Under the pieces are notes generated by a model. It was not told the origin of the DNA. It saw nothing but the letters and a program-made list of their open reading frames with translations, and searched no databases. A stretch of 64,000 bases of DNA from Arthrobacter sp. UKPF54-2 (lineage in GTDB: Bacteria > Actinomycetota > Actinomycetes > Actinomycetales > Micrococcaceae): assembly GCF_007858535.1 (NCBI RefSeq), contig NZ_CP040174.1:1488001-1552000 (forward strand), written 5' to 3'. Both the position numbers and the translations under genes were made by a program. Of the stretch, positions 1 to 64,000 are shown piece after piece (position 1 is the stretch's first letter; each line of letters opens with the position of its first letter).

Positions 1-16
1 AGCCGGGGGCCCACTC

Positions 17-913
17 CTACATCCGGGCGAGCCGGGCCCGGACGGCCATAAAAACGCCGTAGCAGATCAGCCCCGCGCCGACGGCGGCCAGCATGTACAT
101 ACCCAGCGGCTGGTCGCGTAAGGCCTTCAGCCCGCCGTCGAGGCCTGTCGATTCGTCCGGGTCCGCCTTCACCGTGGCTATGACGACCAGCAGGCCCGTC
201 AGCAGCAGCGCAACACCCTTGGCTGCGTAGCCCGCGATTCCGGTGACGGACACCGCGGTCCGGGCGTGCTCATTGGAGGGCATGCGCAGATACTTGATGA
301 ATGACTTCCTGAAGCCGCGGATGGCGTAGACCACCCCGGTCACGGCCACCGCGGCACCGATGACGATCAGCAAGAGGACGCCGCCCGGGGCCTGCATGAG
401 CTGCAGGGTGAGGTCGCTGGTGGAGCGCCGGTGGTCTGCATGGGCGCCGATAGCGACGGAAGCCAAGGTGAGCGCGAACCCGGTGTAGACGACTGCCTGG
501 AGGGCGGCCTTAGATTTGTTGGCGATCTTCTTCTTGGTCGGCAGGTGTGAGAAGTCGAAGATGGCATCACTGGTCTGCCAGATTGCCAGCGCGACGCAGG
601 CGGCGAAGGCGCTCCACAGCAGGATGGGGCCCGCCGGTTGGCCGGCCAGCTCCGAAACGGCACCGCTCACATCGGCCTGCCCCTGGCCGCCCATGGCGAG
701 CCTGATCGCGACCAGTCCGATCAGGAAGTGCAGGATTCCGGAGACGGCAAACCCGGCCCGTGCCGCGTATTCGAGCGGCTTCGAATTGGTGACCTCCTCG
801 GCGACTTCGGCGGCGTCCTGAAGTTCTTTTTTAATGGTCGGTCCCTTGCGTCCTTGAGCTATTCCGCTGCGGTGTTGCCGCCGCCAGCCATGTATATCCC
901 GTAATCGTGCCAC
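17..913 (-). CDS. DUF1206 membrane protein
   Basis: The protein has about 298 residues with roughly six hydrophobic segments arranged as three repeats of a two-helix unit, each opening with an aromatic-Ala-Arg/Lys-Gly turn (AARAGFAVSG, YTGFALTLAS, GYAAKGVALL). This is the layout of DUF1206 proteins, small actinobacterial membrane proteins with no assigned function. The start is uncertain. The only standard upstream start in frame is GTG at 913. A TATACA hexamer lies just downstream of it, so the real message may begin inside this ORF. An AAGGGA Shine-Dalgarno-like run stands six bases before an in-frame ATT near residue 27. The gene points the same way as trmB but is separated from it by 75 bases. 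No function is inferred. Confidence 0.75.
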   Translation of the reverse strand: MARLRDIHGWRRQHRSGIAQGRKGPTIKKELQDAAEVAEEVTNSKPLEYAARAGFAVSGILHFLIGLVAIRLAMGGQGQADVSGAVSELAGQPAGPILLWSAFAACVALAIWQTSDAIFDFSHLPTKKKIANKSKAALQAVVYTGFALTLASVAIGAHADHRRSTSDLTLQLMQAPGGVLLLIVIGAAVAVTGVVYAIRGFRKSFIKYLRMPSNEHARTAVSVTGIAGYAAKGVALLLTGLLVVIATVKADPDESTGLDGGLKALRDQPLGMYMLAAVGAGLICYGVFMAVRARLARM

Positions 914-988
914 GGGAATCGGCCGCGAGACAGCAGCTACGCGGCACCAATGGCGGACCCGGGCCTGCCGTCCCTGCGGCCGGCCGCG

Positions 989-1912
989 TCAGCGGCGGCG
1001 GTAGCAGAGATCGAAGATCAGCCGGCCGGCCTCGTGGGCCTTGTTTTCGAAGCTGGTCAGGATCCGGCCCTCGAACCTGGGCGCCCAGCCGCCGACGTCG
1101 TCGACCCCCTCGTTGGGGCCGGTGTGCTCGGTGCTGACCGGGGCGCGGCCTTCCTTGACCGGGGCGCCTCCCACGACTGACTCGACGCCGGACTCCCAGA
1201 CCTGCGTGAGCGGGCTGTCGTCGCCGCTGCGCTCGCCGTCGTGCAGGTTCTCGAAGTCGGCCGAGCCCGCCAGGACCTCACGGACATGCACGGCGTAGTT
1301 GGACCAGTCGGTCGCGATCCGCCAGATGCCGCCGGGTTTGAGCGCTCGGGCCGCGAGTTCCGCGAAGGCGGGCTGGATGAGGCGGCGCTTGTGGTGCCGG
1401 GACTTGTGCCACGGGTCAGGGAAGAAGACCCAGAGCTCGGTGACCGAACCCTCCGGGAGCATGCTGGCCAGCACCTCGGGGGCGTTGGCTTCCACCACCC
1501 GGACATTGGTCAGCCCGCGGCTGTTGATTTTGATGAGGGTGTTGGCCAGGCCCGGGGTGTAGACCTCCACGGCGAGGAAGTCCGTGTCCGGATTCTGCTC
1601 GGCCGCGTGGCACACGGCGTCGCCGAGACCCGAGCCGATCTCCACGATCAGCGGGGCCTTCCGGCCGAATTCGGCTTCAGCGTCGAAGACGTAGTCCGGA
1701 TGTACGGAAGTGTTGGCGACGTGCCGCGGCACTTCGACCGCCCACCGGTCCGAGTGCTCTTCCCACGCGGCCTGGCGCCGGCCCTGCAGGCGGGTTCCGC
1801 GGCGCACGAAACTGACCGGCCGGCCGCCGTAGGTGCCAAAGGAGGCTTGGCTGCCGGGCGTGACCGGGCGGGGATCCTGCGACGGCTGGGGGGATTCTGG
1901 AGACTCACTCAT
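989..1912 (-). CDS. trmB: tRNA (guanine-N7-)-methyltransferase TrmB
   Basis: This cytosolic SAM-dependent enzyme methylates N7 of G46 in the tRNA variable loop. The SAM-binding motif VEIGSGLGD is followed by the acidic LAVEVY strand. The family signature FFPDPWHKSRHHKRR and the late motif GGIWRIATDW are both present. The reading frame extends further upstream, but ATG at 1912 is chosen because TGGAGGTG lies directly before it and the residues upstream are low-complexity. An N-terminal extension of roughly 70 Arg/Ser/Pro-rich residues before the methyltransferase core is usual in actinobacterial TrmB. No operon partner is evident. The identification is secure. Confidence 0.95.
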   Translation of the reverse strand: MSESPESPQPSQDPRPVTPGSQASFGTYGGRPVSFVRRGTRLQGRRQAAWEEHSDRWAVEVPRHVANTSVHPDYVFDAEAEFGRKAPLIVEIGSGLGDAVCHAAEQNPDTDFLAVEVYTPGLANTLIKINSRGLTNVRVVEANAPEVLASMLPEGSVTELWVFFPDPWHKSRHHKRRLIQPAFAELAARALKPGGIWRIATDWSNYAVHVREVLAGSADFENLHDGERSGDDSPLTQVWESGVESVVGGAPVKEGRAPVSTEHTGPNEGVDDVGGWAPRFEGRILTSFENKAHEAGRLIFDLCYRRR

Positions 1913-2009
1913 CACCTCCAGAATAGTGGAGTTCCGGCGGCCGCTCCGGTTCCGGCCGGGCGGGCTGGCGCCAGCTTGCCCTGTCCGGGCCCCATAGCAG
2001 GCTGTCCGC

Positions 2010-2159
2010 ATGAATGGCGCGACACGCGAATACTGGGACAGCCAGGCAGCGGATCTTGACCGGGAAGCCGACCACGCCGCCGGAACTGACGGGGGACCAC
2101 CGCCGGTGCCGCTGTTGAAACGGCGGGCGGCACGGAGCCTGCCAGAATGGCGTACGTGA
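2010..2159 (+). pseudogene. possible remnant of a SAM-dependent methyltransferase
   Basis: A 49-codon ORF begins with TREYWDSQAADLDREADH. This resembles the N-terminal region of class I methyltransferases, where a Tyr-Trp-Asp segment and an Asp-His pair precede the SAM fold. After about 23 codons the resemblance ends, and the ORF runs into Arg-rich sequence overlapping the start of the next gene. No glycine-rich SAM motif is present. An internally deleted gene remnant is the best reading, but the stretch is short and the resemblance was judged by eye. It may also be a chance ORF. Confidence 0.25.
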
Positions 2160-3461
2160 CTGCATCAAAAAGCTCCCAGGGCTCCACCGCCCGCAGCGCA
2201 GCCGGCGGTCACCGGCACCAGCGGCTGGAACCCTTGGTGGACGCCGAGATCGACGACGTTCCCGCGGCAGAGCCGACCGTCGTCGGGGGCCGCCGCACGC
2301 TGGCCTATCTTGGCGTCTGCCTGGTGCTGATCGGACTGAACCTGCGCACTGTCTTCTCCAGTTTCGCCGCGGTCCTTCCGGAGGTGACGGCCGACGTCGG
2401 CCTGCCCGCCTGGGCCGTCGCCGCGCTGAACACGGCGCCGGTGACCCTGCTTGGTGTGTTCGCCCCGCTCGCGCCGCGGCTGGCCCGCCAGTTCGGGGCC
2501 GAACGGGTGCTGCTCGGAGCCACGGCCGTGCTGACCGCAGGCCTGCTGCTGCGCCCCGTGGACATGCCCGGCGTCGGCCACCTGCCCGCGCTCCTGGCCG
2601 GCACGGCGGCCTGCGGCGCCGCCATCGCGGTCTGCAACGTCCTGCTGCCAGGCCTCGTGAAGCGCGACTTCCCGCATCGACTCGGCCTGATGGGCGGGCT
2701 CTACACCACCGCGATGTGCGCTTCCGCGGCCCTCGGCGCCGGCTTCACCTACCCGCTGTTCAGCGCGAGCGGCCAGTGGACGGCGGCGCTGTGGTTCTGG
2801 GCGCTGCCCGCCGGCGTCGTGCTGCTGCTGTTCCTGCCCTTGGCGGCGGCCCAGCGCCAAGGACGGCACGGGACCGCGGCCAGCGGGATCAGCGTTTGGC
2901 GCTCGGCGGTGGCCTGGCAGGTGACTGGGTTCATGGTGTTCCAGGCGATGATGTCCTTCAGCGTCTTCGCCTGGCTGGCGCCGATCCTGCGCGAGCGGGG
3001 GGTGGACGGCGGCACAGCGGGCCTGATCGTGTCCGCCTCGATTGTGCTGCAGATGCTGGGGTCCTTGTTTGCCCCGGCGCTCGCGGCCCGGCTCCGGGAC
3101 CAGCGCCATCAACACGGTGGCGGCCCTGATGACCGGCGGCGGGTTCGCCTTAAGCATCTTCGGCCCGCTGGACCTGGTCTGGGTCTGGACCGGGCTGCTG
3201 GGCCTGGGCCAAGGCAGCCTGACGGCGGTGGCCCTCACCATGATCATGCTGCGCACCCGCGACGCCCACACCGCAGCCCACCTCTCCGGCATGATGCAGG
3301 GGGTGGGCTACGGCGTCGGGTCGGCCGGAACCCTGCTGGTGGGCCAGCTGCACCAGGCCACGGGATCCTTCGCCGCGGCAGGGGTCCTCTTCCTGGTGGT
3401 CGGCTCCCTGGCGGCCGTGTTCGGCTTCCGGGCGGGCAAGGACCGTTTCGTCGGCGGCTGA
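2147..3461 (+). pseudogene. MFS transporter (CynX/NimT type), frameshifted
   Basis: A 12-helix major facilitator of the cyanate/nitroimidazole-resistance type is split over two frames. The first frame (from ATG 2147) carries the N-terminal half, with LNLRTVFSSFAAVLPEV in helix 1, and extends to LFAPALAARLRDQ near 3103. The family-like sequence then resumes in another frame with AINTVAALMTGGGFALSI and runs to the stop at 3461 (AGKDRFVGG). Either a two-base loss in a GC dinucleotide run or a one-base gain at 3101-3108 would explain it. Both halves keep normal codon use and no residues appear to be missing, so the lesion is recent or a sequencing error. Substrate unknown. A GGAG lies nine bases before the start. 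Confidence 0.8.
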
Positions 3462-3494
3462 CCAGGTGGGAGCAACCGGCCCTGGCGCGCGAAC

Positions 3495-4784
3495 TCAGAG
3501 TGTGAGGTCCTTGCCCTTCGTCTCCGGGATGGTGAAGACGAAGACGGCGGAGACGGCCAGGAGCAGGACTGCGTACACATTGAACAGTTGCGGCAGCTGC
3601 AGGCTTGAGCCCAGCCACTGCTGGAGGTAGGGTGCGGTCCCGCCGAACAGAGCCACGCAGATGGAGTACGGCACTCCGACGCCCACGGTGCGGATGCTGG
3701 TCGGGAAGAGCTCGGCGTAGACGGCCGGAACGATCGCAGCGCTCGCGGCGATGAAGATCAGCATCACGGACATGCTCACGGCCAGCTGCCAGGCGGAGTC
3801 CTTGAGCAGGGCGGTCATCGGGAAGTGCATGATGCCGGCGCCGATGGCCCCGGACCACAGCACCTTCTTGCGGCCGATCCGGTCGGACAGCTTGCCCCAG
3901 AAGGGCAGTGCGGCTATGAAGACGATGTTGCCGACCACGCCCGCCCACAGGGCCTCGCCGCGGTCGATCTTCAGCGCGGTGGTGGCGTAGCTGGGGGCCA
4001 CAACACCCCAGATGTAGTAGATGACCGTGAGGCCGACCGTCAGGCCGATCACCTGCAGCGCCTGCTTGCGGTGCCGGACGATTTGCGGCCAGATCGGGGC
4101 GCGCTTTTCCTCCGCGGCTTCGCCAGCAAAGACGTCCGTTTCGTGCAGCCGGGACCGCATGATCAGGGCGTACAGACCCATCGCCGCGCCGACCAGGAAC
4201 GGGATGCGCCAGCCCCAGGCGTTCATCACTTCGGTGCTCAGGGCCATGTTCAGCACGGCGCCCAGCAGGGTTCCGAACAGGATTCCCACGGTTCCGGAGG
4301 TGTAGATCAGGGTGGCCCAGAAGCCCCGGTGTTCCCGCGGGGCCATCTCGGAGAGGTAGGTCTGCGACGACGGCAGCTCGCCGCCGTGCGCCAGGCCCTG
4401 GACCAGCCGTGCCACCAGCAGCATCAGTGAGGCCCAGGCGCCGACCGCCGCGAAGGTCGGCGCGATGCCGATCATCAGGCTGCCCACGGATGCCAGGCCC
4501 ACGGCCAGCGTCATGGACGCCTTGCGGCCGATCCGGTCACCGATCCAGCCGAACAGGAAGCCGCCGAAGGGACGAGCCACGAACCCGACGGCGAAGATCG
4601 CCAGGGTGGACAGCACCGCCGACGCCGGATCGGACTTGCTGAAAAGCTGGCTGGCGATGAACGGCGTAAACGTGGCGTAAATGGCCCAGTCGTACCATTC
4701 GACGGCGTTGCCGATGCCGGTGCCGATGATGGTCTTGCGGGTGGAGGTCCGGGTTGCCGTTGGCATGGACGCGGTTGCAGTCAT
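3495..4784 (-). CDS. MFS transporter, metabolite:H+ symporter family
   Basis: This 429-residue inner-membrane symporter has about 12 helices. The first helix region (GNAVEWYDWAIYATFTPFIA) and the loop 2-3 signature GWIGDRIGRK are typical of the metabolite:H+ symporter (ProP/ShiA-like) group, which takes up organic acids and zwitterions. A second copy of the loop motif (GKLSDRIGRKKVLW) begins the C-terminal half. The gene starts 24 bases after the M20 amidohydrolase gene on the same strand, so the two are probably one operon. The inferred job is import of the amidohydrolase substrate or of a related N-acyl amino acid or product. The exact substrate cannot be read from sequence. Confidence 0.88.
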   Translation of the reverse strand: MTATASMPTATRTSTRKTIIGTGIGNAVEWYDWAIYATFTPFIASQLFSKSDPASAVLSTLAIFAVGFVARPFGGFLFGWIGDRIGRKASMTLAVGLASVGSLMIGIAPTFAAVGAWASLMLLVARLVQGLAHGGELPSSQTYLSEMAPREHRGFWATLIYTSGTVGILFGTLLGAVLNMALSTEVMNAWGWRIPFLVGAAMGLYALIMRSRLHETDVFAGEAAEEKRAPIWPQIVRHRKQALQVIGLTVGLTVIYYIWGVVAPSYATTALKIDRGEALWAGVVGNIVFIAALPFWGKLSDRIGRKKVLWSGAIGAGIMHFPMTALLKDSAWQLAVSMSVMLIFIAASAAIVPAVYAELFPTSIRTVGVGVPYSICVALFGGTAPYLQQWLGSSLQLPQLFNVYAVLLLAVSAVFVFTIPETKGKDLTL

Positions 4785-4808
4785 GGGTCTTCTCCCTTGG
4801 GAATGGGG

Positions 4809-6059
4809 TTAGGAATGAGTGGGGGCGGCGGCGTGGGCCGGGGCGGAGGCGGCCGCAAGGGCTGCCAGCCGGGAGATGGCGAGTTCCGCGTAGAGCGCGG
4901 CGCCGTCGGCCAGCACGCCGTCGTCGAACGTGGCGTACGGGGAGTGGTTGAACGCGGTGGTGGTGTGGTCGGCGTCGCGGGGGACGGCGCTTAGGCCGAT
5001 GAAGGTGCCGGGGACCTCGGCGAGGACCCTCGAGAAGTCCTCGGAACCGCTCAGCGGGGTGGCCCAGCGCGCCAGCCGCGAATCGCCGAACATGCCCTCG
5101 ATGACGGTCTCCGCGGTGCGGGTCTCGTCCTCGTCGGTGATGGTGAGCGGGTACTCCTGCTGGTAGTCGACGTCGACGTCGAGCCCGTGCGCCGCCGCGA
5201 TGCCCTTCAGCAGCCGCGGCACGGCCTCCATCATCTTCTGCCGGGATTCCTCGGAGAAAGTCCGGATGGTGGCCTCGATGCGGGCGGTTTCCGGGATGAT
5301 GTTGCGCTTGGTGCCGGCCTGGAGGACGCCCACGGACAGGACCACGGGGTCGAACATGTTGAACTGGCGGGTGACCATGACCTGCAGGGCGGTGACCATT
5401 TCGGCGGCTGCGGTGACCGGGTCCTTGGCCGAGTGCGGGGCCGAGCCGTGGCCGCCGGCGCCGAGCACCGTCACCGTCAGGCCGTCGGAGGAGCTGAGCA
5501 TGACGCCGGGCTTGGTGCAGAACGTTCCGTGCGGCTCAAGGGCGGAGAAGACGTGCATGCCGTAGGCGGCGTCCACCCGCCGGCCGGGCGCGTCCAGCAC
5601 GCCTTCGCGGATCATGTGGCTGGCGCCGTCGAAGCCCTCCTCACCGGGCTGGAACATCAGGACGACGTCGCCGGAGAGCCGGTGCCGGCGTTCGGCCAGC
5701 AGGGTGGCGGCCCCGGTGAGCATGGCGGTGTGCAGGTCGTGGCCGCAGGCGTGCATGGCGCCGTCGATCCTGGAGGTGTAGTCCACGCCGGTCTTTTCCT
5801 GCACCGGCAGGCCGTCCATGTCCGCGCGCAGGAGCACGGCCGGGCGGATGCCGGCGCCGGGGGCCCCTCCGCGCAGGACCGCCGTGACCGACGTCGTGTC
5901 CTGGCCGAGTGTGATCTCGTAGCCGAGTCCGTCGAGGGCCTGGAGCACCTTCTCCTGGGTCCGGGGCAGCGTCAGCCCGATCTCCGGCTCCCGGTGCAGT
6001 TCATGGCGGAAGCGGGCAAGGTCCGCCTGCATTTCGCGGGCGTCTGCGGTGATCGGCAC
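4809..6059 (-). CDS. M20 family amidohydrolase (HipO/AbgB-like)
   Basis: This metal-dependent hydrolase of the M20 peptidase family has about 416 residues. Members of this branch remove acyl groups from N-acyl amino acids, as in hippurate hydrolase and indole-acetyl-amino acid hydrolase. The metal-site motifs HACGHDLHTAML and FQPGEEGFDGA are intact. A further catalytic glycine/histidine region (AGGHGSAPH) marks the dimerisation domain. The frame is open far upstream, but GTG at 6059 is chosen because AAAGGAGA lies five bases before it. It is the first gene of a probable two-gene operon with the MFS symporter and is divergent from the Lrp-type regulator, which likely controls both. Confidence 0.88.
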   Translation of the reverse strand: MPITADAREMQADLARFRHELHREPEIGLTLPRTQEKVLQALDGLGYEITLGQDTTSVTAVLRGGAPGAGIRPAVLLRADMDGLPVQEKTGVDYTSRIDGAMHACGHDLHTAMLTGAATLLAERRHRLSGDVVLMFQPGEEGFDGASHMIREGVLDAPGRRVDAAYGMHVFSALEPHGTFCTKPGVMLSSSDGLTVTVLGAGGHGSAPHSAKDPVTAAAEMVTALQVMVTRQFNMFDPVVLSVGVLQAGTKRNIIPETARIEATIRTFSEESRQKMMEAVPRLLKGIAAAHGLDVDVDYQQEYPLTITDEDETRTAETVIEGMFGDSRLARWATPLSGSEDFSRVLAEVPGTFIGLSAVPRDADHTTTAFNHSPYATFDDGVLADGAALYAELAISRLAALAAASAPAHAAAPTHS

Positions 6060-6222
6060 GTGGTCTCCTTTGTGGTGGGTGCTGTGGTGGGTGCGGCCGG
6101 GGTCGGCCTGGCGTGGACTTTCGTCTATTCTGGAGTGACCTGACTCACAGGCCTGGAAACGTCTGAAAATATGCAAAAAGTACGTCTCCCTGCAGGATTC
6201 GTGCACCGTTGAAGGGGAAACT

Positions 6223-7254
6223 ATGGAACTCAGTGAGGACGACCTTGCCCTGATCAATGTCCTGCAGATCGCCCCGCGCCTGAGCTGGGCGGACGCGGCG
6301 GAGGTGCTTGGCGTTCACGCCACCACCCTCGCCGCCCGCTGGGAACGGCTGCGGGCGGCCGGCGTCTCCTGGGTCACCGCGCACCTGATCGGCGACCCGC
6401 ATCAGATGTGCCTGGCGTTCGTGGCCGTGGACTGCGACATGAACCGGCGCGAGGAAGTAACAGCGGAACTCGCCGGGATGCCGGAAATCGTGACGGTGGA
6501 AGAGGCGGCCAGCAACCGGGACCTGATGCTGACCGTAATCACCCCTTCCCTGGACGACTTCAGCTCCAGGGTGGTGTCGCGGCTGAAGGAGATTGACGGA
6601 CTGCTCAAGTACCAGATCGCCCTGTGCACCCGGCTGCACTCAAGCGGCGGCTCCTGGCGGCTTAACGTGCTGAGCCGGGCCCAGCAGGCCACCGTGCGCG
6701 CCATGGCGGGCGCTGAGACCACGGGGGCCGTTCATTCCACCGCCCGGGACGAGCTTCCGGCCAGCCACCTGGCCCTGCTGCCCTTCCTGGCCAAGGACGG
6801 CCGGGCCACGGCGGCGGACATAGCCCGCGCGCTGGGCCGGCACCCCGCCACCGTCCAGCGGCAGCTCAACCGAGTGCTCGCCAGCGGGATCCTGTCCTTC
6901 CGCTGCGAGGTCGCCCAGAAGCTTTCCGCCTTCCCCGTGACCTGCCAATGGTTCGTGAACGTCCCGGCCGGCCGGCACGAGGCCGCGGCCGCCGAGCTGA
7001 AGACCATGCGTAACGTGCGGCTCAGCGCCTCCACCACGGGCCCCACCAACTTTGTGATCATCATGTGGTTGCAGTCCCTGGCGGACGTCATGAGCATCGA
7101 GCTGGTGCTGCAGCAAAAGGTGCCCGGCATCGTGCTCGTGGAAAGTGTCATCATGCTCAGCACCGTGAAGCGCGTGGGCTGGATGCTGAACCCGGACTCC
7201 CGGGCGAGCGGCGCCGTCGTGGTGCCGGCGCAGGGGCTCGACGCCGCCGGCTGA
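6223..7254 (+). CDS. double-domain Lrp/AsnC transcriptional regulator
   Basis: At 343 residues this is about twice the usual Lrp length. Two AsnC-type winged-helix units occur in tandem. The first begins at residue 5 (DLALINVLQIAPRLSWADAA). The second begins near 180 (LALLPFLAKDGRATAADIA, then GRHPATVQRQLNRVL). Each is followed by an alpha/beta ligand-binding-like region. The gene is divergent from the M20/MFS operon with 163 bases between the starts, so local control of that operon by an amino-acid-like ligand is likely. Tandem fused Lrp proteins are known in Actinobacteria. A purine-rich run before ATG 6223 supports the start. Confidence 0.85.
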   Translation: MELSEDDLALINVLQIAPRLSWADAAEVLGVHATTLAARWERLRAAGVSWVTAHLIGDPHQMCLAFVAVDCDMNRREEVTAELAGMPEIVTVEEAASNRDLMLTVITPSLDDFSSRVVSRLKEIDGLLKYQIALCTRLHSSGGSWRLNVLSRAQQATVRAMAGAETTGAVHSTARDELPASHLALLPFLAKDGRATAADIARALGRHPATVQRQLNRVLASGILSFRCEVAQKLSAFPVTCQWFVNVPAGRHEAAAAELKTMRNVRLSASTTGPTNFVIIMWLQSLADVMSIELVLQQKVPGIVLVESVIMLSTVKRVGWMLNPDSRASGAVVVPAQGLDAAG

Positions 7255-7344
7255 GTTCCGGGGTCCGCCCGGTCGGGGCCCAGCCGCTGCCCTGCCGCTG
7301 CACGCCGGGCGCCGGGGGAGCGGCGCTCTTGTAGGCTGTGGCAC

Positions 7345-8813
7345 GTGCCCCACACCGACCCGCCCGCACCCCGCGGCGCTGACGCCCCGGAAGCTGCCGG
7401 CATTTTCCACCGCCGCTACCTGCTGGTGACACTCGGCGCCCTGGCCCTTGTGTTCCTGGCGGCCTTCGAATCGTTGGCGGTGACCACCATCATGCCGCTG
7501 GTCAGCCGGGAACTCGACGGCGCCAGCCTCTACGCCCTGGCCTTCGCCGGACCGCTGGCCACGGGCGTGATCGGGATGGTGGCGGCCGGCAACTGGTCGG
7601 ACCGGCGCGGCCCGGTGGGTCCGCTCTGCGCGTCGGTGGCACTGTTCGTCCTGGGCCTGCTGATCGCCGGAACTGCGGGGACCATGCCGGCCCTCGTTGC
7701 CGGACGGCTCGTGCAGGGTCTGGGCGGCGGTGCAATGACGGTGGCGCTCTACGTTGTGCTCGCCCGCGTCTATCCGCCGGTCCTGCACCCGAAGATCTTC
7801 GCCGCTTTTTCCGCAGCCTGGGTGATCCCCTCCCTGGTGGGCCCGTTCGCCGCCGGGCTGGTGGCACAACTGCTCAGCTGGCACTGGGTGTTCCTCGGCG
7901 TCGTGGGGCTGGTGGTGCCGGCTCTGCTGATGATCGTCCCGGCCCTGCGCGGACTGCGCGGCGGTCCCGAAACCGAAGCGGAAACGGCGGCGCAATCTTT
8001 GCCCGGGAACGGGGGCCCCGCCGGTACCCCGCGGCCTCCTGGGCTTCGCCGCCTGGCGTGGGCCGCGCTCGCGGCGCTCGCCGTGCTCGGCCTGAATCTC
8101 TCCGACAGGCTTCCGACGGCGGGCGGCATTGGGCCGTCGCAGCCGTCGCAGCCGTCGCCGTCGCGCTGGTTGCGGTCCGTCCGCTCTTGCCCCGCGGAAC
8201 CCTGACCGCCCGACGCGGCCTGCCCAGCGTCATCCTGACCCGCGGGCTGGCTTCGGCGTCGTTCTTTGGTGCCGAGGTCTACCTGCCCTACCTTCTCGTG
8301 GAACGCTACGCATTCTCGTCCGCCTTTGCCGGAGTGACCCTCACCGGTGGCGCGGTCGCCTGGGCTGCCGGGTCCGCGGTGCAGGGCCGGCTCGGGGCGC
8401 GCCTGGATCACCGCCGCGCTGTTCGAACCGGCGCCGCCCTCGTGCTGGGCGCCATCGTCCTGGTGCTGGTCACCACAGTCCTTCAGTGGCCGGCCGCCGT
8501 CGTGATCACCGCGTGGGTGTTCGCCGGCGGCGGCATGGGCTTAATGTACGCGCGCCTGAGCGTCATGACCCTGGCCTTGTCCACCAAACGCAACGAGGGC
8601 TTCAATAGCTCGGCGATGTCCATCTCCGATTCTCTCGGAGGCGCCCTGGCCCTGGCCTCCACGGGGCTCGTCTTCGCGGCGTTCACGACGGCAGCAACGG
8701 GGACAGGCGGCGCCGGCGCCGCACCCTTCGCGGGCGTATTCGCTCTGACCGCCGCGATCGGCGTCGCAGTCGTGGCGGTCGCGCCCAGGGTGTCCGGCGC
8801 CAGCCCGGCATAG
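7345..8813 (+). pseudogene. MFS transporter (drug/H+ antiporter type), frameshifted
   Basis: Two adjacent frames together encode one MFS protein. The first, from GTG 7345, holds roughly the N-terminal six helices (FESLAVTTIMPLVSRELDG, NWSDRRGPVGP) and ends its family-like sequence at LGLNLSDRLPTAGG. The second resumes at HWAVAAVAAVAVALV and runs to the stop at 8813, with FFGAEVYLPYLLVERY. A single missing base near 8119-8128, in GGCGGGCGG, would restore one reading frame of about 490 codons. A TAGGCT hexamer seven bases before the GTG suggests a leaderless message. The drug-export subtype is inferred from the TTIMPLV helix 1 pattern; the substrate is unknown. Confidence 0.8.
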
Positions 8814-9144
8814 GCGCGTCCGGCCCCCCGAAAACGGGAGCGGGCGCGCAGATGCTAGACTGAAGGAACTTGATGTGCAGTGATGCCCACTCTGGATTCG
8901 GTTCGGCCAGCTTCGGCCCGGGGCGGATCCCCTGCAGGATTCCTCCGGAACCCGGCGCAGCGGTGGGCTTTATTCATGTGAGAGGCACATCCTGCGTCGA
9001 TGAACGCGTTCTATTTGGTCCCGGCCGCCGGCAAAATTGCTGGCAGCCCGGTTGATCACCTGACTTTTCTTCGGCGAACCCCTGGTCCAACCGGCGCCGG
9101 GGGCCGATATCCGTATGGATACCGCCTGAAAGACCTTGAAACTT
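8814..9144 (+). promoter_or_regulatory. long leader of the DEAD-box helicase gene
   Basis: This 331-base stretch has no convincing gene. A TAGACT hexamer near 8852-8862 could be the -10 box for the helicase. That would give a 5' untranslated leader of about 280 bases. Short open frames in the region lack coding character. Several GC-rich self-complementary segments are present, but I cannot resolve a defined structure by eye. Long leaders before DEAD-box helicase genes often carry cold-response or autoregulatory elements, which is family knowledge rather than something shown here. Confidence 0.35.
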
Positions 9145-11043
9145 ATGACTACTTTTGCTGCCCTCGGCACGCCCAAGGCCCTCGCCGACACCCTCACCGC
9201 CCAGGGGATCGAAACGCCGTTCCCCATCCAGGTCAAGACCCTGCCGGACACCCTGGCCGGACGCGACGTCCTGGGCCGCGGCCGCACCGGCTCCGGCAAG
9301 ACCATCGCTTTCGCCATCCCGCTTGTAGCACGACTCGCTGAGCGGGAAGCCGCGCACTTCCGCAAGCCCGGCCGCCCCATGGGCCTGGTCCTTGCACCCA
9401 CCCGCGAACTGGCCACCCAGATCAACGCGACCATCGAACCGATGGCCAAGGCCATGGGCCTGACCACCACCGTGATTTACGGCGGCATCTCCCAGGCCCG
9501 CCAGGAAAAGGCCCTGCGCGCCGGCGTCGACATTGTCATCGCCTGCCCGGGCCGCCTGGAGGACCTGATCCGCCAGCGCATCCTGACCCTCGAGGCCGTT
9601 GAGATCACCGTCCTGGACGAGGCGGACCACATGGCCGACCTCGGCTTCCTCCCGGTAGTCAAGAAGCTGATGGACATGACCCCAACCCAGGGCCAGCGCC
9701 TGCTGTTCTCCGCCACCCTGGACAACGGCGTGGACAAGATCGTCCAGCGCTACCTGTCCAACCCGCTGACCCACTCCGTGGACGACCCGCAGGCCGCAGT
9801 GACCACCATGGAGCACCACGTCCTGGTGGTCAACGACCAGACCGTCAAGAAGCAGCTGATCGTTGAGCTCGCCTCGGGCGCCGGCCGCCGGGTGCTCTTT
9901 ATGCGCACCAAGCACCACGCCCGCAAGCTGGCCAAGACCCTGACCGACGCCGGCATCCCTGCCGTCGACCTCCACGGCAACCTCTCGCAGAACGCCCGTG
10001 ACCGCAACCTCGCAGAGTTCTCCTCCGGTGACGTCCGCGTTCTGGTGGCGACGGACGTCGCGGCCCGCGGCGTCCACGTCGACGACGTCGAGCTGGTCAT
10101 CCACGTGGATCCGCCCACGGAGCACAAGGCGTACCTGCACCGCTCGGGCCGGACCGCCCGCGCCGGTTCCGACGGTACCGTGGTCACGCTGACCCTGCCC
10201 GAGCAGCAGTCCGACGTCAAGAAGCTGATGAAGGCCGCCGGCGTCGAGGTCAACTTCGAGCGCGTCACCGCCAACTCCCCGCTGGTCGCGGAGCTGGTGG
10301 GCGAAATGGCCGAGAAGATCGATCCGCGCACCCGCGCCGCGCTGCTGGCCACCAAGGCCAAGCAGCAGGGCGGCGGCACCTCCACCGGTGCCAACGCCGA
10401 GCGCAAGCGCGCCCGCCGCCAGGCTGCACCCACCGCGGGTGGCCGGGGCGGACGCGGCGGCCGGGGCCGGGTTTCCGCCGAGGCGCCCCGCACGGACCTT
10501 CCCCGCGCCGAGCGCCGCGCCGTGGCCTACGAAGGCCAGGCCGCTGCCCGAAACGCCGCAGAGCGCGTCGCGGAAAAGAACCAGGACCGGGCCGACGCCG
10601 AGCGCGCCGAGCGGCGCAACGCCCGGGGCCGTGGCCGCACCACGGCCTACGCGCACCACAACGATGTTCCCGCAGCCGGCGGCCGCGCCTCGGCTGGCCG
10701 TGGCTCGGACGGTCGCGCTGCGGAGGGTCGTAGCGACTCCCGCGGCGGTTCCGCACCCCGCAGTGGCGCACCCCGCAGCGGCGCACCCCGCACGGGTGGC
10801 GCAGGCCGGGCCGGCGCGCCGGCCGGTGGCCAGCGCGGCGGACGCCCGGCAACCGGCCAGCGGGCAGCTGCCGGCGCCAAGTCCGGCGGTTCGGCGCCCG
10901 TGTGGTCCTCCAACACCGGTGGCACCTCCGGCGGATCCTACGCAGGTGGCGGCAACGGCCGCTCCGGCGAAGGCCGTCCGGCACGTAGCGGCGGCCCCCG
11001 CCGCGCGTCGGCCCCGGCGTCGAACGAACGCCGCAGCCGCTAA
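9145..11043 (+). CDS. DEAD-box ATP-dependent RNA helicase
   Basis: This 632-residue RNA helicase acts in RNA remodelling, ribosome assembly or cold adaptation. The ordered motifs are visible: Walker A GRTGSGKT, Ia PTRELATQ, II DEADHM, III SATL, then in the second RecA domain LVATDVAARGVHVD and VI HRSGRTARAG. After about residue 420 the protein becomes a long Arg/Gly/Ala-rich tail with repeated GRGG and SGAPR blocks, typical of actinobacterial DEAD-box proteins and probably RNA-binding. ATG 9145 is preferred to TTG 9136 because the protein then starts directly at the family-like MTTFAALG. Confidence 0.93.
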   Translation: MTTFAALGTPKALADTLTAQGIETPFPIQVKTLPDTLAGRDVLGRGRTGSGKTIAFAIPLVARLAEREAAHFRKPGRPMGLVLAPTRELATQINATIEPMAKAMGLTTTVIYGGISQARQEKALRAGVDIVIACPGRLEDLIRQRILTLEAVEITVLDEADHMADLGFLPVVKKLMDMTPTQGQRLLFSATLDNGVDKIVQRYLSNPLTHSVDDPQAAVTTMEHHVLVVNDQTVKKQLIVELASGAGRRVLFMRTKHHARKLAKTLTDAGIPAVDLHGNLSQNARDRNLAEFSSGDVRVLVATDVAARGVHVDDVELVIHVDPPTEHKAYLHRSGRTARAGSDGTVVTLTLPEQQSDVKKLMKAAGVEVNFERVTANSPLVAELVGEMAEKIDPRTRAALLATKAKQQGGGTSTGANAERKRARRQAAPTAGGRGGRGGRGRVSAEAPRTDLPRAERRAVAYEGQAAARNAAERVAEKNQDRADAERAERRNARGRGRTTAYAHHNDVPAAGGRASAGRGSDGRAAEGRSDSRGGSAPRSGAPRSGAPRTGGAGRAGAPAGGQRGGRPATGQRAAAGAKSGGSAPVWSSNTGGTSGGSYAGGGNGRSGEGRPARSGGPRRASAPASNERRSR

Positions 11044-11097
11044 TCCCCAACCGCTCCCTAACCTCGCAAGCTCGGTCAGGGAACCCGGCGGTCGTGG

Positions 11098-11129
11098 CCT
11101 CAGCTCAACTATCGGTGGTTGAGCTGGGG
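11098..11129. terminator. hairpin terminator between convergent genes
   Basis: The arms CCTCAGCTCAAC and GTTGAGCTGGGG pair over 12 positions with one T-G wobble around an eight-base loop. The hairpin lies between the convergent helicase and MBL-hydrolase genes. No clear T-run follows it, so factor-independent termination is only probable. Confidence 0.5.
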
Positions 11130-11155
11130 CCCCAAGCGGGTCAGCCGCTGCCTTA

Positions 11156-11806
11156 TTACCAGCCGCGGGCGCGCCACTCCTCCAGGTGCGGGCGCTCCGC
11201 ACCAAGGGTGGTGGGCTTGCCGTGGCCCGGGTGGACCACGGTGTCATCCGGATAGACGTCGAACAGCCGCTCCGTGACATCGCTGAGCAGCTGGGCAAAG
11301 CGCTCGGGATCTTTTTGCGTGTTGCCGACGCCTCCCGGGAACAACGAGTCGCCGGAGAAGATGTGCGCCGGGCCCTCCGGGTCCTGGTACACGAAGGCCA
11401 CCGATCCCGGGGTATGGCCGCGCAGATGCACCGCCGTCACGTCGAAACCGTCGAAGTTGCCGACGTCGCCGTGATCGAGCAGCACATCAACCTTCACCGG
11501 CAGCTCGGCGGCGTCATCCGTCCCCGCCGCCGTCTTTGCGCCGGTCGCTTCAACGAGGCCGGGCAGTGCGCGGACGTGGTCCCAGTGCTGGTGCGTGGTT
11601 GCGATCAGCGTCAGTTTCGGCGCCGCGGCCGTGTCTGCAGCGGCGTCGGCCAGCAGGCCCTGGATCGCGGCCAGGTCGTCGGCTGCGTCGATCAGCAGCT
11701 GCGCGCCGGAGGCCTTGGCGGTAAGCAGGTACACGTTGTTGTCCATCTCGCTGACCGAAATCCGGCGGATGGTGATGTCACGAAGCGAGTGTATGAGCGA
11801 GTCCAT
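11156..11806 (-). CDS. MBL-fold metallo-hydrolase (glyoxalase II-like)
   Basis: This 216-residue cytosolic enzyme has the metallo-beta-lactamase fold. The metal-binding signature appears as HQHWDH, a close variant of HxHxDH, followed by a loop histidine in HLRGHTPGSVAF, an aspartate in FSGDSLFPGG and a late histidine in VHPGHGKPT. The layout fits glyoxalase II or persulfide-dioxygenase-like hydrolases of thioesters. The substrate cannot be assigned. It lies 21 bases downstream of the aldo/keto reductase on the same strand, so the two may be co-transcribed. Confidence 0.85.
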   Translation of the reverse strand: MDSLIHSLRDITIRRISVSEMDNNVYLLTAKASGAQLLIDAADDLAAIQGLLADAAADTAAAPKLTLIATTHQHWDHVRALPGLVEATGAKTAAGTDDAAELPVKVDVLLDHGDVGNFDGFDVTAVHLRGHTPGSVAFVYQDPEGPAHIFSGDSLFPGGVGNTQKDPERFAQLLSDVTERLFDVYPDDTVVHPGHGKPTTLGAERPHLEEWRARGW

Positions 11807-11827
11807 GGGCTGCAGTCTACTGATTCG

Positions 11828-12838
11828 CTATTCACGGCCCTCGGACACCCATGTGGGGTCCGCTGAACGGGAACCGACGACGGCGTCCGCAGCGGCGTCG
11901 AGCCGCTCCAGTTGCGCCGGGGTCAGGTCGAGCGTCAAAGCGCCGAGGTTTTCATCGATCCGGTCGGCCTTGCGCGTGCCGGGGATCGGGACCACGGGCA
12001 GGCCGAGCTTCCGGCCCTGCGCGATCAGCCAAGCGAGGGCCACCTGGGCGGGCGTTGCAGCCTGGCCGGGGCGGCCCAGCTCGGTGGCGACCGCCCGGAC
12101 CGCGGCCACCACAGTCTGGTTGGCATCCAGTGCTGCCTCGGCGAAGCGCGGGATGTTGCGGCGGAAGTCGTTGCTGCCCAGTTTGGAGGCGTCCACGGTG
12201 CCGGTGAGGAATCCCCGGCCCAGCGGCGAGTACGGCACAAAACCGACGCCGAGTTCGGCAGCGGCAGGCACGATGTTGCGTTCCACGTCGCGACTCCAGA
12301 TGGACCACTCGCTTTGGACTGCGGCGATCGGATGGACGCTGCTGGCCTCCCGCAGCTCCTCGGCCGTCACCTCGGACAGACCCAGGTGCCGCACCTTGCC
12401 GGCCTGCACCAGCCCCGCCATGGCCTCCACGGTTTCCACAATCGGAACGCGGAGGTCACGGCGGTGCATGTAGTACAGGTCGATCGTGTCGGTGCCGAGG
12501 CGCTTCAGGCTGCGGTCCACGGCCTGCCGCACGTAGGCGGCGTCCCCCCGGATGTCCGAGTAGCCGGTGGCCGGCGTCCCCACCAGGCCGAACTTGGTGG
12601 CCAGCTGCACCTCGCCGCGGCGTCCCTTGAGCAGCTTGGCGATCAGCTCCTCGTTGCTGCCGCCGCCGTAGATGTCCGCCGTGTCGATGAAGCTGACGCC
12701 CGCGTCCACCGCATGGTGCAGAGTGGCCAGCGCCTCCGCCGGATCCACCTCCCCGTACACGGGAGTCAGGGCCATGCCGCCGAACCCCAGGGGACTGACG
12801 CTGAGGCCGTCGCCCAGCCGGACTGTCGCTGCATTCAT
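11828..12838 (-). CDS. aldo/keto reductase
   Basis: This 336-residue NADPH-dependent oxidoreductase has a TIM-barrel fold. Catalytic tetrad positions are visible: Asp and Tyr in FIDTADIYGGG, Lys in LATKFG and His in YYMHRRD. The cofactor end has PVVPIPGTRKADRIDEN. The sequence resembles the YajO/Tas-like AKR branch (AKR11/13), which reduces small aldehydes and ketones. The physiological substrate is unknown. It is probably the first gene of a pair with the MBL hydrolase. Confidence 0.9.
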   Translation of the reverse strand: MNAATVRLGDGLSVSPLGFGGMALTPVYGEVDPAEALATLHHAVDAGVSFIDTADIYGGGSNEELIAKLLKGRRGEVQLATKFGLVGTPATGYSDIRGDAAYVRQAVDRSLKRLGTDTIDLYYMHRRDLRVPIVETVEAMAGLVQAGKVRHLGLSEVTAEELREASSVHPIAAVQSEWSIWSRDVERNIVPAAAELGVGFVPYSPLGRGFLTGTVDASKLGSNDFRRNIPRFAEAALDANQTVVAAVRAVATELGRPGQAATPAQVALAWLIAQGRKLGLPVVPIPGTRKADRIDENLGALTLDLTPAQLERLDAAADAVVGSRSADPTWVSEGRE

Positions 12839-12995
12839 CTTTGGTCTCCTGTCACTGCTGCAGTAGTGCCGTCCCTGCCAAGAACTCCGGCGCCCGCGCG
12901 GCTATTCCGGACCTAGGCCCCAGGTTCTCCCCACCTTTGACCGCTGCCCGGGCCTCGACGACGGCGCGCCGCGGGGAACACGCCGTCGCGCTGGC

Positions 12996-13388
12996 CTAAA
13001 TGTGGGGAGATTCCGCGGCGGAGGCCGGCAGCAGCTTCAGCCCGGCGGCGCAGCCGACGATTCCGGCGATAAACAGCAGTTTCAGCGGACTGGCGGGCTC
13101 GACGCCGGTCGCCATCGCCCAGCCGACCGTCAGGGCAGCCCCGATTCCCACCCAGACGGCGTAGGCCGTGCCGAGCGGGATGCGCTTGACGGCCAGGCCC
13201 AGCCCCACCATGCTGAGGATTGCCGTCACGGCGAACACGAGGGTGGGCAGCGGCCGGGTGAAGCCGTCGGAGAGACCCAGAGCCGTGGCCCAGACCGCCT
13301 CCAGTACGGCGGAGGCAAGCAGAATGAGCCAGGCCAGGGTTGTTGCCGGGGCCTTGCCGGCCGGTGCCGGCGTGCGATTCGCGGCCAT
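12996..13388 (-). CDS. SMR-family exporter subunit (guanidinium type), second of pair
   Basis: This four-helix small multidrug resistance protein of 130 residues carries the conserved glutamate in helix 1 (LLASAVLEAVWATALG). The helix 3 motif GTAYAVWVGIGAALTVGW is intact. The N-terminus is 17 residues longer than in most SMR proteins. ATG 13388 follows two bases after the stop of the first subunit. Paired SMR genes usually make antiparallel heterodimers. With the guanidine-III-type riboswitch upstream, the likely role is export of guanidinium in exchange for protons. Confidence 0.88.
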   Translation of the reverse strand: MAANRTPAPAGKAPATTLAWLILLASAVLEAVWATALGLSDGFTRPLPTLVFAVTAILSMVGLGLAVKRIPLGTAYAVWVGIGAALTVGWAMATGVEPASPLKLLFIAGIVGCAAGLKLLPASAAESPHI

Positions 13389-13390
13389 GG

Positions 13391-13714
13391 CTACGCCACC
13401 AGTTTCAGGCCGGCAACGCAGGCGACGATCCCGCCGAGCAGCAGGATCCGCGCGGTCGTGGCGGGTTCCACTTTGGTGGCCATGGCGTAGGCGGAGGTCA
13501 GCAAGACGCCGACGCCTACCCAGACGGCGTAGGCGGTTCCGGTGGGGATGGACTGCATGGCGGCGGCGAGCCCGCCGGTGCTGGCGAGCACAGAAACGAG
13601 GAAAACGGCGGTCGGTGCGATCCGGCGGCGGCCCGTGGCCTGTGCTGTGCGGTGCAGGGCTGCGGCCCAAACGGCTTCCAGCGAGCCTGAAAGAATGAGA
13701 ATTAACCACGACAT
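13391..13714 (-). CDS. SMR-family exporter subunit (guanidinium type), first of pair
   Basis: This 107-residue four-helix protein opens with MSWLILILSGSLEAVWAAAL, a good match to the SugE/Gdx guanidinium-exporter branch with Glu in helix 1 and Trp following. Helix 3 has GTAYAVWVGVG. ATG 13714 is preceded by TTGGAG at five bases. The leader immediately upstream matches the guanidine-III riboswitch, so expression is probably switched on by guanidine. Its stop is two bases from the start of the partner subunit. Confidence 0.9.
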   Translation of the reverse strand: MSWLILILSGSLEAVWAAALHRTAQATGRRRIAPTAVFLVSVLASTGGLAAAMQSIPTGTAYAVWVGVGVLLTSAYAMATKVEPATTARILLLGGIVACVAGLKLVA

Positions 13715-13726
13715 GGCGGCTCCAAT

Positions 13727-13767
13727 GGCCAGTCTTGTCGCGTGCCGGGTACTGATCCGTCGTCCGG
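13727..13767 (-). promoter_or_regulatory. guanidine-III (ykkC-III) riboswitch
   Basis: Read on the minus strand, this 41-base leader contains CCGGACGA, then TACCCGG, then GACAAGAC, in the same order and nearly the same spacing as I recall for the guanidine-III aptamer of Thermobifida fusca. CAGT before TACCCGG pairs with ACTG after GACAAG. These are the positions of the aptamer pseudoknot, with bases differing from the reference in a compensated way. The aptamer ends 12 bases before the ATG and abuts the TTGGAG ribosome site, which fits ligand control of translation. The downstream genes are a paired SMR exporter, the expected regulon. The reference sequence is recalled, not looked up. Confidence 0.85.
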
Positions 13768-13838
13768 AGGCCCAAGACAGGGCCTTGATTCCAGCCTAGC
13801 AACGCCCGGGCGGAGGGGCGGGCGGGCAGCGGCAGTTT

Positions 13839-14552
13839 CTAGAGCGCCGCGGCCCCCGCCCAGATCTGGAACTTCCGGCCCACGGGATACACGCTGCAGC
13901 CTTCCTCGGCTGCGGTGAGGTCTCCGGCGGCGATATCAGGGGCCGCCGACACGATCGCGCGGCCGTCGGCGTTCACCAGGGTGGCCCGTTCCCCGATCCG
14001 GCGCAGGGCGGGCAGGGCGCCGCGTTCGAGCCGCTGCACGGTGACGTCCATCCCCACAATCCCGGAGACCGGCCCGTCCGAGCGGCAAAAGACCGGGTGC
14101 GTGAACGTCAGCACGTACTCGTCTGTGCACAGGAAGTCGACGTACGGCCCGGTGACGTGCGGTTGGCCGGTATCCACCGGCACGCGGAACCACTCCGATT
14201 TCACGTAGCGGCTGATGGAGTTGGGGCTGAAGTTGGCCAGGGCGTCCACGTGTTCCAGATCCTCACCCTGCCACCAGGCGATGTAGCTGCGTTCCGGGCC
14301 CAGCAGCCCGGCGTTGGCCAGGAAGCCTGCGCCGGCAATGTAGCCGTCGGGGGTCCGGACCAGTTCCTCGACCACCGGACGGACGAGCTTATCCACAGCA
14401 GTTCCGCTGACCTTGGCGGAGAGGGCCGCCAAGGCGGTTCCCGTTTCCGTCGCCCACTCCGTGAGCCTGCTCTCGATGTCGGTAATGACGGCGTCGAGGC
14501 CCGCGGCGGCGCAGAGGATCGGCGTATTCGAGGAAGCGGTGATTTCGGACAT
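13839..14552 (-). CDS. Cache-like sensor domain protein, soluble
   Basis: This 237-residue protein has the features of a PDC/Cache sensor domain: GPERSYIAWWQG, PHVTGPYVDFLCTDEYVLTFTHP (read in parts) and SGIVGMDVTVQRLE, the last being the typical Cache strand. No signal peptide or membrane helix is visible. This is unusual, since Cache domains normally sit outside the cell between two helices. ATG 14552 has GGGAG eight bases upstream. It lies 38 bases downstream of the GntR gene and both are divergent from the PotABCD-type importer. It may sense the imported compound in the cytosol or assist the regulator. That role is inference. Confidence 0.7.
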   Translation of the reverse strand: MSEITASSNTPILCAAAGLDAVITDIESRLTEWATETGTALAALSAKVSGTAVDKLVRPVVEELVRTPDGYIAGAGFLANAGLLGPERSYIAWWQGEDLEHVDALANFSPNSISRYVKSEWFRVPVDTGQPHVTGPYVDFLCTDEYVLTFTHPVFCRSDGPVSGIVGMDVTVQRLERGALPALRRIGERATLVNADGRAIVSAAPDIAAGDLTAAEEGCSVYPVGRKFQIWAGAAAL

Positions 14553-14590
14553 AAGGGTCGCTCCCTTGGGTCGACGGAACGGGGGGATGG

Positions 14591-15370
14591 TCAGTGGTAG
14601 CGCTTGGATTGTTCGTTCAGCAGCCAATCCGTGGTCGCGGCGACTAGGGCTTTCACGGCTACTTCGGCGGTGGACGACTGGCGGCCCTCGACGGCGGCCG
14701 CGATGTCATCCAACAGTCCGGCGGTGGTCCGCCGATAGGCGGGGTCGGCGCAGGGCAGCATGGTGAGGGGACCCAGGTCCGCCTGCAGCCGGATCAGCTC
14801 CCGGGCGAGCCGGGCCGAGCGGGCGATCGCGGCTACTTCGAGCAGGAACTCGGAGACGGCCAGCCGCCAGTGCAACGGATCCGCCTCCGCCGTGGGAATG
14901 AAGGAACGCAGCGTTGCCATGTCCGCGGCGTCAGAGCGCCGGGCCGCGACGCCGGCGCACGCGGCAGCAATGGCCTGGTAATGCAGCCCCAGGTCGCTGA
15001 TCTGGAGCCGGGTCAGCTGCCGCAACTGCTCCAGAGCGCGGTCCCGTGACGGCAGGACGTCGTCGGCAATGAAGCTGCCACCGCTGCGACCGCGGGCTGT
15101 GCGGATAATGCCCGAGGTCCGCAGCTGCGACAGGGCTTCGCGGGCCGTCACGGCGGAGACCCCGAGTGCGGCGGCGAGCTCCGTCTCATTGGGCAGGCGC
15201 TGGCCGCTGGTGAGCAGCCCGGTTTCCACCGCCTGCTCGATCCGGCTGCACACCTCGTCCACCAGGCCGCGGGACCTGATCGGAGTGAACACGGCCGCCA
15301 GGCTGCGGGAGGCGCCCTGCGGTGTCAGCAGCATCGGGCCTCCCTGTACGTCTCCGGCGGTAGCTGCCAT
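14591..15370 (-). CDS. GntR/FadR-type transcriptional regulator
   Basis: This 259-residue regulator has an N-terminal GntR winged helix at about residues 30-100 (GQRLPNETELAAALGVSAVTAREAL and then GIIRTARGRSGGSF, quoted in parts). A helical FCD-type ligand domain follows. It is divergent from the PotABCD-type importer, with 138 bases between starts, and upstream of the Cache-like gene. Control of the importer is the likely job. An inverted repeat in the intergenic region is a candidate operator. Confidence 0.88.
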   Translation of the reverse strand: MAATAGDVQGGPMLLTPQGASRSLAAVFTPIRSRGLVDEVCSRIEQAVETGLLTSGQRLPNETELAAALGVSAVTAREALSQLRTSGIIRTARGRSGGSFIADDVLPSRDRALEQLRQLTRLQISDLGLHYQAIAAACAGVAARRSDAADMATLRSFIPTAEADPLHWRLAVSEFLLEVAAIARSARLARELIRLQADLGPLTMLPCADPAYRRTTAGLLDDIAAAVEGRQSSTAEVAVKALVAATTDWLLNEQSKRYH

Positions 15371-15426
15371 CCTAATCCGGGCTTCTGCGGGGGTCTATAC
15401 ACAAATCCTATGGAGTAATAGTATTT

Positions 15427-15448
15427 GGCCCAACAGCATGTTGTGGCC
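15427..15448. promoter_or_regulatory. candidate GntR operator
   Basis: CAACAGCATGTTG at 15431-15443 is a perfect palindrome around GCA, flanked by GGCC on both sides (GGCC, then TGGCC). It lies in the divergent region between gntR and the importer operon. The position and symmetry suit an operator. No footprint or homologous alignment was available. Confidence 0.35.
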
Positions 15449-15508
15449 TGGATCACACCCCGCTGTGTCGCATCTAGGACGACCCGGCAACGGAGTTAGG
15501 CGCACCCC

Positions 15509-16582
15509 ATGACCGAGATGCTCGCGACAGGCCGGCCGACGGAAAGGGGCGCGGTTCCCGCGATCCGGCTGCGGAAACTCACCAAAGTTTTCGGTGACAC
15601 CGTGGCCGTCAACGCCGTGGACCTGGACATCCGCCAGGGCGAGTTCTTCTCCATGCTCGGCCCCTCTGGATCGGGGAAGACCACGGTCCTGCGCCTGATC
15701 GCAGGCTTCGAATTACCCACCTCTGGAAGCGTTGAACTCGAGGGCAAAGACGTCACAGGCCTGGCGCCCTTCGAACGGGACCTCAATACCGTTTTCCAGG
15801 ACTATGCGCTGTTCCCGCACATGTCCCTCATCGACAACGTCGCGTATGGGCTGCGGGTGCGGGGGATGGCCCGGAGGGAGCGCCACGAGCGGGCCCGTGA
15901 AGCCCTGGAGCGCGTGCAGCTCGGAAAATTCGTCGGGCGCAAGCCTGCCCAGCTCTCCGGCGGCCAGCGCCAGCGGGTGGCTCTTGCCCGCGCCCTGGTG
16001 GTGCAGCCCAAGGTCCTGCTGTTGGACGAACCACTCGGTGCGCTGGACCTGAAACTCCGGCAGCAGATGCAAGTGGAACTGAAGGAACTGCAGCGTTCCC
16101 TGGGTATCACCTTCATCTTTGTCACCCATGACCAGGAGGAGGCGCTGACCATGAGTGACCGGATCGGAGTCTTCAACAACGGCAGCCTGGAACAGATCGG
16201 CACCGCCCACGAGATCTACGAGCGACCCGTCGGCGCGTTCGTGGCCAACTTTGTCGGGACCTCTAACATCTTCGACGCCGCCCTCGCCCAGAAACTCTAC
16301 GGCCGTGCGGAGCAGGTCTGCATCAGGCCCGAACGGTTGCGCCTGTCCTGGACCGGGGCGCCGGAACCGCGCGCCGGCGTCACCTCCCTGCCCGGAACCG
16401 TCTCCTCACTCGTCTACGTGGGGCATGCCACCCAGGTGCGGGTACAACTCGACGACGGTCCCGCCGTCGTGGTGCTGGTTCCGGAGGCACTCCCCGGCGG
16501 CGACTGGGAGCTCCCGGGCCGGCACGTCAACGTGAGCTGGGACGACGACGCCGCCGTCTGGCTGCGGTCCCCGGCTCCTTAA
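15509..16582 (+). CDS. potA: PotA-like ABC transporter ATPase
   Basis: This 357-residue cytosolic ATPase powers uptake of a polyamine-like solute. Walker A GPSGSGKTT, Q-loop VFQDYALFPH, signature LSGGQRQRVALARAL, Walker B LLLDEP and switch histidine FVTHDQEEAL are all present. A C-terminal TOBE-like domain from about residue 270 is typical of PotA/CUT1-type ATPases. It is the first gene of a four-gene operon (ATPase, binding protein, two permeases). The substrate group is inferred from the binding protein and permease types. Confidence 0.9.
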   Translation: MTEMLATGRPTERGAVPAIRLRKLTKVFGDTVAVNAVDLDIRQGEFFSMLGPSGSGKTTVLRLIAGFELPTSGSVELEGKDVTGLAPFERDLNTVFQDYALFPHMSLIDNVAYGLRVRGMARRERHERAREALERVQLGKFVGRKPAQLSGGQRQRVALARALVVQPKVLLLDEPLGALDLKLRQQMQVELKELQRSLGITFIFVTHDQEEALTMSDRIGVFNNGSLEQIGTAHEIYERPVGAFVANFVGTSNIFDAALAQKLYGRAEQVCIRPERLRLSWTGAPEPRAGVTSLPGTVSSLVYVGHATQVRVQLDDGPAVVVLVPEALPGGDWELPGRHVNVSWDDDAAVWLRSPAP

Positions 16583-16634
16583 ACGTAAGTTCCCGGACTG
16601 AGTCCGTTTCACCCCGCAACGAAAGGTAAGGATC

Positions 16635-17822
16635 ATGGCATCACGGAACAGGGCCACCCTCGTGGTCGGGTTGGCCGCGGCGGCAGCCCTCGCGCTGGCG
16701 GGCTGTGGCACCAGCGGCGGGGGATCGGCGTCGCCGTCCGCTCAGGCGACCAAAACGGAGATCGGCCCGGGCGAAGGGCAACTGTCCATCCTTGGGTGGC
16801 CAGGATATGTCGAAGACGGCAGCAACGACCCGGCGGTGGACTGGGTTCATCCGTTCGAACAAGAGACCCAGTGCAAGGTCAGCTTCAAGCCGTTCGGCAC
16901 CTCCGATGAAGCTGTGACGCTTATGCGCACCGGACAGTACGACGTCGTTTCGGCGTCCGGGGATGCCTCGCTGCGCCTGATCGCCGGCCAGGACGTCCAG
17001 CCGGTCAACATGAGCCTGCTGAAGAACTACCCCGATGTCTACCCGTTCCTAAAAGACAAGGCCTGGAACACCGTCAACGGCACAAACTACGGCATGCCCC
17101 ACGGCTGGGGCGCCAACCTGCTGATGTACAGCACAGACAAAGTCACCCCGGCGCCCACCTCCTGGAGCGCGGTATTCGACGACGCCGCCAAGAACACCGG
17201 GAAGGTCACCGCCTACGATTCGCCGATCTACATCGCCGACGCCGCCGTGTACCTGATGGCCCACAAACCGGAGCTGGGAATCAAGAACCCGTATGCGCTG
17301 GATAAGGACCAGCTTGCCGCCTCCGTCAACCTCCTGAAGGAGCAGCGCAAGCACATCGGCGAGTACTGGAGCGACGTCGTCAAGGAGGTCCAGGCCTTCG
17401 CCAGTGGAAGCACTGTCGTCGGCACTACCTGGCAGGTGGGGGCCAACATCGCAGCTGCCGATGGCGCCAAGGTCGCGACCCTCCTGCCGACAGAGGGCGC
17501 CACCGGGTGGTCGGACACCTGGATGATCGGGTCCAAGACCAAGAACCCGAACTGTGCCTACAAGTGGCTTGACTACATCGCCAGCCCCAAAGCCAACGCG
17601 GCAGTTGCGGAGTACTTCGGCGAATCGCCGGCCAACCCCAAGGCCTGCGAACTCACCAAGGACAAAGCGCACTGCGAGACCTACCATTCCGGTGACGAGG
17701 CCTACGCGAAGCAGATCTGGTACTGGACCACCCCGGTGGCCGCCTGCCTGGACGGCCGCAAGGACGTCAAGTGCACGGACTACTCGGAGTGGACGAAGGC
17801 CTGGACCGAAATCAAGGGCTGA
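16635..17822 (+). CDS. potD: PotD-like solute-binding lipoprotein
   Basis: This 395-residue binding protein has an N-terminal signal ending in the lipobox LALAGCGTS, so it is anchored outside the membrane. The mature part has the PotD/PotF-type fold signature, with GQLSILGWPGYVED near the start and a PHGWGANLLMYSTD segment. Near the C-terminus CAYKWLDYIASPKANAAVAEYFGE is typical of this group (quoted residues are the start of that segment). GGTAAGGATC before ATG 16635 is a fair ribosome site. The ligand is probably a polyamine or related cation but is not proven. Confidence 0.87.
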   Translation: MASRNRATLVVGLAAAAALALAGCGTSGGGSASPSAQATKTEIGPGEGQLSILGWPGYVEDGSNDPAVDWVHPFEQETQCKVSFKPFGTSDEAVTLMRTGQYDVVSASGDASLRLIAGQDVQPVNMSLLKNYPDVYPFLKDKAWNTVNGTNYGMPHGWGANLLMYSTDKVTPAPTSWSAVFDDAAKNTGKVTAYDSPIYIADAAVYLMAHKPELGIKNPYALDKDQLAASVNLLKEQRKHIGEYWSDVVKEVQAFASGSTVVGTTWQVGANIAAADGAKVATLLPTEGATGWSDTWMIGSKTKNPNCAYKWLDYIASPKANAAVAEYFGESPANPKACELTKDKAHCETYHSGDEAYAKQIWYWTTPVAACLDGRKDVKCTDYSEWTKAWTEIKG

Positions 17823-17823
17823 G

Positions 17824-18753
17824 ATGGCGCTCCAGTCGCAGCAGCCGGCCCCGGGGGCTCCTTCGGTCGCTTCCGCCGTGCCCCGGCCGAAGGCCAACAA
17901 GGTCTCGGCGCTGCTCCACCGCTCGCCAAGGCTGCGGCTGGCCGGGCTCATCACGGCCCCCGCCGGCTGGCTGGTGCTGGTCTACATCGCCGCCCTGGCC
18001 GCGCTGCTGATTACCGCGTTCTGGACCGTGGACACCTTCACCGGCAAGGTGTCCACGGCGTGGACGACCGACAACCTGGTCACGGTCGTGACCGATCCCG
18101 TCTACCAGCGCATCACGCTGCGGACGCTCTGGATCGCGTTCGCCGTCACCGTGATCGACCTGATCCTTGCGCTGCCGATGGCGTTCTTCATCGCCAAGGT
18201 GGCCAGCGCCCGCTGGCAGAAGCTGCTGGTGGTGGCCGTGCTGATGCCGCTCTGGGCGAGCTATCTGGTGAAGGCGTACGCCTGGCGGAACGTGCTCGCC
18301 GATGGCGGCCTGCTCGAATGGCTGGGGGCGCCACTCGGGCTGCAATCGCCGGGTTACAGCGAAACGGCCGTGATCCTGACGCTGTCCTATATTTGGCTGC
18401 CGTTTATGATCCTGCCGATCTACGCAGGGTTTGACCGGGTCCCCGATTCGCTCCTGGAAGCCTCCAGCGACCTCGGCGCGAAACCCCTGGCAACCGTGCG
18501 CCTGGTCGTGTTCCCGCTGCTGGTCCCCTCCATCATTGCCGGAACGATCTTCACGTTCTCGCTCTCCCTGGGGGACTACATCACGGCCCAGATCGTGGGG
18601 GGCACCACCCAGATGCTGGGCACCGTGGTCTACGCCAATGTTGGAGCCGCAAACAACTTGCCGTTCGCCGCCGCCGTCTCGCTGGTACCCATCGCGATCA
18701 TCACGCTCTACCTTTTCATCGTCCGCCGGACCGGCGCCCTCAACAGCCTCTGA
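17824..18753 (+). CDS. potB: PotB-like ABC permease
   Basis: This 309-residue membrane permease has about six helices after a roughly 40-residue polar N-terminus. The ABC permease loop is visible as LLEASSDLGAKPLATVRLVV, matching the EAA consensus. ATG 17824 begins one base after the TGA of the binding-protein gene, indicating translational coupling. It pairs with the following PotC-like permease to form the channel. Confidence 0.88.
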   Translation: MALQSQQPAPGAPSVASAVPRPKANKVSALLHRSPRLRLAGLITAPAGWLVLVYIAALAALLITAFWTVDTFTGKVSTAWTTDNLVTVVTDPVYQRITLRTLWIAFAVTVIDLILALPMAFFIAKVASARWQKLLVVAVLMPLWASYLVKAYAWRNVLADGGLLEWLGAPLGLQSPGYSETAVILTLSYIWLPFMILPIYAGFDRVPDSLLEASSDLGAKPLATVRLVVFPLLVPSIIAGTIFTFSLSLGDYITAQIVGGTTQMLGTVVYANVGAANNLPFAAAVSLVPIAIITLYLFIVRRTGALNSL

Positions 18754-18774
18754 ACCCGGACAGCCAGGAGCACC

Positions 18775-19602
18775 ATGAGACTTTCCCGAAGCGCCAAAGT
18801 CATCCTCGGCGTCGTCACCGTGCTCGTGTTCCTCTTCATCTACGGTCCGTTGCTGCTGGTGGTAGTGAACTCCTTCAACGCGGACCGGACCTTCGGCTGG
18901 CCGCCTCGGGGGCTGACCCTTGAATGGTGGGGGCGGGCGTTCGACTCCAGCGGCGTCCGCGAGGCCCTCGTGTCCTCGCTCTGGGTGGCCGCCGTCTCGA
19001 CGATCATTTCGCTGGTGCTGGGCACGCTTCTGGCGCTGGCGCTGCTGCGTTACAAGTTCTTCGGCCGGGACGTGATCAGCCTGCTGGTGATCCTGCCGAT
19101 CGCCCTGCCTGGAATTGTGACCGGCATCGCGCTGAACAACATGTTCACCACCATCCTGGGTGTCTCGCTAAGCCTGTGGACGGTCGTGATCGCGCACGCC
19201 ACTTTCTGCATGGTGACCGTCTTCAACAATGTCATTGCCCGGCTGCGCCGGATGCAGGGCGGCCTGGAGGAGGCATCTGCCGACCTGGGCGCCGGCGTGT
19301 TCACCACCTTCCGGCTGGTCACGTTTCCGCAGCTCCGCTCGGCCCTGCTGGCCGGCGGCCTGCTGGCCTTCGCGCTGAGTTTCGATGAGATCATCGTGAC
19401 CACCTTCACCATCGGCGCAGGGGACACTACGCTGCCGATCTGGATCCTGCAGAACCTCTTCCGGCCCAACCAGGCACCGGTAGTCAACGTGGTGGCCGTG
19501 GTGCTGATCGTTGTTTCCATCGTCCCCATCTGGCTCGCGCAGCGGCTGTCAGAGGACTCGGTGGGGATCGGTGCGGTGCGCGTGAAGGGCTCGAAGGGCT
19601 AG
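18775..19602 (+). CDS. potC: PotC-like ABC permease
   Basis: This 275-residue membrane permease has six helices. The EAA loop appears as LEEASADLGAGVFTTFRLVT. The first helix region, VFLFIYGPLLLVVVNSFNADR, is typical of PotC (only its start is listed here). AGGAGCACC precedes ATG 18775. It is the last gene of the importer operon and ends four bases inside the convergent hutD-like gene. Confidence 0.88.
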   Translation: MRLSRSAKVILGVVTVLVFLFIYGPLLLVVVNSFNADRTFGWPPRGLTLEWWGRAFDSSGVREALVSSLWVAAVSTIISLVLGTLLALALLRYKFFGRDVISLLVILPIALPGIVTGIALNNMFTTILGVSLSLWTVVIAHATFCMVTVFNNVIARLRRMQGGLEEASADLGAGVFTTFRLVTFPQLRSALLAGGLLAFALSFDEIIVTTFTIGAGDTTLPIWILQNLFRPNQAPVVNVVAVVLIVVSIVPIWLAQRLSEDSVGIGAVRVKGSKG

Positions 19603-20201
19603 TCCCCGGCCGGGTCGATCGACACCACGGCGAGGAAGCCGCGGCCCAGGATCTCGGGGGAGGCGCTGTCCGTACCGACGACGGCGTCGTAGCGGTCCAG
19701 CGGCTCGGTCCCGGCTGCGGATGCGCCGCCGTCAGCGGCGCCTGGTGTGGCCGTGGCCTGGCCCTGGAGCAGGATGCCCAGCTGTCCCCCGAACAAGGGG
19801 TGCGCGCGTTTCTTTGAGAGCTCGATGATGGAGGTGTAGCCCTTGAACGCCCCGCGTCGTGTGATCACGTTCAAGTCGCGGATGTTGCCCGTCGGCAGGG
19901 CACCGGCGGCGGCGGCGTCGCCGGAGAACCGGAACGGCCGGTACTGCTCCAGAGGGTGCTCGGCGCCGTCGACGCTCAGCAACAACAGTTCCCCCTCCAC
20001 CACGGTCAGGACGCGGTCCATCCCGGGAAACGCCGAGAAATCCCCGGCCTTTGACATCTCCGCGATGCTCACCCGCCAATCCCAGCTTCCGTCCTGGGTG
20101 CCCTCGGCGGCAGATTCCGGGAACCGGGCCAGCTCGCGGGTCACGCCGCCCCCGTTGCGCCAGGGACGGGGCTTGAGCGCGGCGTAGCGGATGATCTCCA
20201 T
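19599..20201 (-). CDS. HutD/Ves family cupin protein
   Basis: This 200-residue protein has the family opening RPWRNGGGVTRELARFP and the cupin core WRVSIAEMSKAGDFSAFPG, then VLTVVEGELLLLS. HutD proteins accompany histidine-utilisation genes in many bacteria and Ves is a cold-linked E. coli homologue; the biochemical role is not settled. Here it is convergent with the importer operon and has no hut genes beside it. ATG 20201 is used. Confidence 0.82.
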   Translation of the reverse strand: MEIIRYAALKPRPWRNGGGVTRELARFPESAAEGTQDGSWDWRVSIAEMSKAGDFSAFPGMDRVLTVVEGELLLLSVDGAEHPLEQYRPFRFSGDAAAAGALPTGNIRDLNVITRRGAFKGYTSIIELSKKRAHPLFGGQLGILLQGQATATPGAADGGASAAGTEPLDRYDAVVGTDSASPEILGRGFLAVVSIDPAGD

Positions 20202-20307
20202 GGACCCAGCCTAGCCGCCAGCCCCGCGGGCCGCGGCAGCGTAACCTCTGCGGTGCGGGGGCGGGCTTGCTAACGTCAAAGGACCAAGGGTTACGAAGGG
20301 ATCCGCG

Positions 20308-20907
20308 ATGTTCGTCAAAGTGTGCGGCCTCAGCACCGCCGAATCGGTGCGGGCCGCGGTCGAGGCCGGGGCGGATGCCGTTGGCTTCGTGCTGACCCCC
20401 AGCCCCCGCCAGGTGGCGCCGGACTGTGCCCGGGAACTCCTCGCAGGGGTGCCGGCCGGGTTGCCCGCCGTGGGCGTCTTTCGCCACGAGGAGGCGGCCG
20501 ACGCCGTCGCGGCAGCCCGGGCCGCCGGGCTGGACTGGGTGCAGCTGCACGGCCGGCGCAGCCCCGGGGATGTGCGGACCGTGCACGCTGCGGGCCTGAA
20601 GGTCATCCGGGCCATCACCATGGCGGCCGCGCCGGAAGAGTTTGCCGACTGGGGTGAGGACCTGCTGCTCATCGACGCCGCTGTGCCCGGATCCGGCGAG
20701 GCCTGGGACTACGCCTCCGTCCGCGGCCTGGGGCTGGAGGGTCGGAAGTGGCTGTTGGCCGGCGGCCTGGACCCCGCAAACGTGGCCGTTGCCGCCGCGG
20801 CGGCCGGCGCGTGGGGCGTGGACGTCTCCTCCGGAGTCGAACAGTCCCGCGGCGTCAAGGACCTCGCCAAAATCAGGGCCTTCGTTGCGGCGGCCAAGAC
20901 GGTCTGA
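20308..20907 (+). CDS. trpF: phosphoribosylanthranilate isomerase
   Basis: This 199-residue TIM-barrel enzyme catalyses the Amadori rearrangement of phosphoribosylanthranilate in tryptophan synthesis. The N-terminal catalytic cysteine motif MFVKVCGLS, the strand motif VQLHG, the catalytic aspartate in LLIDAAVPGSGEAWDY, LAGGLDP and GVDVSSGVE are all present. It stands alone between hutD and the secreted LamG-like gene, away from other trp genes. Separated trpF is common in Actinobacteria. AAGGGATC lies before ATG 20308. Confidence 0.92.
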   Translation: MFVKVCGLSTAESVRAAVEAGADAVGFVLTPSPRQVAPDCARELLAGVPAGLPAVGVFRHEEAADAVAAARAAGLDWVQLHGRRSPGDVRTVHAAGLKVIRAITMAAAPEEFADWGEDLLLIDAAVPGSGEAWDYASVRGLGLEGRKWLLAGGLDPANVAVAAAAAGAWGVDVSSGVEQSRGVKDLAKIRAFVAAAKTV

Positions 20908-20918
20908 ACGGCGAAAAG

Positions 20919-20949
20919 CGGCGGCCGGGGAACTAATCCCCGGCCGCCG
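20919..20949. terminator. bidirectional hairpin terminator
   Basis: The arms CGGCGGCCGGGGA and TCCCCGGCCGCCG are perfect 13-base complements around a five-base loop. The site sits between convergent trpF and the LamG-like gene. On the minus strand the hairpin is followed by CTTTT, so it best serves the LamG-like side. Confidence 0.7.
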
Positions 20950-20966
20950 ACGTGCGCTACGTGCAG

Positions 20967-21701
20967 CTAGGAGCGCTTGATGACTACGTCATCAATGTAG
21001 CAATCGCCCATCTGGCGATTGTGTTCGGCCCCTAGCTGGACCTTGCTCAGCCCGGTGCCGGCCATGCTGACCGCACTGCTGGAGTATTTCAGCACTCCGT
21101 CAAACCAGACCTGGATGGTCGACTTTGTGCCGTTGCTGGTGACTCGCATCTGGACCCGGTGCCAGGCGCTGAGGCTGATGCTTCCGGAGATCAGCTTGGT
21201 GTAGACGAACGTCCCGTTGGGAGCGGTCACCCTAAGCCACAGCTGGCCATTGCTGTTGTATCGGTACACATCGGCCACCCGTGTGCTGCCGGAGAAGACT
21301 CGAAAGTACGGCACATCGTTGCCGGCCACTCCGGCCTTGGTGATGTTGAACCAGCCGTCGGCATAGACGGTCTTGGTTCCGGAAGCGAGCGTAGGGCTGG
21401 AGAGGTTTGCCAGCGAACCGGCGTCGGTGGTGACGTGAAGTTTGGCCGAGCACGTCCCTGTCTTCGCCAGCGGGCTCGTGACGGCCGCCGTACCGGTCCC
21501 GGACACCGTCGGGATGAACGGGTCGAGGCTGCCGGACTCGAAGTTCGTGGCGACGGCGACGGTCCCGGGGAAGCTGTTCGTGGGCACGGCGGTGCCGGCC
21601 TTGCAGGTAGCCGCTGAGCTCGCCTGCGCTGTACCGAACAGCATGCCCGTGACGAGCAGGCCCGTGGTGCCAATCGTGCCGAGTGCTTTTAGTTTTCTCA
21701 T
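20967..21701 (-). CDS. secreted LamG-like jellyroll protein
   Basis: This 244-residue exported protein has a Sec signal peptide (MRKLKALGTIGTTGLLVTGM, cleavage likely after AQASSA). The mature part is one beta-rich concanavalin/LamG-like domain, with YADGWFNITKAG, VYRYNSNGQLWLRV, WHRVQMRVTSNGTKSTIQVW and a closing IDDVVIKRS. Such domains bind carbohydrate or act as polysaccharide lyases; no catalytic set is evident. It follows the polysaccharide operon on the same strand after a 121-base gap. A role in binding the exported polymer is inferred from that position. Confidence 0.75.
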   Translation of the reverse strand: MRKLKALGTIGTTGLLVTGMLFGTAQASSAATCKAGTAVPTNSFPGTVAVATNFESGSLDPFIPTVSGTGTAAVTSPLAKTGTCSAKLHVTTDAGSLANLSSPTLASGTKTVYADGWFNITKAGVAGNDVPYFRVFSGSTRVADVYRYNSNGQLWLRVTAPNGTFVYTKLISGSISLSAWHRVQMRVTSNGTKSTIQVWFDGVLKYSSSAVSMAGTGLSKVQLGAEHNRQMGDCYIDDVVIKRS

Positions 21702-21822
21702 TAGATCTACTCTCAGGATTTCGTGTAAGCGGTTATTTCAACTGATCCGGCGGATGCGGATCCGCCGGCGCTGGGTACAGCAGCCCATTCGGCTGCCCGA
21801 TCAGCGTCACGCCAATAAAGGG

Positions 21823-22206
21823 TCATCGCGCCTCCGCCGGGGCTGGCCTGGTTCGCCGGTAGTCCACGGCCAGCAGGCCGAGGGTGACAAGGGCAAGGAG
21901 GCAGACCCCGGCCGGAGGGGCCCAGAGCCGCGCGTAGATCATGGCGGTGGCCACGAGCGTGGAAAGGGTGAGGCTGACGGCGACGGCGAGCGCGGTTGCC
22001 AGAGGGATCGCGCCGGCGGCGACCGTGGAGCTGGAGCTGTCCGGTCCGAAGCGGATCAGGAGGACCAGCGCCGTGCCCGGGCCGGCGAGCAGGAACAAGC
22101 CGACGACGGCGAGCCGTAGTGCTTCCGGCCCCACGAAAGAGAGCGGTATGGCTGCTACCGCCACGGCTGCCGTTGCGTAGCCCACGTGCGCGCGTTCAAT
22201 TGCCAT
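21823..22206 (-). CDS. small membrane protein of the polysaccharide operon
   Basis: This 127-residue protein has about four hydrophobic helices and a short Arg/Pro-rich tail (DYRRTRPAPAEAR). I do not recognise a family. Its ATG overlaps the end of the preceding 636-residue membrane protein gene by 11 bases, which ties it to the polysaccharide operon. It may be a partner subunit of that protein. Confidence 0.7.
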   Translation of the reverse strand: MAIERAHVGYATAAVAVAAIPLSFVGPEALRLAVVGLFLLAGPGTALVLLIRFGPDSSSSTVAAGAIPLATALAVAVSLTLSTLVATAMIYARLWAPPAGVCLLALVTLGLLAVDYRRTRPAPAEAR

Positions 22207-24106
22207 TTTTTGCTCCTTCGATGTGGAAGATGACGCCGCCGGCGTTTTCGCTGACCTTCTGCCAGCCCGGGCCGGTGCCGCAGGTGTCGATAAAGCGCTG
22301 AAGATCCCCGGCCGGCGTCGTGCCGCGCAGTTCCGCGGCGTGCTGCTGGGATGCCGTCACAATCAGGTAGGCCCCGGCACGCCGGGCGATCTGGTTGACT
22401 GTGTCGCAGCTCAGCGGTGCTGCATCCGGCCGCGGTTCTGCTGCTGCCAGGGCGCGGTAGTCGTAGCGGGCATAGTCCTGGTATTTCCACGGGGTGTTGC
22501 GGATCGCCTCGATCAGTACGGAGCCGGGAGGTGCCGTAGCGTACAGCCGGTCCACGAGGGCAATCTCGGCGCGGGAAAAGGTCTCCATGCTGTCATTGCC
22601 GTAACGCGTGACGAGCGTCGTTGTGGCCAGCGCCGCGCCCAGCACGAACAGGGCCACACCCCGGACCAGTCCGGGCCCGGCCGGCCGGTCCCACATCAGC
22701 GGCAGCACCACGAGGCACGCGGCGAACGGCAGGCTGAACAGGAAGAGCCGAAGCATCAGTTCGCCGCCGTAGGGCTGGACCGAAACCAGCAGGAGCGGCG
22801 CAAGGGCGCCGACGGCCGCGGCAAGCCACGGTGTTGACCGCCGGTAGCCGGTCACGGCGCCGATGATCGCCAGGATCCAGATCACCGCGACCTCCGCGAC
22901 CCGGGTGTAGACCACGGCGAGGTGTGAACCGCTGCCGGAGATTCTGTCGTTCAGCGCCCCGACCGTGTTCGCGCCGATGTCGCCGAAGGAGCCGAAGAGC
23001 TGGTCCTGGTGGCCTTGGAAATAGGCGGAGGCGACAAAGACGAGCCAGAACACCGGCAGGACCAGCGCCAGCAGCGGCAGGAAGCGCGAGCGCAGTCTGC
23101 CAATCAGCATGAACGCCACGAGGACCGGGACAGCGGCGAACGGGGTGAGCTGGTGCGAGGCTGTCATGGCGAGCAGGATCAGCGCGCAAATCCCCATCAG
23201 GATCGCCGAGTCCCGCGGGGACGGCTGGACCAGGCCATGACGCTGCGGTACGGAGTTATCCAGCTTCTCCACGGTCCGGGCAAGCGCCGTGGTGAAGCGG
23301 TTCCCGCCGGTGGGCCACGCCCAGCCGCTGAAGGCGCTTAGGAGGCAGGCGGAGAGTGTGACGAGCAGGATGAACGCGTAGGCCTGGGGCGCGAGGTAGT
23401 CCTGCCCGACCCAGCTGGTCAGGTAGAAAATCCAGACGCCGGCCCACGCCTGCCGCCGGCTTGCGGTGAGGCGTGTGGCCAGGGCCAGCAGGGGGGCCAG
23501 CAGCAGGAGGTTGATGCCCACCGGTGCCCACGTCGCGATGGTCATCAGGTCCTTCGCGCCCGTTGCGCCGGAGAGCATCCCCAAAAGGTCGAAGAAGCCC
23601 GGCCAGTTGAAGTAGGCGTCCAGGTTTGGGTTCAGCTGTCCGGACTGCGCGATGCTGTCGGCAATGCCGAGGTGCCGGTAGCTCGCTTCAAGCCGGGGCA
23701 AACCGTGGATGATCGGATCGGCTCCGTGCAGGATGAGTACCGTGACCAGCACCTGGCCGGCAAGCAGCGCGGGGACATACTGCCGAAGGTTCAGGGACGC
23801 GACGAAGCCGGTCAGGCTGAGGGCCAGGGCCACGAAGTACACGGGGGGGAGAAGTGCGATGAGTCCGGCGCCGCCGGTCTGGGCCGGGTCGACGTCCCGC
23901 AGGCCCCAAATGCCCAGGACCAGGGCTAAAGCCGCGATCCCCGCCAACGCGCCGATCTGCCAGAGCGGGCTTGATTCCACCCGGTGCTCGGCGGACGGGG
24001 GAGTGGCGCCATGTTTCACGGGGTGTTTAGCCTCGTCCCTGGGTCCTTCGTGACGGCCATGCGCCTGGGGAGCAGCAGGGACAGCGGTGGAAGGTTCGGG
24101 TGTCAT
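22196..24106 (-). CDS. large polytopic membrane protein, GT39/GT-C-like
   Basis: This 636-residue protein has about 12-14 hydrophobic helices. A polar N-terminal stretch precedes helix 1, and a soluble C-terminal domain of about 130 residues follows (YATAPPGSVLIEAIRNTPWKY and DTCGTGPGWQKVSENAGGVI, quoted in parts). The first outer loop carries acidic residues around FNWPGFFDLLG, as in GT-C glycosyltransferases. This points to a lipid-linked sugar transferase or polymerase (Wzy-like) of the exported polymer, although a catalytic motif cannot be fixed by eye. Its ATG overlaps the GT2-flippase stop by four bases. Confidence 0.7.
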   Translation of the reverse strand: MTPEPSTAVPAAPQAHGRHEGPRDEAKHPVKHGATPPSAEHRVESSPLWQIGALAGIAALALVLGIWGLRDVDPAQTGGAGLIALLPPVYFVALALSLTGFVASLNLRQYVPALLAGQVLVTVLILHGADPIIHGLPRLEASYRHLGIADSIAQSGQLNPNLDAYFNWPGFFDLLGMLSGATGAKDLMTIATWAPVGINLLLLAPLLALATRLTASRRQAWAGVWIFYLTSWVGQDYLAPQAYAFILLVTLSACLLSAFSGWAWPTGGNRFTTALARTVEKLDNSVPQRHGLVQPSPRDSAILMGICALILLAMTASHQLTPFAAVPVLVAFMLIGRLRSRFLPLLALVLPVFWLVFVASAYFQGHQDQLFGSFGDIGANTVGALNDRISGSGSHLAVVYTRVAEVAVIWILAIIGAVTGYRRSTPWLAAAVGALAPLLLVSVQPYGGELMLRLFLFSLPFAACLVVLPLMWDRPAGPGLVRGVALFVLGAALATTTLVTRYGNDSMETFSRAEIALVDRLYATAPPGSVLIEAIRNTPWKYQDYARYDYRALAAAEPRPDAAPLSCDTVNQIARRAGAYLIVTASQQHAAELRGTTPAGDLQRFIDTCGTGPGWQKVSENAGGVIFHIEGAKNGN

Positions 24107-26223
24107 GATTTCTCGATTCCAGTGGGCTCGTTGAATGCCGCTGAAGAGACCGGGTCAGGTGCAGCGGGCTTCACTCGGGTCAGAGTGATCAGACGCCAGA
24201 CGGCGATCAGCGCCGCGGCCGCCTGGGCGGCGGACCAGAGCACGGATACGCCGGTAAGGCCAAATTGCTGGGCAACGGCGGCGGCCGGGATGACCACCAG
24301 CGCGGCCGTGAGGACCGCGACGAATGTCGATTCCACCAGGCGCCCGCGGGCGCGGCACAGGCCGTAGTAGACCTGGGTCACGCAGCTGAGCAGCAGTGCC
24401 GGCACGAGGACCGGCAACAGCACCCATGCGGAGGCATAGTGCGGACCGAGAAACTGCAGGAGGTAGGGGCCCAACAGCAGGAGGATCAGCCCGGCCGCGA
24501 GGGTGAGCAGCAGGCTTGCGCGGATTGCGGAGGAAACCAGCCCCGGCCTGGACCGCGTTCCGGCCAGGGCTGTCTGGAGTGAGAACCCGGCCGACTGCGG
24601 GACGAAGAAAACCGCTGACGCCATCATCCACACGATGTACCAGGCGGCCGTCGTGGCCGGCCCGAGGGTGGCAGCGACGATCAACGGCAGGAGGTATCCC
24701 GGCGCCCGGTCCGCCATCATAAGGGCGTGGTTGGGAAGTCCGGGCCTGAGCAGTCCGACGGCGGACCGGGGGCGCAGACCGTGCCGCCAGTCCGGTTCAA
24801 GTCGTGCACGGCGCAGCTGCCGCAGTCCCGCGAGCACGCTGACCAGGGCACCCGCGGCCACGGCGCCCACCACGATGGAGAGGTCGCGGATCCCCGCGGC
24901 GAAAGCCAGGCCGAGGACCCCCAGCTGCACCAGGCTCTGCAGCAGGCTGCGGACCAGGGCACGGTCGGCCCGCTCCTGGGCCACGCCGATGTGGTCCAGC
25001 TGGTAGGCCGCGCTGGCGAAGAGCGCCGTCGCCAGGAAGATGATGGTGACGACAGGGTTGCGCCAGGCCTCGCCGACGCCCGAACCCATCGAATAGGTGA
25101 CCGCGGCCAGCACACCGCCCACCAGGAGTGCCGAGACCCCTACGGTCAGCAGGCTCGTCGCGGTCAGCCGGCGGCCGCCGTCGGGCTCGCTGGGCAGGAG
25201 CGTCAGGGTGGCCGGTCCGACGCCGAGCATGCCCAGCTGGACGGTGAGGAGGGCGGCGGCCACCACGGCCGACCCGAGCCCGATCTGTTCCGGCGGCAGC
25301 AGGAGCGCCGCGAGGGCCCAGAACAGGAACCCCGTCACCATGGGGGCGATCCGGGCCGCCGCGAGCCAGGCCGCGTTGCCTCCGACCGAGAGCGGGCGCG
25401 CCTGGGGGCGGAGGATCTCCCCGAACATGGCACGGTAGTTGTAGAGCAGGAAGCCGGCCCAGTAGGGCAGGAAACGGGGAGCGTGGACCAGGGACAAGCC
25501 GACGCCGCGTACTGAGGCCAGCAGCGGCAGGACGGCCAGCCAGCCTGCCCGGCCCGGATGCTTCCGGATGGTCCGGGCCATGCCGGCGCCGTCCTGGAGC
25601 CATTGGTCGCGGGCGCAGTCGAAGGTGTCGGCGAAGCGGTGCCGGACCACTGTTGTGGGGGAGACGCCGAGCTTGTAGCCGCCGTTCTCGAGCCGGATCC
25701 GCAGTTCGATGTCCTCACCGGAACGGAAGTTGTCGTCGAAGCCGACGGACAGCAGCACGTCCCGGCGCATCAGCGTGGCGCTGACACCGAACCAGGACCG
25801 GACGCGGCTGTGGTTGTGGTGCCAGGCCAGGGCGGCGCCCCAGTAGCCCGGGCCGTCGGACTCGCTGGCCAGCCCGAACTGCAGGCCGTCGTAACCGCCG
25901 TCGTCGAATTCACGCAGCAACCGGCTCAGCGTGCCCGGCGGAAGCACGACGTCGGCGTCGATCAGGGCGACGACCTCGCAGCCCGCATTCTGCACCCCCA
26001 GCATCCGCGCGGCCGGCAGCCCGCGGCCCTCGTCGGAGAGCACGCGGGCCCCAAACGACCGGGCAATACTGACGGTGTCGTCCAGCGAACATCCGTCGAC
26101 CACGATGATCTCGCGCGGGTGCTGGGCGCGGACCGACTCCAGGCATTCGCCCAGCCAGGCCTCGGCATTCCGCGCCGGAATGATCACCGACACCTCAAGT
26201 TCCCCCACGGGTCCGTACCTCAC
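24103..26223 (-). CDS. GT2 glycosyltransferase fused to a Wzx-like flippase
   Basis: This 706-residue protein has two parts. Residues 10-290 are a GT-A family 2 glycosyltransferase: SVIIPARNAEAWLGECLESV, VVDGCSLDDT, the metal-binding DxD-like ALIDADVVLP, and SGEDIELRIRLENGGY. From about residue 300 to the end there are roughly 12 helices resembling polysaccharide flippases (RPGLPNHALMMADRAPGYLL, VFFVPQSAGFSLQTALAG). Normally these are separate proteins. The GTG start overlaps the preceding gene by four bases and the stop overlaps the next gene by four, so expression is tightly coupled. No frameshift or low-complexity joint is seen at the boundary, so the fusion looks real. Confidence 0.8.
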   Translation of the reverse strand: MRYGPVGELEVSVIIPARNAEAWLGECLESVRAQHPREIIVVDGCSLDDTVSIARSFGARVLSDEGRGLPAARMLGVQNAGCEVVALIDADVVLPPGTLSRLLREFDDGGYDGLQFGLASESDGPGYWGAALAWHHNHSRVRSWFGVSATLMRRDVLLSVGFDDNFRSGEDIELRIRLENGGYKLGVSPTTVVRHRFADTFDCARDQWLQDGAGMARTIRKHPGRAGWLAVLPLLASVRGVGLSLVHAPRFLPYWAGFLLYNYRAMFGEILRPQARPLSVGGNAAWLAAARIAPMVTGFLFWALAALLLPPEQIGLGSAVVAAALLTVQLGMLGVGPATLTLLPSEPDGGRRLTATSLLTVGVSALLVGGVLAAVTYSMGSGVGEAWRNPVVTIIFLATALFASAAYQLDHIGVAQERADRALVRSLLQSLVQLGVLGLAFAAGIRDLSIVVGAVAAGALVSVLAGLRQLRRARLEPDWRHGLRPRSAVGLLRPGLPNHALMMADRAPGYLLPLIVAATLGPATTAAWYIVWMMASAVFFVPQSAGFSLQTALAGTRSRPGLVSSAIRASLLLTLAAGLILLLLGPYLLQFLGPHYASAWVLLPVLVPALLLSCVTQVYYGLCRARGRLVESTFVAVLTAALVVIPAAAVAQQFGLTGVSVLWSAAQAAAALIAVWRLITLTRVKPAAPDPVSSAAFNEPTGIEKS

Positions 26224-27320
26224 TCATCCAATTTCGAGCGGACCAGGTTGGCCACGTAGTCGGAGGTCCGGTCGGCGGACCAGTCGGCAGGGATTCGCAG
26301 GAGCGAGCAGGGCACGTCTTCCAGTGCCCGGCGCACAACCGCGGCCTTTTGCCCGAAGTGGTCCTCGAGGGGGACCAGCCCGGTCGCGCCGAGGGCTTCG
26401 ACCAGGCGGCGGGAGACCATCGGCAGTTCGGAGTGGAAGTTGCCGATGATGCGCGAGGTCATCCACTCCCGGCTGCGGGCCTCCAGCCTTGCATCGGGGC
26501 CGTCGAACCGTTCGAGGAAGATCGCCAGCCGGGCCGGCGCGGCCGAGGAGATCCGTTCGGCCCCGAACACCTGGTCCGGATGCACCATCCGGTGCTCGGG
26601 GGACCAGCGGCGGGTGAACGCCGCCGTCTTCGGGTACCGGACGATTACCGGGTGCACGGCCGTCGCAAGGCGCGCGACGGGGTTGGTGAGCCAGCCCGGC
26701 GCGAGGGGCTTGCGGGTTCCGTGGAACAGGTCGGGGTAAATGGCGCGGTGGTGCGGTTTGATGAACATCGGCTTGGCGTAGCCCATGAGCATGCCGTCCG
26801 CGCTGGTAAAGGCCCAGTCGTCGGCCATAAAACGCACGCCCGGGGTGGCGACCAGCTTGGCGACCGTGCTGGTTTTGCCCACCCCGCCCCAGGCCGGCAG
26901 CAGGACGCCGGAACCCCGGAAGTCCACGACGGCGGCGTGGATCATCGCGGCGTCCTCGCGGACGCAGAGCCTGTCCAGCAAAGGGATGACGGCGGTCAGG
27001 AGTTCCCCTTGGCCCTGGACGCGGTAGCCGTCACGGGTTTCGATGATTTGCACGCGGTCGGCGGGCAGGTACAGCGACTCGCCGGTGAAGCGGTAGGCGT
27101 CCTCGGCGTGCGACTGGCCGGAAACCTGGGAAACGGCTCCGCTGATGTGCAGCCGCAGCGGCGCCCGGGAGCCGCGCAGGAATGGCGCGAGCATGTCGCG
27201 CAGCTGGGACTCGCCGGGTGTGCCGGGCTCGACGTCGATGCCGACCAGCCCGTGGACGTCGAAGCTCGCGCCGGCGGAGGCGCCGGCGGGGGTGAGCACG
27301 TCCCGCTCCGACTGGCTCAT
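26220..27320 (-). CDS. HprK-like P-loop kinase/ATPase in the polysaccharide operon
   Basis: This protein has about 366 residues. A P-loop LPAWGGVGKTSTVAKL lies near residue 160, preceded by IHAAVVDF, the arrangement seen in HPr kinase/phosphorylase and PEP-carboxykinase-type P-loop proteins. A following acidic motif MADDWAF would match the metal-binding Walker B region of that fold. No HTH or membrane segment is seen. It is not a classical HprK: the N-terminal 150 residues are unlike the HprK DRTGG domain. ATG 27320 has GGAGG eight bases upstream. A role in regulating or modifying the polysaccharide machinery is inference from context. Confidence 0.65.
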   Translation of the reverse strand: MSQSERDVLTPAGASAGASFDVHGLVGIDVEPGTPGESQLRDMLAPFLRGSRAPLRLHISGAVSQVSGQSHAEDAYRFTGESLYLPADRVQIIETRDGYRVQGQGELLTAVIPLLDRLCVREDAAMIHAAVVDFRGSGVLLPAWGGVGKTSTVAKLVATPGVRFMADDWAFTSADGMLMGYAKPMFIKPHHRAIYPDLFHGTRKPLAPGWLTNPVARLATAVHPVIVRYPKTAAFTRRWSPEHRMVHPDQVFGAERISSAAPARLAIFLERFDGPDARLEARSREWMTSRIIGNFHSELPMVSRRLVEALGATGLVPLEDHFGQKAAVVRRALEDVPCSLLRIPADWSADRTSDYVANLVRSKLDE

Positions 27321-27369
27321 GGTTGGAGCCTCCGGGCGAATTCGCCGGGCCCGCCTACTGAGATCGCTT

Positions 27370-28368
27370 TCACTGGACTTCCCTCCACAGATCATCGGGT
27401 GCTGGCTGGCTGGTTTCTTGCGGTGCTGGGGCTGGGGGCAGCCGGCGCCCGCGGACGTACCCCAGGGCAGTCGTGGCGAGCACAGCCATCACGGCGGCGG
27501 AGCGGCCGAGGCCGGCGAGGTCGCCACCTCGCACCGCGTCGCGGATGCCGGCGAAGACGGCGCGCGGCAGGACCTGCCGGACATAGCGCCGTTCCGGGCC
27601 GAGCGCCCGCTTGTGCCCAACGAGCCGGCTGACCCGGGCCTTGGAGATGCCCTCGGACCAGGACCGCGCCAGCATGTACTTCAGCGTGCCGCGCTCCCGG
27701 GGGACGTGGTGGTGCACCACTGCCGCAGGTTCGTAGACCACCCGCGAACCCGGCGCCCCGATGACAGCCCGGATGCACAGCTCCGTTTCTTCGCAGCCGA
27801 GGGGCTGCGCGTCCTGCCGGCCGAGTTCGGGGTTGAAGCCCCCGACGCGCTTCAGCACGTCGGCCCGGAAGGACATGTTCGCGCCGATCACGTTGCGCAC
27901 TTCGGCGGCGACTTTGGGCAGGCCGTGGTAGGTGCAGCCGACGATCCAGTCGAGTTCCTCGGCGAAATAGCGCGGCCGGCCGGCGTCCCAGGCCGGCTGG
28001 ACGCTGCCGCCGACTGCCAGCACGTCGTCGTCGTCGTACATGGCGGCGAGCCGCTCGAGCCAGTCCGGGTCCGCCTCGGCGTCGTCGTCCAGGAAGGCGA
28101 CGATCTCGGCATTGGCGACGCCGGCGCCGGTGTTCCTGGCACCGGAGAGGCCCTTGGGCCCAGTGTTCTCCACGATCACGACGTCGGGAACGCTGAAGAT
28201 GAGCCGCTTGTACAGGTCCACGTTGTAGTCCACGACGACGATTGTCTGCTGCGGTCTGTGCGTCTGGGGCCGTAATGAATCGATGGCGCCGATGAGCAGG
28301 TCCCAGCGCTCTTCCGCGTAGGAGCAAATGACGACGGACACACTGGGCAATCCCGGGATCTGGGACAT
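27370..28368 (-). CDS. family 2 glycosyltransferase
   Basis: This 332-residue GT-A enzyme begins with VSVVICSYAEERWDLL and has the motifs GLSGARNTGAGVANAEIV and the metal-binding AFLDDDAEAD. A conserved acidic acceptor motif lies at LGCEETELCIR. A hydrophobic segment near residue 310 could anchor it to the membrane. It begins one base after the stop of the DPM1-like gene. It likely transfers one sugar of the polymer repeat unit. Confidence 0.88.
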   Translation of the reverse strand: MSQIPGLPSVSVVICSYAEERWDLLIGAIDSLRPQTHRPQQTIVVVDYNVDLYKRLIFSVPDVVIVENTGPKGLSGARNTGAGVANAEIVAFLDDDAEADPDWLERLAAMYDDDDVLAVGGSVQPAWDAGRPRYFAEELDWIVGCTYHGLPKVAAEVRNVIGANMSFRADVLKRVGGFNPELGRQDAQPLGCEETELCIRAVIGAPGSRVVYEPAAVVHHHVPRERGTLKYMLARSWSEGISKARVSRLVGHKRALGPERRYVRQVLPRAVFAGIRDAVRGGDLAGLGRSAAVMAVLATTALGYVRGRRLPPAPAPQETSQPAPDDLWREVQ

Positions 28369-28369
28369 C

Positions 28370-29221
28370 CTATTCCCCTACCGCTACGCCGAGCACGCTC
28401 CGCGGATCTGTGGGAATGTGCGGGAACGCCTTATTCGGATACTTGTATTTGACCCGGCGCAGGGCCTCGGGCCGGGCGCCGGCGGTCGGTGCCTCCCAGC
28501 TGAGGCGTTCCCGGGCCAGGGTGCGCAGCACGCGCCACCCGTCCCGGAAGGTGTGGAGGTTTGAGTTCCCGGAGATCCGGGCCAGTTCTCGGCTGGGCAC
28601 CTCGGCGATCCTTAGCCCGGCCCTGGAGGCGCGCACGATCAGCTCAGTTTCGATTTCGAATCCGTCCGATTGGAGTTCCAGCACTTCGACGCATTCCCGG
28701 CGCAGGGCGATATAGCCGTAGCAGAGGTCGGAGAAGTCACTGCCCAGGACGAGATTGGCCAGCGCGGTGAGAAGCCGGTTGCCGGTGGTCCGCACCAGGG
28801 TGATGTCATCGGAGCCGCCGCCGGTCACATAGCGGGATCCTTTGACGAAGTCGTATTCGTGCTGGAGCGGGGCGACCAACCAGCCGATTTCCTGGGGGTC
28901 CATACTGCCGTCCCCGTCCAGCATGACGATGATGTCGCCCGAGGCGGCGGCGAAACCTGCGCGGACCGCGGCGCCCTTGCCTGCCCGGTGCTCGTCCACC
29001 ACCACGATGTCCAGACGCAGTGCCTTGGCCACCTCCACCGTGCTGTCGAGCGAGCGCCCGTCAACGATCACAACCTCATCCACGTAGGAGGGCATGCGGC
29101 GAAGGACCCAGGGCAGGTTCATGGCCTCGTTCAAGGTGGGGATAACCACGCTGACGGAAGCTGGAATCATAGGCGGCGTCGTCTGAGGGCGCGATTTTGA
29201 AGCGAGATTTGGGATGGACAT
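28370..29221 (-). CDS. family 2 glycosyltransferase, DPM1/GtrB-like
   Basis: This protein has about 283 residues. The GT-A core reads VSVVIPTLNEAMNLPWVL, then VVIVDGRSLDSTVEVA and the metal motif VMLDGDGSMDPQEI. GYIALRRECVEVLEL is typical of polyprenyl-phosphate sugar synthases. No large C-terminal membrane domain is present. It is the promoter-proximal gene of the polysaccharide operon and probably makes a lipid-linked sugar donor or starts the chain. ATG 29221 is chosen over GTG 29233 for its purine-rich upstream region; an ATG at 29170 is also possible. Confidence 0.85.
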   Translation of the reverse strand: MSIPNLASKSRPQTTPPMIPASVSVVIPTLNEAMNLPWVLRRMPSYVDEVVIVDGRSLDSTVEVAKALRLDIVVVDEHRAGKGAAVRAGFAAASGDIIVMLDGDGSMDPQEIGWLVAPLQHEYDFVKGSRYVTGGGSDDITLVRTTGNRLLTALANLVLGSDFSDLCYGYIALRRECVEVLELQSDGFEIETELIVRASRAGLRIAEVPSRELARISGNSNLHTFRDGWRVLRTLARERLSWEAPTAGARPEALRRVKYKYPNKAFPHIPTDPRSVLGVAVGE

Positions 29222-29461
29222 TAGCCTCACCACTCAATGACGTTGTTAGCTTTCGCCCCAACTGCAGTCATTTCCCGGTCTTAGGAACCAGGATGTAGAC
29301 CTACGTGCGTACTGCCCGCTGCGGCAACTTCCATGAATTCCCCCTTTCCATAGTCGACTCAGGAGCTTGTAAAAACCTTGGGTTAACTTGAACATTCAAG
29401 CTATTTCCGCGGGGCCGGCAAAACCGTTGATCGGCGCCGCCGTCGGTGTCAGACTGGCGCC

Positions 29462-30499
29462 ATGCGGATACCCGGTGAAGGCGGAGCTACCCGGCGGCCC
29501 AGGGGCCGGAGGCCCCGTTTCAGACGCCTGCTCGTGCCCGCCGTCGTCTTGCTGGTCACCGGCTGCTCTGGCGGGGGCGCGCCGAATCCGCCGGGTGCCC
29601 AGTCGCCGCCGCCCGCATCGAGTGCCCAGTCCACGGCGGCCCCGCCTGCCTCCCAGGCGGCGCCGCCGGAAACATCCGCCGGACCGACGCCGCCGCCCGC
29701 ACCCGCGGCCGAGCCGGCACCCCCGCCCGCCGCACTGTCGGACCTAGAACTGGCGGGGCTGCAAAGCCTGCCGGTGGGGGATCTGCCAGGCTGGAAGCAG
29801 GTCTTCACCGAGGACTTCACCCTGAGTGATGTCCCGATCGGCGCCTTCCCTGGGCCCGCCTACCAGGCGCGCTGGAGCGCCGGCTACAAGGACGGGACCC
29901 CGGACACCGCGGGCCAGGCGAGCGGAGGTCAATCCGGCTACTATCCCAGCAAGGTGCTGAGCGTAAGCAACGGCACCCTCGACTGGTTCATGCACTCGGA
30001 AAACGGGGTGTTCATGGGGGCAGCCCCGACGCCCCGGATACCCAACGCCAGTACCGCGCCGCCGCGGGCCAACAGCCTGCTTTACGGGCGGGTTTCGGTT
30101 CGGTTCAGGGCCGATTCGCTGGCCGGCTATAAGACGGCATGGCTCTTCTGGCCCGACAGCGGGGTCTGGCCGCGGGACGGGGAGATCGACTTTCCGGAGG
30201 GGGACCTCGCCGACTATATTTATGGCGCTTCACATTGGGCCGACCCGGACCCAGCGGCTGCTGACGTCTTTTTTTCGAAATCGCGGTTCCCTTCGTGGCA
30301 CATCGCCACCACTGAGTGGACCGAGGGGCGCGTCGCTTTCTTCCTCGATGGGCAACTGTTGGGCGCGGGTATTACGCGAACGCCGAACACACCCATGCAC
30401 TACATCCTGCAGACTGAGGCGTGCCTGCCGGCGTGCCCGGCGCCGCAGACCCAGGGACATGTCCAGCTTGACTGGATCGCCCTCTGGTCACGCGTTTAG
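29462..30499 (+). CDS. GH16-type glycoside hydrolase lipoprotein
   Basis: This 345-residue lipoprotein has an Arg-rich n-region and a lipobox ending LLVTGCSGG. A Pro/Ala/Ser-rich linker of about 70 residues follows. The C-terminal domain carries the GH16 catalytic motif GEIDFPEGD, with the EIDxxE pattern of beta-glucanases, plus WLFWPDSGVWPRD before it and HIATTEWTEG after it. It is divergent from the polysaccharide operon with 240 bases between starts. Trimming or remodelling the exported polymer is a likely role, inferred from the location. The start ATG 29462 lacks a strong ribosome site. Confidence 0.82.
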   Translation: MRIPGEGGATRRPRGRRPRFRRLLVPAVVLLVTGCSGGGAPNPPGAQSPPPASSAQSTAAPPASQAAPPETSAGPTPPPAPAAEPAPPPAALSDLELAGLQSLPVGDLPGWKQVFTEDFTLSDVPIGAFPGPAYQARWSAGYKDGTPDTAGQASGGQSGYYPSKVLSVSNGTLDWFMHSENGVFMGAAPTPRIPNASTAPPRANSLLYGRVSVRFRADSLAGYKTAWLFWPDSGVWPRDGEIDFPEGDLADYIYGASHWADPDPAAADVFFSKSRFPSWHIATTEWTEGRVAFFLDGQLLGAGITRTPNTPMHYILQTEACLPACPAPQTQGHVQLDWIALWSRV

Positions 30500-30503
30500 C
30501 GGG

Positions 30504-31595
30504 CTATTTCCGGCGGATCTCAAAGGCATCGGTGTGGCTGTAGCCTTCGGCCGGCACCAGCCTCGCGGTGAGCGAATCCCGCCCCGCCCGTACATCCAGG
30601 GTGCCCAGGGTGGCGTTACGGTTCTTGCCTGACCAGCTGGCGAAATAGCCAACTTCCGGATCGTCGTCGTGGACGTTGTAGTGTCCGACGCCGCCAATGC
30701 CGACGCCCACAAAAACTGTCCCGGCACCCTGGACCATCGTGTCGTCGGTGTCGGCCAGGCACTGGGTCGAGAACGACGCCGGGACCAGGGCCGGGCAGTC
30801 GCCGGAGAGGCCCAGCTGGTGCGTTCGCTGGTAGACGTGGTCGTGGCCGGTGAGGACCAGGTCCACCTTCTTCTCGATCAGCATGTTGGTGAATTCCTCG
30901 CCGGGCTGGCAACCATAGTTGCCCAGGCTAAAGCACGGGGCGTGCATGCCCACCACGGTCCACGGGATATTGCGGGACTTGGCCCCGTCCAGCGCCTCGG
31001 CGGTCCAGCGCCAGCGCTCACTGCCCCTGGAGTAGTCCAGCGGGTTCCCGCCCCGGAAGTCTATGCCGGGCGAGACCATCACGATCCGCACCACAGGGTC
31101 CTGTTCCGGGACGTCCACGTACCACTGGGTCCCGTACTCGCCCTGAAGCCCGGGCAGCCGGTTGGGCAGGCACTTGACGATATTGGCGATGTCCCCCTCG
31201 TGGCCGTCACTTTCGTGGTTGCCCGTGACGACCTCGTACGGGAAGCCGGCGCCAAGCTTGTCGGCCACCAGGTCGCAGAACTGCTGCTCGATCCCCGCCT
31301 TGTACGTGTAATCGCCGAGCCCCAGGTTCAGTTGGGGTTTGATCTGCGCAATCACATCCAGCACCTTCCGCGCGCCGGAGCCGACGCCGGTGTCCCCCTG
31401 GGCAGTGAAGTGCACGGTGGAGCCCTCGATGGGCGGGAGCGGGGGCTCCGGCGGGGTCCGCGACGTCGGCTGCCCCGCGGAGCTGGAGGGTGGAGGCTGC
31501 GGGGTCTCCGGGGTGCAAGCGGGCAACAGCAGGGCCGCCGTCAGCAGAGCCGCTGCTAGGCCGAACCTGTTCGATGCGCGCGATGATCGGGCCAC
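30504..31595 (-). CDS. calcineurin-like metallophosphatase lipoprotein
   Basis: This 363-residue protein has a signal peptide with lipobox LLLPACTPE and a Pro/Ser-rich linker. The metallophosphoesterase motifs appear in order: QGDTG, LGLGDYTYKAG, VTGNHESDGHEG, a mid histidine GMHAPC and GHDHVYQR. The set is typical of purple-acid-phosphatase-like enzymes, acting outside the membrane on phosphate esters. It converges with the GH16 gene with only four bases between stop codons. Confidence 0.88.
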   Translation of the reverse strand: MARSSRASNRFGLAAALLTAALLLPACTPETPQPPPSSSAGQPTSRTPPEPPLPPIEGSTVHFTAQGDTGVGSGARKVLDVIAQIKPQLNLGLGDYTYKAGIEQQFCDLVADKLGAGFPYEVVTGNHESDGHEGDIANIVKCLPNRLPGLQGEYGTQWYVDVPEQDPVVRIVMVSPGIDFRGGNPLDYSRGSERWRWTAEALDGAKSRNIPWTVVGMHAPCFSLGNYGCQPGEEFTNMLIEKKVDLVLTGHDHVYQRTHQLGLSGDCPALVPASFSTQCLADTDDTMVQGAGTVFVGVGIGGVGHYNVHDDDPEVGYFASWSGKNRNATLGTLDVRAGRDSLTARLVPAEGYSHTDAFEIRRK

Positions 31596-31859
31596 GGTTC
31601 CTCACATCAAGAGTCTGAGTCCGGCCGGCGCGGCCGGGCAGTGCCGGACGGTTTGGCGGCGGACAATTCGACGGCTGCTAGGCCTAGGGTAAGCCCGGCT
31701 GCTTGGCCAAGGCCAGAGGACTCTGGCTGGTTGGCCGCGGGGCCCCGGGGCAGGCGGCCGCGGCACCTATCGCCGCCCGGGCTTCCTCGTTAGCATGCTT
31801 CTTGGGGACTTCCGGTTCCCGGCGGGCACGCCCGCCGCCGATGCGAAGGAGAAATGGCG

Positions 31860-32411
31860 ATGACCCTGCCCGAAGGATTGACCCCCGGCGTCTGGACCTT
31901 GGACATGTCCCACAGCGAAATCGGATTTAGCGTCCGCCATGCCGGAATCAGCAAGGTCCGGGGCCGCTTCAACGAAGCCTCGGCCGAGGCGCGGGTGCGG
32001 GATTCCCTCGCCGACGCCAGCCTGCACGCCACGATCAAGACGGCCAGCTTCGACTCCGGCGACGCCAACCGTGACGGCCATGTGCGCGGACCCGACTTCT
32101 TCGACGTCGAGAACTTCCCCGAGATGACGTTCCGCGCCACGTCCATCAGGGGCGACGGCGAGGACTACGTGCTCACCGGCGACCTCACCATCCGCGGCGT
32201 CACCAAGCCTGTGGACCTGGAAGTCGAGTTCACCGGCATCGCTGTGGATCCGTTCGGCGCCACCCGGGCCGGCTTCAGCGCGGAGACGGACATCAGCCGC
32301 AAGGAATTCGGCCTGACCTGGAACGCCGCCCTCGAGGCCGGCGGCCTGCTGGTCAGCGACAAGGTGAAGATCAACGTCGAAGCGGCCATGGTCAAGCAGG
32401 CCGACGCCTAG
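31860..32411 (+). CDS. YceI family protein
   Basis: This protein has about 183 residues and the YceI lipocalin-like fold, which binds polyisoprenoid or amphiphilic ligands. Typical segments are WTLDMSHSEIGFSVRHAGIS, GHVRGPDFFDVENFPEMTF and DLTIRGVTKPVDLEV. No signal peptide is present, so this copy is cytosolic. AAGGAG lies eight bases before ATG 31860, which is preferred to the ATG six bases upstream. It stands alone. Confidence 0.9.
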   Translation: MTLPEGLTPGVWTLDMSHSEIGFSVRHAGISKVRGRFNEASAEARVRDSLADASLHATIKTASFDSGDANRDGHVRGPDFFDVENFPEMTFRATSIRGDGEDYVLTGDLTIRGVTKPVDLEVEFTGIAVDPFGATRAGFSAETDISRKEFGLTWNAALEAGGLLVSDKVKINVEAAMVKQADA

Positions 32412-32504
32412 CAGCGGCGTGGAATCAGGGGCTGACCCCAAATCAGGGGCCGCTCAGGGCAAACCCTTGATCCGGATCCGCGGCCGGCGGGAGACAATGG
32501 TGCC

Positions 32505-32906
32505 ATGAAGACACTGCTCAATATCATCTGGCTGGTTTTCGGCGGCCTCTGGCTGGCGCTGGGATACTTCCTGGCCGGCGTCATCTGCTGCCTGCTGATC
32601 ATCACCATCCCGTGGGGCCTGGCCTCGTTCCGGATCGCGTCCTACACCCTGTGGCCGTTCGGCCGCATGGTGGTGGACAGGCCCGGCGGGAACGGCGTCT
32701 TTACCCTGCTTGGAAATGTCATCTGGCTGCTGGTGGCCGGCATCTGGATCGCGATCGGGCATGTGGTCACGGCCTTTGCCATGGCGGTCACCATCATCGG
32801 CATCCCGCTGGCCATCGCGAACCTCAAGCTCATCCCGGTGTCCCTGATGCCGCTGGGCAAACAGATCGTTCCCACCGATCGGCCCTTTGTGACCGGCTAC
32901 CGCTAG
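32505..32906 (+). CDS. YccF domain membrane protein
   Basis: This 133-residue inner-membrane protein has two copies of the YccF unit, each opening with IWLV or IWLL and a glycine (NIIWLVFGGLWLALGY, NVIWLLVAGIWIAIGH). About four helices are expected. Function is unknown. A GACAAT hexamer lies six bases before the ATG, so the message may be leaderless. Confidence 0.88.
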   Translation: MKTLLNIIWLVFGGLWLALGYFLAGVICCLLIITIPWGLASFRIASYTLWPFGRMVVDRPGGNGVFTLLGNVIWLLVAGIWIAIGHVVTAFAMAVTIIGIPLAIANLKLIPVSLMPLGKQIVPTDRPFVTGYR

Positions 32907-32947
32907 GCCGGCCCGGGCGGACCGCCCGGCAGCCGAGGGAGAGTGCA

Positions 32948-33439
32948 ATGCCAGAGTCAACATTTCCGGACGCAGTGCCCAGCGACGATGAGCTGATGCT
33001 GGTCATCACCCGCGAATTCCAGGTCCCCATCAGCGCGGTCTGGTCCGCCCTGACCGATCCGGACCAGGCGCCGGCCTGGTGGGGACCGCGGGGGTTCCAC
33101 GCCCCGCGGGAGAGCATTGACGCCGACCTGGAGGTCGGCGGCCTGTACCGGGCCTGCATGGTCCAGGACGCCACCGGGCAGGAGTACTGGTGGAGCGGGG
33201 TCCACACGGACATCGAGCCGCCGAACCTGTTTGTGTTCACCCATGCCTGGGACAAGCCGGACGGGACCAGGGGCTTCGAGACCGAGGTGACGTTCCGGCT
33301 GGAGGAGATCGACGGCGGCACCCGGATGACCTTCACCCAGGGCCCCTTTGATACGGCGGAGAACCGCGATAGCAACGGTGCCGGCTGGAGGGAGTCGTTC
33401 GAGCGCCTGGCTGAACACCTCCGCCGCGGCGCCCCCTGA
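32948..33439 (+). CDS. SRPBCC (AHSA1-like) domain protein
   Basis: This 163-residue protein has the AHSA1 fold signature: ITREFQVPISAVWSALTDPD, PAWWGPRGF, ETEVTFRLEEIDGGTRMTFT and a C-terminal helix GWRESFERLAEHL. Members bind hydrophobic ligands or act in stress responses; the ligand is unknown. GGGAGAG lies four bases before ATG 32948. It is 42 bases from the YccF gene in the same direction. Confidence 0.88.
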   Translation: MPESTFPDAVPSDDELMLVITREFQVPISAVWSALTDPDQAPAWWGPRGFHAPRESIDADLEVGGLYRACMVQDATGQEYWWSGVHTDIEPPNLFVFTHAWDKPDGTRGFETEVTFRLEEIDGGTRMTFTQGPFDTAENRDSNGAGWRESFERLAEHLRRGAP

Positions 33440-33452
33440 CTCCGCGTTGCGG

Positions 33453-33857
33453 TTAGGGCTGCTGTTTCAGGGCTGCAGACTCACGGATTTCGTAACTGAG
33501 GTTCTGCAGGTCCTCGTCGGCCTCGTTGACCTGGATGCGGTAGCCGTCCGGATCCAGGACGGTGAGGAATCGTCCGAAGGTTTCATCCATGACGGGCGAG
33601 GTCTCGAAGCCGGCCGCGGCCAGCCGCTCCGCCAGAGGCTCGAGCTTCTCATCGCTGGTGAACTGCAGGGCCACCGCGCCGGCGTCGTCGTGTGTGCCGG
33701 GGTGCCGCGCGATGTGCAGCCCCAGCGAGCCGCCGCCCGCGTTGAGGTCCGCCCAGGTGCCGCTGGTCGCCTCGGTCTGTTCTGCCAGGCCCAGCAGCGC
33801 ATAGAAGGCGCGGGAGGCCTCGACGTCACGGACGAAGCGGATCGGGGTGAGTCTCAT
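33453..33857 (-). CDS. VOC family (glyoxalase/bleomycin-resistance fold) protein
   Basis: This 134-residue single VOC domain opens with [18 protein letters not shown] and ends with [16 protein letters not shown], matching metal-centre strands of the fold. The substrate is unknown. Its ATG overlaps the stop of the ribbon-helix-helix gene by four bases, so it is the second gene of a two-gene operon under the triple-CTAG site. Confidence 0.86.
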
Positions 33858-34006
33858 TCGCTGTGGCCTTTCGTTGTGTCCAGGGTCCGGGTCAGGGCCT
33901 CCTCCACGAAGGCGGACAATGAGAGCCCCTCCTCGATGGCGGCGTGTTTGACCCGCTTCACCAGCGGTGTCGGCAGATAGACGTTGAACTGCACTTTCTC
34001 TGTCAT
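33854..34006 (-). CDS. ribbon-helix-helix (CopG/Arc-like) protein
   Basis: This gene encodes 50 residues. It opens with a short strand segment [12 protein letters not shown], followed by [15 protein letters not shown] and [15 protein letters not shown], the strand-helix-helix layout of the ribbon-helix-helix DNA-binding fold. Such proteins are dimeric repressors or antitoxins. The upstream region carries three CTAG cores spaced by one per eight bases. The stop overlaps the VOC start, so it probably controls its own operon. No toxin-like partner is visible. Confidence 0.72.
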
Positions 34007-34030
34007 GGCTAGAATGCTAGCAACCTAGCC
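34007..34030. promoter_or_regulatory. triple CTAG operator of the RHH-VOC operon
   Basis: CTAG occurs at 34009, 34017 and 34025, exactly eight bases apart. The arms GGCTAG (34007-34012) and CTAGCC (34025-34030) are inverted repeats around a central palindrome GCTAGC. The block touches the start codon of the RHH gene. Closely spaced palindromic or direct repeats of this kind are typical RHH operators. The CTAG tetranucleotide is rare in most high-GC genomes, which adds weight. Confidence 0.65.
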
Positions 34031-34051
34031 AGTCGGCCACAAGGGGTTTCC

Positions 34052-34921
34052 TCAGCCGAGTTCTCCCTGCAGGTTCCGCCGCGCCCCGTCCTGCCACAGC
34101 TCGCGGCCACGCGCCGTGTGGAAGAGCGGATCCAGTTCCAGCAGCCGGCGGACGACGGCGGCGCGTCCGGCAGCGAAATCGGCGTCGCCGATGTGCGCGA
34201 AGTCTTCGCGGACGGCGGCGAGGTAGCGGGCGTAGGCCGCCGGCTCGCAGGCCAGGACGGAGAGATCGGCGTCGCTGAGCAATGCGGCGGCACCGTCGTC
34301 GGGATCCGGCCGGTGGTCCGCCGTCATCCTGACCAGACGCGCGACCTCATCCACCTCGTCCGCCGGCAGCCCGGCGTGCGCCAGCCGCTCCTCGGCGAGC
34401 CGGGCCGACTCCTCCTCGTCCTCGCCGGCGATGCCGCGGTACACCGCGTCGTGGAACCAGGCGGCGAGCAGCACCGTATGAGGCGGCCGCGCCGGCGCGG
34501 TCAGAAGGTCAAGGGCCTCCAGCACGGCGAGCAGGTGGGTGCGGCCGTGGTACTTCCGGTGCTCCTCGCCCCAGCGGTCCAGCAGGTCCAGAAAGAGCGC
34601 GTCGTGGCCCGGGAGGACCTCGTTCCAGCGGGTCAGCAGCGGCAGTTTCAGGGACCCGTTGCGCCGCCGGGCCGGAATCCGCAGGCCGCTCGCGATCAGC
34701 TTGCGGACCAGGACCCTGCCCTCCACCGGGATGGCCCCGGCGGCCACGAGAGCGGCGTAGCGGGCTTCGGCGACGTCGTAATGGTCGCCGTCGAACGCCC
34801 GCTCCGGGATGCCGGCGGCCCGGGCGAAGGCATGCAGTTCCTCGAGCGAGCTGTCCGAGATGAGGTGCGAAAAGCGGGTTCCGTGGGCGGGCCACAGCGG
34901 TGGATCAAGGTAGACGGCCAT
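34052..34921 (-). CDS. DUF4031 domain fused to an HD-like domain
   Basis: This 289-residue protein starts with a DUF4031-like domain (residues 1-90, VYLDPPLWPAHGTRFSHLIS, then FDGDHYDVAEARYA). After a linker comes an HD-like helical region: HGRTHLLAVLEALDLL, a metal-type HD in AAWFHDAVYRG, then MTADHRPDPDDGAA and LSDADLSVL. HD proteins of this set resemble predicted metal-dependent hydrolases. The function of the fusion is unknown. It neighbours an oxidase remnant and the RHH operon without obvious coupling. Confidence 0.75.
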   Translation of the reverse strand: MAVYLDPPLWPAHGTRFSHLISDSSLEELHAFARAAGIPERAFDGDHYDVAEARYAALVAAGAIPVEGRVLVRKLIASGLRIPARRRNGSLKLPLLTRWNEVLPGHDALFLDLLDRWGEEHRKYHGRTHLLAVLEALDLLTAPARPPHTVLLAAWFHDAVYRGIAGEDEEESARLAEERLAHAGLPADEVDEVARLVRMTADHRPDPDDGAAALLSDADLSVLACEPAAYARYLAAVREDFAHIGDADFAAGRAAVVRRLLELDPLFHTARGRELWQDGARRNLQGELG

Positions 34922-34930
34922 GCAGGCAGT

Positions 34931-35281
34931 CTACGAGGCGGCCGGCAGGATGTTCTGGTTGCCGCGGAAGACGTTCCCCGGATCGAACTCGCGCTTTACC
35001 CGGGCCAGCCGGGCGTAGTTGTCTGCGCCGAAGGCCGCCTGGACGCGGTCCGCGCCCTCGTCCCCGACGAAGTTCAGCCACACGCCGCCGTTGGCGAAGG
35101 GGGCGATGTCCTGGAGGAACTTCCTCACCCAGGCCCTGGCCTGCTGCCCGCCCTCCGGTGTCTCCTCGATGCCGAAGGGGTGCGTGACCCACTTGGCGCC
35201 ACGGTTCTGCAGCGGGGTCTGGGCCGCGGCGGCTCCGGCCACCGCGCCGCCCCAACGGGCCACCAGCTGCTGGGAGTGCGT
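34931..35281 (-). pseudogene. C-terminal remnant of a BBE-type FAD-linked oxidase
   Basis: An open frame on the minus strand ends with the C-terminal BBE region of berberine-bridge-like oxidases: FANGGVWLNFVGDEGADRV, then FGADNYARLARVKREFDPGN and FRGNQNILPA. Only about 115 residues of a usual 450 remain. The FAD-binding N-terminal domain is missing and the 5' boundary abuts the molybdate operon. It is therefore a truncated gene, perhaps cut when the mod operon moved in. The exact breakpoint near 35281 is approximate. Confidence 0.6.
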
Positions 35282-35353
35282 CCGGCACGCGGGTTCCGGA
35301 GGATGAGGGTCTGTAGCGGCCAAATTGACGCAAATGCGGGTTAGAGTGAGCCC

Positions 35354-35764
35354 ATGACTCGTATTCGCGTTTCCGAGGCCGCCCGGTTCCTCGGCGTCAG
35401 CGACGACACCGTCCGCCGCTGGACCGAGAACGGCAGCCTGACCCCGCTCAAGGATGAGGCGGGCCGGCTCGCCGTCGACGGCCTGGAACTCGCCACCCTC
35501 GCCCGGGACCAGGCGAAACTGCCGGAGGACCCGGCCCGCGCCGGAAGCTCGGCCCGGAACCGCTTCGTCGGACTGGTCACCGCCATCACCGCGGACACCG
35601 TGATGGCCCAGGTGGAACTGCAGTGCGGGCCGTTCCGGGTGGTGTCCCTGATGAGCAGCGAAGCCGTCCGCGAACTCGGCCTGGAACTGGGCTCGGTGGC
35701 CACCGCCGTCGTCAAGGCCACCACGGTGATCATCGAAAGCCCGCACGGGAGGTCGCTGATATGA
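35354..35764 (+). CDS. HTH-TOBE molybdate-responsive regulator
   Basis: This 136-residue protein has an excisionase/MerR-type helix-turn-helix (RVSEAARFLGVSDDTVRRWT) followed by a TOBE domain from about residue 70 (RNRFVGLVTAITADTVMAQV, EAVRELGLELGSVATAVVKATTV). TOBE domains bind molybdate or tungstate, so this is the probable ModE-type regulator of the operon. A palindrome CGCA-AA-TGCG at 35329-35338 just upstream is a candidate operator. TAGAGT lies six bases before the ATG, suggesting a leaderless message. Its TGA overlaps the modA ATG. Confidence 0.82.
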   Translation: MTRIRVSEAARFLGVSDDTVRRWTENGSLTPLKDEAGRLAVDGLELATLARDQAKLPEDPARAGSSARNRFVGLVTAITADTVMAQVELQCGPFRVVSLMSSEAVRELGLELGSVATAVVKATTVIIESPHGRSLI

Positions 35765-36528
35765 GCCGGTTCCGCAGCGCCGCCGTAGTGCTGGCAACGG
35801 CCCTGGCGGCCGCGGTCTCCGGCTGCGCCGGCCCGGCCGGCGGGGGTGCGCCGGAGAAGGCCCTGACGGTGTTTGCGGCGGCCTCGCTGAAGGGGCCCTT
35901 CACGGCGCTGGCGAAGAAGTTTGAGGCCGGCCACCCCGGGACCAGTGTGACGCTGAGCTTCGCCGGCTCCGCCGACCTCGCCACCCAGCTTGGCCAGGGC
36001 GCCCCCGCGGACGTCTTCGCCTCCGCGGACCAGAAGAACATGGCCAAGGTCGCCGGCGCCGCCCTTGTGGAGGGTGCCCCCCAGGACTTCGCCAGCAACG
36101 TCCTGGCCATCGCCGTGCCACCCGCCAACCCGGCGAACATCGGCTCGTTCGCCGATCTGGCCAGGCCCGGGACCAAACTCGTAGCCTGTGCGCCCCAGGT
36201 TCCCTGCGGCGCCGCGGCCGCGACGATTGCGGCCAAGGCCGGTGTGGCACTGAAACCGGTCAGCGAGGAATCCGCCGTCACGGACGTCCTCGGCAAGGTC
36301 ACCTCGGGGGAGGCGGACGCCGGGCTGGTCTACGTCACCGATGTGCGGGCCGCCGCCGGCAAGGTCAAGGGGATCGACTTCCCAGAGTCCGCCTACGCCG
36401 TCAACAAGTACCCGATCGCCGCGCTGAAAGGCAGCAGCAACAAGGAGCTGGCCGCCGCCTTCGTTGGGCTGGTCACCGGAGCCGAGGGGCAGCAGCTCCT
36501 CACAGACGCCGGCTTCGGCCGCCCGTGA
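35761..36528 (+). CDS. modA: molybdate ABC transporter substrate-binding lipoprotein
   Basis: This 255-residue binding protein has a signal peptide with lipobox AVSGCAGPA. The family motifs [11 protein letters not shown] and [21 protein letters not shown] (its first 20 residues, [20 protein letters not shown]) are visible. The segment [16 protein letters not shown] near residue 180 is a strong ModA marker. ModA binds molybdate or tungstate outside the cell for import by ModBC. Its ATG overlaps the TOBE gene by four bases and its stop overlaps modB by four. Confidence 0.92.
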
Positions 36529-37373
36529 CGCGGCACGCCTACAGCGGCATCCCGCGCTGGGTGCTGGGCCTCGCCGCCACCGGGGCACTGTTTGTGCTGC
36601 TGCCGCTCGCGGCCATGGTGGCCCGGGTCAATTGGGCCCAGTTCCTGCCGCTCGTCACCTCGCAGGCCTCGCTCACCGCCCTGGGCCTCAGCCTGCGCAC
36701 CGCGGCGGCCAGCACCGTGCTGTGCGTTGTGCTCGGGGTTCCCCTGGCGCTGGTGCTGGCCCGGGGCGAATTCCGGGGCCAGCGGCTGCTGCGCTCCTTT
36801 GTGCTGCTGCCGCTGGTGCTGCCGCCGGTGGTGGGCGGCATCGCGCTGCTGTACACCTTCGGCCGGCAGGGCCTGCTGGGCCGGAGCCTTGAGGTGGCCG
36901 GCCTCCAGATCGCGTTCTCGACGACGGCGGTGGTGCTCGCGCAGACCTTTGTGGCGCTGCCGTTCCTCGTGGTGAGCCTGGAAGGTGCCCTGCGCTCCGC
37001 GGGCAGCCGGTACGAGGCCGTGGCGGCCACCCTCGGCGCCCGCCCCACCACGGTGCTGCGCCGCGTGACCCTGCCGCTGGTGCTGCCTGGCCTCGCCTCC
37101 GGCGCCGTGCTCTCCTTCGCCCGCAGCCTCGGTGAATTCGGGGCCACCCTCACCTTCGCCGGCAGCCTCCAGGGTGTCACCCGTACGCTGCCGCTGGAAA
37201 TCTACCTGCAGCGAGAGGCCGACGCCGACGCCGCCGTCGCGCTGTCGCTGCTGCTCGTTGCGGTGGCGGTCATCGTCGTCGGACTGAGCTACAGGAGTTC
37301 CTCGCCTGCCGGCCGCCCAGTCGGCAGCCCTGCTGCGGGCGGCCTTTCGGCGGCCGGGCGGGGGCGGGCATGA
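36525..37373 (+). CDS. modB: molybdate ABC transporter permease
   Basis: This 282-residue membrane protein has five to six helices. The EAA loop of ModB is present around [40 protein letters not shown] is a typical ModB signature. The GTG start at 36525 overlaps the modA stop, and the ModB stop overlaps modC, so the operon is translationally coupled. Confidence 0.92.
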
Positions 37374-38419
37374 CGTTCACGTTCGACGCCGCCGTCGCCG
37401 CCCGCGGGTTCGACGTCGCGCTGGGCCTTGGGCCGGCGGAAAAGGTGGCGGTCCTCGGGCCGAACGGCGCCGGGAAGTCCACCCTGCTCTCGGTGGTGGC
37501 CGGCCTGGTGCGGCCCGATGCCGGCCGGGCGGAGCTGGACGGGCGGGTCCTCTTTGATCTGGGGCAGGGTCCGCAGGCATGGACCCCGCCGCACCGGCGC
37601 GGCACGGCCCTGCTGGCCCAGGAGCCGCTGCTGTTTCCGCATCTGAGCGCGCTCGAAAACGTCGCGTTCGGTCCCCGGAGCGCCGGTTCACCCCGGGCCC
37701 AGGCCAGGGAAACGGCCCGGCACTGGCTGGCCGAGGTCGACGCGGCGGACCTGGCCGGCCGCAGGCCCGCGGAACTCTCCGGCGGCCAGGCCCAGCGGGT
37801 GGCGGTGGCCCGGGCGCTAGCCGCCGACCCGGGACTGCTGCTGCTGGACGAGCCGATGGCCGCCCTGGACGTGCACGCGGCCCCGCTGCTGCGGCGGCTG
37901 CTCAAGCGCGTGCTGGCAGGGCGCCGGGCCATCATCGTGACGCACGACGTGCTCGATGCGTACATGCTGGCTGACCGGGTGGTCGTGCTGGAGGGCGGCA
38001 GGATCACCGAGGAGGGCCCCACCCGGGAGGTGCTTCAACGGCCGCGTAGCCGCTTCGCCGCGGGGCTGGCCGGGCTGAACCTTTTGGCCGGGACCGTCAC
38101 CACGGGCGGGCTCCGGACGGGCTCAGGCCAGGAACTGGCTGGCCGGTACGAGGATCCTCCGGTTCCGGGACTGAACGGCGTGGCGGCCTTTCCGCCGTCG
38201 GCTGTCTCCGTGTTCCTGGACGAGGCGCATGGCAGTCCTCGGAACTCCTTTCCGGTGACGGTGACCGACCTGGAGCCGCACGGCGACCAGATCCGGGTGC
38301 GGGCCGGGGAGCTGTCCGCGGACGTGACGCCCGCGGCGTCGGCGGATCTGGGCCTGGCACCCGGGGTACGCGTCTACTTTGTGGTCAAGGCGGCCGCGGT
38401 ATCGATCTACCCGGCCTAG
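37370..38419 (+). CDS. modC: molybdate ABC transporter ATPase
   Basis: This 349-residue ATPase has Walker [10 protein letters not shown], signature [15 protein letters not shown], Walker B LLLLDEP and switch [17 protein letters not shown]-terminal MOP/TOBE-like domain follows residue 250. ModC binds ModB to drive molybdate uptake. The sequence between helix-coupling strands is somewhat short but complete. It is the last gene of the operon. Confidence 0.92.
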
Positions 38420-38456
38420 GGTGGAGGGAAGCCTGCCCCGCAACCAAAGGAATCAC

Positions 38457-39539
38457 GTGCACAACAGCTCAGCCCCGGCCCATGGACGCACCGCCCTGGT
38501 GGTCGGAGCCAGCGGCATCGCCGGGTCCGCCCTCGTCACCCTCCTCGCCGAGAGGGGCTGGGAGGTGCTGGCGCTGACCCGCGGCGGGGTTTCGCAGCCC
38601 GGGGTCCGGTCCATCAGCGCCGACCTCACCTCACCGGGGAGCCTCGCGGCTGCCCTCGCCGGCGAAAAATCGACGCACGTGTTCTTTACCGCGTGGTCGC
38701 GGCAGGACACGGAACGGGAAAACATCGAGGTCAACGCCGCGCTGCTGCGGAACCTGCTCAACGCCCTGCACCACAGCCCCGTGGAACATGTGGCCCTGAT
38801 GACCGGCCTGAAGCACTATCTGGGCCCGTTTGAGGCCTACGCCGCCGGGGAAATGCCGGACACGCCCTTCCACGAGGAGGAACCCCGGCTACCGGTTCCC
38901 AACTTCTACTACGCCCAGGAAGACGTCCTGTGGGCCGCGGCCGAACGCCAGGGGTTCAGCTGGTCGGTCCACCGCGCCCACACGGTCATTGGCCACGCGG
39001 TGGGCAACGCCATGAACATGGGGCTCACACTGGCGGTGCAGGCGTCGATCTGCAAGGAGCTGAACCGGCCATTCGTCTTCCCCGGCTCGGAGACGCAGTG
39101 GAACAGCCTCACCGACATGACGGACAGCGGACTGCTGGCAGAACACATGCTCTGGGCGGCGACGGCGGAGGCGGCGGGCGATCAGGCATACAACATCGTC
39201 AACGGAGATGTCTTCCGCTGGCGCTGGATGTGGCCGCGCCTTGCAGCTTACTTCGGCGTTGACGCCGTCGGTTTTGAGAGCGAACCAAGGCCGCTGGAAG
39301 TGCAGATGCGGGGCATGGAAACGGGGTGGGCGGACATGGCTGCCCGGCACGGACTGGCCGAACCGGACCTCGCGCGCGTCTCCTCGTGGTGGCACACCGA
39401 CGGCGACCTGGGACGCAACATCGAGGTGCTGGCCGACATGAGCAAAAGCCGCCTCGCGGGCTTCGCCGGGTACCGCCGAACCCTGGACTCCTTCACTCAG
39501 CTGTTCGACCGTCTCCGGGCGGACCGACTGATCCCGTAG
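38457..39539 (+). CDS. PRISE-like extended SDR oxidoreductase
   Basis: This 360-residue protein begins with a Rossmann motif VVGASGIAGSALVTLL. It has AWSRQDTERENIEVNAALLR and then ALMTGLKHYLGPFEAYAAGE, similar to progesterone-5-beta-reductase/iridoid-synthase-like proteins. The family reduces enone or related substrates with NAD(P)H. The active-site tyrosine is probably in NFYYAQEDVLW. GTG 38457 is chosen for AAAGGA five bases upstream. The natural substrate is unknown. Confidence 0.82.
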   Translation: MHNSSAPAHGRTALVVGASGIAGSALVTLLAERGWEVLALTRGGVSQPGVRSISADLTSPGSLAAALAGEKSTHVFFTAWSRQDTERENIEVNAALLRNLLNALHHSPVEHVALMTGLKHYLGPFEAYAAGEMPDTPFHEEEPRLPVPNFYYAQEDVLWAAAERQGFSWSVHRAHTVIGHAVGNAMNMGLTLAVQASICKELNRPFVFPGSETQWNSLTDMTDSGLLAEHMLWAATAEAAGDQAYNIVNGDVFRWRWMWPRLAAYFGVDAVGFESEPRPLEVQMRGMETGWADMAARHGLAEPDLARVSSWWHTDGDLGRNIEVLADMSKSRLAGFAGYRRTLDSFTQLFDRLRADRLIP

Positions 39540-39558
39540 CTGCCGGCTGCGGGGCCGT

Positions 39559-40077
39559 TTACCCGGGTTGGGTTTCCTGGTCCTTGTTGCCCTGGGCCTT
39601 GTTCCGCACCGGGTGCTGGCTGACGATCGAGACGCGGTTGAAGGCGTTCATGGTGATGGCGAGCCAGCTGATCGCGGAGAACTCGGTGTCGGTGAGGTGC
39701 CTGCGCGCCCGGCCTCCTTCGTGCTCGCGGGCCTCGGCATCGGAGATGTTGGTGATCGCTTCGGCGAGGGTCAGGGCGGCCCGTTCCCTTTCGCTGAAAA
39801 GGTTGGTGTCGCGCCAGGCCGGGAGTACAGCCAGGCGCTGGGCTGATTCACCGTTCTTGACCGCGTCGCCCACGTGCAGGTCGAGGCAGAAGGCGCAGCC
39901 GTTGATTTGCGAGATGCGGACGTTCAGCAGCTCGATCAGCGCCTGGTCCAGCCCTGCCTCCTCCGCGGCTTCCTTGGCTTTCAGGCCGAGGCCATTAAGC
40001 GCACGCCACGCGGCGGGGTGCGCCTTGTCCAGGAAAACGCTTCGGGTGCTGTGCTCGGGTGCCGGAGTCTCATCCAT
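39559..40077 (-). CDS. carboxymuconolactone decarboxylase family (AhpD-like) protein
   Basis: This 172-residue protein has the AhpD/CMD helical core with the active-site pair in NGCAFCLDLH and ALTLAEAITNI. CxxC plus histidine points to an alkylhydroperoxidase-like peroxidase function. ATG 40077 is chosen: the upstream Arg/Trp-rich extension is unlike the family and runs through the promoter area. A set of TTGTCA/TGACAA half-sites lies just upstream, suggesting a redox- or TetR-type switch. Confidence 0.85.
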   Translation of the reverse strand: MDETPAPEHSTRSVFLDKAHPAAWRALNGLGLKAKEAAEEAGLDQALIELLNVRISQINGCAFCLDLHVGDAVKNGESAQRLAVLPAWRDTNLFSERERAALTLAEAITNISDAEAREHEGGRARRHLTDTEFSAISWLAITMNAFNRVSIVSQHPVRNKAQGNKDQETQPG

Positions 40078-40123
40078 GAGTCCCAGATTACAGAGGTCCG
40101 GCCACCCTTGCCCGCGCGGCATG

Positions 40124-40149
40124 TGACAAAGTTGTCAAATGTGTGACAA
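40124..40149. promoter_or_regulatory. TTGTCA/TGACAA operator cluster
   Basis: Three half-sites stand in a row: TGACAA (40124), TTGTCA (40132) and TGACAA (40144). The last two form a palindrome with a six-base spacer. The cluster lies 47-72 bases upstream of the CMD-family start. A -35-like TTGACA is part of it on the minus strand, so repression by occlusion is plausible. Confidence 0.45.
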
Positions 40150-40234
40150 GCTTTACTCATAGCCGTTATTCGATCCGGTGGTCGGTTCCTTGGGGGAGCC
40201 GACCGCCGGGTCGCGTCTCTAAGCCGGCGCGCCT

Positions 40235-41221
40235 TCAGGACGGCGCGCACGCAATGTGGGCCAGTCGCGAACCGGCCGCCACCATGGCATCAGCGTCGCT
40301 GGCCACGATCACGCCCGTAAAGTTGTCCGCGTAGTCGCCGAGGTCCTCGTGGATGGAACCGACGACGGCGTAGACCGGCGTGGTGCCGCTCCGTGCCAGG
40401 ATGGCGGCAATGATCTTGCCCTGGCCCGTCTGGGAGTCCAGCCGGCCCTCGCCCACCACCACCGCGCTGCTGGCGGCGGCGTGCGCGTCGAAGCCGAGCA
40501 GGTCCAGGACGTGGTCCGCGCCGGACACCAGCCGGGCGCCGTATTTCGCCCACATGCCACCGGAGAAGCCGCCGGCGGCCCCGGTGCGGTCCACCGGGCG
40601 GGGATCGCGCCCCAGTTCCCGAACAAACCCGTCCGCCAGGGCGTCGAGGCGCCGCGTGAGGGCCTCCACCGTGGCGGGGTCGGCGCCCTTCTGCGGGCCG
40701 AAGACCCGGGCGGCGTCGGCGAAGCGGGTCGTCACGTCGCTGAGGACCACCACCTCGGCGCCGTCGAGGCCGCCGCGTTCCTCAATCGCGGCGATGGCCC
40801 CCGCCCCGCCGTCGGTGGTGGCGGAGCCGCCGGCGGCCACCAGCAGGAGCCGCGCCCCGAGCCGGACGGCTTCCGCCATCATCACCCCGGTGCCGTAGGT
40901 GCTGGCCCGGACGGGGTCCCGGTCCCCGGCGGTGGGCAGGTTCAGTCCGCTGGCAAAGGCGAGCTCGATGACGGCGGTGCCGTCCGGCGCCAGCGCGACC
41001 ACGGCGTCGACGTCGTCGCCCCAGGGGCCCACCGTGCGGACCCGCACGGGCCGGGCGTCGAGTCCCCGGACCAGCACCTCGAAGGTTCCCTCGCCGCCGT
41101 CGGCCACGGGAAGTTCGACGGCGGACGCCCCGGCAACCCGGATTCCGGCGGCGATGTGGGCGGCGACGTCGGCGGCCGTGAAGGTGCCCTTGAAGCTGTC
41201 CGGGGCGACGAGGATGCTCAC
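40235..41221 (-). CDS. glycerate kinase (DSFKGT type)
   Basis: This protein has about 328 residues and opens with the GlxK-type signature LVAPDSFKGTFTAADVAAHI. The active-site region includes VADGGEGTFEVLV and LLLVAAGGSATTDGGAGAI. ATP-dependent phosphorylation of D-glycerate is the family reaction. GTG 41221 is chosen because it follows four bases after the stop of the BKACE gene and fits the family start VSILVAPDS. In this operon it would phosphorylate glycerate freed by the upstream cleavage enzyme. Confidence 0.9.
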   Translation of the reverse strand: MSILVAPDSFKGTFTAADVAAHIAAGIRVAGASAVELPVADGGEGTFEVLVRGLDARPVRVRTVGPWGDDVDAVVALAPDGTAVIELAFASGLNLPTAGDRDPVRASTYGTGVMMAEAVRLGARLLLVAAGGSATTDGGAGAIAAIEERGGLDGAEVVVLSDVTTRFADAARVFGPQKGADPATVEALTRRLDALADGFVRELGRDPRPVDRTGAAGGFSGGMWAKYGARLVSGADHVLDLLGFDAHAAASSAVVVGEGRLDSQTGQGKIIAAILARSGTTPVYAVVGSIHEDLGDYADNFTGVIVASDADAMVAAGSRLAHIACAPS

Positions 41222-41225
41222 CGGC

Positions 41226-42158
41226 CTAGAATCCCACCTTGTCGCGGCCCTTGAGCTGCAGCATTTCGCGGGCTTCATCGGGGGTGGCGATCTCGAAGTT
41301 CAGCGCCTCGAGGATGGTGCGGATCCGGGTGACCTGCTGGGCGTTGGAGGTGGCGAGCTGGCCGGGGCCGATCCAGAGTGAGTCCTCCAAGCCCACGCGG
41401 ACGTGGGAGCCCATGGCCGCGCCGATCGTGGCGAGCGGCATCTGGTTCTTGCCGGCGCCCAGGATGGACCACTGATAGTCGTCGCCCAGCAGCCGGTCTG
41501 CGGTGCGGCGCATGTGCATCAGGTCTTCGGGGTGGGCGCCGATCCCGCCGAGCAGGCCGAAGACGGACTGCACGAACAGCGGGCCGCGGGCCAGGCCGCG
41601 CGCGTGGAAGTGGGCCAGGTTGTTCAGGTGCGAGATGTCGTAGCACTCGAACTCGAACCGGGTGCCGTTCTCGTTGCCGATGCCGAGGATGGTCTCGATG
41701 TCCTGGAAGGTGTTCTTAAAGACCAGATCGCGGCTCTTCTCGAGGCCCTCGCGCTCCCACTCGTGGCCGAACTCCGTGAACCGGTCCAGCATCGGGTACA
41801 GGCCGAAGTTCATCGAGCCCATGTTCAGGGAGGCCAGCTCGGGCTTGAACAGGGCGGCCGGCTGCATCCGCTCCTCCACGCTCATGTGCGGGGAGCCGCC
41901 GGTGGTGATGTTGATGACGGCGTCAGTGTTGCGCTTGAGCTTGTCCAGGATCGGGGCGAAGTGCTCCGGGTCCTGGGAGGGCCGGCCGTCCTTGGGGTCG
42001 CGGGCGTGCATGTGCACAATCGCGGCGCCGGCCTCGGCGGCGCCGATCGCGGCGTCGGCGATCTCGTCCGGGGAGACCGGCAGGTGCGGGGACATGGACG
42101 GGGTATGGATGGCGCCGGTGACGGCGCTGGTGATGATGACTTTGCGTGCGGCAGCCAT
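41226..42158 (-). CDS. beta-keto acid cleavage enzyme (BKACE, DUF849)
   Basis: This 310-residue TIM-barrel enzyme has the zinc-binding VHMHARD motif near residue 50 and the family opening VIITSAVTGAIHTPSMSP. BKACE enzymes condense a beta-keto acid with acetyl-CoA to give acetoacetate and a new acyl-CoA. Other conserved segments are NITTGGSPHMSVEERM and GARFWIM-independent SLNMGSMNFG. Its neighbours are a beta-position SDR and glycerate kinase, so the substrate is probably a four- to five-carbon sugar-acid beta-keto derivative. Confidence 0.88.
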   Translation of the reverse strand: MAAARKVIITSAVTGAIHTPSMSPHLPVSPDEIADAAIGAAEAGAAIVHMHARDPKDGRPSQDPEHFAPILDKLKRNTDAVINITTGGSPHMSVEERMQPAALFKPELASLNMGSMNFGLYPMLDRFTEFGHEWEREGLEKSRDLVFKNTFQDIETILGIGNENGTRFEFECYDISHLNNLAHFHARGLARGPLFVQSVFGLLGGIGAHPEDLMHMRRTADRLLGDDYQWSILGAGKNQMPLATIGAAMGSHVRVGLEDSLWIGPGQLATSNAQQVTRIRTILEALNFEIATPDEAREMLQLKGRDKVGF

Positions 42159-42178
42159 GGGGGCAGCTCCTTCGGGGC

Positions 42179-42943
42179 TCAGTAAAGCTTTTCGGTGTTG
42201 CCGTCGACGGCGAGGGCCTGGCCGTTGACGTTGCGGGCGAGGTCGCTCGCGGCGAAGGCGGCCATGTTCGCGATGTCCTCGGCCTCGATCAGCCGGCCCA
42301 GGGACGACTGGTTGTGGTATAGCTCGGAGACCTGCTCGGCCGGCAGGTCCAGCATCTGCGCTTTGGCGGCGATGACGGCGTCGATCCGGGGGCCGTTGAC
42401 GGCACCGGGGCAGATCGCGTTGACCCGGATCCGGTCAGGACCCAGCTCGATCGCGAGGGTCTTGGTCAGCCCGATCACGGCCCACTTGGACGCCGAATAG
42501 GCGCTGCGCCCGGCCATGCCAAGCCGGCCGGCCGCGGAGGAGAGGTTCACGATCGAGGCGCCGGTGCCCTGGCGGAGCAGGGGCAGGGCGTGCTTGATGC
42601 AATAGAACTGGCCGTGGATGTTGACGTCGAAGGTGGCCTTCCAGGCGGCGGCGTCGAGGGTCTCCAGCGGGCCGGTGGGCCCGGCGATGCCGGCGTTGTT
42701 GACCAGCACGTCCAGGCCGCCGAGTTTCTCGGCCACCGTGGCCATGAGTTCGCGGACCTGGGCCTCGTCGGAGACGTCGCTGACCGCGGCCGCGAGGCCG
42801 TTGACGCGGGCCTTTTCGACGGCGTCGGGGTCAATGTCGGTGACGAAGACGGCGGCGCCGAGTTCCTGGAACTTCTTGGCGATGGCCAAGCCGATGCCGT
42901 TGGCGCCGGCGGTCACCAGGACGCGCTTTGCGGTGAAATCCAT
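42179..42943 (-). CDS. SDR-family dehydrogenase
   Basis: This 254-residue protein has the classical SDR motifs: cofactor site TAGANGIGLAI, NNAG in VLVNNAGIAGP, catalytic Ser in IVNLSSAAG and YxxxK in YSASKWAVIG. The preferred cofactor is NAD, judged from the acidic residue in VTDIDPD after strand 2. In this operon it probably oxidises the hydroxy acid to the beta-keto acid used by the BKACE. ATG 42943 has AAGGA seven bases upstream. Confidence 0.9.
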   Translation of the reverse strand: MDFTAKRVLVTAGANGIGLAIAKKFQELGAAVFVTDIDPDAVEKARVNGLAAAVSDVSDEAQVRELMATVAEKLGGLDVLVNNAGIAGPTGPLETLDAAAWKATFDVNIHGQFYCIKHALPLLRQGTGASIVNLSSAAGRLGMAGRSAYSASKWAVIGLTKTLAIELGPDRIRVNAICPGAVNGPRIDAVIAAKAQMLDLPAEQVSELYHNQSSLGRLIEAEDIANMAAFAASDLARNVNGQALAVDGNTEKLY

Positions 42944-43026
42944 GGGGTAGTCCTTGCTGTGGTGGTTCGGGGTGCCGCTCCGCCGGCGCGCAGGGCGCCG
43001 GCGGAGCGGCAGGGGTGGCGGAGGCC

Positions 43027-44346
43027 CTAGTGGGCGGCCGGAACGCCGTCGGGCTTTTCCGTGCCGCGCTTGAGCATGAGCGAGAGCAGCGCGCCGAGGA
43101 TGCACATGCCCACGATGAACCAGAGCCCGGAGAGCTTGGAGCCGGTGGCATCCTGCATCATGCCCATCACGTACGGGCCGAGGAAGCCGCCGCAGAGGCC
43201 GATGGTGTTGACGAAGGCGATGCCGCCGGCGAGGGCGGCTCCGGTGAGCCGGGTGGCCGGGTAGGTGAAGAGGATCGGCTGCAGGGCGAAGAAGTTGAAG
43301 GCCGCGAGGCAGAAGCCGATCATGCCCAGGAGGGGACCGCCGACGGCGCCGAGGGCGAAGCCGGAGACGATGCCGATCATCGTTCCCGTGACCAGCAGGC
43401 GGGAGCGCCGGCCGTCGGTGGCGAACCGGGGAATCAGCAGGGCGCCGGCGGCGGAGAAGATCCACGGGATGGCCGTCAGGAGGCCGATCTGCAGCGGGTT
43501 GAGCTTGCCGTACGTGCCGATGATCGACGGGAGGAAGTAGGACAGGGCGTACACGGCGATCTGGTGGGTGAAGTAGATACCGACCACCAGGAGGATCTGC
43601 TTGTCCTTGAGGATGTCGCGGAGGCGGTGGTTGCCGGACGCTTCAGCGCCGGCCTTCTCCTCGGCGGCGATGCGGGCCTCGAGGTCCGTGGCTTCCTCGG
43701 CGGTGAGGAACTTGGCCTGGGTGGGACGGTCCGGGAGCTTCTTCCAGACGACGTAGGCCAGGAGGCAGGCGGGCAGGCCCTCGATGATGAACATCCACTG
43801 CCAGCCGTGCAGGCCGCCGAAGCCGTCCAGGGTCAGCAGCAGTCCGCCCAGCGGTGCGCCGACAATGTTGGCGATGGAGACGCCCAGCAGGAACATGCCG
43901 TTGGCCTTGGCGCGGTCTTTCACAACGAACCACTGGGTCAGGAAGTACATCACGCCGGGGAAGAGCCCGGCCTCGGCGACGCCGAGCAGCATCCGCATGA
44001 TGTAGAAGGACCATTCGCCCTGCACGAAGGCCATGCAGGCGGAGATGATGCCCCAGGTGATCATGATCCGCATGATCCAGAAGCGCGCGCCGACCTTGTG
44101 CATGATCAGGTTGGACGGGATCTCGGAGAGGGCATAGGTCAGGAAGAACAGGCCGGCGCCGATGCCGTAGGCGGTGGCGGAGATACCGAGGTCAATCTCC
44201 AGGCGGTCCTTGGCCATACCGATGTTGGTGCGGTCCAGGAACGCCATGATGTAGGCGCCGATCAGCAGCGGCATAACGCGGCGGAGGATCACGCCGTTTA
44301 TTTCCTGCGGTGTACGCATCTTCGTTGGTGCGGATACAACTGACAT
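43027..44346 (-). CDS. MFS transporter, anion:cation symporter family
   Basis: This 439-residue transporter has 12 helices. The opening RRVMPLLIGAYIMAFLDRTN and AKDRLEIDLGIS, plus EIPSNLIMHKVGARFWIMR, match the ACS family that imports sugar acids and other organic anions. It is the second gene of the catabolic operon and likely supplies its substrate. It lies 127 bases downstream of the lacI gene. Confidence 0.9.
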   Translation of the reverse strand: MSVVSAPTKMRTPQEINGVILRRVMPLLIGAYIMAFLDRTNIGMAKDRLEIDLGISATAYGIGAGLFFLTYALSEIPSNLIMHKVGARFWIMRIMITWGIISACMAFVQGEWSFYIMRMLLGVAEAGLFPGVMYFLTQWFVVKDRAKANGMFLLGVSIANIVGAPLGGLLLTLDGFGGLHGWQWMFIIEGLPACLLAYVVWKKLPDRPTQAKFLTAEEATDLEARIAAEEKAGAEASGNHRLRDILKDKQILLVVGIYFTHQIAVYALSYFLPSIIGTYGKLNPLQIGLLTAIPWIFSAAGALLIPRFATDGRRSRLLVTGTMIGIVSGFALGAVGGPLLGMIGFCLAAFNFFALQPILFTYPATRLTGAALAGGIAFVNTIGLCGGFLGPYVMGMMQDATGSKLSGLWFIVGMCILGALLSLMLKRGTEKPDGVPAAH

Positions 44347-44473
44347 GGGTCTTCGTCCTTGAATTGGGTCAGGGTTGATGGTCAGGGTGGCAGCGGGCAG
44401 CGCGGTGGAAGCCCTTGACGCAGCGGATGCGCTTGGTGCTGGTGTTTAGGGTGGTGCGGGGTGGTGCGGGGTG

Positions 44474-45532
44474 TCAGGGAAGGGCGGGGGAGCAGCCGCA
44501 GGTGCGGCCGATATGGAGGCGGTGCCGGCACACCCGGGAGGTGTAGCTGCCGGACGGGGTCTCGATGCGTTTGAGCAGCATGGCGAAGGCCTCGTGGGCC
44601 ATTTCCTGCTGCGGCTGGACAATGCTGGTCAGGTTGATCAGCCCGGAGCGGCTGTGCGGCAGGCCGTCGCAGCCGGCCACGGCCACGTCCTCCGGGATCC
44701 GCAGACCCCGAGCCAGGGCGTACTCCATGACGCCGATGGCGAGCTCGTCGCTGCCGCAGACCACTGCCTGCGGCGGTGTTCCGGAGGCGAAGAGGCGTTC
44801 CGCGGCCAGCCGGCCGCCCTCGTTGTTGACCCGCGTGCTGATCTTCCGGTCCCCGCTGATGACGACGCCGGCAGCGGCCGCCGTCCGCACGAAGGCCTGT
44901 TCCCGGGCCAGCGATGCGGTGGAGAAGCGGGGCCCGATCACGGTGGCGATCTCGGTGTAGCCGTGGCCGAGCATGTGCTGCATCAGCAGCGTGGCCGCGG
45001 CGTCGTCGTCGATCCCCACGAAGTCGGAGTCGAGGAAGTCGGCCCGGCGGGACAGGCAGACGTAGGGGGTCCGGGCGGCCCGCAGGGTGCGGAGGGCGCG
45101 GGCGTCGTCCCGGAGCGAGGCGGCGAGGATGACGCCGTCCACGTTGCGGTTCGCCAGCGTCGCCGTGACCTGGGCGAGGATTTCCGGGTCGTCCTGGGTG
45201 GTGGCGACGAAGACCTCGTAGCCGGAGTCTGCTGCCGCCGAAATGATGCCCTGGGCCCAGCGCGGGAACATCGGGTTGATGATGTTCGGCAGGATCAGGC
45301 CGATCACGCGGGTGCGCTGCAGGTCGGTGGACTGGGAGGACTTACGTGGCCTGAAGCCAAGTTCGTTCGCCACGTGGATGATGTGGCGCCGGGTCTCGGG
45401 GGAGACGCCGCCTTTGCCGTTGAGCACGTAGGACACGGCAGCGGAGGAGACTCCCGCCGCCCGGGCCACGGCCGCCGCGGAAACCGTGGCAACAGGGCCG
45501 TCGGCGGCAACAGTCGTGGCTTGCTCCTGCAT
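44474..45532 (-). CDS. LacI-family transcriptional regulator
   Basis: This 352-residue regulator has an N-terminal LacI HTH (VSAAAVARAAGVSSAAVSYV, then LNGKGGVSPETRRHI). A periplasmic-binding-protein-like ligand domain follows, with IGLILPNIINPMFPRWAQGI. It is the first gene of the catabolic operon, so it may autoregulate through operator-like palindromes just upstream. Ligand is presumably the imported acid or an intermediate. Confidence 0.9.
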   Translation of the reverse strand: MQEQATTVAADGPVATVSAAAVARAAGVSSAAVSYVLNGKGGVSPETRRHIIHVANELGFRPRKSSQSTDLQRTRVIGLILPNIINPMFPRWAQGIISAAADSGYEVFVATTQDDPEILAQVTATLANRNVDGVILAASLRDDARALRTLRAARTPYVCLSRRADFLDSDFVGIDDDAAATLLMQHMLGHGYTEIATVIGPRFSTASLAREQAFVRTAAAAGVVISGDRKISTRVNNEGGRLAAERLFASGTPPQAVVCGSDELAIGVMEYALARGLRIPEDVAVAGCDGLPHSRSGLINLTSIVQPQQEMAHEAFAMLLKRIETPSGSYTSRVCRHRLHIGRTCGCSPALP

Positions 45533-45569
45533 TCTGACCCTCCTTCGCGTCGGTTTCTCCCGCTGTGAC

Positions 45570-45610
45570 CTCAGTTACAGTACTGAGCGCGCCGAACGTT
45601 AAGCAACGTT
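45570..45610. promoter_or_regulatory. operator-like palindromes upstream of the LacI operon
   Basis: CTCAGT-TACAGT-ACTGAG is a perfect inverted repeat at 45570-45587. Two AACGTT palindromes follow at 45595 and 45605, ten bases apart, one helical turn. LacI operators usually have a central CG, as AACGTT does. The region is the upstream control area of the lacI-led operon. Confidence 0.5.
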
Positions 45611-45904
45611 AAGTGTTTTGGTGGTGCGGTATGTGGTTCCGGCGCCTTGACCGACGGACATGCCCATCCTCGGGCGCGGCACGGGCTTGGTCTCGGGTTA
45701 GTTGCCGGCGGGAGCGGGCGCGGCTCGGTTGCGGCTCGGGTGCGGCTGGGCGAGGCGGGTGAAGCCTGGGTTGATCGCGGCTTGGTGGCGGACTGGATAG
45801 GCGGGCTCAGAGCAGCGGTGGCCGAATTCCGGTCCTAGCTCCGCTGGACATGCCCATCCTCGGGTTCGCCCAGCGGACATATTCGGATTATGTGCACTCG
45901 TCGG

Positions 45905-46168
45905 CTCGAACGATGGGCACGCCCATTGGCGCGAAGAGTGGCCAGCGGGCATGTCCAACGCCACGCGCGAACGATGGGCATGCCCGCAAGCGGTAAGGGC
46001 TGCCAGCGGGCATGTCCAACGCCGCGCGCGAAGGATGGGCATGTCCGTTGGTGCGAAGAGTGGGCGACGGGCATGCTCAGTATTCCGCGCGAAGGATGGG
46101 CATGTCCGTTGGTGCGAAGAGTGGGCGACGGGCATGCTCAGTATTCCGCGCGAAGGATGGGCATGTCC
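45905..46168. repeat. 61-bp tandem repeat array
   Basis: The box GATGGGCAYGYCC starts at 45912, 45973, 46034, 46095 and 46156, always 61 bases apart. A second box, GGGCATG preceded by GCG or ACG, recurs about 33 bases into each unit. The last two complete units (from 46034) are identical, and the earlier ones are diverged. GGGCATGTCC has a palindrome-like core. The array is minisatellite-like (MIRU/VNTR-like), and homogenisation toward the clpB side indicates recent unit duplication. Confidence 0.85.
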
Positions 46169-46242
46169 GGAAGTGCAGCGGTCCGGCCCTAGACAGCAGT
46201 TTCGCCGTGGGCAAACATGGACCAAAAGGGGCCGGATGCAAA

Positions 46243-46263
46243 GTTGAGCGAGCTAGACTCAAC
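46243..46263. promoter_or_regulatory. HAIR-like HspR operator of clpB
   Basis: GTTGAGC, seven bases, ACTCAAC matches the HAIR consensus CTTGAGT-N7-ACTCAAG in 11 of 14 positions. It lies 35 bases before the clpB start. HspR control of clpB through HAIR is established in Streptomyces and mycobacteria. Heat-shock derepression is therefore the likely mode here. Confidence 0.75.
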
Positions 46264-46297
46264 TTTGACGACAGTCTTATCCCGGAAGGAGCTCTCT

Positions 46298-48967
<2,670 letters not shown>

Positions 48968-48985
48968 GACCGTCGGCACGCCTGC

Positions 48986-49025
48986 AAGGGGCCGCCGGCC
49001 GCCTTGTGCCGCTGGCGGCCCTTTT
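48986..49025 (+). terminator. clpB terminator
   Basis: GGGCCGCC pairs with GGCGGCCC around a 17-base loop, flanked by AA on the left and TTTT on the right. This is a typical intrinsic terminator directly after clpB. Confidence 0.7.
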
Positions 49026-49053
49026 GCTGGGTTGCTTTTAGGCGCGCCGCTCG

Positions 49054-49413
49054 TCAGTCGAGGCAGAGGCAGAACGGATGGCCGGCCGGGTCCAGGAAGA
49101 CCCGGAAGGTTGTACCCGGCTGATGTCCGTGTTTCCTCGCGCCCAGCTCAAGGGCCGCCGCCTCGGCGGCATCGAGGTCATCAACGGCGAAGTCGAGGTG
49201 CATCTGCTGCGGGACGTCCTGGCCGGGCCACTGCGGCGGCGTGTAGGAATCGACTCGCTGGAAGCTCAGCGAATCACCGTAGTCGGCGCGGATGGAGCAC
49301 CAGTCATCGTCGTCCTGCTCCACCTTCCAATCGAGCAGGGTGCCGTAGAACTTGGCCAGGGACTTGGGATCAGGGCAGTCCAGTACAACGACCGGGAAGC
49401 GTGCGATAGCCAT
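49054..49413 (-). CDS. VOC family protein
   Basis: This 119-residue single VOC domain has VVVLDCPDPKSLAKFYGTLL at the start and HLDFAVDDLDAAEAAALELG, then VFLDPAGHPFCLCLD at the end, characteristic of the fold. The substrate is unknown. It is divergent from the double VOC gene to its right. Confidence 0.85.
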   Translation of the reverse strand: MAIARFPVVVLDCPDPKSLAKFYGTLLDWKVEQDDDDWCSIRADYGDSLSFQRVDSYTPPQWPGQDVPQQMHLDFAVDDLDAAEAAALELGARKHGHQPGTTFRVFLDPAGHPFCLCLD

Positions 49414-49541
49414 GGCGACACTCTAGGACATTTCCGGCCGAGCGCACCGGAAATGCCGGACGCGGGCAACCGTTGCCCGAAGATGCCGGTGCGGGTAACA
49501 ATGATCCCGCCGAATCCAGCCCGGCCGAAAGGAAGCCTTCC

Positions 49542-50300
49542 GTGACAGCGCGCGACACCTCCTCCGTCGGTGCGCCCTGCTGGGTCGACACCTGGCAGCC
49601 CGATCCCCGGGCCGCCAAGGACTTCTACGGGCAGCTCTTCGGGTGGACGTTCGACGATCCGGAACCGATGCCGCCCGGTCTCGACGGCGGCTACTACAGC
49701 GCGCGCTTTCGCGGGCAGTTGGTGGCCGGCATTGGGCAGGCCCCGCCGCTGTCACCGCCGGGCTGGCTCACCCACGTCCGCGTCCACGACGTCGGGGAAT
49801 CCCTGGCTCGCGCCGAGCGGGCAGGAGGCAAGCGCCTCGGGCTGGCTGATGACGGCTCCGAGGGCCGCTTTGCGGTGCTCGCCGACCCAGCCGGCGTCCC
49901 GTTCTGCCTGCGGCAGTCGGGGGCAGGCGACGGGGTCGAGCTGGCCGACGAACCGAACTGCTGGGCCATGAGCTCCCTCCACGCCCCCGACGTTGGCCAG
50001 GCCCAGGCCTTCTACGGAGCTTTGTTCGGCTGGGAGCTCAAAGCGGTGCCTAACGCTCCCTTTTCACTGTGGCTCCTCTCGGACCGGGTCGTGGCAGTCG
50101 TTGCGGCCACCGACGGCATCGAGGTTCCGCCGCATTGGAGCGTCAACTTCGCAGTCCGCGACGCCGACGCCACTGCTGAGCGTGCTGTCTCCCTGGGCGG
50201 CGGCCTTTTGATGGCGCCGGCGGATACTCCGGGATTCCGGAGCGCCGTGATCAGGGATCCGCAGGGCGGCGTCGTCGCGGTCAGTGCCGCCACCACCTGA
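49542..50300 (+). CDS. two-domain VOC family protein
   Basis: This protein has about 252 residues: two VOC domains in tandem, the first with TWQPDPRAAKDFYGQLFGW and the second with APDVGQAQAFYGALFGWELK. This is the layout of the glyoxalase-like proteins found in actinobacteria with no fixed substrate. GTG 49542 is chosen because AAAGGAAG lies six bases upstream; the frame opens further upstream without a ribosome site. A related, frameshifted double-VOC gene lies 1.7 kb away. Confidence 0.82.
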   Translation: MTARDTSSVGAPCWVDTWQPDPRAAKDFYGQLFGWTFDDPEPMPPGLDGGYYSARFRGQLVAGIGQAPPLSPPGWLTHVRVHDVGESLARAERAGGKRLGLADDGSEGRFAVLADPAGVPFCLRQSGAGDGVELADEPNCWAMSSLHAPDVGQAQAFYGALFGWELKAVPNAPFSLWLLSDRVVAVVAATDGIEVPPHWSVNFAVRDADATAERAVSLGGGLLMAPADTPGFRSAVIRDPQGGVVAVSAATT

Positions 50301-50386
50301 CGCGGGTCGCCAGCGATAGCTCGCGTCGAGCAGTCTCGACGCGACGTGGGCCGTTGCCCGGAACCGGGCGCTACAGCGTCTTGGAA

Positions 50387-51244
50387 CTACGGCAGGAGGG
50401 ATTCCATAATGACGTTGCCGGCGTCCACGGCGACGTAGCAGTCCACCCGTCGGTCGCCGGTGCCCCAGCTGGAGGAGCTCGGGTAGGCCAGCTTGTAGCT
50501 GAGCAGGTAGTCGCTGGACTTGTCGGTCAGCAGGGCCGACTTGCAGGCGTCGAGCGCTTTTTGTTTCAGCGGGTCGCGGCCGGGGTAGGCGTCCGAGGCA
50601 GCATACGACTCGATGGCCACCAGCTGCGCCGAATGTCCCGTGTCGCAGGCGACCACCGTGGACGCCGCGGCGTTCGGGTCGAAGTCCTTGAAGCAGTCGC
50701 CGAGGCGGAAGTCCATCGGGTTGACGCCTTCCAGCGGCAGCGCGCCGCGGGCCGCGGGGGTTGCGGAGGACGCGGACGCGGCCGGTGCGGGCGAGGTGCC
50801 GGCGGCAGGCTGCTGCTTGGCGGCGCCGAGGGCGGTAAGCCACCAGATCACCAGGCCGAGCACCACGACGGCGGCGAGGGCCGCCCCCACCTTGGCCAAG
50901 CCCAGCCGCTGGGCGCCGGCCCACAGGGTGCGGCCCAGCTCCTGGGCGCCGGATGCCGGCTTCGAGGCCCGCAGTTGCGCCGTCCTGGCCGAAAGGAGCT
51001 TGCCGAACTGGGCGGTCCCGGAGGCCGGGTTGCGGTTTGGTCGGACCTGCGGCAGCGCCGACGTCGGCGGTGCGGAAGGCCGCGGCGGGATATGGACGGA
51101 AGAGGGCAGGCGCGCCGGCGGGGTCGACGCCGGGCGGCGCCCGGCGTCGTGGGGGTGCGGAACGTCAGGCATTCCTGCATCGCCGAGCCTGGCGTTCTCG
51201 CTGCTCTCAGGCCTCTCGGTCACTCGGGAAATCACCTCATCCAT
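50387..51244 (-). CDS. septum formation family membrane protein
   Basis: This protein has about 285 residues. A Pro/Arg/Ala-rich cytoplasmic N-terminus precedes one hydrophobic helix (GAALAAVVVLGLVIWWLTAL). The extracytoplasmic domain has LRLGDCF-like residues in MDFRLGDCFKDFDP and VVACDTGHSAQLVAIE, the conserved cysteine pattern of the septum-formation (DUF4190-linked) domain. The role is inferred from that domain only. The start is uncertain; ATG 51298 upstream is an alternative. Confidence 0.72.
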   Translation of the reverse strand: MDEVISRVTERPESSENARLGDAGMPDVPHPHDAGRRPASTPPARLPSSVHIPPRPSAPPTSALPQVRPNRNPASGTAQFGKLLSARTAQLRASKPASGAQELGRTLWAGAQRLGLAKVGAALAAVVVLGLVIWWLTALGAAKQQPAAGTSPAPAASASSATPAARGALPLEGVNPMDFRLGDCFKDFDPNAAASTVVACDTGHSAQLVAIESYAASDAYPGRDPLKQKALDACKSALLTDKSSDYLLSYKLAYPSSSSWGTGDRRVDCYVAVDAGNVIMESLLP

Positions 51245-51540
51245 GCGTTGCGCCGGGGCTGGACGTCCGGCTCTGGGCCCCCGTCGCCGGGAGCCCATCA
51301 AGAGACTCTATCGAAGAAGCGCGCGGGCCCGCATACAGGCCGGGGTCCGAACCGGGGCCCGATGGGCGCGGCGGGACGCGCAGCTTGCACCGTGACGCCG
51401 TCCACAGCTGCCGGGCCGGCGAGCAGTACCGGCCGAAAGCATGTAATCTAGGTGTACGACAAATTGACCAAACATTCCGGGGCCTCACCGATCGCCAAAT
51501 GGTGACCACCTCCGGTCCGAGTACAAAAGGGGGTCACGCC

Positions 51541-51774
51541 ATGGGGCGCGGCCGTCAAAAGGCAAAAGCTACCAAGCAGGCTCGGGATATTAAGTACTAT
51601 TCCCCGAACACTGACTACTCTGCGCTTCAGCGTGAGCTGAAGAGCTCCGAGGGTCGTGCACCGAGTCGTTTCTCGAGTGAGCCCGTTGAGCCGGACTATT
51701 CGGCTTATGTCGATAAGTACGCGGACGATGTGGAAGAGGACGACGACGAGGTAGATTCCCGTCGGATAGGTTAG
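51541..51774 (+). CDS. DUF3073 protein
   Basis: This 77-residue protein opens with MGRGRQKAKATKQARDIKYY and has a C-terminal acidic tract. Both are characteristic of DUF3073, a small conserved actinobacterial protein of unknown role. A GGGGG stretch precedes ATG 51541. A TAATCT hexamer about 90 bases upstream may be its -10 box. Confidence 0.88.
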   Translation: MGRGRQKAKATKQARDIKYYSPNTDYSALQRELKSSEGRAPSRFSSEPVEPDYSAYVDKYADDVEEDDDEVDSRRIG

Positions 51775-51829
51775 TCGCCACTTCACTCCGGGATCCCCTG
51801 CAGGCAGGGGACCCGGCCATGTTTTTCAG

Positions 51830-51874
51830 GCCCGCCGGCCACACCCCGTTCGGGGCGTGCCCGGCGGGTTTCTT
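51830..51874 (+). terminator. intrinsic terminator after DUF3073
   Basis: Outer arms CCCGCCGG and CCGGCGGG enclose an inner CCCCG-TT-CGGGG stem. TTTCTT follows directly. An additional hairpin (TCCCCTGC, two bases, GCAGGGGA) stands 20-36 bases upstream at 51794-51811. Together they form a strong termination region. Confidence 0.8.
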
Positions 51875-51969
51875 GCGTCCGGCCCGTACCGTCCGTTGCT
51901 TGCCGGGTCCTGCACCGCGGGCTACCTTGGGTGTGCCGGAGTGCCCGGCGTTCTCTGGGAAGGACTGCC

Positions 51970-52748
51970 ATGGCCATTCGATCGGGATTCAGCCAGGGGG
52001 AGGTCTGCTGGACCGACCTCCAAACCTCGGATGTGGCGGCGGCCAAGGACTTCCATACCGCCCTCTTCGGCTGGAGGTACGAGGATCTGCCCACTCCTGA
52101 TGGCCGCAGCTATGCCCAGGCGTTCCTGGGCGAGGAGCTGGTGACGGTGATCGCGCCGCAGAACCCCCGGCAGCGGGAGTCCGGGGCGCCGGGGCAGTGG
52201 AACGTCTACTTCACCGTGGACGACGCGGCCGGGCTCGCCGCTGAACTGACCCACGCCGGCGGGACCCTGGAATTTGGCCCGGAAGCCGTGGAGGGCACCG
52301 GCGTGATGGTCTTCTTCGCCCCGCCCGGCGGAGGGAGCACCGGGGCGTGGCAGGCCGGCAGCCACTTTGGCGCGGCCCGCACCGAGGAGCCGGGGCCCTG
52401 GCGTGGGTGGAACTGCTCACGCCCGAGCCGCAGGCCGCCGTCGGGTTCTTCCAGCAGTTGCTGGGCCATGACGTGACCGAATACCCGCAGGACGACGGCG
52501 GAACCTACACGACGCTGATGGTGGCCGGTACGGAGGTGGCCGGGATCGCCACGGTACCGGCGGCCGAACGGAACCTGGAGCCGGGCTGGCAGGTGTACTT
52601 CGGCGTCGAAAGCGTGGCCGATGCCGTGGCCGCGGCGCGGGCGGCGGGCGGAGTGGTGCTGGTCGAACCGGAATCCGGTGACGAGGCCGGCACCATCGCC
52701 ACCCTGGCGGATCCGCAGGGCGGCGTCTTCAGCGTGCTGGAGGTTTAA
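51970..52748 (+). pseudogene. two-domain VOC family protein, frameshifted
   Basis: ATG 51970 opens a VOC domain (AIRSGFSQGEVCWTDLQTSD, AAAKDFHTALFGWRYE) with GGAAGGA five bases upstream. The frame breaks in the GGGG run at 52392-52395 after GAARTEEPG. In the next frame the second domain follows without loss: ALAWVELLTPEPQAAVGFFQ, ending at 52748. One added G restores a single 260-residue reading frame. It is a paralogue of the intact double-VOC gene at 49542. Sequencing error is at least as likely as a real lesion. Confidence 0.8.
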
Positions 52749-52754
52749 AAACCA

Positions 52755-52814
52755 ATCGAGTGCTCCAAAGGTGCCGTTTTGAGGGGTCTAAACGGCACCT
52801 TTGGAGCACTCGAT
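52755..52814. terminator. 25-bp perfect inverted repeat, bidirectional terminator
   Basis: Arms of 25 bases beginning ATCGAGTGCTCCAAAG and ending with GAGCACTCGAT match exactly around a ten-base loop. The site separates the convergent VOC gene and purM. Neither arm belongs to a coding region. A stem this long and perfect is unusual for a simple terminator and could be a copied element. Confidence 0.65.
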
Positions 52815-52820
52815 GGGGGC

Positions 52821-53990
52821 TTAGGCGTAGGCGTTGACCATCCGGACGGCGCCGCCGTCGACGCCCTTGGCGCCCTGGACGTAGTCCGGACCAGTCTTGA
52901 GAACCGAGTCGGAGTCTTCCCCGACCGTGCCCATGATCCACGAGGGCAGGCCGTGGGCGTTCAGGTGGTTCACGGCGGCGTCGGCGGCTTCCGGGGAGAC
53001 GATCGCCACCATTCCAACGCCCACGTTGAGGGTGCGCTCGAGGTCGGCCAAGGGGACGTTGCCCAGCTCGGAGACCAGCTTGAAGATGGCCGGCAGTTCC
53101 CAGGTGGCGCGGTCCACGGTGGCCAGCAGGCCCTGGGGCAGGACGCGGGCCAGGTTGGCGGCCAGCCCACCGCCGGTGACGTGGCTGAAGCCGTGAACGG
53201 CCTGGCCGGCGGCGGAGCCGTCCACCGGGAAGGTGCGGGCCAGGTCCAGGCAGTCGGCGGCGTATACGCGGGTGGGCTCGAGGAGTTCCTCGCCCAGGGT
53301 GCGTTCGAATTCGGAGACGTGCCGGTCCAGGGCCCAGCCGGCGTGGTTGACTACGCGGCGGACCAGGGAGTAGCCGTTGGAGTGCAGGCCGGAGGAGGCC
53401 ATGCCGATCACGACGTCGCCGGCGCGGACGCGTTCCGGGCCCAGCAGGGAGTCGGCCTCGACCACGCCGGTGGCGGCACCGGCGACGTCGTACTCGTGTT
53501 CGCCGAGCAGACCCGGGTGCTCGGCGGTTTCACCGCCCACCAGGGCGGTGCCGGCCACCGAACAGGCGGCCGCGATGCCGCGGACGATGTCGGCGATCCG
53601 TTCCGGGACCACCTTGCCGCAGGCGATGTAGTCGGTCATGTACAGCGGCTCGGCGCCCACCACCACGATGTCGTCCACCACCATGCCCACGAGGTCGAAC
53701 CCGATGGTGTCGTGGATGTCCATGGCCTGGGCGATGGCCACCTTGGTGCCCACCCCGTCGGTGGACGTAGCCAGCAGCGGCCGCTTGTAGGTCAGCAGCC
53801 TCGAGACGTCGTACAGGCCCGCGAAGCCCCCGACGCCGCCGATCACCGAGGAGTTGTGGGTCGCCTTGACGGCGTCCTTCATGAGTTCGACGGCGCGGTC
53901 GCCCGCCTCGACGTCGACGCCGGCGGAGGCGTAGGTGATGCCGGTGTTCTGGGCGGAGTTCATGTCAGCGGCCGGGGAGGCGGAAGTCAT
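52821..53990 (-). CDS. purM: phosphoribosylformylglycinamidine cyclo-ligase
   Basis: This 389-residue AIR synthetase closes the imidazole ring in purine synthesis. The family motifs STDGVGTKVAIAQAM, FDLVGMVVDDIVVVGAEPLY and VGGETAEHPGLL are visible. The ATG overlaps the purF stop by four bases, so the two are translated in tandem. The protein is slightly longer than many PurM owing to the C-terminal region. Confidence 0.95.
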   Translation of the reverse strand: MTSASPAADMNSAQNTGITYASAGVDVEAGDRAVELMKDAVKATHNSSVIGGVGGFAGLYDVSRLLTYKRPLLATSTDGVGTKVAIAQAMDIHDTIGFDLVGMVVDDIVVVGAEPLYMTDYIACGKVVPERIADIVRGIAAACSVAGTALVGGETAEHPGLLGEHEYDVAGAATGVVEADSLLGPERVRAGDVVIGMASSGLHSNGYSLVRRVVNHAGWALDRHVSEFERTLGEELLEPTRVYAADCLDLARTFPVDGSAAGQAVHGFSHVTGGGLAANLARVLPQGLLATVDRATWELPAIFKLVSELGNVPLADLERTLNVGVGMVAIVSPEAADAAVNHLNAHGLPSWIMGTVGEDSDSVLKTGPDYVQGAKGVDGGAVRMVNAYA

Positions 53991-55648
53991 ACTGGCTCTT
54001 TCTTGTCGGCATCAAGCTTGTCGGCGGGTACGCGGTCGGCGTCGGTGAGCAGTTGTTCGAATTCGGCGTCGGGCCCCGGATCGCAGCCGGTGGCGCCGGC
54101 CTTCTCGGCCGGATCCTCATCGGCGGGGATCGCGGCGTCGGACACGGCGTTGGCGGCGGCCCCCTTGGCGGGAAGGCCGCCGAGGTCCGTGCGCTCCAGC
54201 AGGTTCTTGCCCAGCTTGTCCGCGCCCGGGAGCTCGATCGGGTACTGGCCGGTGAAGCAGGCCGTGCAGAGGCGTTCGCGCGGCTGCCGGGTGGCCCCGA
54301 TCATGCCGTCCTCGGAGATGTACGCGAGGGAATCTGCGCCGATCGCCTGGGAGATCTCGTCGATGGTGGCGCCGTTGGCGATCAGCTCGGCGCGGGAGGC
54401 GAAGTCGATGCCGTAGAAGCAGGGCCACTTCACCGGCGGGGAGGAGATCTTCACGTGCACGGCGGCGGCGCCTGCTTCGCGCAGCATCCGCACGATGGCG
54501 CGCTGGGTGTTGCCGCGGACGATCGAGTCGTCCACCACCACCACACGCTTGCCGCGGATCACGGATTCCAGCGCGTTGAGCTTGAGCCGGATGCCGAGCT
54601 GGCGCAGCGTCTGCGAGGGCTGGATGAAGGTGCGGCCCACGTAGGCGTTCTTGACGAAGCCGTGCGCGAACGGGATGCCGGATTCCTCGGCGTAGCCGAC
54701 GGCGGCGGGGGTTCCGGATTCCGGGACCGGGATGACGATGTCCGCTTCCTGGGTGTTTTCGCGGGCCAGCTGGCGGCCCATCTCCACGCGGGATTCGTAA
54801 ACGGAGCGGCCGGCGATCGCGGCGTCCGGGCGGGCGAGGTAGACGTACTCGAAGACGCAGCCGGCCGGCGTCGGCTCGGCGAAGCGCTGGGAGCGGACGC
54901 CCTGTTCGTCGATGGCGATGAATTCGCCGGGTTCGATCTCGCGGATGAAGCTCGCGCCGACGGTGGCGAGGGCGGACTGTTCCGAGGCTACGACCCAGCC
55001 GCGCTCCAGCCGGCCCAGGACCAGCGGGCGGATGCCGTAGGTGTCGCGGGCGGCGTAGAGGGTCCCTTCATCCATAAAGACGAAGCAGAAGCCGCCCTTG
55101 ACCTTGGGCAGCAGTTCCAGGGCGGTCTGTTCGAGGGACTTGCCCTCCTCGCCCTCCAGCAGGGCGGTGACCAGGGCGGTGTCCGAGGTGTTGCCCTGCT
55201 TCATTTCGCCGCTGAGCTGGCCGCCGTTGCGCTCCTCGATCATGGCCTTGAGCTCGGCGGTGTTGGTCAGGTTGCCGTTGTGCGCCAGGGCGACGGTGCC
55301 GGTGGCGGTGGCGCCGAGGGTGGGCTGGGCGTTGGCCCAGTGGCTCGCGCCGGTGGTGGAGTAGCGGCAGTGGCCGACGGCCAGGTGCCCGGTCAGGGTG
55401 TTCAGCGTGGTCTCGTCGAAGACCTGGGACACGAGGCCCATGTCCTTGTAGACGTTGATCCGCTTGCCGTCGCTGGTGGCAATACCAGCCGACTCCTGGC
55501 CGCGGTGCTGCAGCGCGTACAGCCCGTAATAGGTGAGTTTTGCTACCTCTTCGCCGGGAGCCCAGACCCCGAAGACGCCACAAGCGTCCTGCGGGCCTTT
55601 TTCGCCAGAGAGAAGATCATGAGAAAGTTTTCCATCGCCGCGTGCCAC
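53987..55648 (-). CDS. purF: amidophosphoribosyltransferase
   Basis: This 553-residue enzyme performs the first step of purine synthesis, converting PRPP and glutamine to phosphoribosylamine. The catalytic cysteine of the Ntn-hydrolase domain is in DACGVFGVWAP, which would be exposed by propeptide removal. The glutaminase and PRTase motifs follow, with VVVVDDSIVRGNTQRAIV as PRPP-binding loop. The product has an acidic C-terminal tail of about 40 residues. A GTG start at 55648 is used. Confidence 0.95.
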   Translation of the reverse strand: MARGDGKLSHDLLSGEKGPQDACGVFGVWAPGEEVAKLTYYGLYALQHRGQESAGIATSDGKRINVYKDMGLVSQVFDETTLNTLTGHLAVGHCRYSTTGASHWANAQPTLGATATGTVALAHNGNLTNTAELKAMIEERNGGQLSGEMKQGNTSDTALVTALLEGEEGKSLEQTALELLPKVKGGFCFVFMDEGTLYAARDTYGIRPLVLGRLERGWVVASEQSALATVGASFIREIEPGEFIAIDEQGVRSQRFAEPTPAGCVFEYVYLARPDAAIAGRSVYESRVEMGRQLARENTQEADIVIPVPESGTPAAVGYAEESGIPFAHGFVKNAYVGRTFIQPSQTLRQLGIRLKLNALESVIRGKRVVVVDDSIVRGNTQRAIVRMLREAGAAAVHVKISSPPVKWPCFYGIDFASRAELIANGATIDEISQAIGADSLAYISEDGMIGATRQPRERLCTACFTGQYPIELPGADKLGKNLLERTDLGGLPAKGAAANAVSDAAIPADEDPAEKAGATGCDPGPDAEFEQLLTDADRVPADKLDADKKEPV

Positions 55649-55726
55649 TGGTCGATTATCTCACGTTGTGCGCTAGGACTTTTCCGGGCGCCGGTTTGTG
55701 ACCTGCCGGGCCAATGGGACGGCCGT

Positions 55727-56053
55727 CTAGGCGCGGTCGCCGTCGTCGGTGTCCGGCACCGAATCCGGGACGGACTCGACGACGGCGTGCTCGGCGCGGC
55801 GGACGCTCAGCCGGTCCAGCACCAGCGCGACGACGGCGCCAAGGATCGCGCCGCCCGCGGCGCAGAAGGTCAGGAAGAAGCCGAAGACGGAGTTGGCGTC
55901 GTAGCCCTCGTCGCCCGGCAGGCCGTAAGCAATCACGGCGGCCACCACAACGCCCAGCAGGCCGCCCAGGATCAGGAAGGGGACGTACCTCGGGGCGCGG
56001 CGGACGGTGACGGCGCGGCGTTCGGGCGCAACGGGGGTGTCTTCAGAAGCCAT
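55727..56053 (-). CDS. small two-helix membrane protein
   Basis: This 108-residue protein has a basic N-terminus, two hydrophobic helices (VPFLILGGLLGVVVAAVIAY and FGFFLTFCAAGGAILGAVVA) and an acidic C-terminal tail. I do not recognise an assigned family. It is upstream of purF with a 78-base gap and in the same direction, so it may be co-transcribed. Confidence 0.75.
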   Translation of the reverse strand: MASEDTPVAPERRAVTVRRAPRYVPFLILGGLLGVVVAAVIAYGLPGDEGYDANSVFGFFLTFCAAGGAILGAVVALVLDRLSVRRAEHAVVESVPDSVPDTDDGDRA

Positions 56054-56183
56054 GGCATTAAGCCTACTGCCCCGCGGGCGCCTCTTCTCCGCCGGTGAAA
56101 ATCCCGAACCCTAGCGGGAAGGCGGCCGTCGGGGCACACTATGTGGTGGGGGAGGGTGCGGTCCGGACTTCTAAGGACGCACC

Positions 56184-57032
56184 ATGTCAGTCGCAGCGGA
56201 CAAGATCCGGAACCGGCAGCGCATCATCTGGGACAAGTTCGCAGCGGGCTGGAAAAAGTGGGACGCGGAACTGCTCGACTGGCAACGACCCTTCGGCGCC
56301 GCCGTGATCCAGGGCGCCGGGCTCCGGCTGGACTCCACTGTGCTCGACGTCGCCTCAGGCACCGGTGAGCCCGGACTCACCGCGGCGGCGCTGGTGCCTG
56401 GCGGCGGCGTGGAGCTGACCGACATCTCGGCCGGGATGCTGCAGGTGGCGCAAGAGAAAGCATCCACCCTGGGAATGGGCAACGTGAGGTTCAGGGTCTG
56501 CGACGCGGCAGAGCTCCCCTTCGACGACGGCACATTCGACGCCGTGCTGTGTTGTTTCGGCCTGATGTTCTTTCCCGATATGCGGGCGGCGTTGCGGGAG
56601 ATGGTCCGGACGGCCAAACCCGGGGCCCGGATCAGCGCTGCGGTCTGGGGCCGGGCCGCCGCCAACCCTTGGGCCAGCCTCGTCCTGGGCACACTCGCGC
56701 AACATACCGAGCTGCCGGCTCCGCCCGCGGACATGCCGGGTTTGTTCCGCTGTTCGGCGCCCGGCTTCATGACCAGGCTGTTCCGGGGCGTCGGGCTGCT
56801 GGCCGTGCAGGAGCGGACGGTCAGCACCGATCTGGTCCACGATTCGCCGGCGAGTTACTGGGAGTTCATGACCGACATCGCGACCACCGTGGCGACGGGC
56901 CTGGCGCTGGCGGATGAAGAGGCACGGTCGCTGATCCGGTCGGACGTGTTTCAGATGCTGGGCCGCTACGAGCACGGGGGCCTACTCCGGCTCCGGTCGA
57001 CGGCGACGATCGTGACCGGTATCCGGGCCTAG
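56184..57032 (+). CDS. class I SAM-dependent methyltransferase
   Basis: This 282-residue protein has the SAM motif I VLDVASGTGEPGL, motif II VELTDIS and the catalytic-strand region FDAVLCCFGLMFFPD. It resembles UbiE/COQ5-like methyltransferases, but the acceptor is unknown. It converges with the conserved protein gene to its right, overlapping it by four bases. Confidence 0.85.
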   Translation: MSVAADKIRNRQRIIWDKFAAGWKKWDAELLDWQRPFGAAVIQGAGLRLDSTVLDVASGTGEPGLTAAALVPGGGVELTDISAGMLQVAQEKASTLGMGNVRFRVCDAAELPFDDGTFDAVLCCFGLMFFPDMRAALREMVRTAKPGARISAAVWGRAAANPWASLVLGTLAQHTELPAPPADMPGLFRCSAPGFMTRLFRGVGLLAVQERTVSTDLVHDSPASYWEFMTDIATTVATGLALADEEARSLIRSDVFQMLGRYEHGGLLRLRSTATIVTGIRA

Positions 57033-57469
57033 GGGTTTTCCGGGACGGCCGGGCCCGAGGCGTCGGCGATGATAGCCCGGACAGAGTTGTTGCGCTTGTC
57101 GTGGGTGAGCTCCACCAGGCCCAGCGCTTCCAGCAAAGGCGGCAGGTACATGCCGAACCGTCCGCGGTATCCCTTCCGCAACCCGTACCACCCGCCTACA
57201 GGGTTCTCCGGGTCCCGGCCCCAGGCCTCGACGGTTCCTTTGGCGGCCGGCTTGTTCTCGTCGGCAGCACCCAGGGGCACCCAGTCAGCCTTCTCCATCA
57301 GCCACAGCTGAAGATCCTCAACCGCTCGGAGACGGTACTTCAGCGTGGTGGCGCCGACTTGGCAGACGAGGGCCGGCGGATCGGACTCTTCGTCCCGGTA
57401 CATCGTGTACTCGGAGGTCCCCGGCGCCGTCTTGAGCTCCCAGGGATCCTGCTTGGTTCCAGCTGCCAC
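57029..57469 (-). CDS. conserved hypothetical protein
   Basis: This 146-residue protein shows no signal peptide or helix. Recognisable repeated features include WGRDPENPVGGWYGLRKGYR and FGMYLPPLLEALGLVELTHD, typical of a small actinobacterial family I cannot name with a function. It overlaps the methyltransferase stop by four bases in convergent orientation. Confidence 0.7.
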   Translation of the reverse strand: MAAGTKQDPWELKTAPGTSEYTMYRDEESDPPALVCQVGATTLKYRLRAVEDLQLWLMEKADWVPLGAADENKPAAKGTVEAWGRDPENPVGGWYGLRKGYRGRFGMYLPPLLEALGLVELTHDKRNNSVRAIIADASGPAVPENP

Positions 57470-57548
57470 GTGGTGACCACCTTCGGTAAGGCCGATTGCC
57501 GGCTGATGGGACCGAGCCTACCCAGTGCAGCCCGCCCGGCGCGAGGGC

Positions 57549-58028
57549 TTAGACGCCGAGCTCTTCCTTGAGTGCGGCGACGTGACCCTCGGCCTTGACC
57601 TGGTACTGCGCCAGCTTCACCTTGCCCTCGGGGTCGAGGACGACGGTGGAGCGGACGATGCCCTCCGTGATCTCGCCGCGGACCAGCTTTTCGCCCCACG
57701 CGCCGTAAGCCAGGGCCACAGCGTGGTCCTCGTCGGCGAGCAGCGGGAAGGTCAGCGCGAAGTCACCGGTGAAGTGCGCCAGGGCCTCCGGGGCGTCGGG
57801 GGAGATGCCCAGCACCTCGTAGCCGGAGCCCTGGAGGGAGGAGAGGCTGTCGCGGAAGTCGCAGGCCTCGGTGGTGCAGCCCGGGGTGGCGGCCTGCGGG
57901 TAGAAGTACACAATGACGTTCTTGCCGCGGTAGTCGGCCAGGGACACCGGCTTGCCCTCGGCGTCGGGCAGGGTGAAGTCGGGGGCCGGGGTGCCTGGCT
58001 GAAGCTTGACGGTGATGTTCTGGCTCAT
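57549..58028 (-). CDS. bcp: thioredoxin-dependent thiol peroxidase (Bcp/PrxQ)
   Basis: This 159-residue cytosolic peroxiredoxin has the peroxidatic cysteine in TPGCTTEACDFRD, with the resolving cysteine five residues later as in PrxQ. The opening GTPAPDFTLPDAEGKPVSLA is typical. It reduces peroxides with thioredoxin. ATG 58028 is used; the upstream extension is not family-like. Confidence 0.92.
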   Translation of the reverse strand: MSQNITVKLQPGTPAPDFTLPDAEGKPVSLADYRGKNVIVYFYPQAATPGCTTEACDFRDSLSSLQGSGYEVLGISPDAPEALAHFTGDFALTFPLLADEDHAVALAYGAWGEKLVRGEITEGIVRSTVVLDPEGKVKLAQYQVKAEGHVAALKEELGV

Positions 58029-58106
58029 GGGAGTCCTTCGCTGGCAGGGCGGTGGGAAATGGTCTGTGGTGCACAACACCACGGTCGGATGCGGTATTCC
58101 GGCGGC

Positions 58107-58952
58107 TCAGCGGAGTCCGTGCCGGTCCGCGCCGGGCCCCGACGACGCCGGGTCAGCGGGCCGTGCGCTGGCGGAGGGCCCAGTCGAAGGCGGTTGCCGC
58201 CGGGCCTTGTATTCGAGGGCAACGTAGCCCTCGTAGCCGAGCTCGCGGCTGCGGGTGATCCAGCGCTCCAGCGGAAGGTCCCCGGTGCCGGGCGCCCCGC
58301 GGCCGGGGGCGTCGGCGATCTGGACGTGGCCGAAGTCCTCAGCGTGCTCCTCGATGACCGCGCCGACGTCGTCCCCGTTGACCGCGAGGTGGTAGAAGTC
58401 TGCGAGCACCTTGATGTTCTCCGCGCCGGTTTCCTGCCTCACCCGGGAGATGACGCTGAGGGCGTCGTCGGCGGTGAGGAGCGGGTAGCGGGGCGCGCCG
58501 CTGAGCGGTTCGAGCAGCACGGTTCCGCCGATCCGGGCCACGGCGCCGGCGGCGGCTGCGAGGTTCTGGACCGCCAGTTCGTCCTGCGCCTCCGGGGTGT
58601 GCCCATCGTGCCGGTTGCCGTACAAGGCGTTGAAGGACGTGCAGCCGAGCCGAGCGCCAATGCCGGCCACGACGTCGATGTTGTCCCGGAACTCGGCGGC
58701 GCGGCCGATCCAGGACACGAGGCCGCGGTCCCCGGCCGGCATGTCGCCGGCGGCGAAGTTCAGGCCGGTCAGCCGGACGCCGGCATCCGTGATGGCGCGC
58801 TCGAAGCGGCCGAGGTCCGCGTCCCCGGGGACGGAGCTCGCGAACGGCCACCAGAATTCGACGGCGTCGAATCCCGCAGCCTTCGCCGCGGCGGGACGCT
58901 CGAGCAGCGGCAGCTCGGTCAGCAGGATGGAGCAGTTCACGGAAAACGTCAC
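58107..58952 (-). CDS. hydroxypyruvate isomerase family protein
   Basis: This 281-residue TIM-barrel protein opens with FSVNCSILLTELPLLERP and has NFAAGDMPAGDRGL and EPLSGAPRYPLLTADDAL, as in Hyi. It interconverts hydroxypyruvate and tartronate semialdehyde. Catalytic Glu residues are likely in LEPL and in the YVALEYK segment. It stands alone, away from gcl-type genes. The last 25 residues are low complexity. Confidence 0.85.
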   Translation of the reverse strand: MTFSVNCSILLTELPLLERPAAAKAAGFDAVEFWWPFASSVPGDADLGRFERAITDAGVRLTGLNFAAGDMPAGDRGLVSWIGRAAEFRDNIDVVAGIGARLGCTSFNALYGNRHDGHTPEAQDELAVQNLAAAAGAVARIGGTVLLEPLSGAPRYPLLTADDALSVISRVRQETGAENIKVLADFYHLAVNGDDVGAVIEEHAEDFGHVQIADAPGRGAPGTGDLPLERWITRSRELGYEGYVALEYKARRQPPSTGPSASARPADPASSGPGADRHGLR

Positions 58953-59000
58953 GGTGCGCTCTTTCTGGAGTCGTTCTGGCCCGGAATGGTCCGGGATGGG

Positions 59001-59165
59001 CTAGCGACGCTTCCGGGGGTCTTTCCGGGCGGCCAGGCCCACCAGCGCCCCGATGCCAAGGCCGATCAGCAGCCCGGTAAAGGGCTTGTCGACGGTGGCC
59101 ACGCCAATGGAATAGCCAAGCGCGGCGCCAACGAGCATTCCGATCCACAGGGACTGGTATTTCAC
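59001..59165 (-). CDS. small glycine-rich membrane protein
   Basis: This 54-residue protein starts at GTG 59165 and reads MKYQSLWIGMLVGAALGYSI, then TGLLIGLGIGALVGLAARKD. Two short hydrophobic helices with GxxxG patterns are separated by VATVDKPF, and the C-terminus is basic (RKDPRKRR). It is 48 bases upstream of the isomerase gene. The family is unknown, and I am reasonably sure it is coding because of the regular pattern. Confidence 0.6.
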   Translation of the reverse strand: MKYQSLWIGMLVGAALGYSIGVATVDKPFTGLLIGLGIGALVGLAARKDPRKRR

Positions 59166-59255
59166 AGGCTCAGGCTAGCAAGCCCGGCCGCAGGGGCGGC
59201 GGCCGGCGGTCACACTGCCCCGACTGTGACAGCAACGGCGGCCTATAGTCGGAGG

Positions 59256-59926
59256 GTGGAATACCGCATCCCGGTCCAACCCAGCCGGGCGTCCGAGATT
59301 GAAGGGTTTGTGCGCCGGCTTGCCTCCGTGGAGACCGGCCCGGGCTGCGCCAACTTCTTCGATCACACCGTGCCCGCGAACGCGCTCCGCCGCAGGAACC
59401 TGGCGATTTACCTGCAGGAAATGCTGGAGCGCGCCCCGAAAGTGCTGCTGGTGGGGGAGGCCCCGGGCTTCAGGGGCATGAAGATCACCGGGGTGCCCTT
59501 CACCAGCCGCACCATCCTCGAGGGGCCGCCCAACGGATTCGGCCTGTTCGGGCCCGGCAAGGGCTACGTGCTGCCGCCGGAATCGCGCGGCGTCCCGGCG
59601 GAGCCTACGGCCACGGTGATGTGGAATGTGCTGGCGGAGCTGGACTTCCTGCCGCTGCTCTGGAGCGCCTGCCCCCGCACACACACGTGCCGGGCCAGCC
59701 GTTGTCCAACCGAACCCCCACGGCGTCCGAAGCCGCGCTGGGGAGCCCGTTCTGGCAGGAGCTGGCCGAAATGTTCGCAATTGAGACTGTGGTGGCCGTG
59801 GGCAACGTAGCGCACCGCAACCTGCACCGGAACGGCGTCGACGCGCCGAAAATCAGGCATCCCGCCCACGGCGGCCGGTCCGGATTCAAACGGGGGCTGG
59901 GGGAGCTGATCGCGGCCGTCGCGTGA
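59256..59926 (+). pseudogene. uracil-DNA glycosylase-like protein, frameshifted
   Basis: The first frame from GTG 59256 has LLVGEAPGFRGMKITGVPFT and the UDG-superfamily N-terminal region, but breaks in the CCCCC run at 59672-59676. The next frame resumes at HTHVPGQPLSNRTPTASEAA and ends NLHRNGVDAPKIRHPAHGGR, the conserved C-terminal part. One added C restores the full protein of about 223 residues. TATAGT lies about six bases before the GTG, suggesting a leaderless message. Sequencing error is likely. Confidence 0.8.
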
Positions 59927-60069
59927 CGCCGGCGGGTGGAACAACGAGACGTAGCCTTCTAGCCGTCAGCGCCCCTGCCAGACTGACAGCACCTCGCTCT
60001 TGTCCCAGCTGCTCCAATCGGACAGATGCGCCAGCCCCCGCGGCGTCCTCGGAAAATCGCTACGGAAAC

Positions 60070-60120
60070 GGACTGGCGCACCCCGGGCTGACAGAGAGGG
60101 GGCCCGGGGTGCGCCAGTCC
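60070..60120. terminator. 19-bp perfect inverted repeat
   Basis: Arms GGACTGGCGCACCCCGGGC and GCCCGGGGTGCGCCAGTCC pair exactly around a 13-base purine-rich loop. The site separates the convergent glycosylase and alpha/beta-hydrolase genes. It likely terminates both. Confidence 0.6.
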
Positions 60121-60150
60121 GAATTCGGCGCGGAAACCGCGGCTGGCGGC

Positions 60151-61312
<1,162 letters not shown>

Positions 61313-61345
61313 TCGCCGTCGGCAACCGCCGCCGAATCAGCAGCC

Positions 61346-62458
61346 TCAACCGGCGGCGGCTGCCGGCCCGGCGCTGTCTGCCGCTTCGCGGAGGAGATCC
61401 GCGGCGAGGCCGGCCCACTGGGGGCGGAAGGAATAGAGGCAGCCGAGCCGCAACTTTGCGGCAGCGGCGTAGGCCCCGAAGCGGGCCGGTGTGACGCGCA
61501 GTTCCACGGCCGCTGCGGTGACCTGGCGGCGCGCGGCGAGGTACCGCTCGTCGGTCAGACGACCCTGGCGCAGGCGCAGGTCAAGGTGGGCAGCAAGGTT
61601 TGCGAGGTCGGCGGCGGCTTCGGCCAACCCTGCCTCGTCGAAGTCCAGCAACCCGAGGGGGGCGCCCGGAGCCGTGGCGAAAATCTGCTTGTCATGGAGA
61701 TCCCCGTGCGACCACACCAGCGGATCAGGGGGAGTTCGCAGCAGCTGCGCGGCGGTTTGCGCGGCGGCCGCGCGGACGGCGTCCCGCTGGGCCCTGGCCG
61801 CCGGTATGTCCCCGGCGTGCAGCAGCCACAGGTCCACCATGCGTTGAAGGTTGTCCAGTTCGACGGCGGCAGTCCGCCGCGCCAGCGACGCCGGTGCCTC
61901 CGGCGGACTGTGCGCAGCCGTGCCCGCGAGGGTCAGCTGACGGACCCAGGCACGGGACCATTTTTGCCAAATTTCCTCGAACCCGACGTCGCTGAGCGCG
62001 GCACCGCTTCCGAGCTCGAACAGGGAGCGGCCGGGCAGGGCCGTGAGGAGCAGGCAACCTTGGGTGTACCAGATGACCTCCGGGCTGACGAAGTCCCCCG
62101 CGGCCAGGAACGCGCTGGCCCGGGTGTGCCGGTCCGCGGCCTCGTCCGACTGCCGGGGCCGGAAGATCTTGAAGTAGTGGTCGCCGGCCCTGACCACGGC
62201 CCGCTTGTGGGCCCGGTGCACCACCACCTCGCCCAGAGGTTCCACGCGCGCCAGGTCCGGCAGCCGCCGGTCACCCCCGGCCGGGAGCAGCTCCACCCGT
62301 CCTGCCCGCAGATGGGCGGCGCGGACACCCGGCCGCGCCGGCGCCGCAAGCTCCATGGCATAGTCGCCCGCGATGGGTTCCGGCCATGCCCGCCGGACCA
62401 GCCACTGCGTTCCTTCCTCGTCCCGGACGGAGGGCGGGACGGGCGGGTGCCAGCTCAC
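61346..62458 (-). CDS. phosphotransferase (APH-like fold), third of three
   Basis: This protein has about 370 residues. GTG 62458 overlaps the stop of the previous gene. The C-terminal kinase lobe has HGDLHDKQI and LLDFDEAGLAEAAADLANLA, the catalytic and metal-binding segments of aminoglycoside-phosphotransferase-like kinases. The asparagine of the usual HGDxxxxN is glutamine here. The N-terminal 150 residues carry motifs such as GDHYFKIFRP shared with its neighbour. Its substrate is unknown. Confidence 0.7.
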   Translation of the reverse strand: MSWHPPVPPSVRDEEGTQWLVRRAWPEPIAGDYAMELAAPARPGVRAAHLRAGRVELLPAGGDRRLPDLARVEPLGEVVVHRAHKRAVVRAGDHYFKIFRPRQSDEAADRHTRASAFLAAGDFVSPEVIWYTQGCLLLTALPGRSLFELGSGAALSDVGFEEIWQKWSRAWVRQLTLAGTAAHSPPEAPASLARRTAAVELDNLQRMVDLWLLHAGDIPAARAQRDAVRAAAAQTAAQLLRTPPDPLVWSHGDLHDKQIFATAPGAPLGLLDFDEAGLAEAAADLANLAAHLDLRLRQGRLTDERYLAARRQVTAAAVELRVTPARFGAYAAAAKLRLGCLYSFRPQWAGLAADLLREAADSAGPAAAAG

Positions 62459-63573
62459 GGCACAGGCTCCTGCACCCGGTGCGCCGGCGGGTGCGGGGCC
62501 CGTTCCTCGAGCGCGGCGAGGGCCAGGGCCAGGCGTCCCGGCAGCGGGGAGCAGGCCAGCCGCAGCCACGCCGCGTCGGAGTAGGCGCGAAATCTGGGCT
62601 CACTGACGCGCAGCCGGCCGGCGACGGCCATGACCTGCCGATGGGCAGCGAGGAACCTCGCGGGCGTAATGCGGCCCTGGCGTACCAGGAACTCCAGATG
62701 GACATCCAGGTTGGCCAGATCCAGGGCGGCCTCGGCGCGGGCGGCGTCGTCGAAGTCGAGCAACCCGAACCCGGGCAGCCCGAACCCGCCGTCGAGGGCG
62801 ATGATCTGCTTGTCGTGCAGGTCGCCGTGGGCCCACACCAGCGGATCCGGCGCCGACCCGAGCAGGCCACGCGTCACGTTCTCCGCCGCGGCGCACAGGG
62901 CATCGCGTTGAGCCGACGCTTCCGGGATGTTCCCGTAGTGGCGCAGCCAGCGGTCTACCCACCGCCGCGCATCCGCCGCCTCGACGTCCGGCGACCGCAC
63001 GGGCAACGCGGCCAGGGCGTCGTGCCCGGCGGTGCCGTAACGGGCATTCACCTGGGTGGACCAGGCCTGCGACCAGTCTTCCCACAGCAGGGCAAACGAT
63101 GCGTCGGTGAGCGCCACGTGGTCCTGCGCCAGCTCGCCCAGCGTCCGCCCGGGGAGGGAACTGAACACGATCACGTCCGCGGAGCTGCGGAGAACCTTCG
63201 GCGCCCGGAACGGCCCGGCGCCCAGCAGGATCTCCGTGTGGGTGAGGCGTTCGGCCGGCGCGGTCGCCTCGCCGGGCCGGAAGACCTTGACGTAGCACCC
63301 CGCCGCCCGCACCACGGCACGCGCATGGGGCCGGTGGGCAACGATCTCACCGTGCCTCGCTTCAGCCCGAAGGGCCGGCAGTCCGGGGTCATCCCGTGGG
63401 ACCAACTCAAAGTGTCCGGACCGGAGATGGGCCGCCCTGACGCCGGGCCGACCGGCCGCCAGGACCTCCAGTTTGTAGTCTCCGGGGGTCCTGTCGGGCC
63501 ACGCCCGGCGGACCTGCCAGGTCTGCCCGGAAGCGTCCACGGCGGACTTCGGGAGCGGCGGCTGCCAGCTCAT
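62455..63573 (-). CDS. phosphotransferase (APH-like fold), second of three
   Basis: This 372-residue protein is a paralogue of the next one, with SWQPPLPKSAV at the start, CYVKVFRPGEA mid-way and HGDLHDKQI plus LLDFDDAARAEAALDLANLD near the C-terminus. The same N-to-Q replacement is seen. Both genes are joined by four-base overlaps, so they are co-translated. A small-molecule or glycan kinase is the likely class. Confidence 0.7.
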   Translation of the reverse strand: MSWQPPLPKSAVDASGQTWQVRRAWPDRTPGDYKLEVLAAGRPGVRAAHLRSGHFELVPRDDPGLPALRAEARHGEIVAHRPHARAVVRAAGCYVKVFRPGEATAPAERLTHTEILLGAGPFRAPKVLRSSADVIVFSSLPGRTLGELAQDHVALTDASFALLWEDWSQAWSTQVNARYGTAGHDALAALPVRSPDVEAADARRWVDRWLRHYGNIPEASAQRDALCAAAENVTRGLLGSAPDPLVWAHGDLHDKQIIALDGGFGLPGFGLLDFDDAARAEAALDLANLDVHLEFLVRQGRITPARFLAAHRQVMAVAGRLRVSEPRFRAYSDAAWLRLACSPLPGRLALALAALEERAPHPPAHRVQEPVP

Positions 63574-64000
63574 GGGACCAGCTCCCAGGCGCCGTCAAGA
63601 TGCCGGGACATGCCGGCGGCCCAGTCACGGGACCGGTCCCGGAACGGGTCCACGCTGCCGGCGAACAGCCGCAGTGCCGCCCAGGCGTCCGCCGCCGCGG
63701 GCCTGAACCGGCCGCCCGCGTGGACATAGCCCTCCACCAGGGCGGCCGTGAGCGGGGTGCCTGCCGTGGTTCCGCTCCAGCGGCCCATTTCTTCCGCGGC
63801 CGCGAAGGAGCCAAGATCAGCCTCCGGTACACCGGCGCGGGCGCGGTCGAAGTCGATCAGCCGGACCTCTTCTCCGCCAACGAGCACCTGGTCGGCGGAG
63901 AAGTCGCCATGGACGACGACGGCGGGGCCGCTCACGCCGTCGCCGTCGAGGCGGCGGCGGATCCGGGCCGCTACCGCGGCGGCGCGTTCTTCCAGTGCGG
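63570..64000 (-). CDS. phosphotransferase (APH-like fold), first of three, partial
   Basis: The gene is cut by the window end at its 5' side. The visible C-terminal part, about 143 residues, has HGDFSADQVL and RLIDFDRARAGVPEADLGSF, again with glutamine in the position of the metal asparagine. Its TGA overlaps the ATG of the next gene by four bases. The three genes form one operon of related kinases. Confidence 0.68.
   Translation of the reverse strand, partial: ALEERAAAVAARIRRRLDGDGVSGPAVVVHGDFSADQVLVGGEEVRLIDFDRARAGVPEADLGSFAAAEEMGRWSGTTAGTPLTAALVEGYVHAGGRFRPAAADAWAALRLFAGSVDPFRDRSRDWAAGMSRHLDGAWELVP

Follow-up and report, generated by a model that had tools for sequence, protein, structure and literature searches.

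A five-gene operon of Arthrobacter sp. UKPF54-2 very probably represents an Arthrobacter gene set for the use of 2-deoxyribonate through a pathway already described in other bacteria. We consider it likely that LacI controls the operon and that it serves growth on 2-deoxy-D-ribonate. The operon lies in a 64,000-nucleotide stretch of contig NZ_CP040174.1, the whole of which we refer to as the window. The original prediction placed five genes on one strand in the order lacI, MFS, SDR, BKACE and glycerate kinase, and the sequence itself contains all of them at 40235-45532 on the minus strand:

44474..45532, minus strand: LacI-family regulator (PF00356 and Peripla_BP)
43027..44346, minus strand: MFS permease, putative deoxyribonate importer (PF07690, MFS_1)
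42182..42943, minus strand: SDR, putative 2-deoxy-D-ribonate 3-dehydrogenase (PF13561 and PF00106; S...YxxxK motif present)
41226..42158, minus strand: BKACE, putative 2-deoxy-3-keto-D-ribonate cleavage enzyme (PF05853)
40235..41221, minus strand: glycerate kinase (PF02595 and TIGR00045)

In the same order, the intergenic gaps are 127, 83, 23 and 4 nt. As listed, the glycerate kinase reading frame runs from 41278 and overlaps BKACE; its start is likely the GTG at 41221, 4 nt past the BKACE stop. The BKACE, the sole one found in the window's genome, covers positions 1-274 of 274 in the PF05853 profile (372.6 bits; cut-off 24.8), and the glycerate kinase scores 226.4 bits against TIGR00045 (cut-off 168.45). 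The best relatives of the MFS permease in an NCBIfam profile search, TIGR00893 and HpaX, each fell below cut-off.

From these genes we infer the substrate, its stereochemistry and each of the following reactions. The MFS permease would import 2-deoxy-D-ribonate, and the SDR would use NAD(P)+ to oxidise its 3-hydroxyl, giving 2-deoxy-3-keto-ribonate. BKACE would then convert this keto acid and acetyl-CoA into acetoacetate and D-glyceryl-CoA. D-glycerate would be freed from the CoA ester and phosphorylated to phosphoglycerate by the glycerate kinase, whose presence in the operon fits the predicted C3 product, while enzymes encoded outside the operon would activate acetoacetate and thiolyse it to acetyl-CoA. 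This logic of oxidising a sugar acid, cleaving it with BKACE and phosphorylating glycerate had been anticipated, and it agrees with the pathway as outlined by Price et al. 2019 (PMC6365646), of which glycerate kinase and thiolase are parts; the in vitro work described there leaves unsettled which carbon is oxidised. The operon had also been called complete, which is too strong: it has no genes for removing CoA, activating acetoacetate or thiolysis. In other respects that earlier reading is well supported. Consistent with the earlier remark that a CoA-transferase or thioesterase for glyceryl-CoA was missing from view, nothing in the window operon accounts for CoA removal, and the three CoA-transferase gene pairs of this genome all lie outside it.

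The window SDR and BKACE are, judging from sequence comparison, probably the counterparts of the deoxyribonate-oxidation enzymes that Price et al. 2019 described in Pseudomonas and Paraburkholderia. Clusters were linked to theirs indirectly, by gene order, the GTGATCAC operator and identity, and for the SDR also by two-way best hits. Orthology of the SDR is established by these searches: it is a two-way best hit with the SDRs of clusters that have the Price et al. 2019 gene order and operator, and its best match adjoins BKACE or lies within about 2.5 kb of it in 17 of 17 Paraburkholderia-group genomes. Reverse searches covered ten Arthrobacter genomes. The operon SDR ranked first in all nine that have one (218-236 bits, the next SDR at 128 or less), and the search of the tenth, G144, which lacks an operon SDR, returned no match. 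The Caballeronia grimmiae cluster reads GntR-SDR-BKACE-lactonase, and among 28 loci with upstream sequence present and a GntR of 65% identity or more, 27 carry GTGATCAC ahead of that gene. A second cluster type, AraC-BKACE-MFS and then SDR, resembles that of P. bryophila. Between the GntR and AraC types, SDR and BKACE are each about 58% identical, and the deoxyribonate enzymes of the species studied by Price et al. 2019 are given as 50-60% identical (PMC6365646). The window MFS shares 55-58% identity with the permease next to SDR-BKACE in Burkholderia, Caballeronia and Delftia.

We searched 390 genomes of Vreelandella's order for a Pseudomonas representative, and 6 matched. The P. simiae lactonase order was not found in the four loci inspected: L240 and L241 (both G712) and L242 (G450) read SDR-HADH-BKACE, and L243 had no context tags. 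In G450 the full order is SDR-HADH-BKACE-PaaY-like-LacI-glycerate kinase. No BKACE lies in the stretch with the SDR of Pseudomonas sp. MPC6 (L016), and we left this SDR out of the case for the pathway. An Ala-for-Gly replacement in the cofactor motif was also considered as a marker of the SDR family. Of the 117 family members, 116 are readable and 82 of these have Ala; 62 SDRs outside the family include none with Ala (44 have Gly, 3 have Val or Lys and are likely misread, and 15 are unreadable). The variant is only a hint, because group-1 Burkholderia SDRs carry Gly and the classes were defined by identity.

For BKACE, identity alone is weak evidence because close BKACEs occur in other contexts. 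The window enzyme shares 71-74% identity with its counterparts in the GntR/GTGATCAC clusters, a level that is by itself no proof of role; BKACEs 72-80% similar are found without such an SDR or HADH nearby (L045, L065, L197 and L198), and 54 of 182 BKACE places have none of the context tags nearby. The actinobacterial BKACE group forms one side of a 100/98 branch in a tree whose root is unsure and which was built without the published proteins. The first tree was a quick one, and the group is whole in the finished tree.

The window BKACE also scores 550.6 bits (cut-off 430) against NF053538, named '3,5-dioxohexanoate:acetyl-CoA acetone transferase'. Taken at its word, this NCBIfam name would point to a BKACE acting on an unrelated beta-keto acid, such as 3,5-dioxohexanoate or an intermediate of aromatic or lysine type, with the glycerate kinase as a bystander. 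Such a role would fit the close BKACEs that lack an SDR, and also BKACE15, a relative of solved structure: it is reported to cleave beta-ketohexanoate as well as 3,5-dioxohexanoate, and its authors relate it to aromatic degradation. However, the model matches deoxyribonate-type BKACEs equally: one BKACE from each of the two deoxyribonate-type clusters scores 560.6 and 512.2 bits. Both exceed the cut-off, so NF053538 does not distinguish these BKACEs from one another, and we set the name aside as substrate evidence; it is probably misleading for this BKACE in other genomes too. In addition, L015, whose neighbours look aromatic-degrading, is placed outside the actinobacterial clade by the quick tree, and the glycerate kinase, which starts 4 nt past BKACE here, is near BKACE again in G450. 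We judge an unrelated substrate to be very improbable.

The deoxyribonate gene set is conserved across Arthrobacter. We tallied 33 Arthrobacter genomes, counting the window's, whose BKACE reaches 89% identity or more across the matched part; the BKACE of G223 (L159), at 51% identity, was left out. The SDR lies directly upstream of BKACE in 30 of the 33 clusters, and lacI is present in 31, MFS in 25 and glycerate kinase in 22. The recurrence of these four genes across the 33 genomes argues that their grouping is not chance. Counted against the deoxyribonate reading were 11 clusters with no glycerate kinase nearby, two that lack an SDR and carry a 3-hydroxyacyl-CoA-dehydrogenase-like gene, and one genome with BKACE by itself. 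Some of these data would suit an operon for another 2-deoxyaldonate, such as 2-deoxy-D-xylonate (the C3 epimer) or a different 2-deoxypentonate, with deoxyribonate either secondary or just one among several substrates. The glycerate kinase sets only the C3 product and not the stereochemistry at C3, in many relatives the SDR is accompanied by another dehydrogenase, of the HADH-like kind, and the clusters of G144 and G019 have the HADH-like gene only, as expected if both C3 epimers lead to one keto acid. Yet the published genetics, as presented by Price et al. 2019 (PMC6365646), give deoxyribonate for the proteobacterial counterparts, and we regard a different 2-deoxyaldonate as improbable.

Two sites precede lacI, in keeping with a regulated deoxyribonate operon:

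45599..45613, minus strand: putative LacI operator CTTAACGTTGCTTAA (14-mer core 45599-45612), conserved upstream of lacI
45564..45579, minus strand: CRP/GlxR-like site TGTAACTGAGGTCACA, a match to TGTRA-N6-TCACA

CTTAACGTTGCTTAA occurs with at most one mismatch before lacI in all 34 actinobacterial loci scored (lacI at least 60% identical; 31 Arthrobacter loci and 3 from other genera), and this conserved site is new here. Across the whole 3.52-Mb genome there is a single match at one mismatch or fewer, and a reversed control gave 0. TGTRA-N6-TCACA, which like TGTGA-N6-TCACA we take to be the CRP/GlxR-type motif, has one match in the window against 0.07 expected. The CRP-like site is within one mismatch of TGTGA-N6-TCACA in 27 of the 34 loci; all 31 Arthrobacter loci are within two, and the 3 other-genus loci stand at 3-4. 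The inducer and the binding of proteins to these sites are likewise predictions, in which LacI would repress from CTTAACGTTGCTTAA and a CRP-type protein would add catabolite control.

The release of glycerate from glyceryl-CoA is a gap in the published pathway. Price et al. 2019 (PMC6365646) report in their pathway account that no gene was found for this step, and the GapMind paper of 2022 (PMC9007349) enters it as an 'unknown glyceryl-CoA hydrolase'. The operons of Arthrobacter pascens and one relative additionally encode a thiolase, a SCOT-type CoA-transferase and a PaaY-like protein; this gene content of the A. pascens type is new here. A PaaY-like gene also follows BKACE in Vreelandella, G450 (same order) and Marinobacterium. 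These extra genes of relatives are candidates for the missing step. With less than even confidence, we propose that the A. pascens SCOT-type enzyme shifts CoA directly from glyceryl-CoA to acetoacetate, a single enzyme thereby freeing glycerate and activating acetoacetate with no ATP, and that in other lineages hydrolysis of glyceryl-CoA falls to a PaaY-like hexapeptide protein recruited for the step. If true, the published gap would be filled. Eleven Arthrobacter genomes have one PaaY-like copy each outside the cluster (56-61% identity). An extra copy is present in the cluster or split cluster of G004, G036, G144 and G019, and G036 has a third elsewhere (81% identity). We discounted coincidence as the reason for PaaY-like genes near BKACE: the rough chance for 4 of 67 loci is 0.001 to 0.003, a figure given with no formal test and from a count that leaves out L055, where the gene is about 8 kb away.

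If our assignment is right, a recently described sugar-acid pathway of Proteobacteria is also present in Actinobacteria, where it has a regulator and operator of its own, and the open CoA-removal step gains named candidate genes. Deoxyribonate is described as possibly arising from deoxyribose, from oxidised-DNA repair or from a sugar-pathway intermediate (PMC6365646), and with several possible sources the operon may mark a scavenging niche. In the open-licence PMC literature we found no actinobacterial activity, growth or expression data, no paper joining '3-keto-5-aminohexanoate cleavage' with Arthrobacter and none joining BKACE, deoxyribo- and Arthrobacter; 'deoxyribonate' and Arthrobacter occur together in PMC8551123 and in PMC7387576, and in passages of the latter 'deoxyribonate' appears only inside a citation of Price 2019.

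Among characterised systems, BKACE15 of Paracoccus denitrificans (PDB 8RIO, 8RIP, 9HNF) shares the BKACE family with the window enzyme (full-length match, 446-447 bits); unlike the latter, it is suggested by its authors to act in aromatic degradation, in passages with no glycerate kinase link. Klebsiella michiganensis (PMC6365646) is described as also taking deoxyribonate to glycerate and acetyl-CoA, with a cluster that, like the A. pascens operon, has a CoA-transferase, a thiolase and a glycerate kinase. Unlike the window, however, its route is presented as forming the CoA ester first, with neither BKACE nor deoxyribonate dehydrogenase. Paraburkholderia bryophila and Burkholderia phytofirmans (PMC6365646; details given for P. 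bryophila) resemble the window in clustering BKACE, transporter and SDR but differ in having AraC and an extra putative hydroxyacyl-CoA dehydrogenase; the L278 type, taken as the P. bryophila likeness, is 50% identical to the window in SDR and 56% in BKACE. In P. simiae WCS417, as described in the same paper (PMC6365646), SDR, BKACE and MFS share one putative operon and glycerate kinase is a downstream step. By contrast, the window has LacI in place of GntR, no lactonase and one MFS, and its operator CTTAACGTTGCTTAA differs from the P. simiae-type GntR operator GTGATCAC. A change of regulator has a precedent in the AraC of P. bryophila (Price et al. 2019, PMC6365646), and the glycerate kinase gene, located elsewhere with sdaR in P. 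simiae WCS417, is in the window part of the operon itself.

The original prediction had read five genes of the window as an operon for oxidative deoxyribonate-type catabolism, and its gene set was right: the families of all five are backed by Pfam and NCBIfam, and gaps of 127, 83, 23, and 4 nt separate them. The features of the region are as follows.

45532-40235, minus strand: lacI, MFS permease, SDR, BKACE (PF05853), and glycerate kinase, in that order
39559-40122, minus strand: AhpD/carboxymuconolactone-decarboxylase-like gene, after glycerate kinase
45650-46173: repeats, between lacI and clpB

The BKACE is the sole one detected in its genome, a single 3.52-Mb contig. Together with three others from clusters linked to an SDR or to a 3-hydroxyacyl-CoA-dehydrogenase-like gene (HADH), it lies far over the cut-off of the NCBIfam equivalog NF053538, "3,5-dioxohexanoate:acetyl-CoA acetone transferase", a name that is probably too narrow. 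The predicted deoxyribonate pathway, in which SDR oxidation and BKACE cleavage would yield acetoacetate and glyceryl-CoA, is very probably correct. Since 10/10 Arthrobacter genomes checked carry deoC (split over two frames in G144), which encodes the aldolase of the classical deoxyribose pathway, deoxyribonate is a likelier substrate of the operon than deoxyribose. A search of the open-licence PMC literature found no measured activity for operon-type enzymes in any actinobacterium.

The AhpD-like gene keeps its position after glycerate kinase in 16/16 scored loci (of 18 of the window type) and may merely share the locus with the operon. The repeats have a 61-nt spacing, with four 101-nt copies in register that are 70-75% alike, and the same stretch holds direct and inverted GGACATGCCCATCCT elements. 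Similar elements next to the operon are hinted at, from ORF translations only, for two Arthrobacter loci on named contigs, L032 and L033.

BKACEs whose matched part shows 89% identity or more occur in 33 of 206 genus genomes, the window genome counted. Neighborhoods were read for all 33, 31 from the genus genomes and two via the named contigs; the Arthrobacter pascens DSM 20545 locus was additionally viewed whole (L035). The window order, lacI-MFS-SDR-BKACE-glycerate kinase, accounts for 18/33 clusters; four have lacI-MFS-SDR-BKACE without glycerate kinase and five have lacI-SDR-BKACE. A. pascens carries lacI-MFS-SDR-BKACE-ScoA-ScoB-thiolase-glycerate kinase-PaaY-like, and one genome (G004) has this arrangement without MFS. 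Two clusters without SDR read HADH-like-PaaY-like-lacI-MFS-BKACE-glycerate kinase (G144, and G019, split across two contigs). The last two are SDR-BKACE without linked lacI (G172) and BKACE by itself (G204). One further genus genome, G223, has a 51% identical relative that adjoins its own ScoA/ScoB pair, with no SDR of the operon's family close by (L159), and probably belongs to a different beta-keto acid route. Among the best 80 of at least 578 confirmed BKACE relatives on named genome contigs, the nearest, 99% identical, is from Arthrobacter. The same 80 include lacI-MFS-SDR-BKACE in Leucobacter sp. G161, Saccharopolyspora oryzae, and S. indica, MFS-BKACE-HADH-LacI without SDR in S. rhizosphaerae, BKACE with only a distant LacI in an Actinomycetospora, and BKACE by itself in a Pseudonocardia.

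A putative LacI operator, CTTAACGTTGCTTAA, lies 72-102 nt ahead of the estimated lacI start with at most one mismatch in 34/34 scored loci, including Leucobacter and two Saccharopolyspora. Scoring covered loci whose lacI shares 60% identity or more, which excludes L037 and L078 with their more distant LacI. The site was never recovered in 200 shuffles of each upstream region. Searching 22 whole genomes for the 14-mer with at most one mismatch gave 26 matches in 20 genomes, exactly one of them in the window genome, versus 2 for a reversed control; the genomes with no match, G172 and G204, are the two of the 22 without linked lacI. Of the 26 matches, 20 coincide with the lacI sites and six lie elsewhere. 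Two of the six, in G004, sit where an HADH-like gene and a hydroxypyruvate-reductase-like gene diverge, at ~320 and ~430 nt from the starts of the pair; the reductase-like gene is followed by an FMN-dependent lactate-dehydrogenase-like one (L270, 3146-7363), and these three genes are possible extra regulon members. A third in G004 lies ~360 nt ahead of an MFS gene that by eye resembles the window's, one in G144 lies ~210 nt ahead of HADH-like and PaaY-like genes, and two are in G154. The matches in G004 and G144 are suggestive of a LacI regulon marked by CTTAACGTTGCTTAA, in which a permease or second dehydrogenase can stand apart from the operon; the reading is only suggestive because these matches stand farther from their genes than the lacI sites do. 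Adjoining the lacI site is TGTAACTGAGGTCACA, at most one mismatch from what we take to be the CRP consensus in 27/34 loci and at most two in all 31 Arthrobacter loci; among the 34 scored, the CRP-like site was not seen in the three loci of other genera.

With the window SDR as query, the best match adjoined BKACE or lay within ~2.5 kb of it in 17/17 Paraburkholderia-group genomes, each with 34 to 153 SDR candidates. Matches away from BKACE reached at most 141 bits, leaving aside two of ~200 bits whose neighbors were not read (G274:C83, G287:C176). With a Caballeronia SDR as query, the operon SDR ranked first in 9/9 Arthrobacter genomes having one (218-236 bits versus at most 128 for the next), and the tenth genome, G144, without an operon SDR, gave no match. 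Four BKACEs that are 72-80% identical have no operon-type SDR or HADH nearby (L045, L065, L197, L198). The finished BKACE tree has 114 rows, and a branch (100/98) sets the nine actinobacterial ones apart from the rest. In a quick tree, these nine fell among Burkholderiales with SDR, HADH, and GntR neighbors, while 46 of the 114 rows had no scored context tag. This placement is consistent with transfer from Proteobacteria, but the root is not fixed.

For the steps after BKACE, Price et al. 2019 (PMC6365646) report that no gene was found in Pseudomonas simiae for releasing glycerate from glyceryl-CoA or for activating acetoacetate, redundancy being suspected, and the GapMind paper lists an "unknown glyceryl-CoA hydrolase" (PMC9007349). 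Outside the operon, the window genome carries three pairs of CoA-transferase genes and one gamma-carbonic-anhydrase/PaaY-like gene. The operons of A. pascens and G004 themselves encode a CoA-transferase and a thiolase, followed by glycerate kinase and a PaaY-like protein. This CoA-transferase, whose best known-structure relatives are succinyl-CoA:3-ketoacid transferases, is a natural candidate for a transfer in which glyceryl-CoA donates its CoA to acetoacetate; succinyl-CoA could serve the enzyme equally well. A PaaY-like gene also follows BKACE on the same strand by ~10 nt in Vreelandella nanhaiensis and in G450, a genome of the same taxonomic order, and by ~160 nt in Marinobacterium profundum. 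The G450 cluster is arranged SDR-HADH-BKACE-PaaY-like-LacI-glycerate kinase. PaaY of the phenylacetate pathway is described (PMC4498308) as a thioesterase for a wide range of CoA esters, acetoacetyl-CoA among them, hydrolysis of which would waste a pathway intermediate. Counting against a PaaY-like role, the two proteins scanned fell below the NCBIfam PaaY cut-off and matched gamma-carbonic anhydrase equally well, and the gene occurs in only 4/67 deduplicated SDR- or HADH-linked loci.

In P. simiae, mutant fitness data of PMC6365646 indicate that an SDR, a BKACE, glycerate kinase, and a thiolase matter for deoxyribonate use; the same source places the palindrome GTGATCAC before the GntR gene of deoxyribonate clusters and gives the P. 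bryophila cluster as AraC, BKACE, transporter, hydroxyacyl-CoA dehydrogenase, and SDR. We likened two cluster types to these by gene order, operator, and identity rather than by named proteins. The first is GntR-SDR-BKACE-lactonase, as in Caballeronia grimmiae. GTGATCAC lies upstream of GntR in 27/28 loci whose GntR shares 65% identity or more and whose upstream region is present (the miss is L204), a tally that omits 15 short loci ending before the site and counts at least one genome twice (L084, L229); for more distant GntR it was present in 16/33 rows. The second type, AraC-BKACE-MFS-SDR-SDR (L278), would match the P. bryophila order if the hydroxyacyl-CoA dehydrogenase of the paper is the FabG-like SDR there; L277 and L284 read AraC-BKACE-MFS-SDR, and L279 has an extra gene ahead of SDR. 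Five Paraburkholderia-group loci (L211, L212, L215, L220, L233) hold a BKACE pair, in which a 65-68% identical member and a highly divergent one (22-26%) lie 1-6 kb apart. Identity of the window BKACE is 71-74% with the GntR type and 56% with the AraC type; for the window SDR it is 50% with each. Between them, the two types share ~58% identity in both SDR and BKACE, inside the 50-60% given in PMC6365646.
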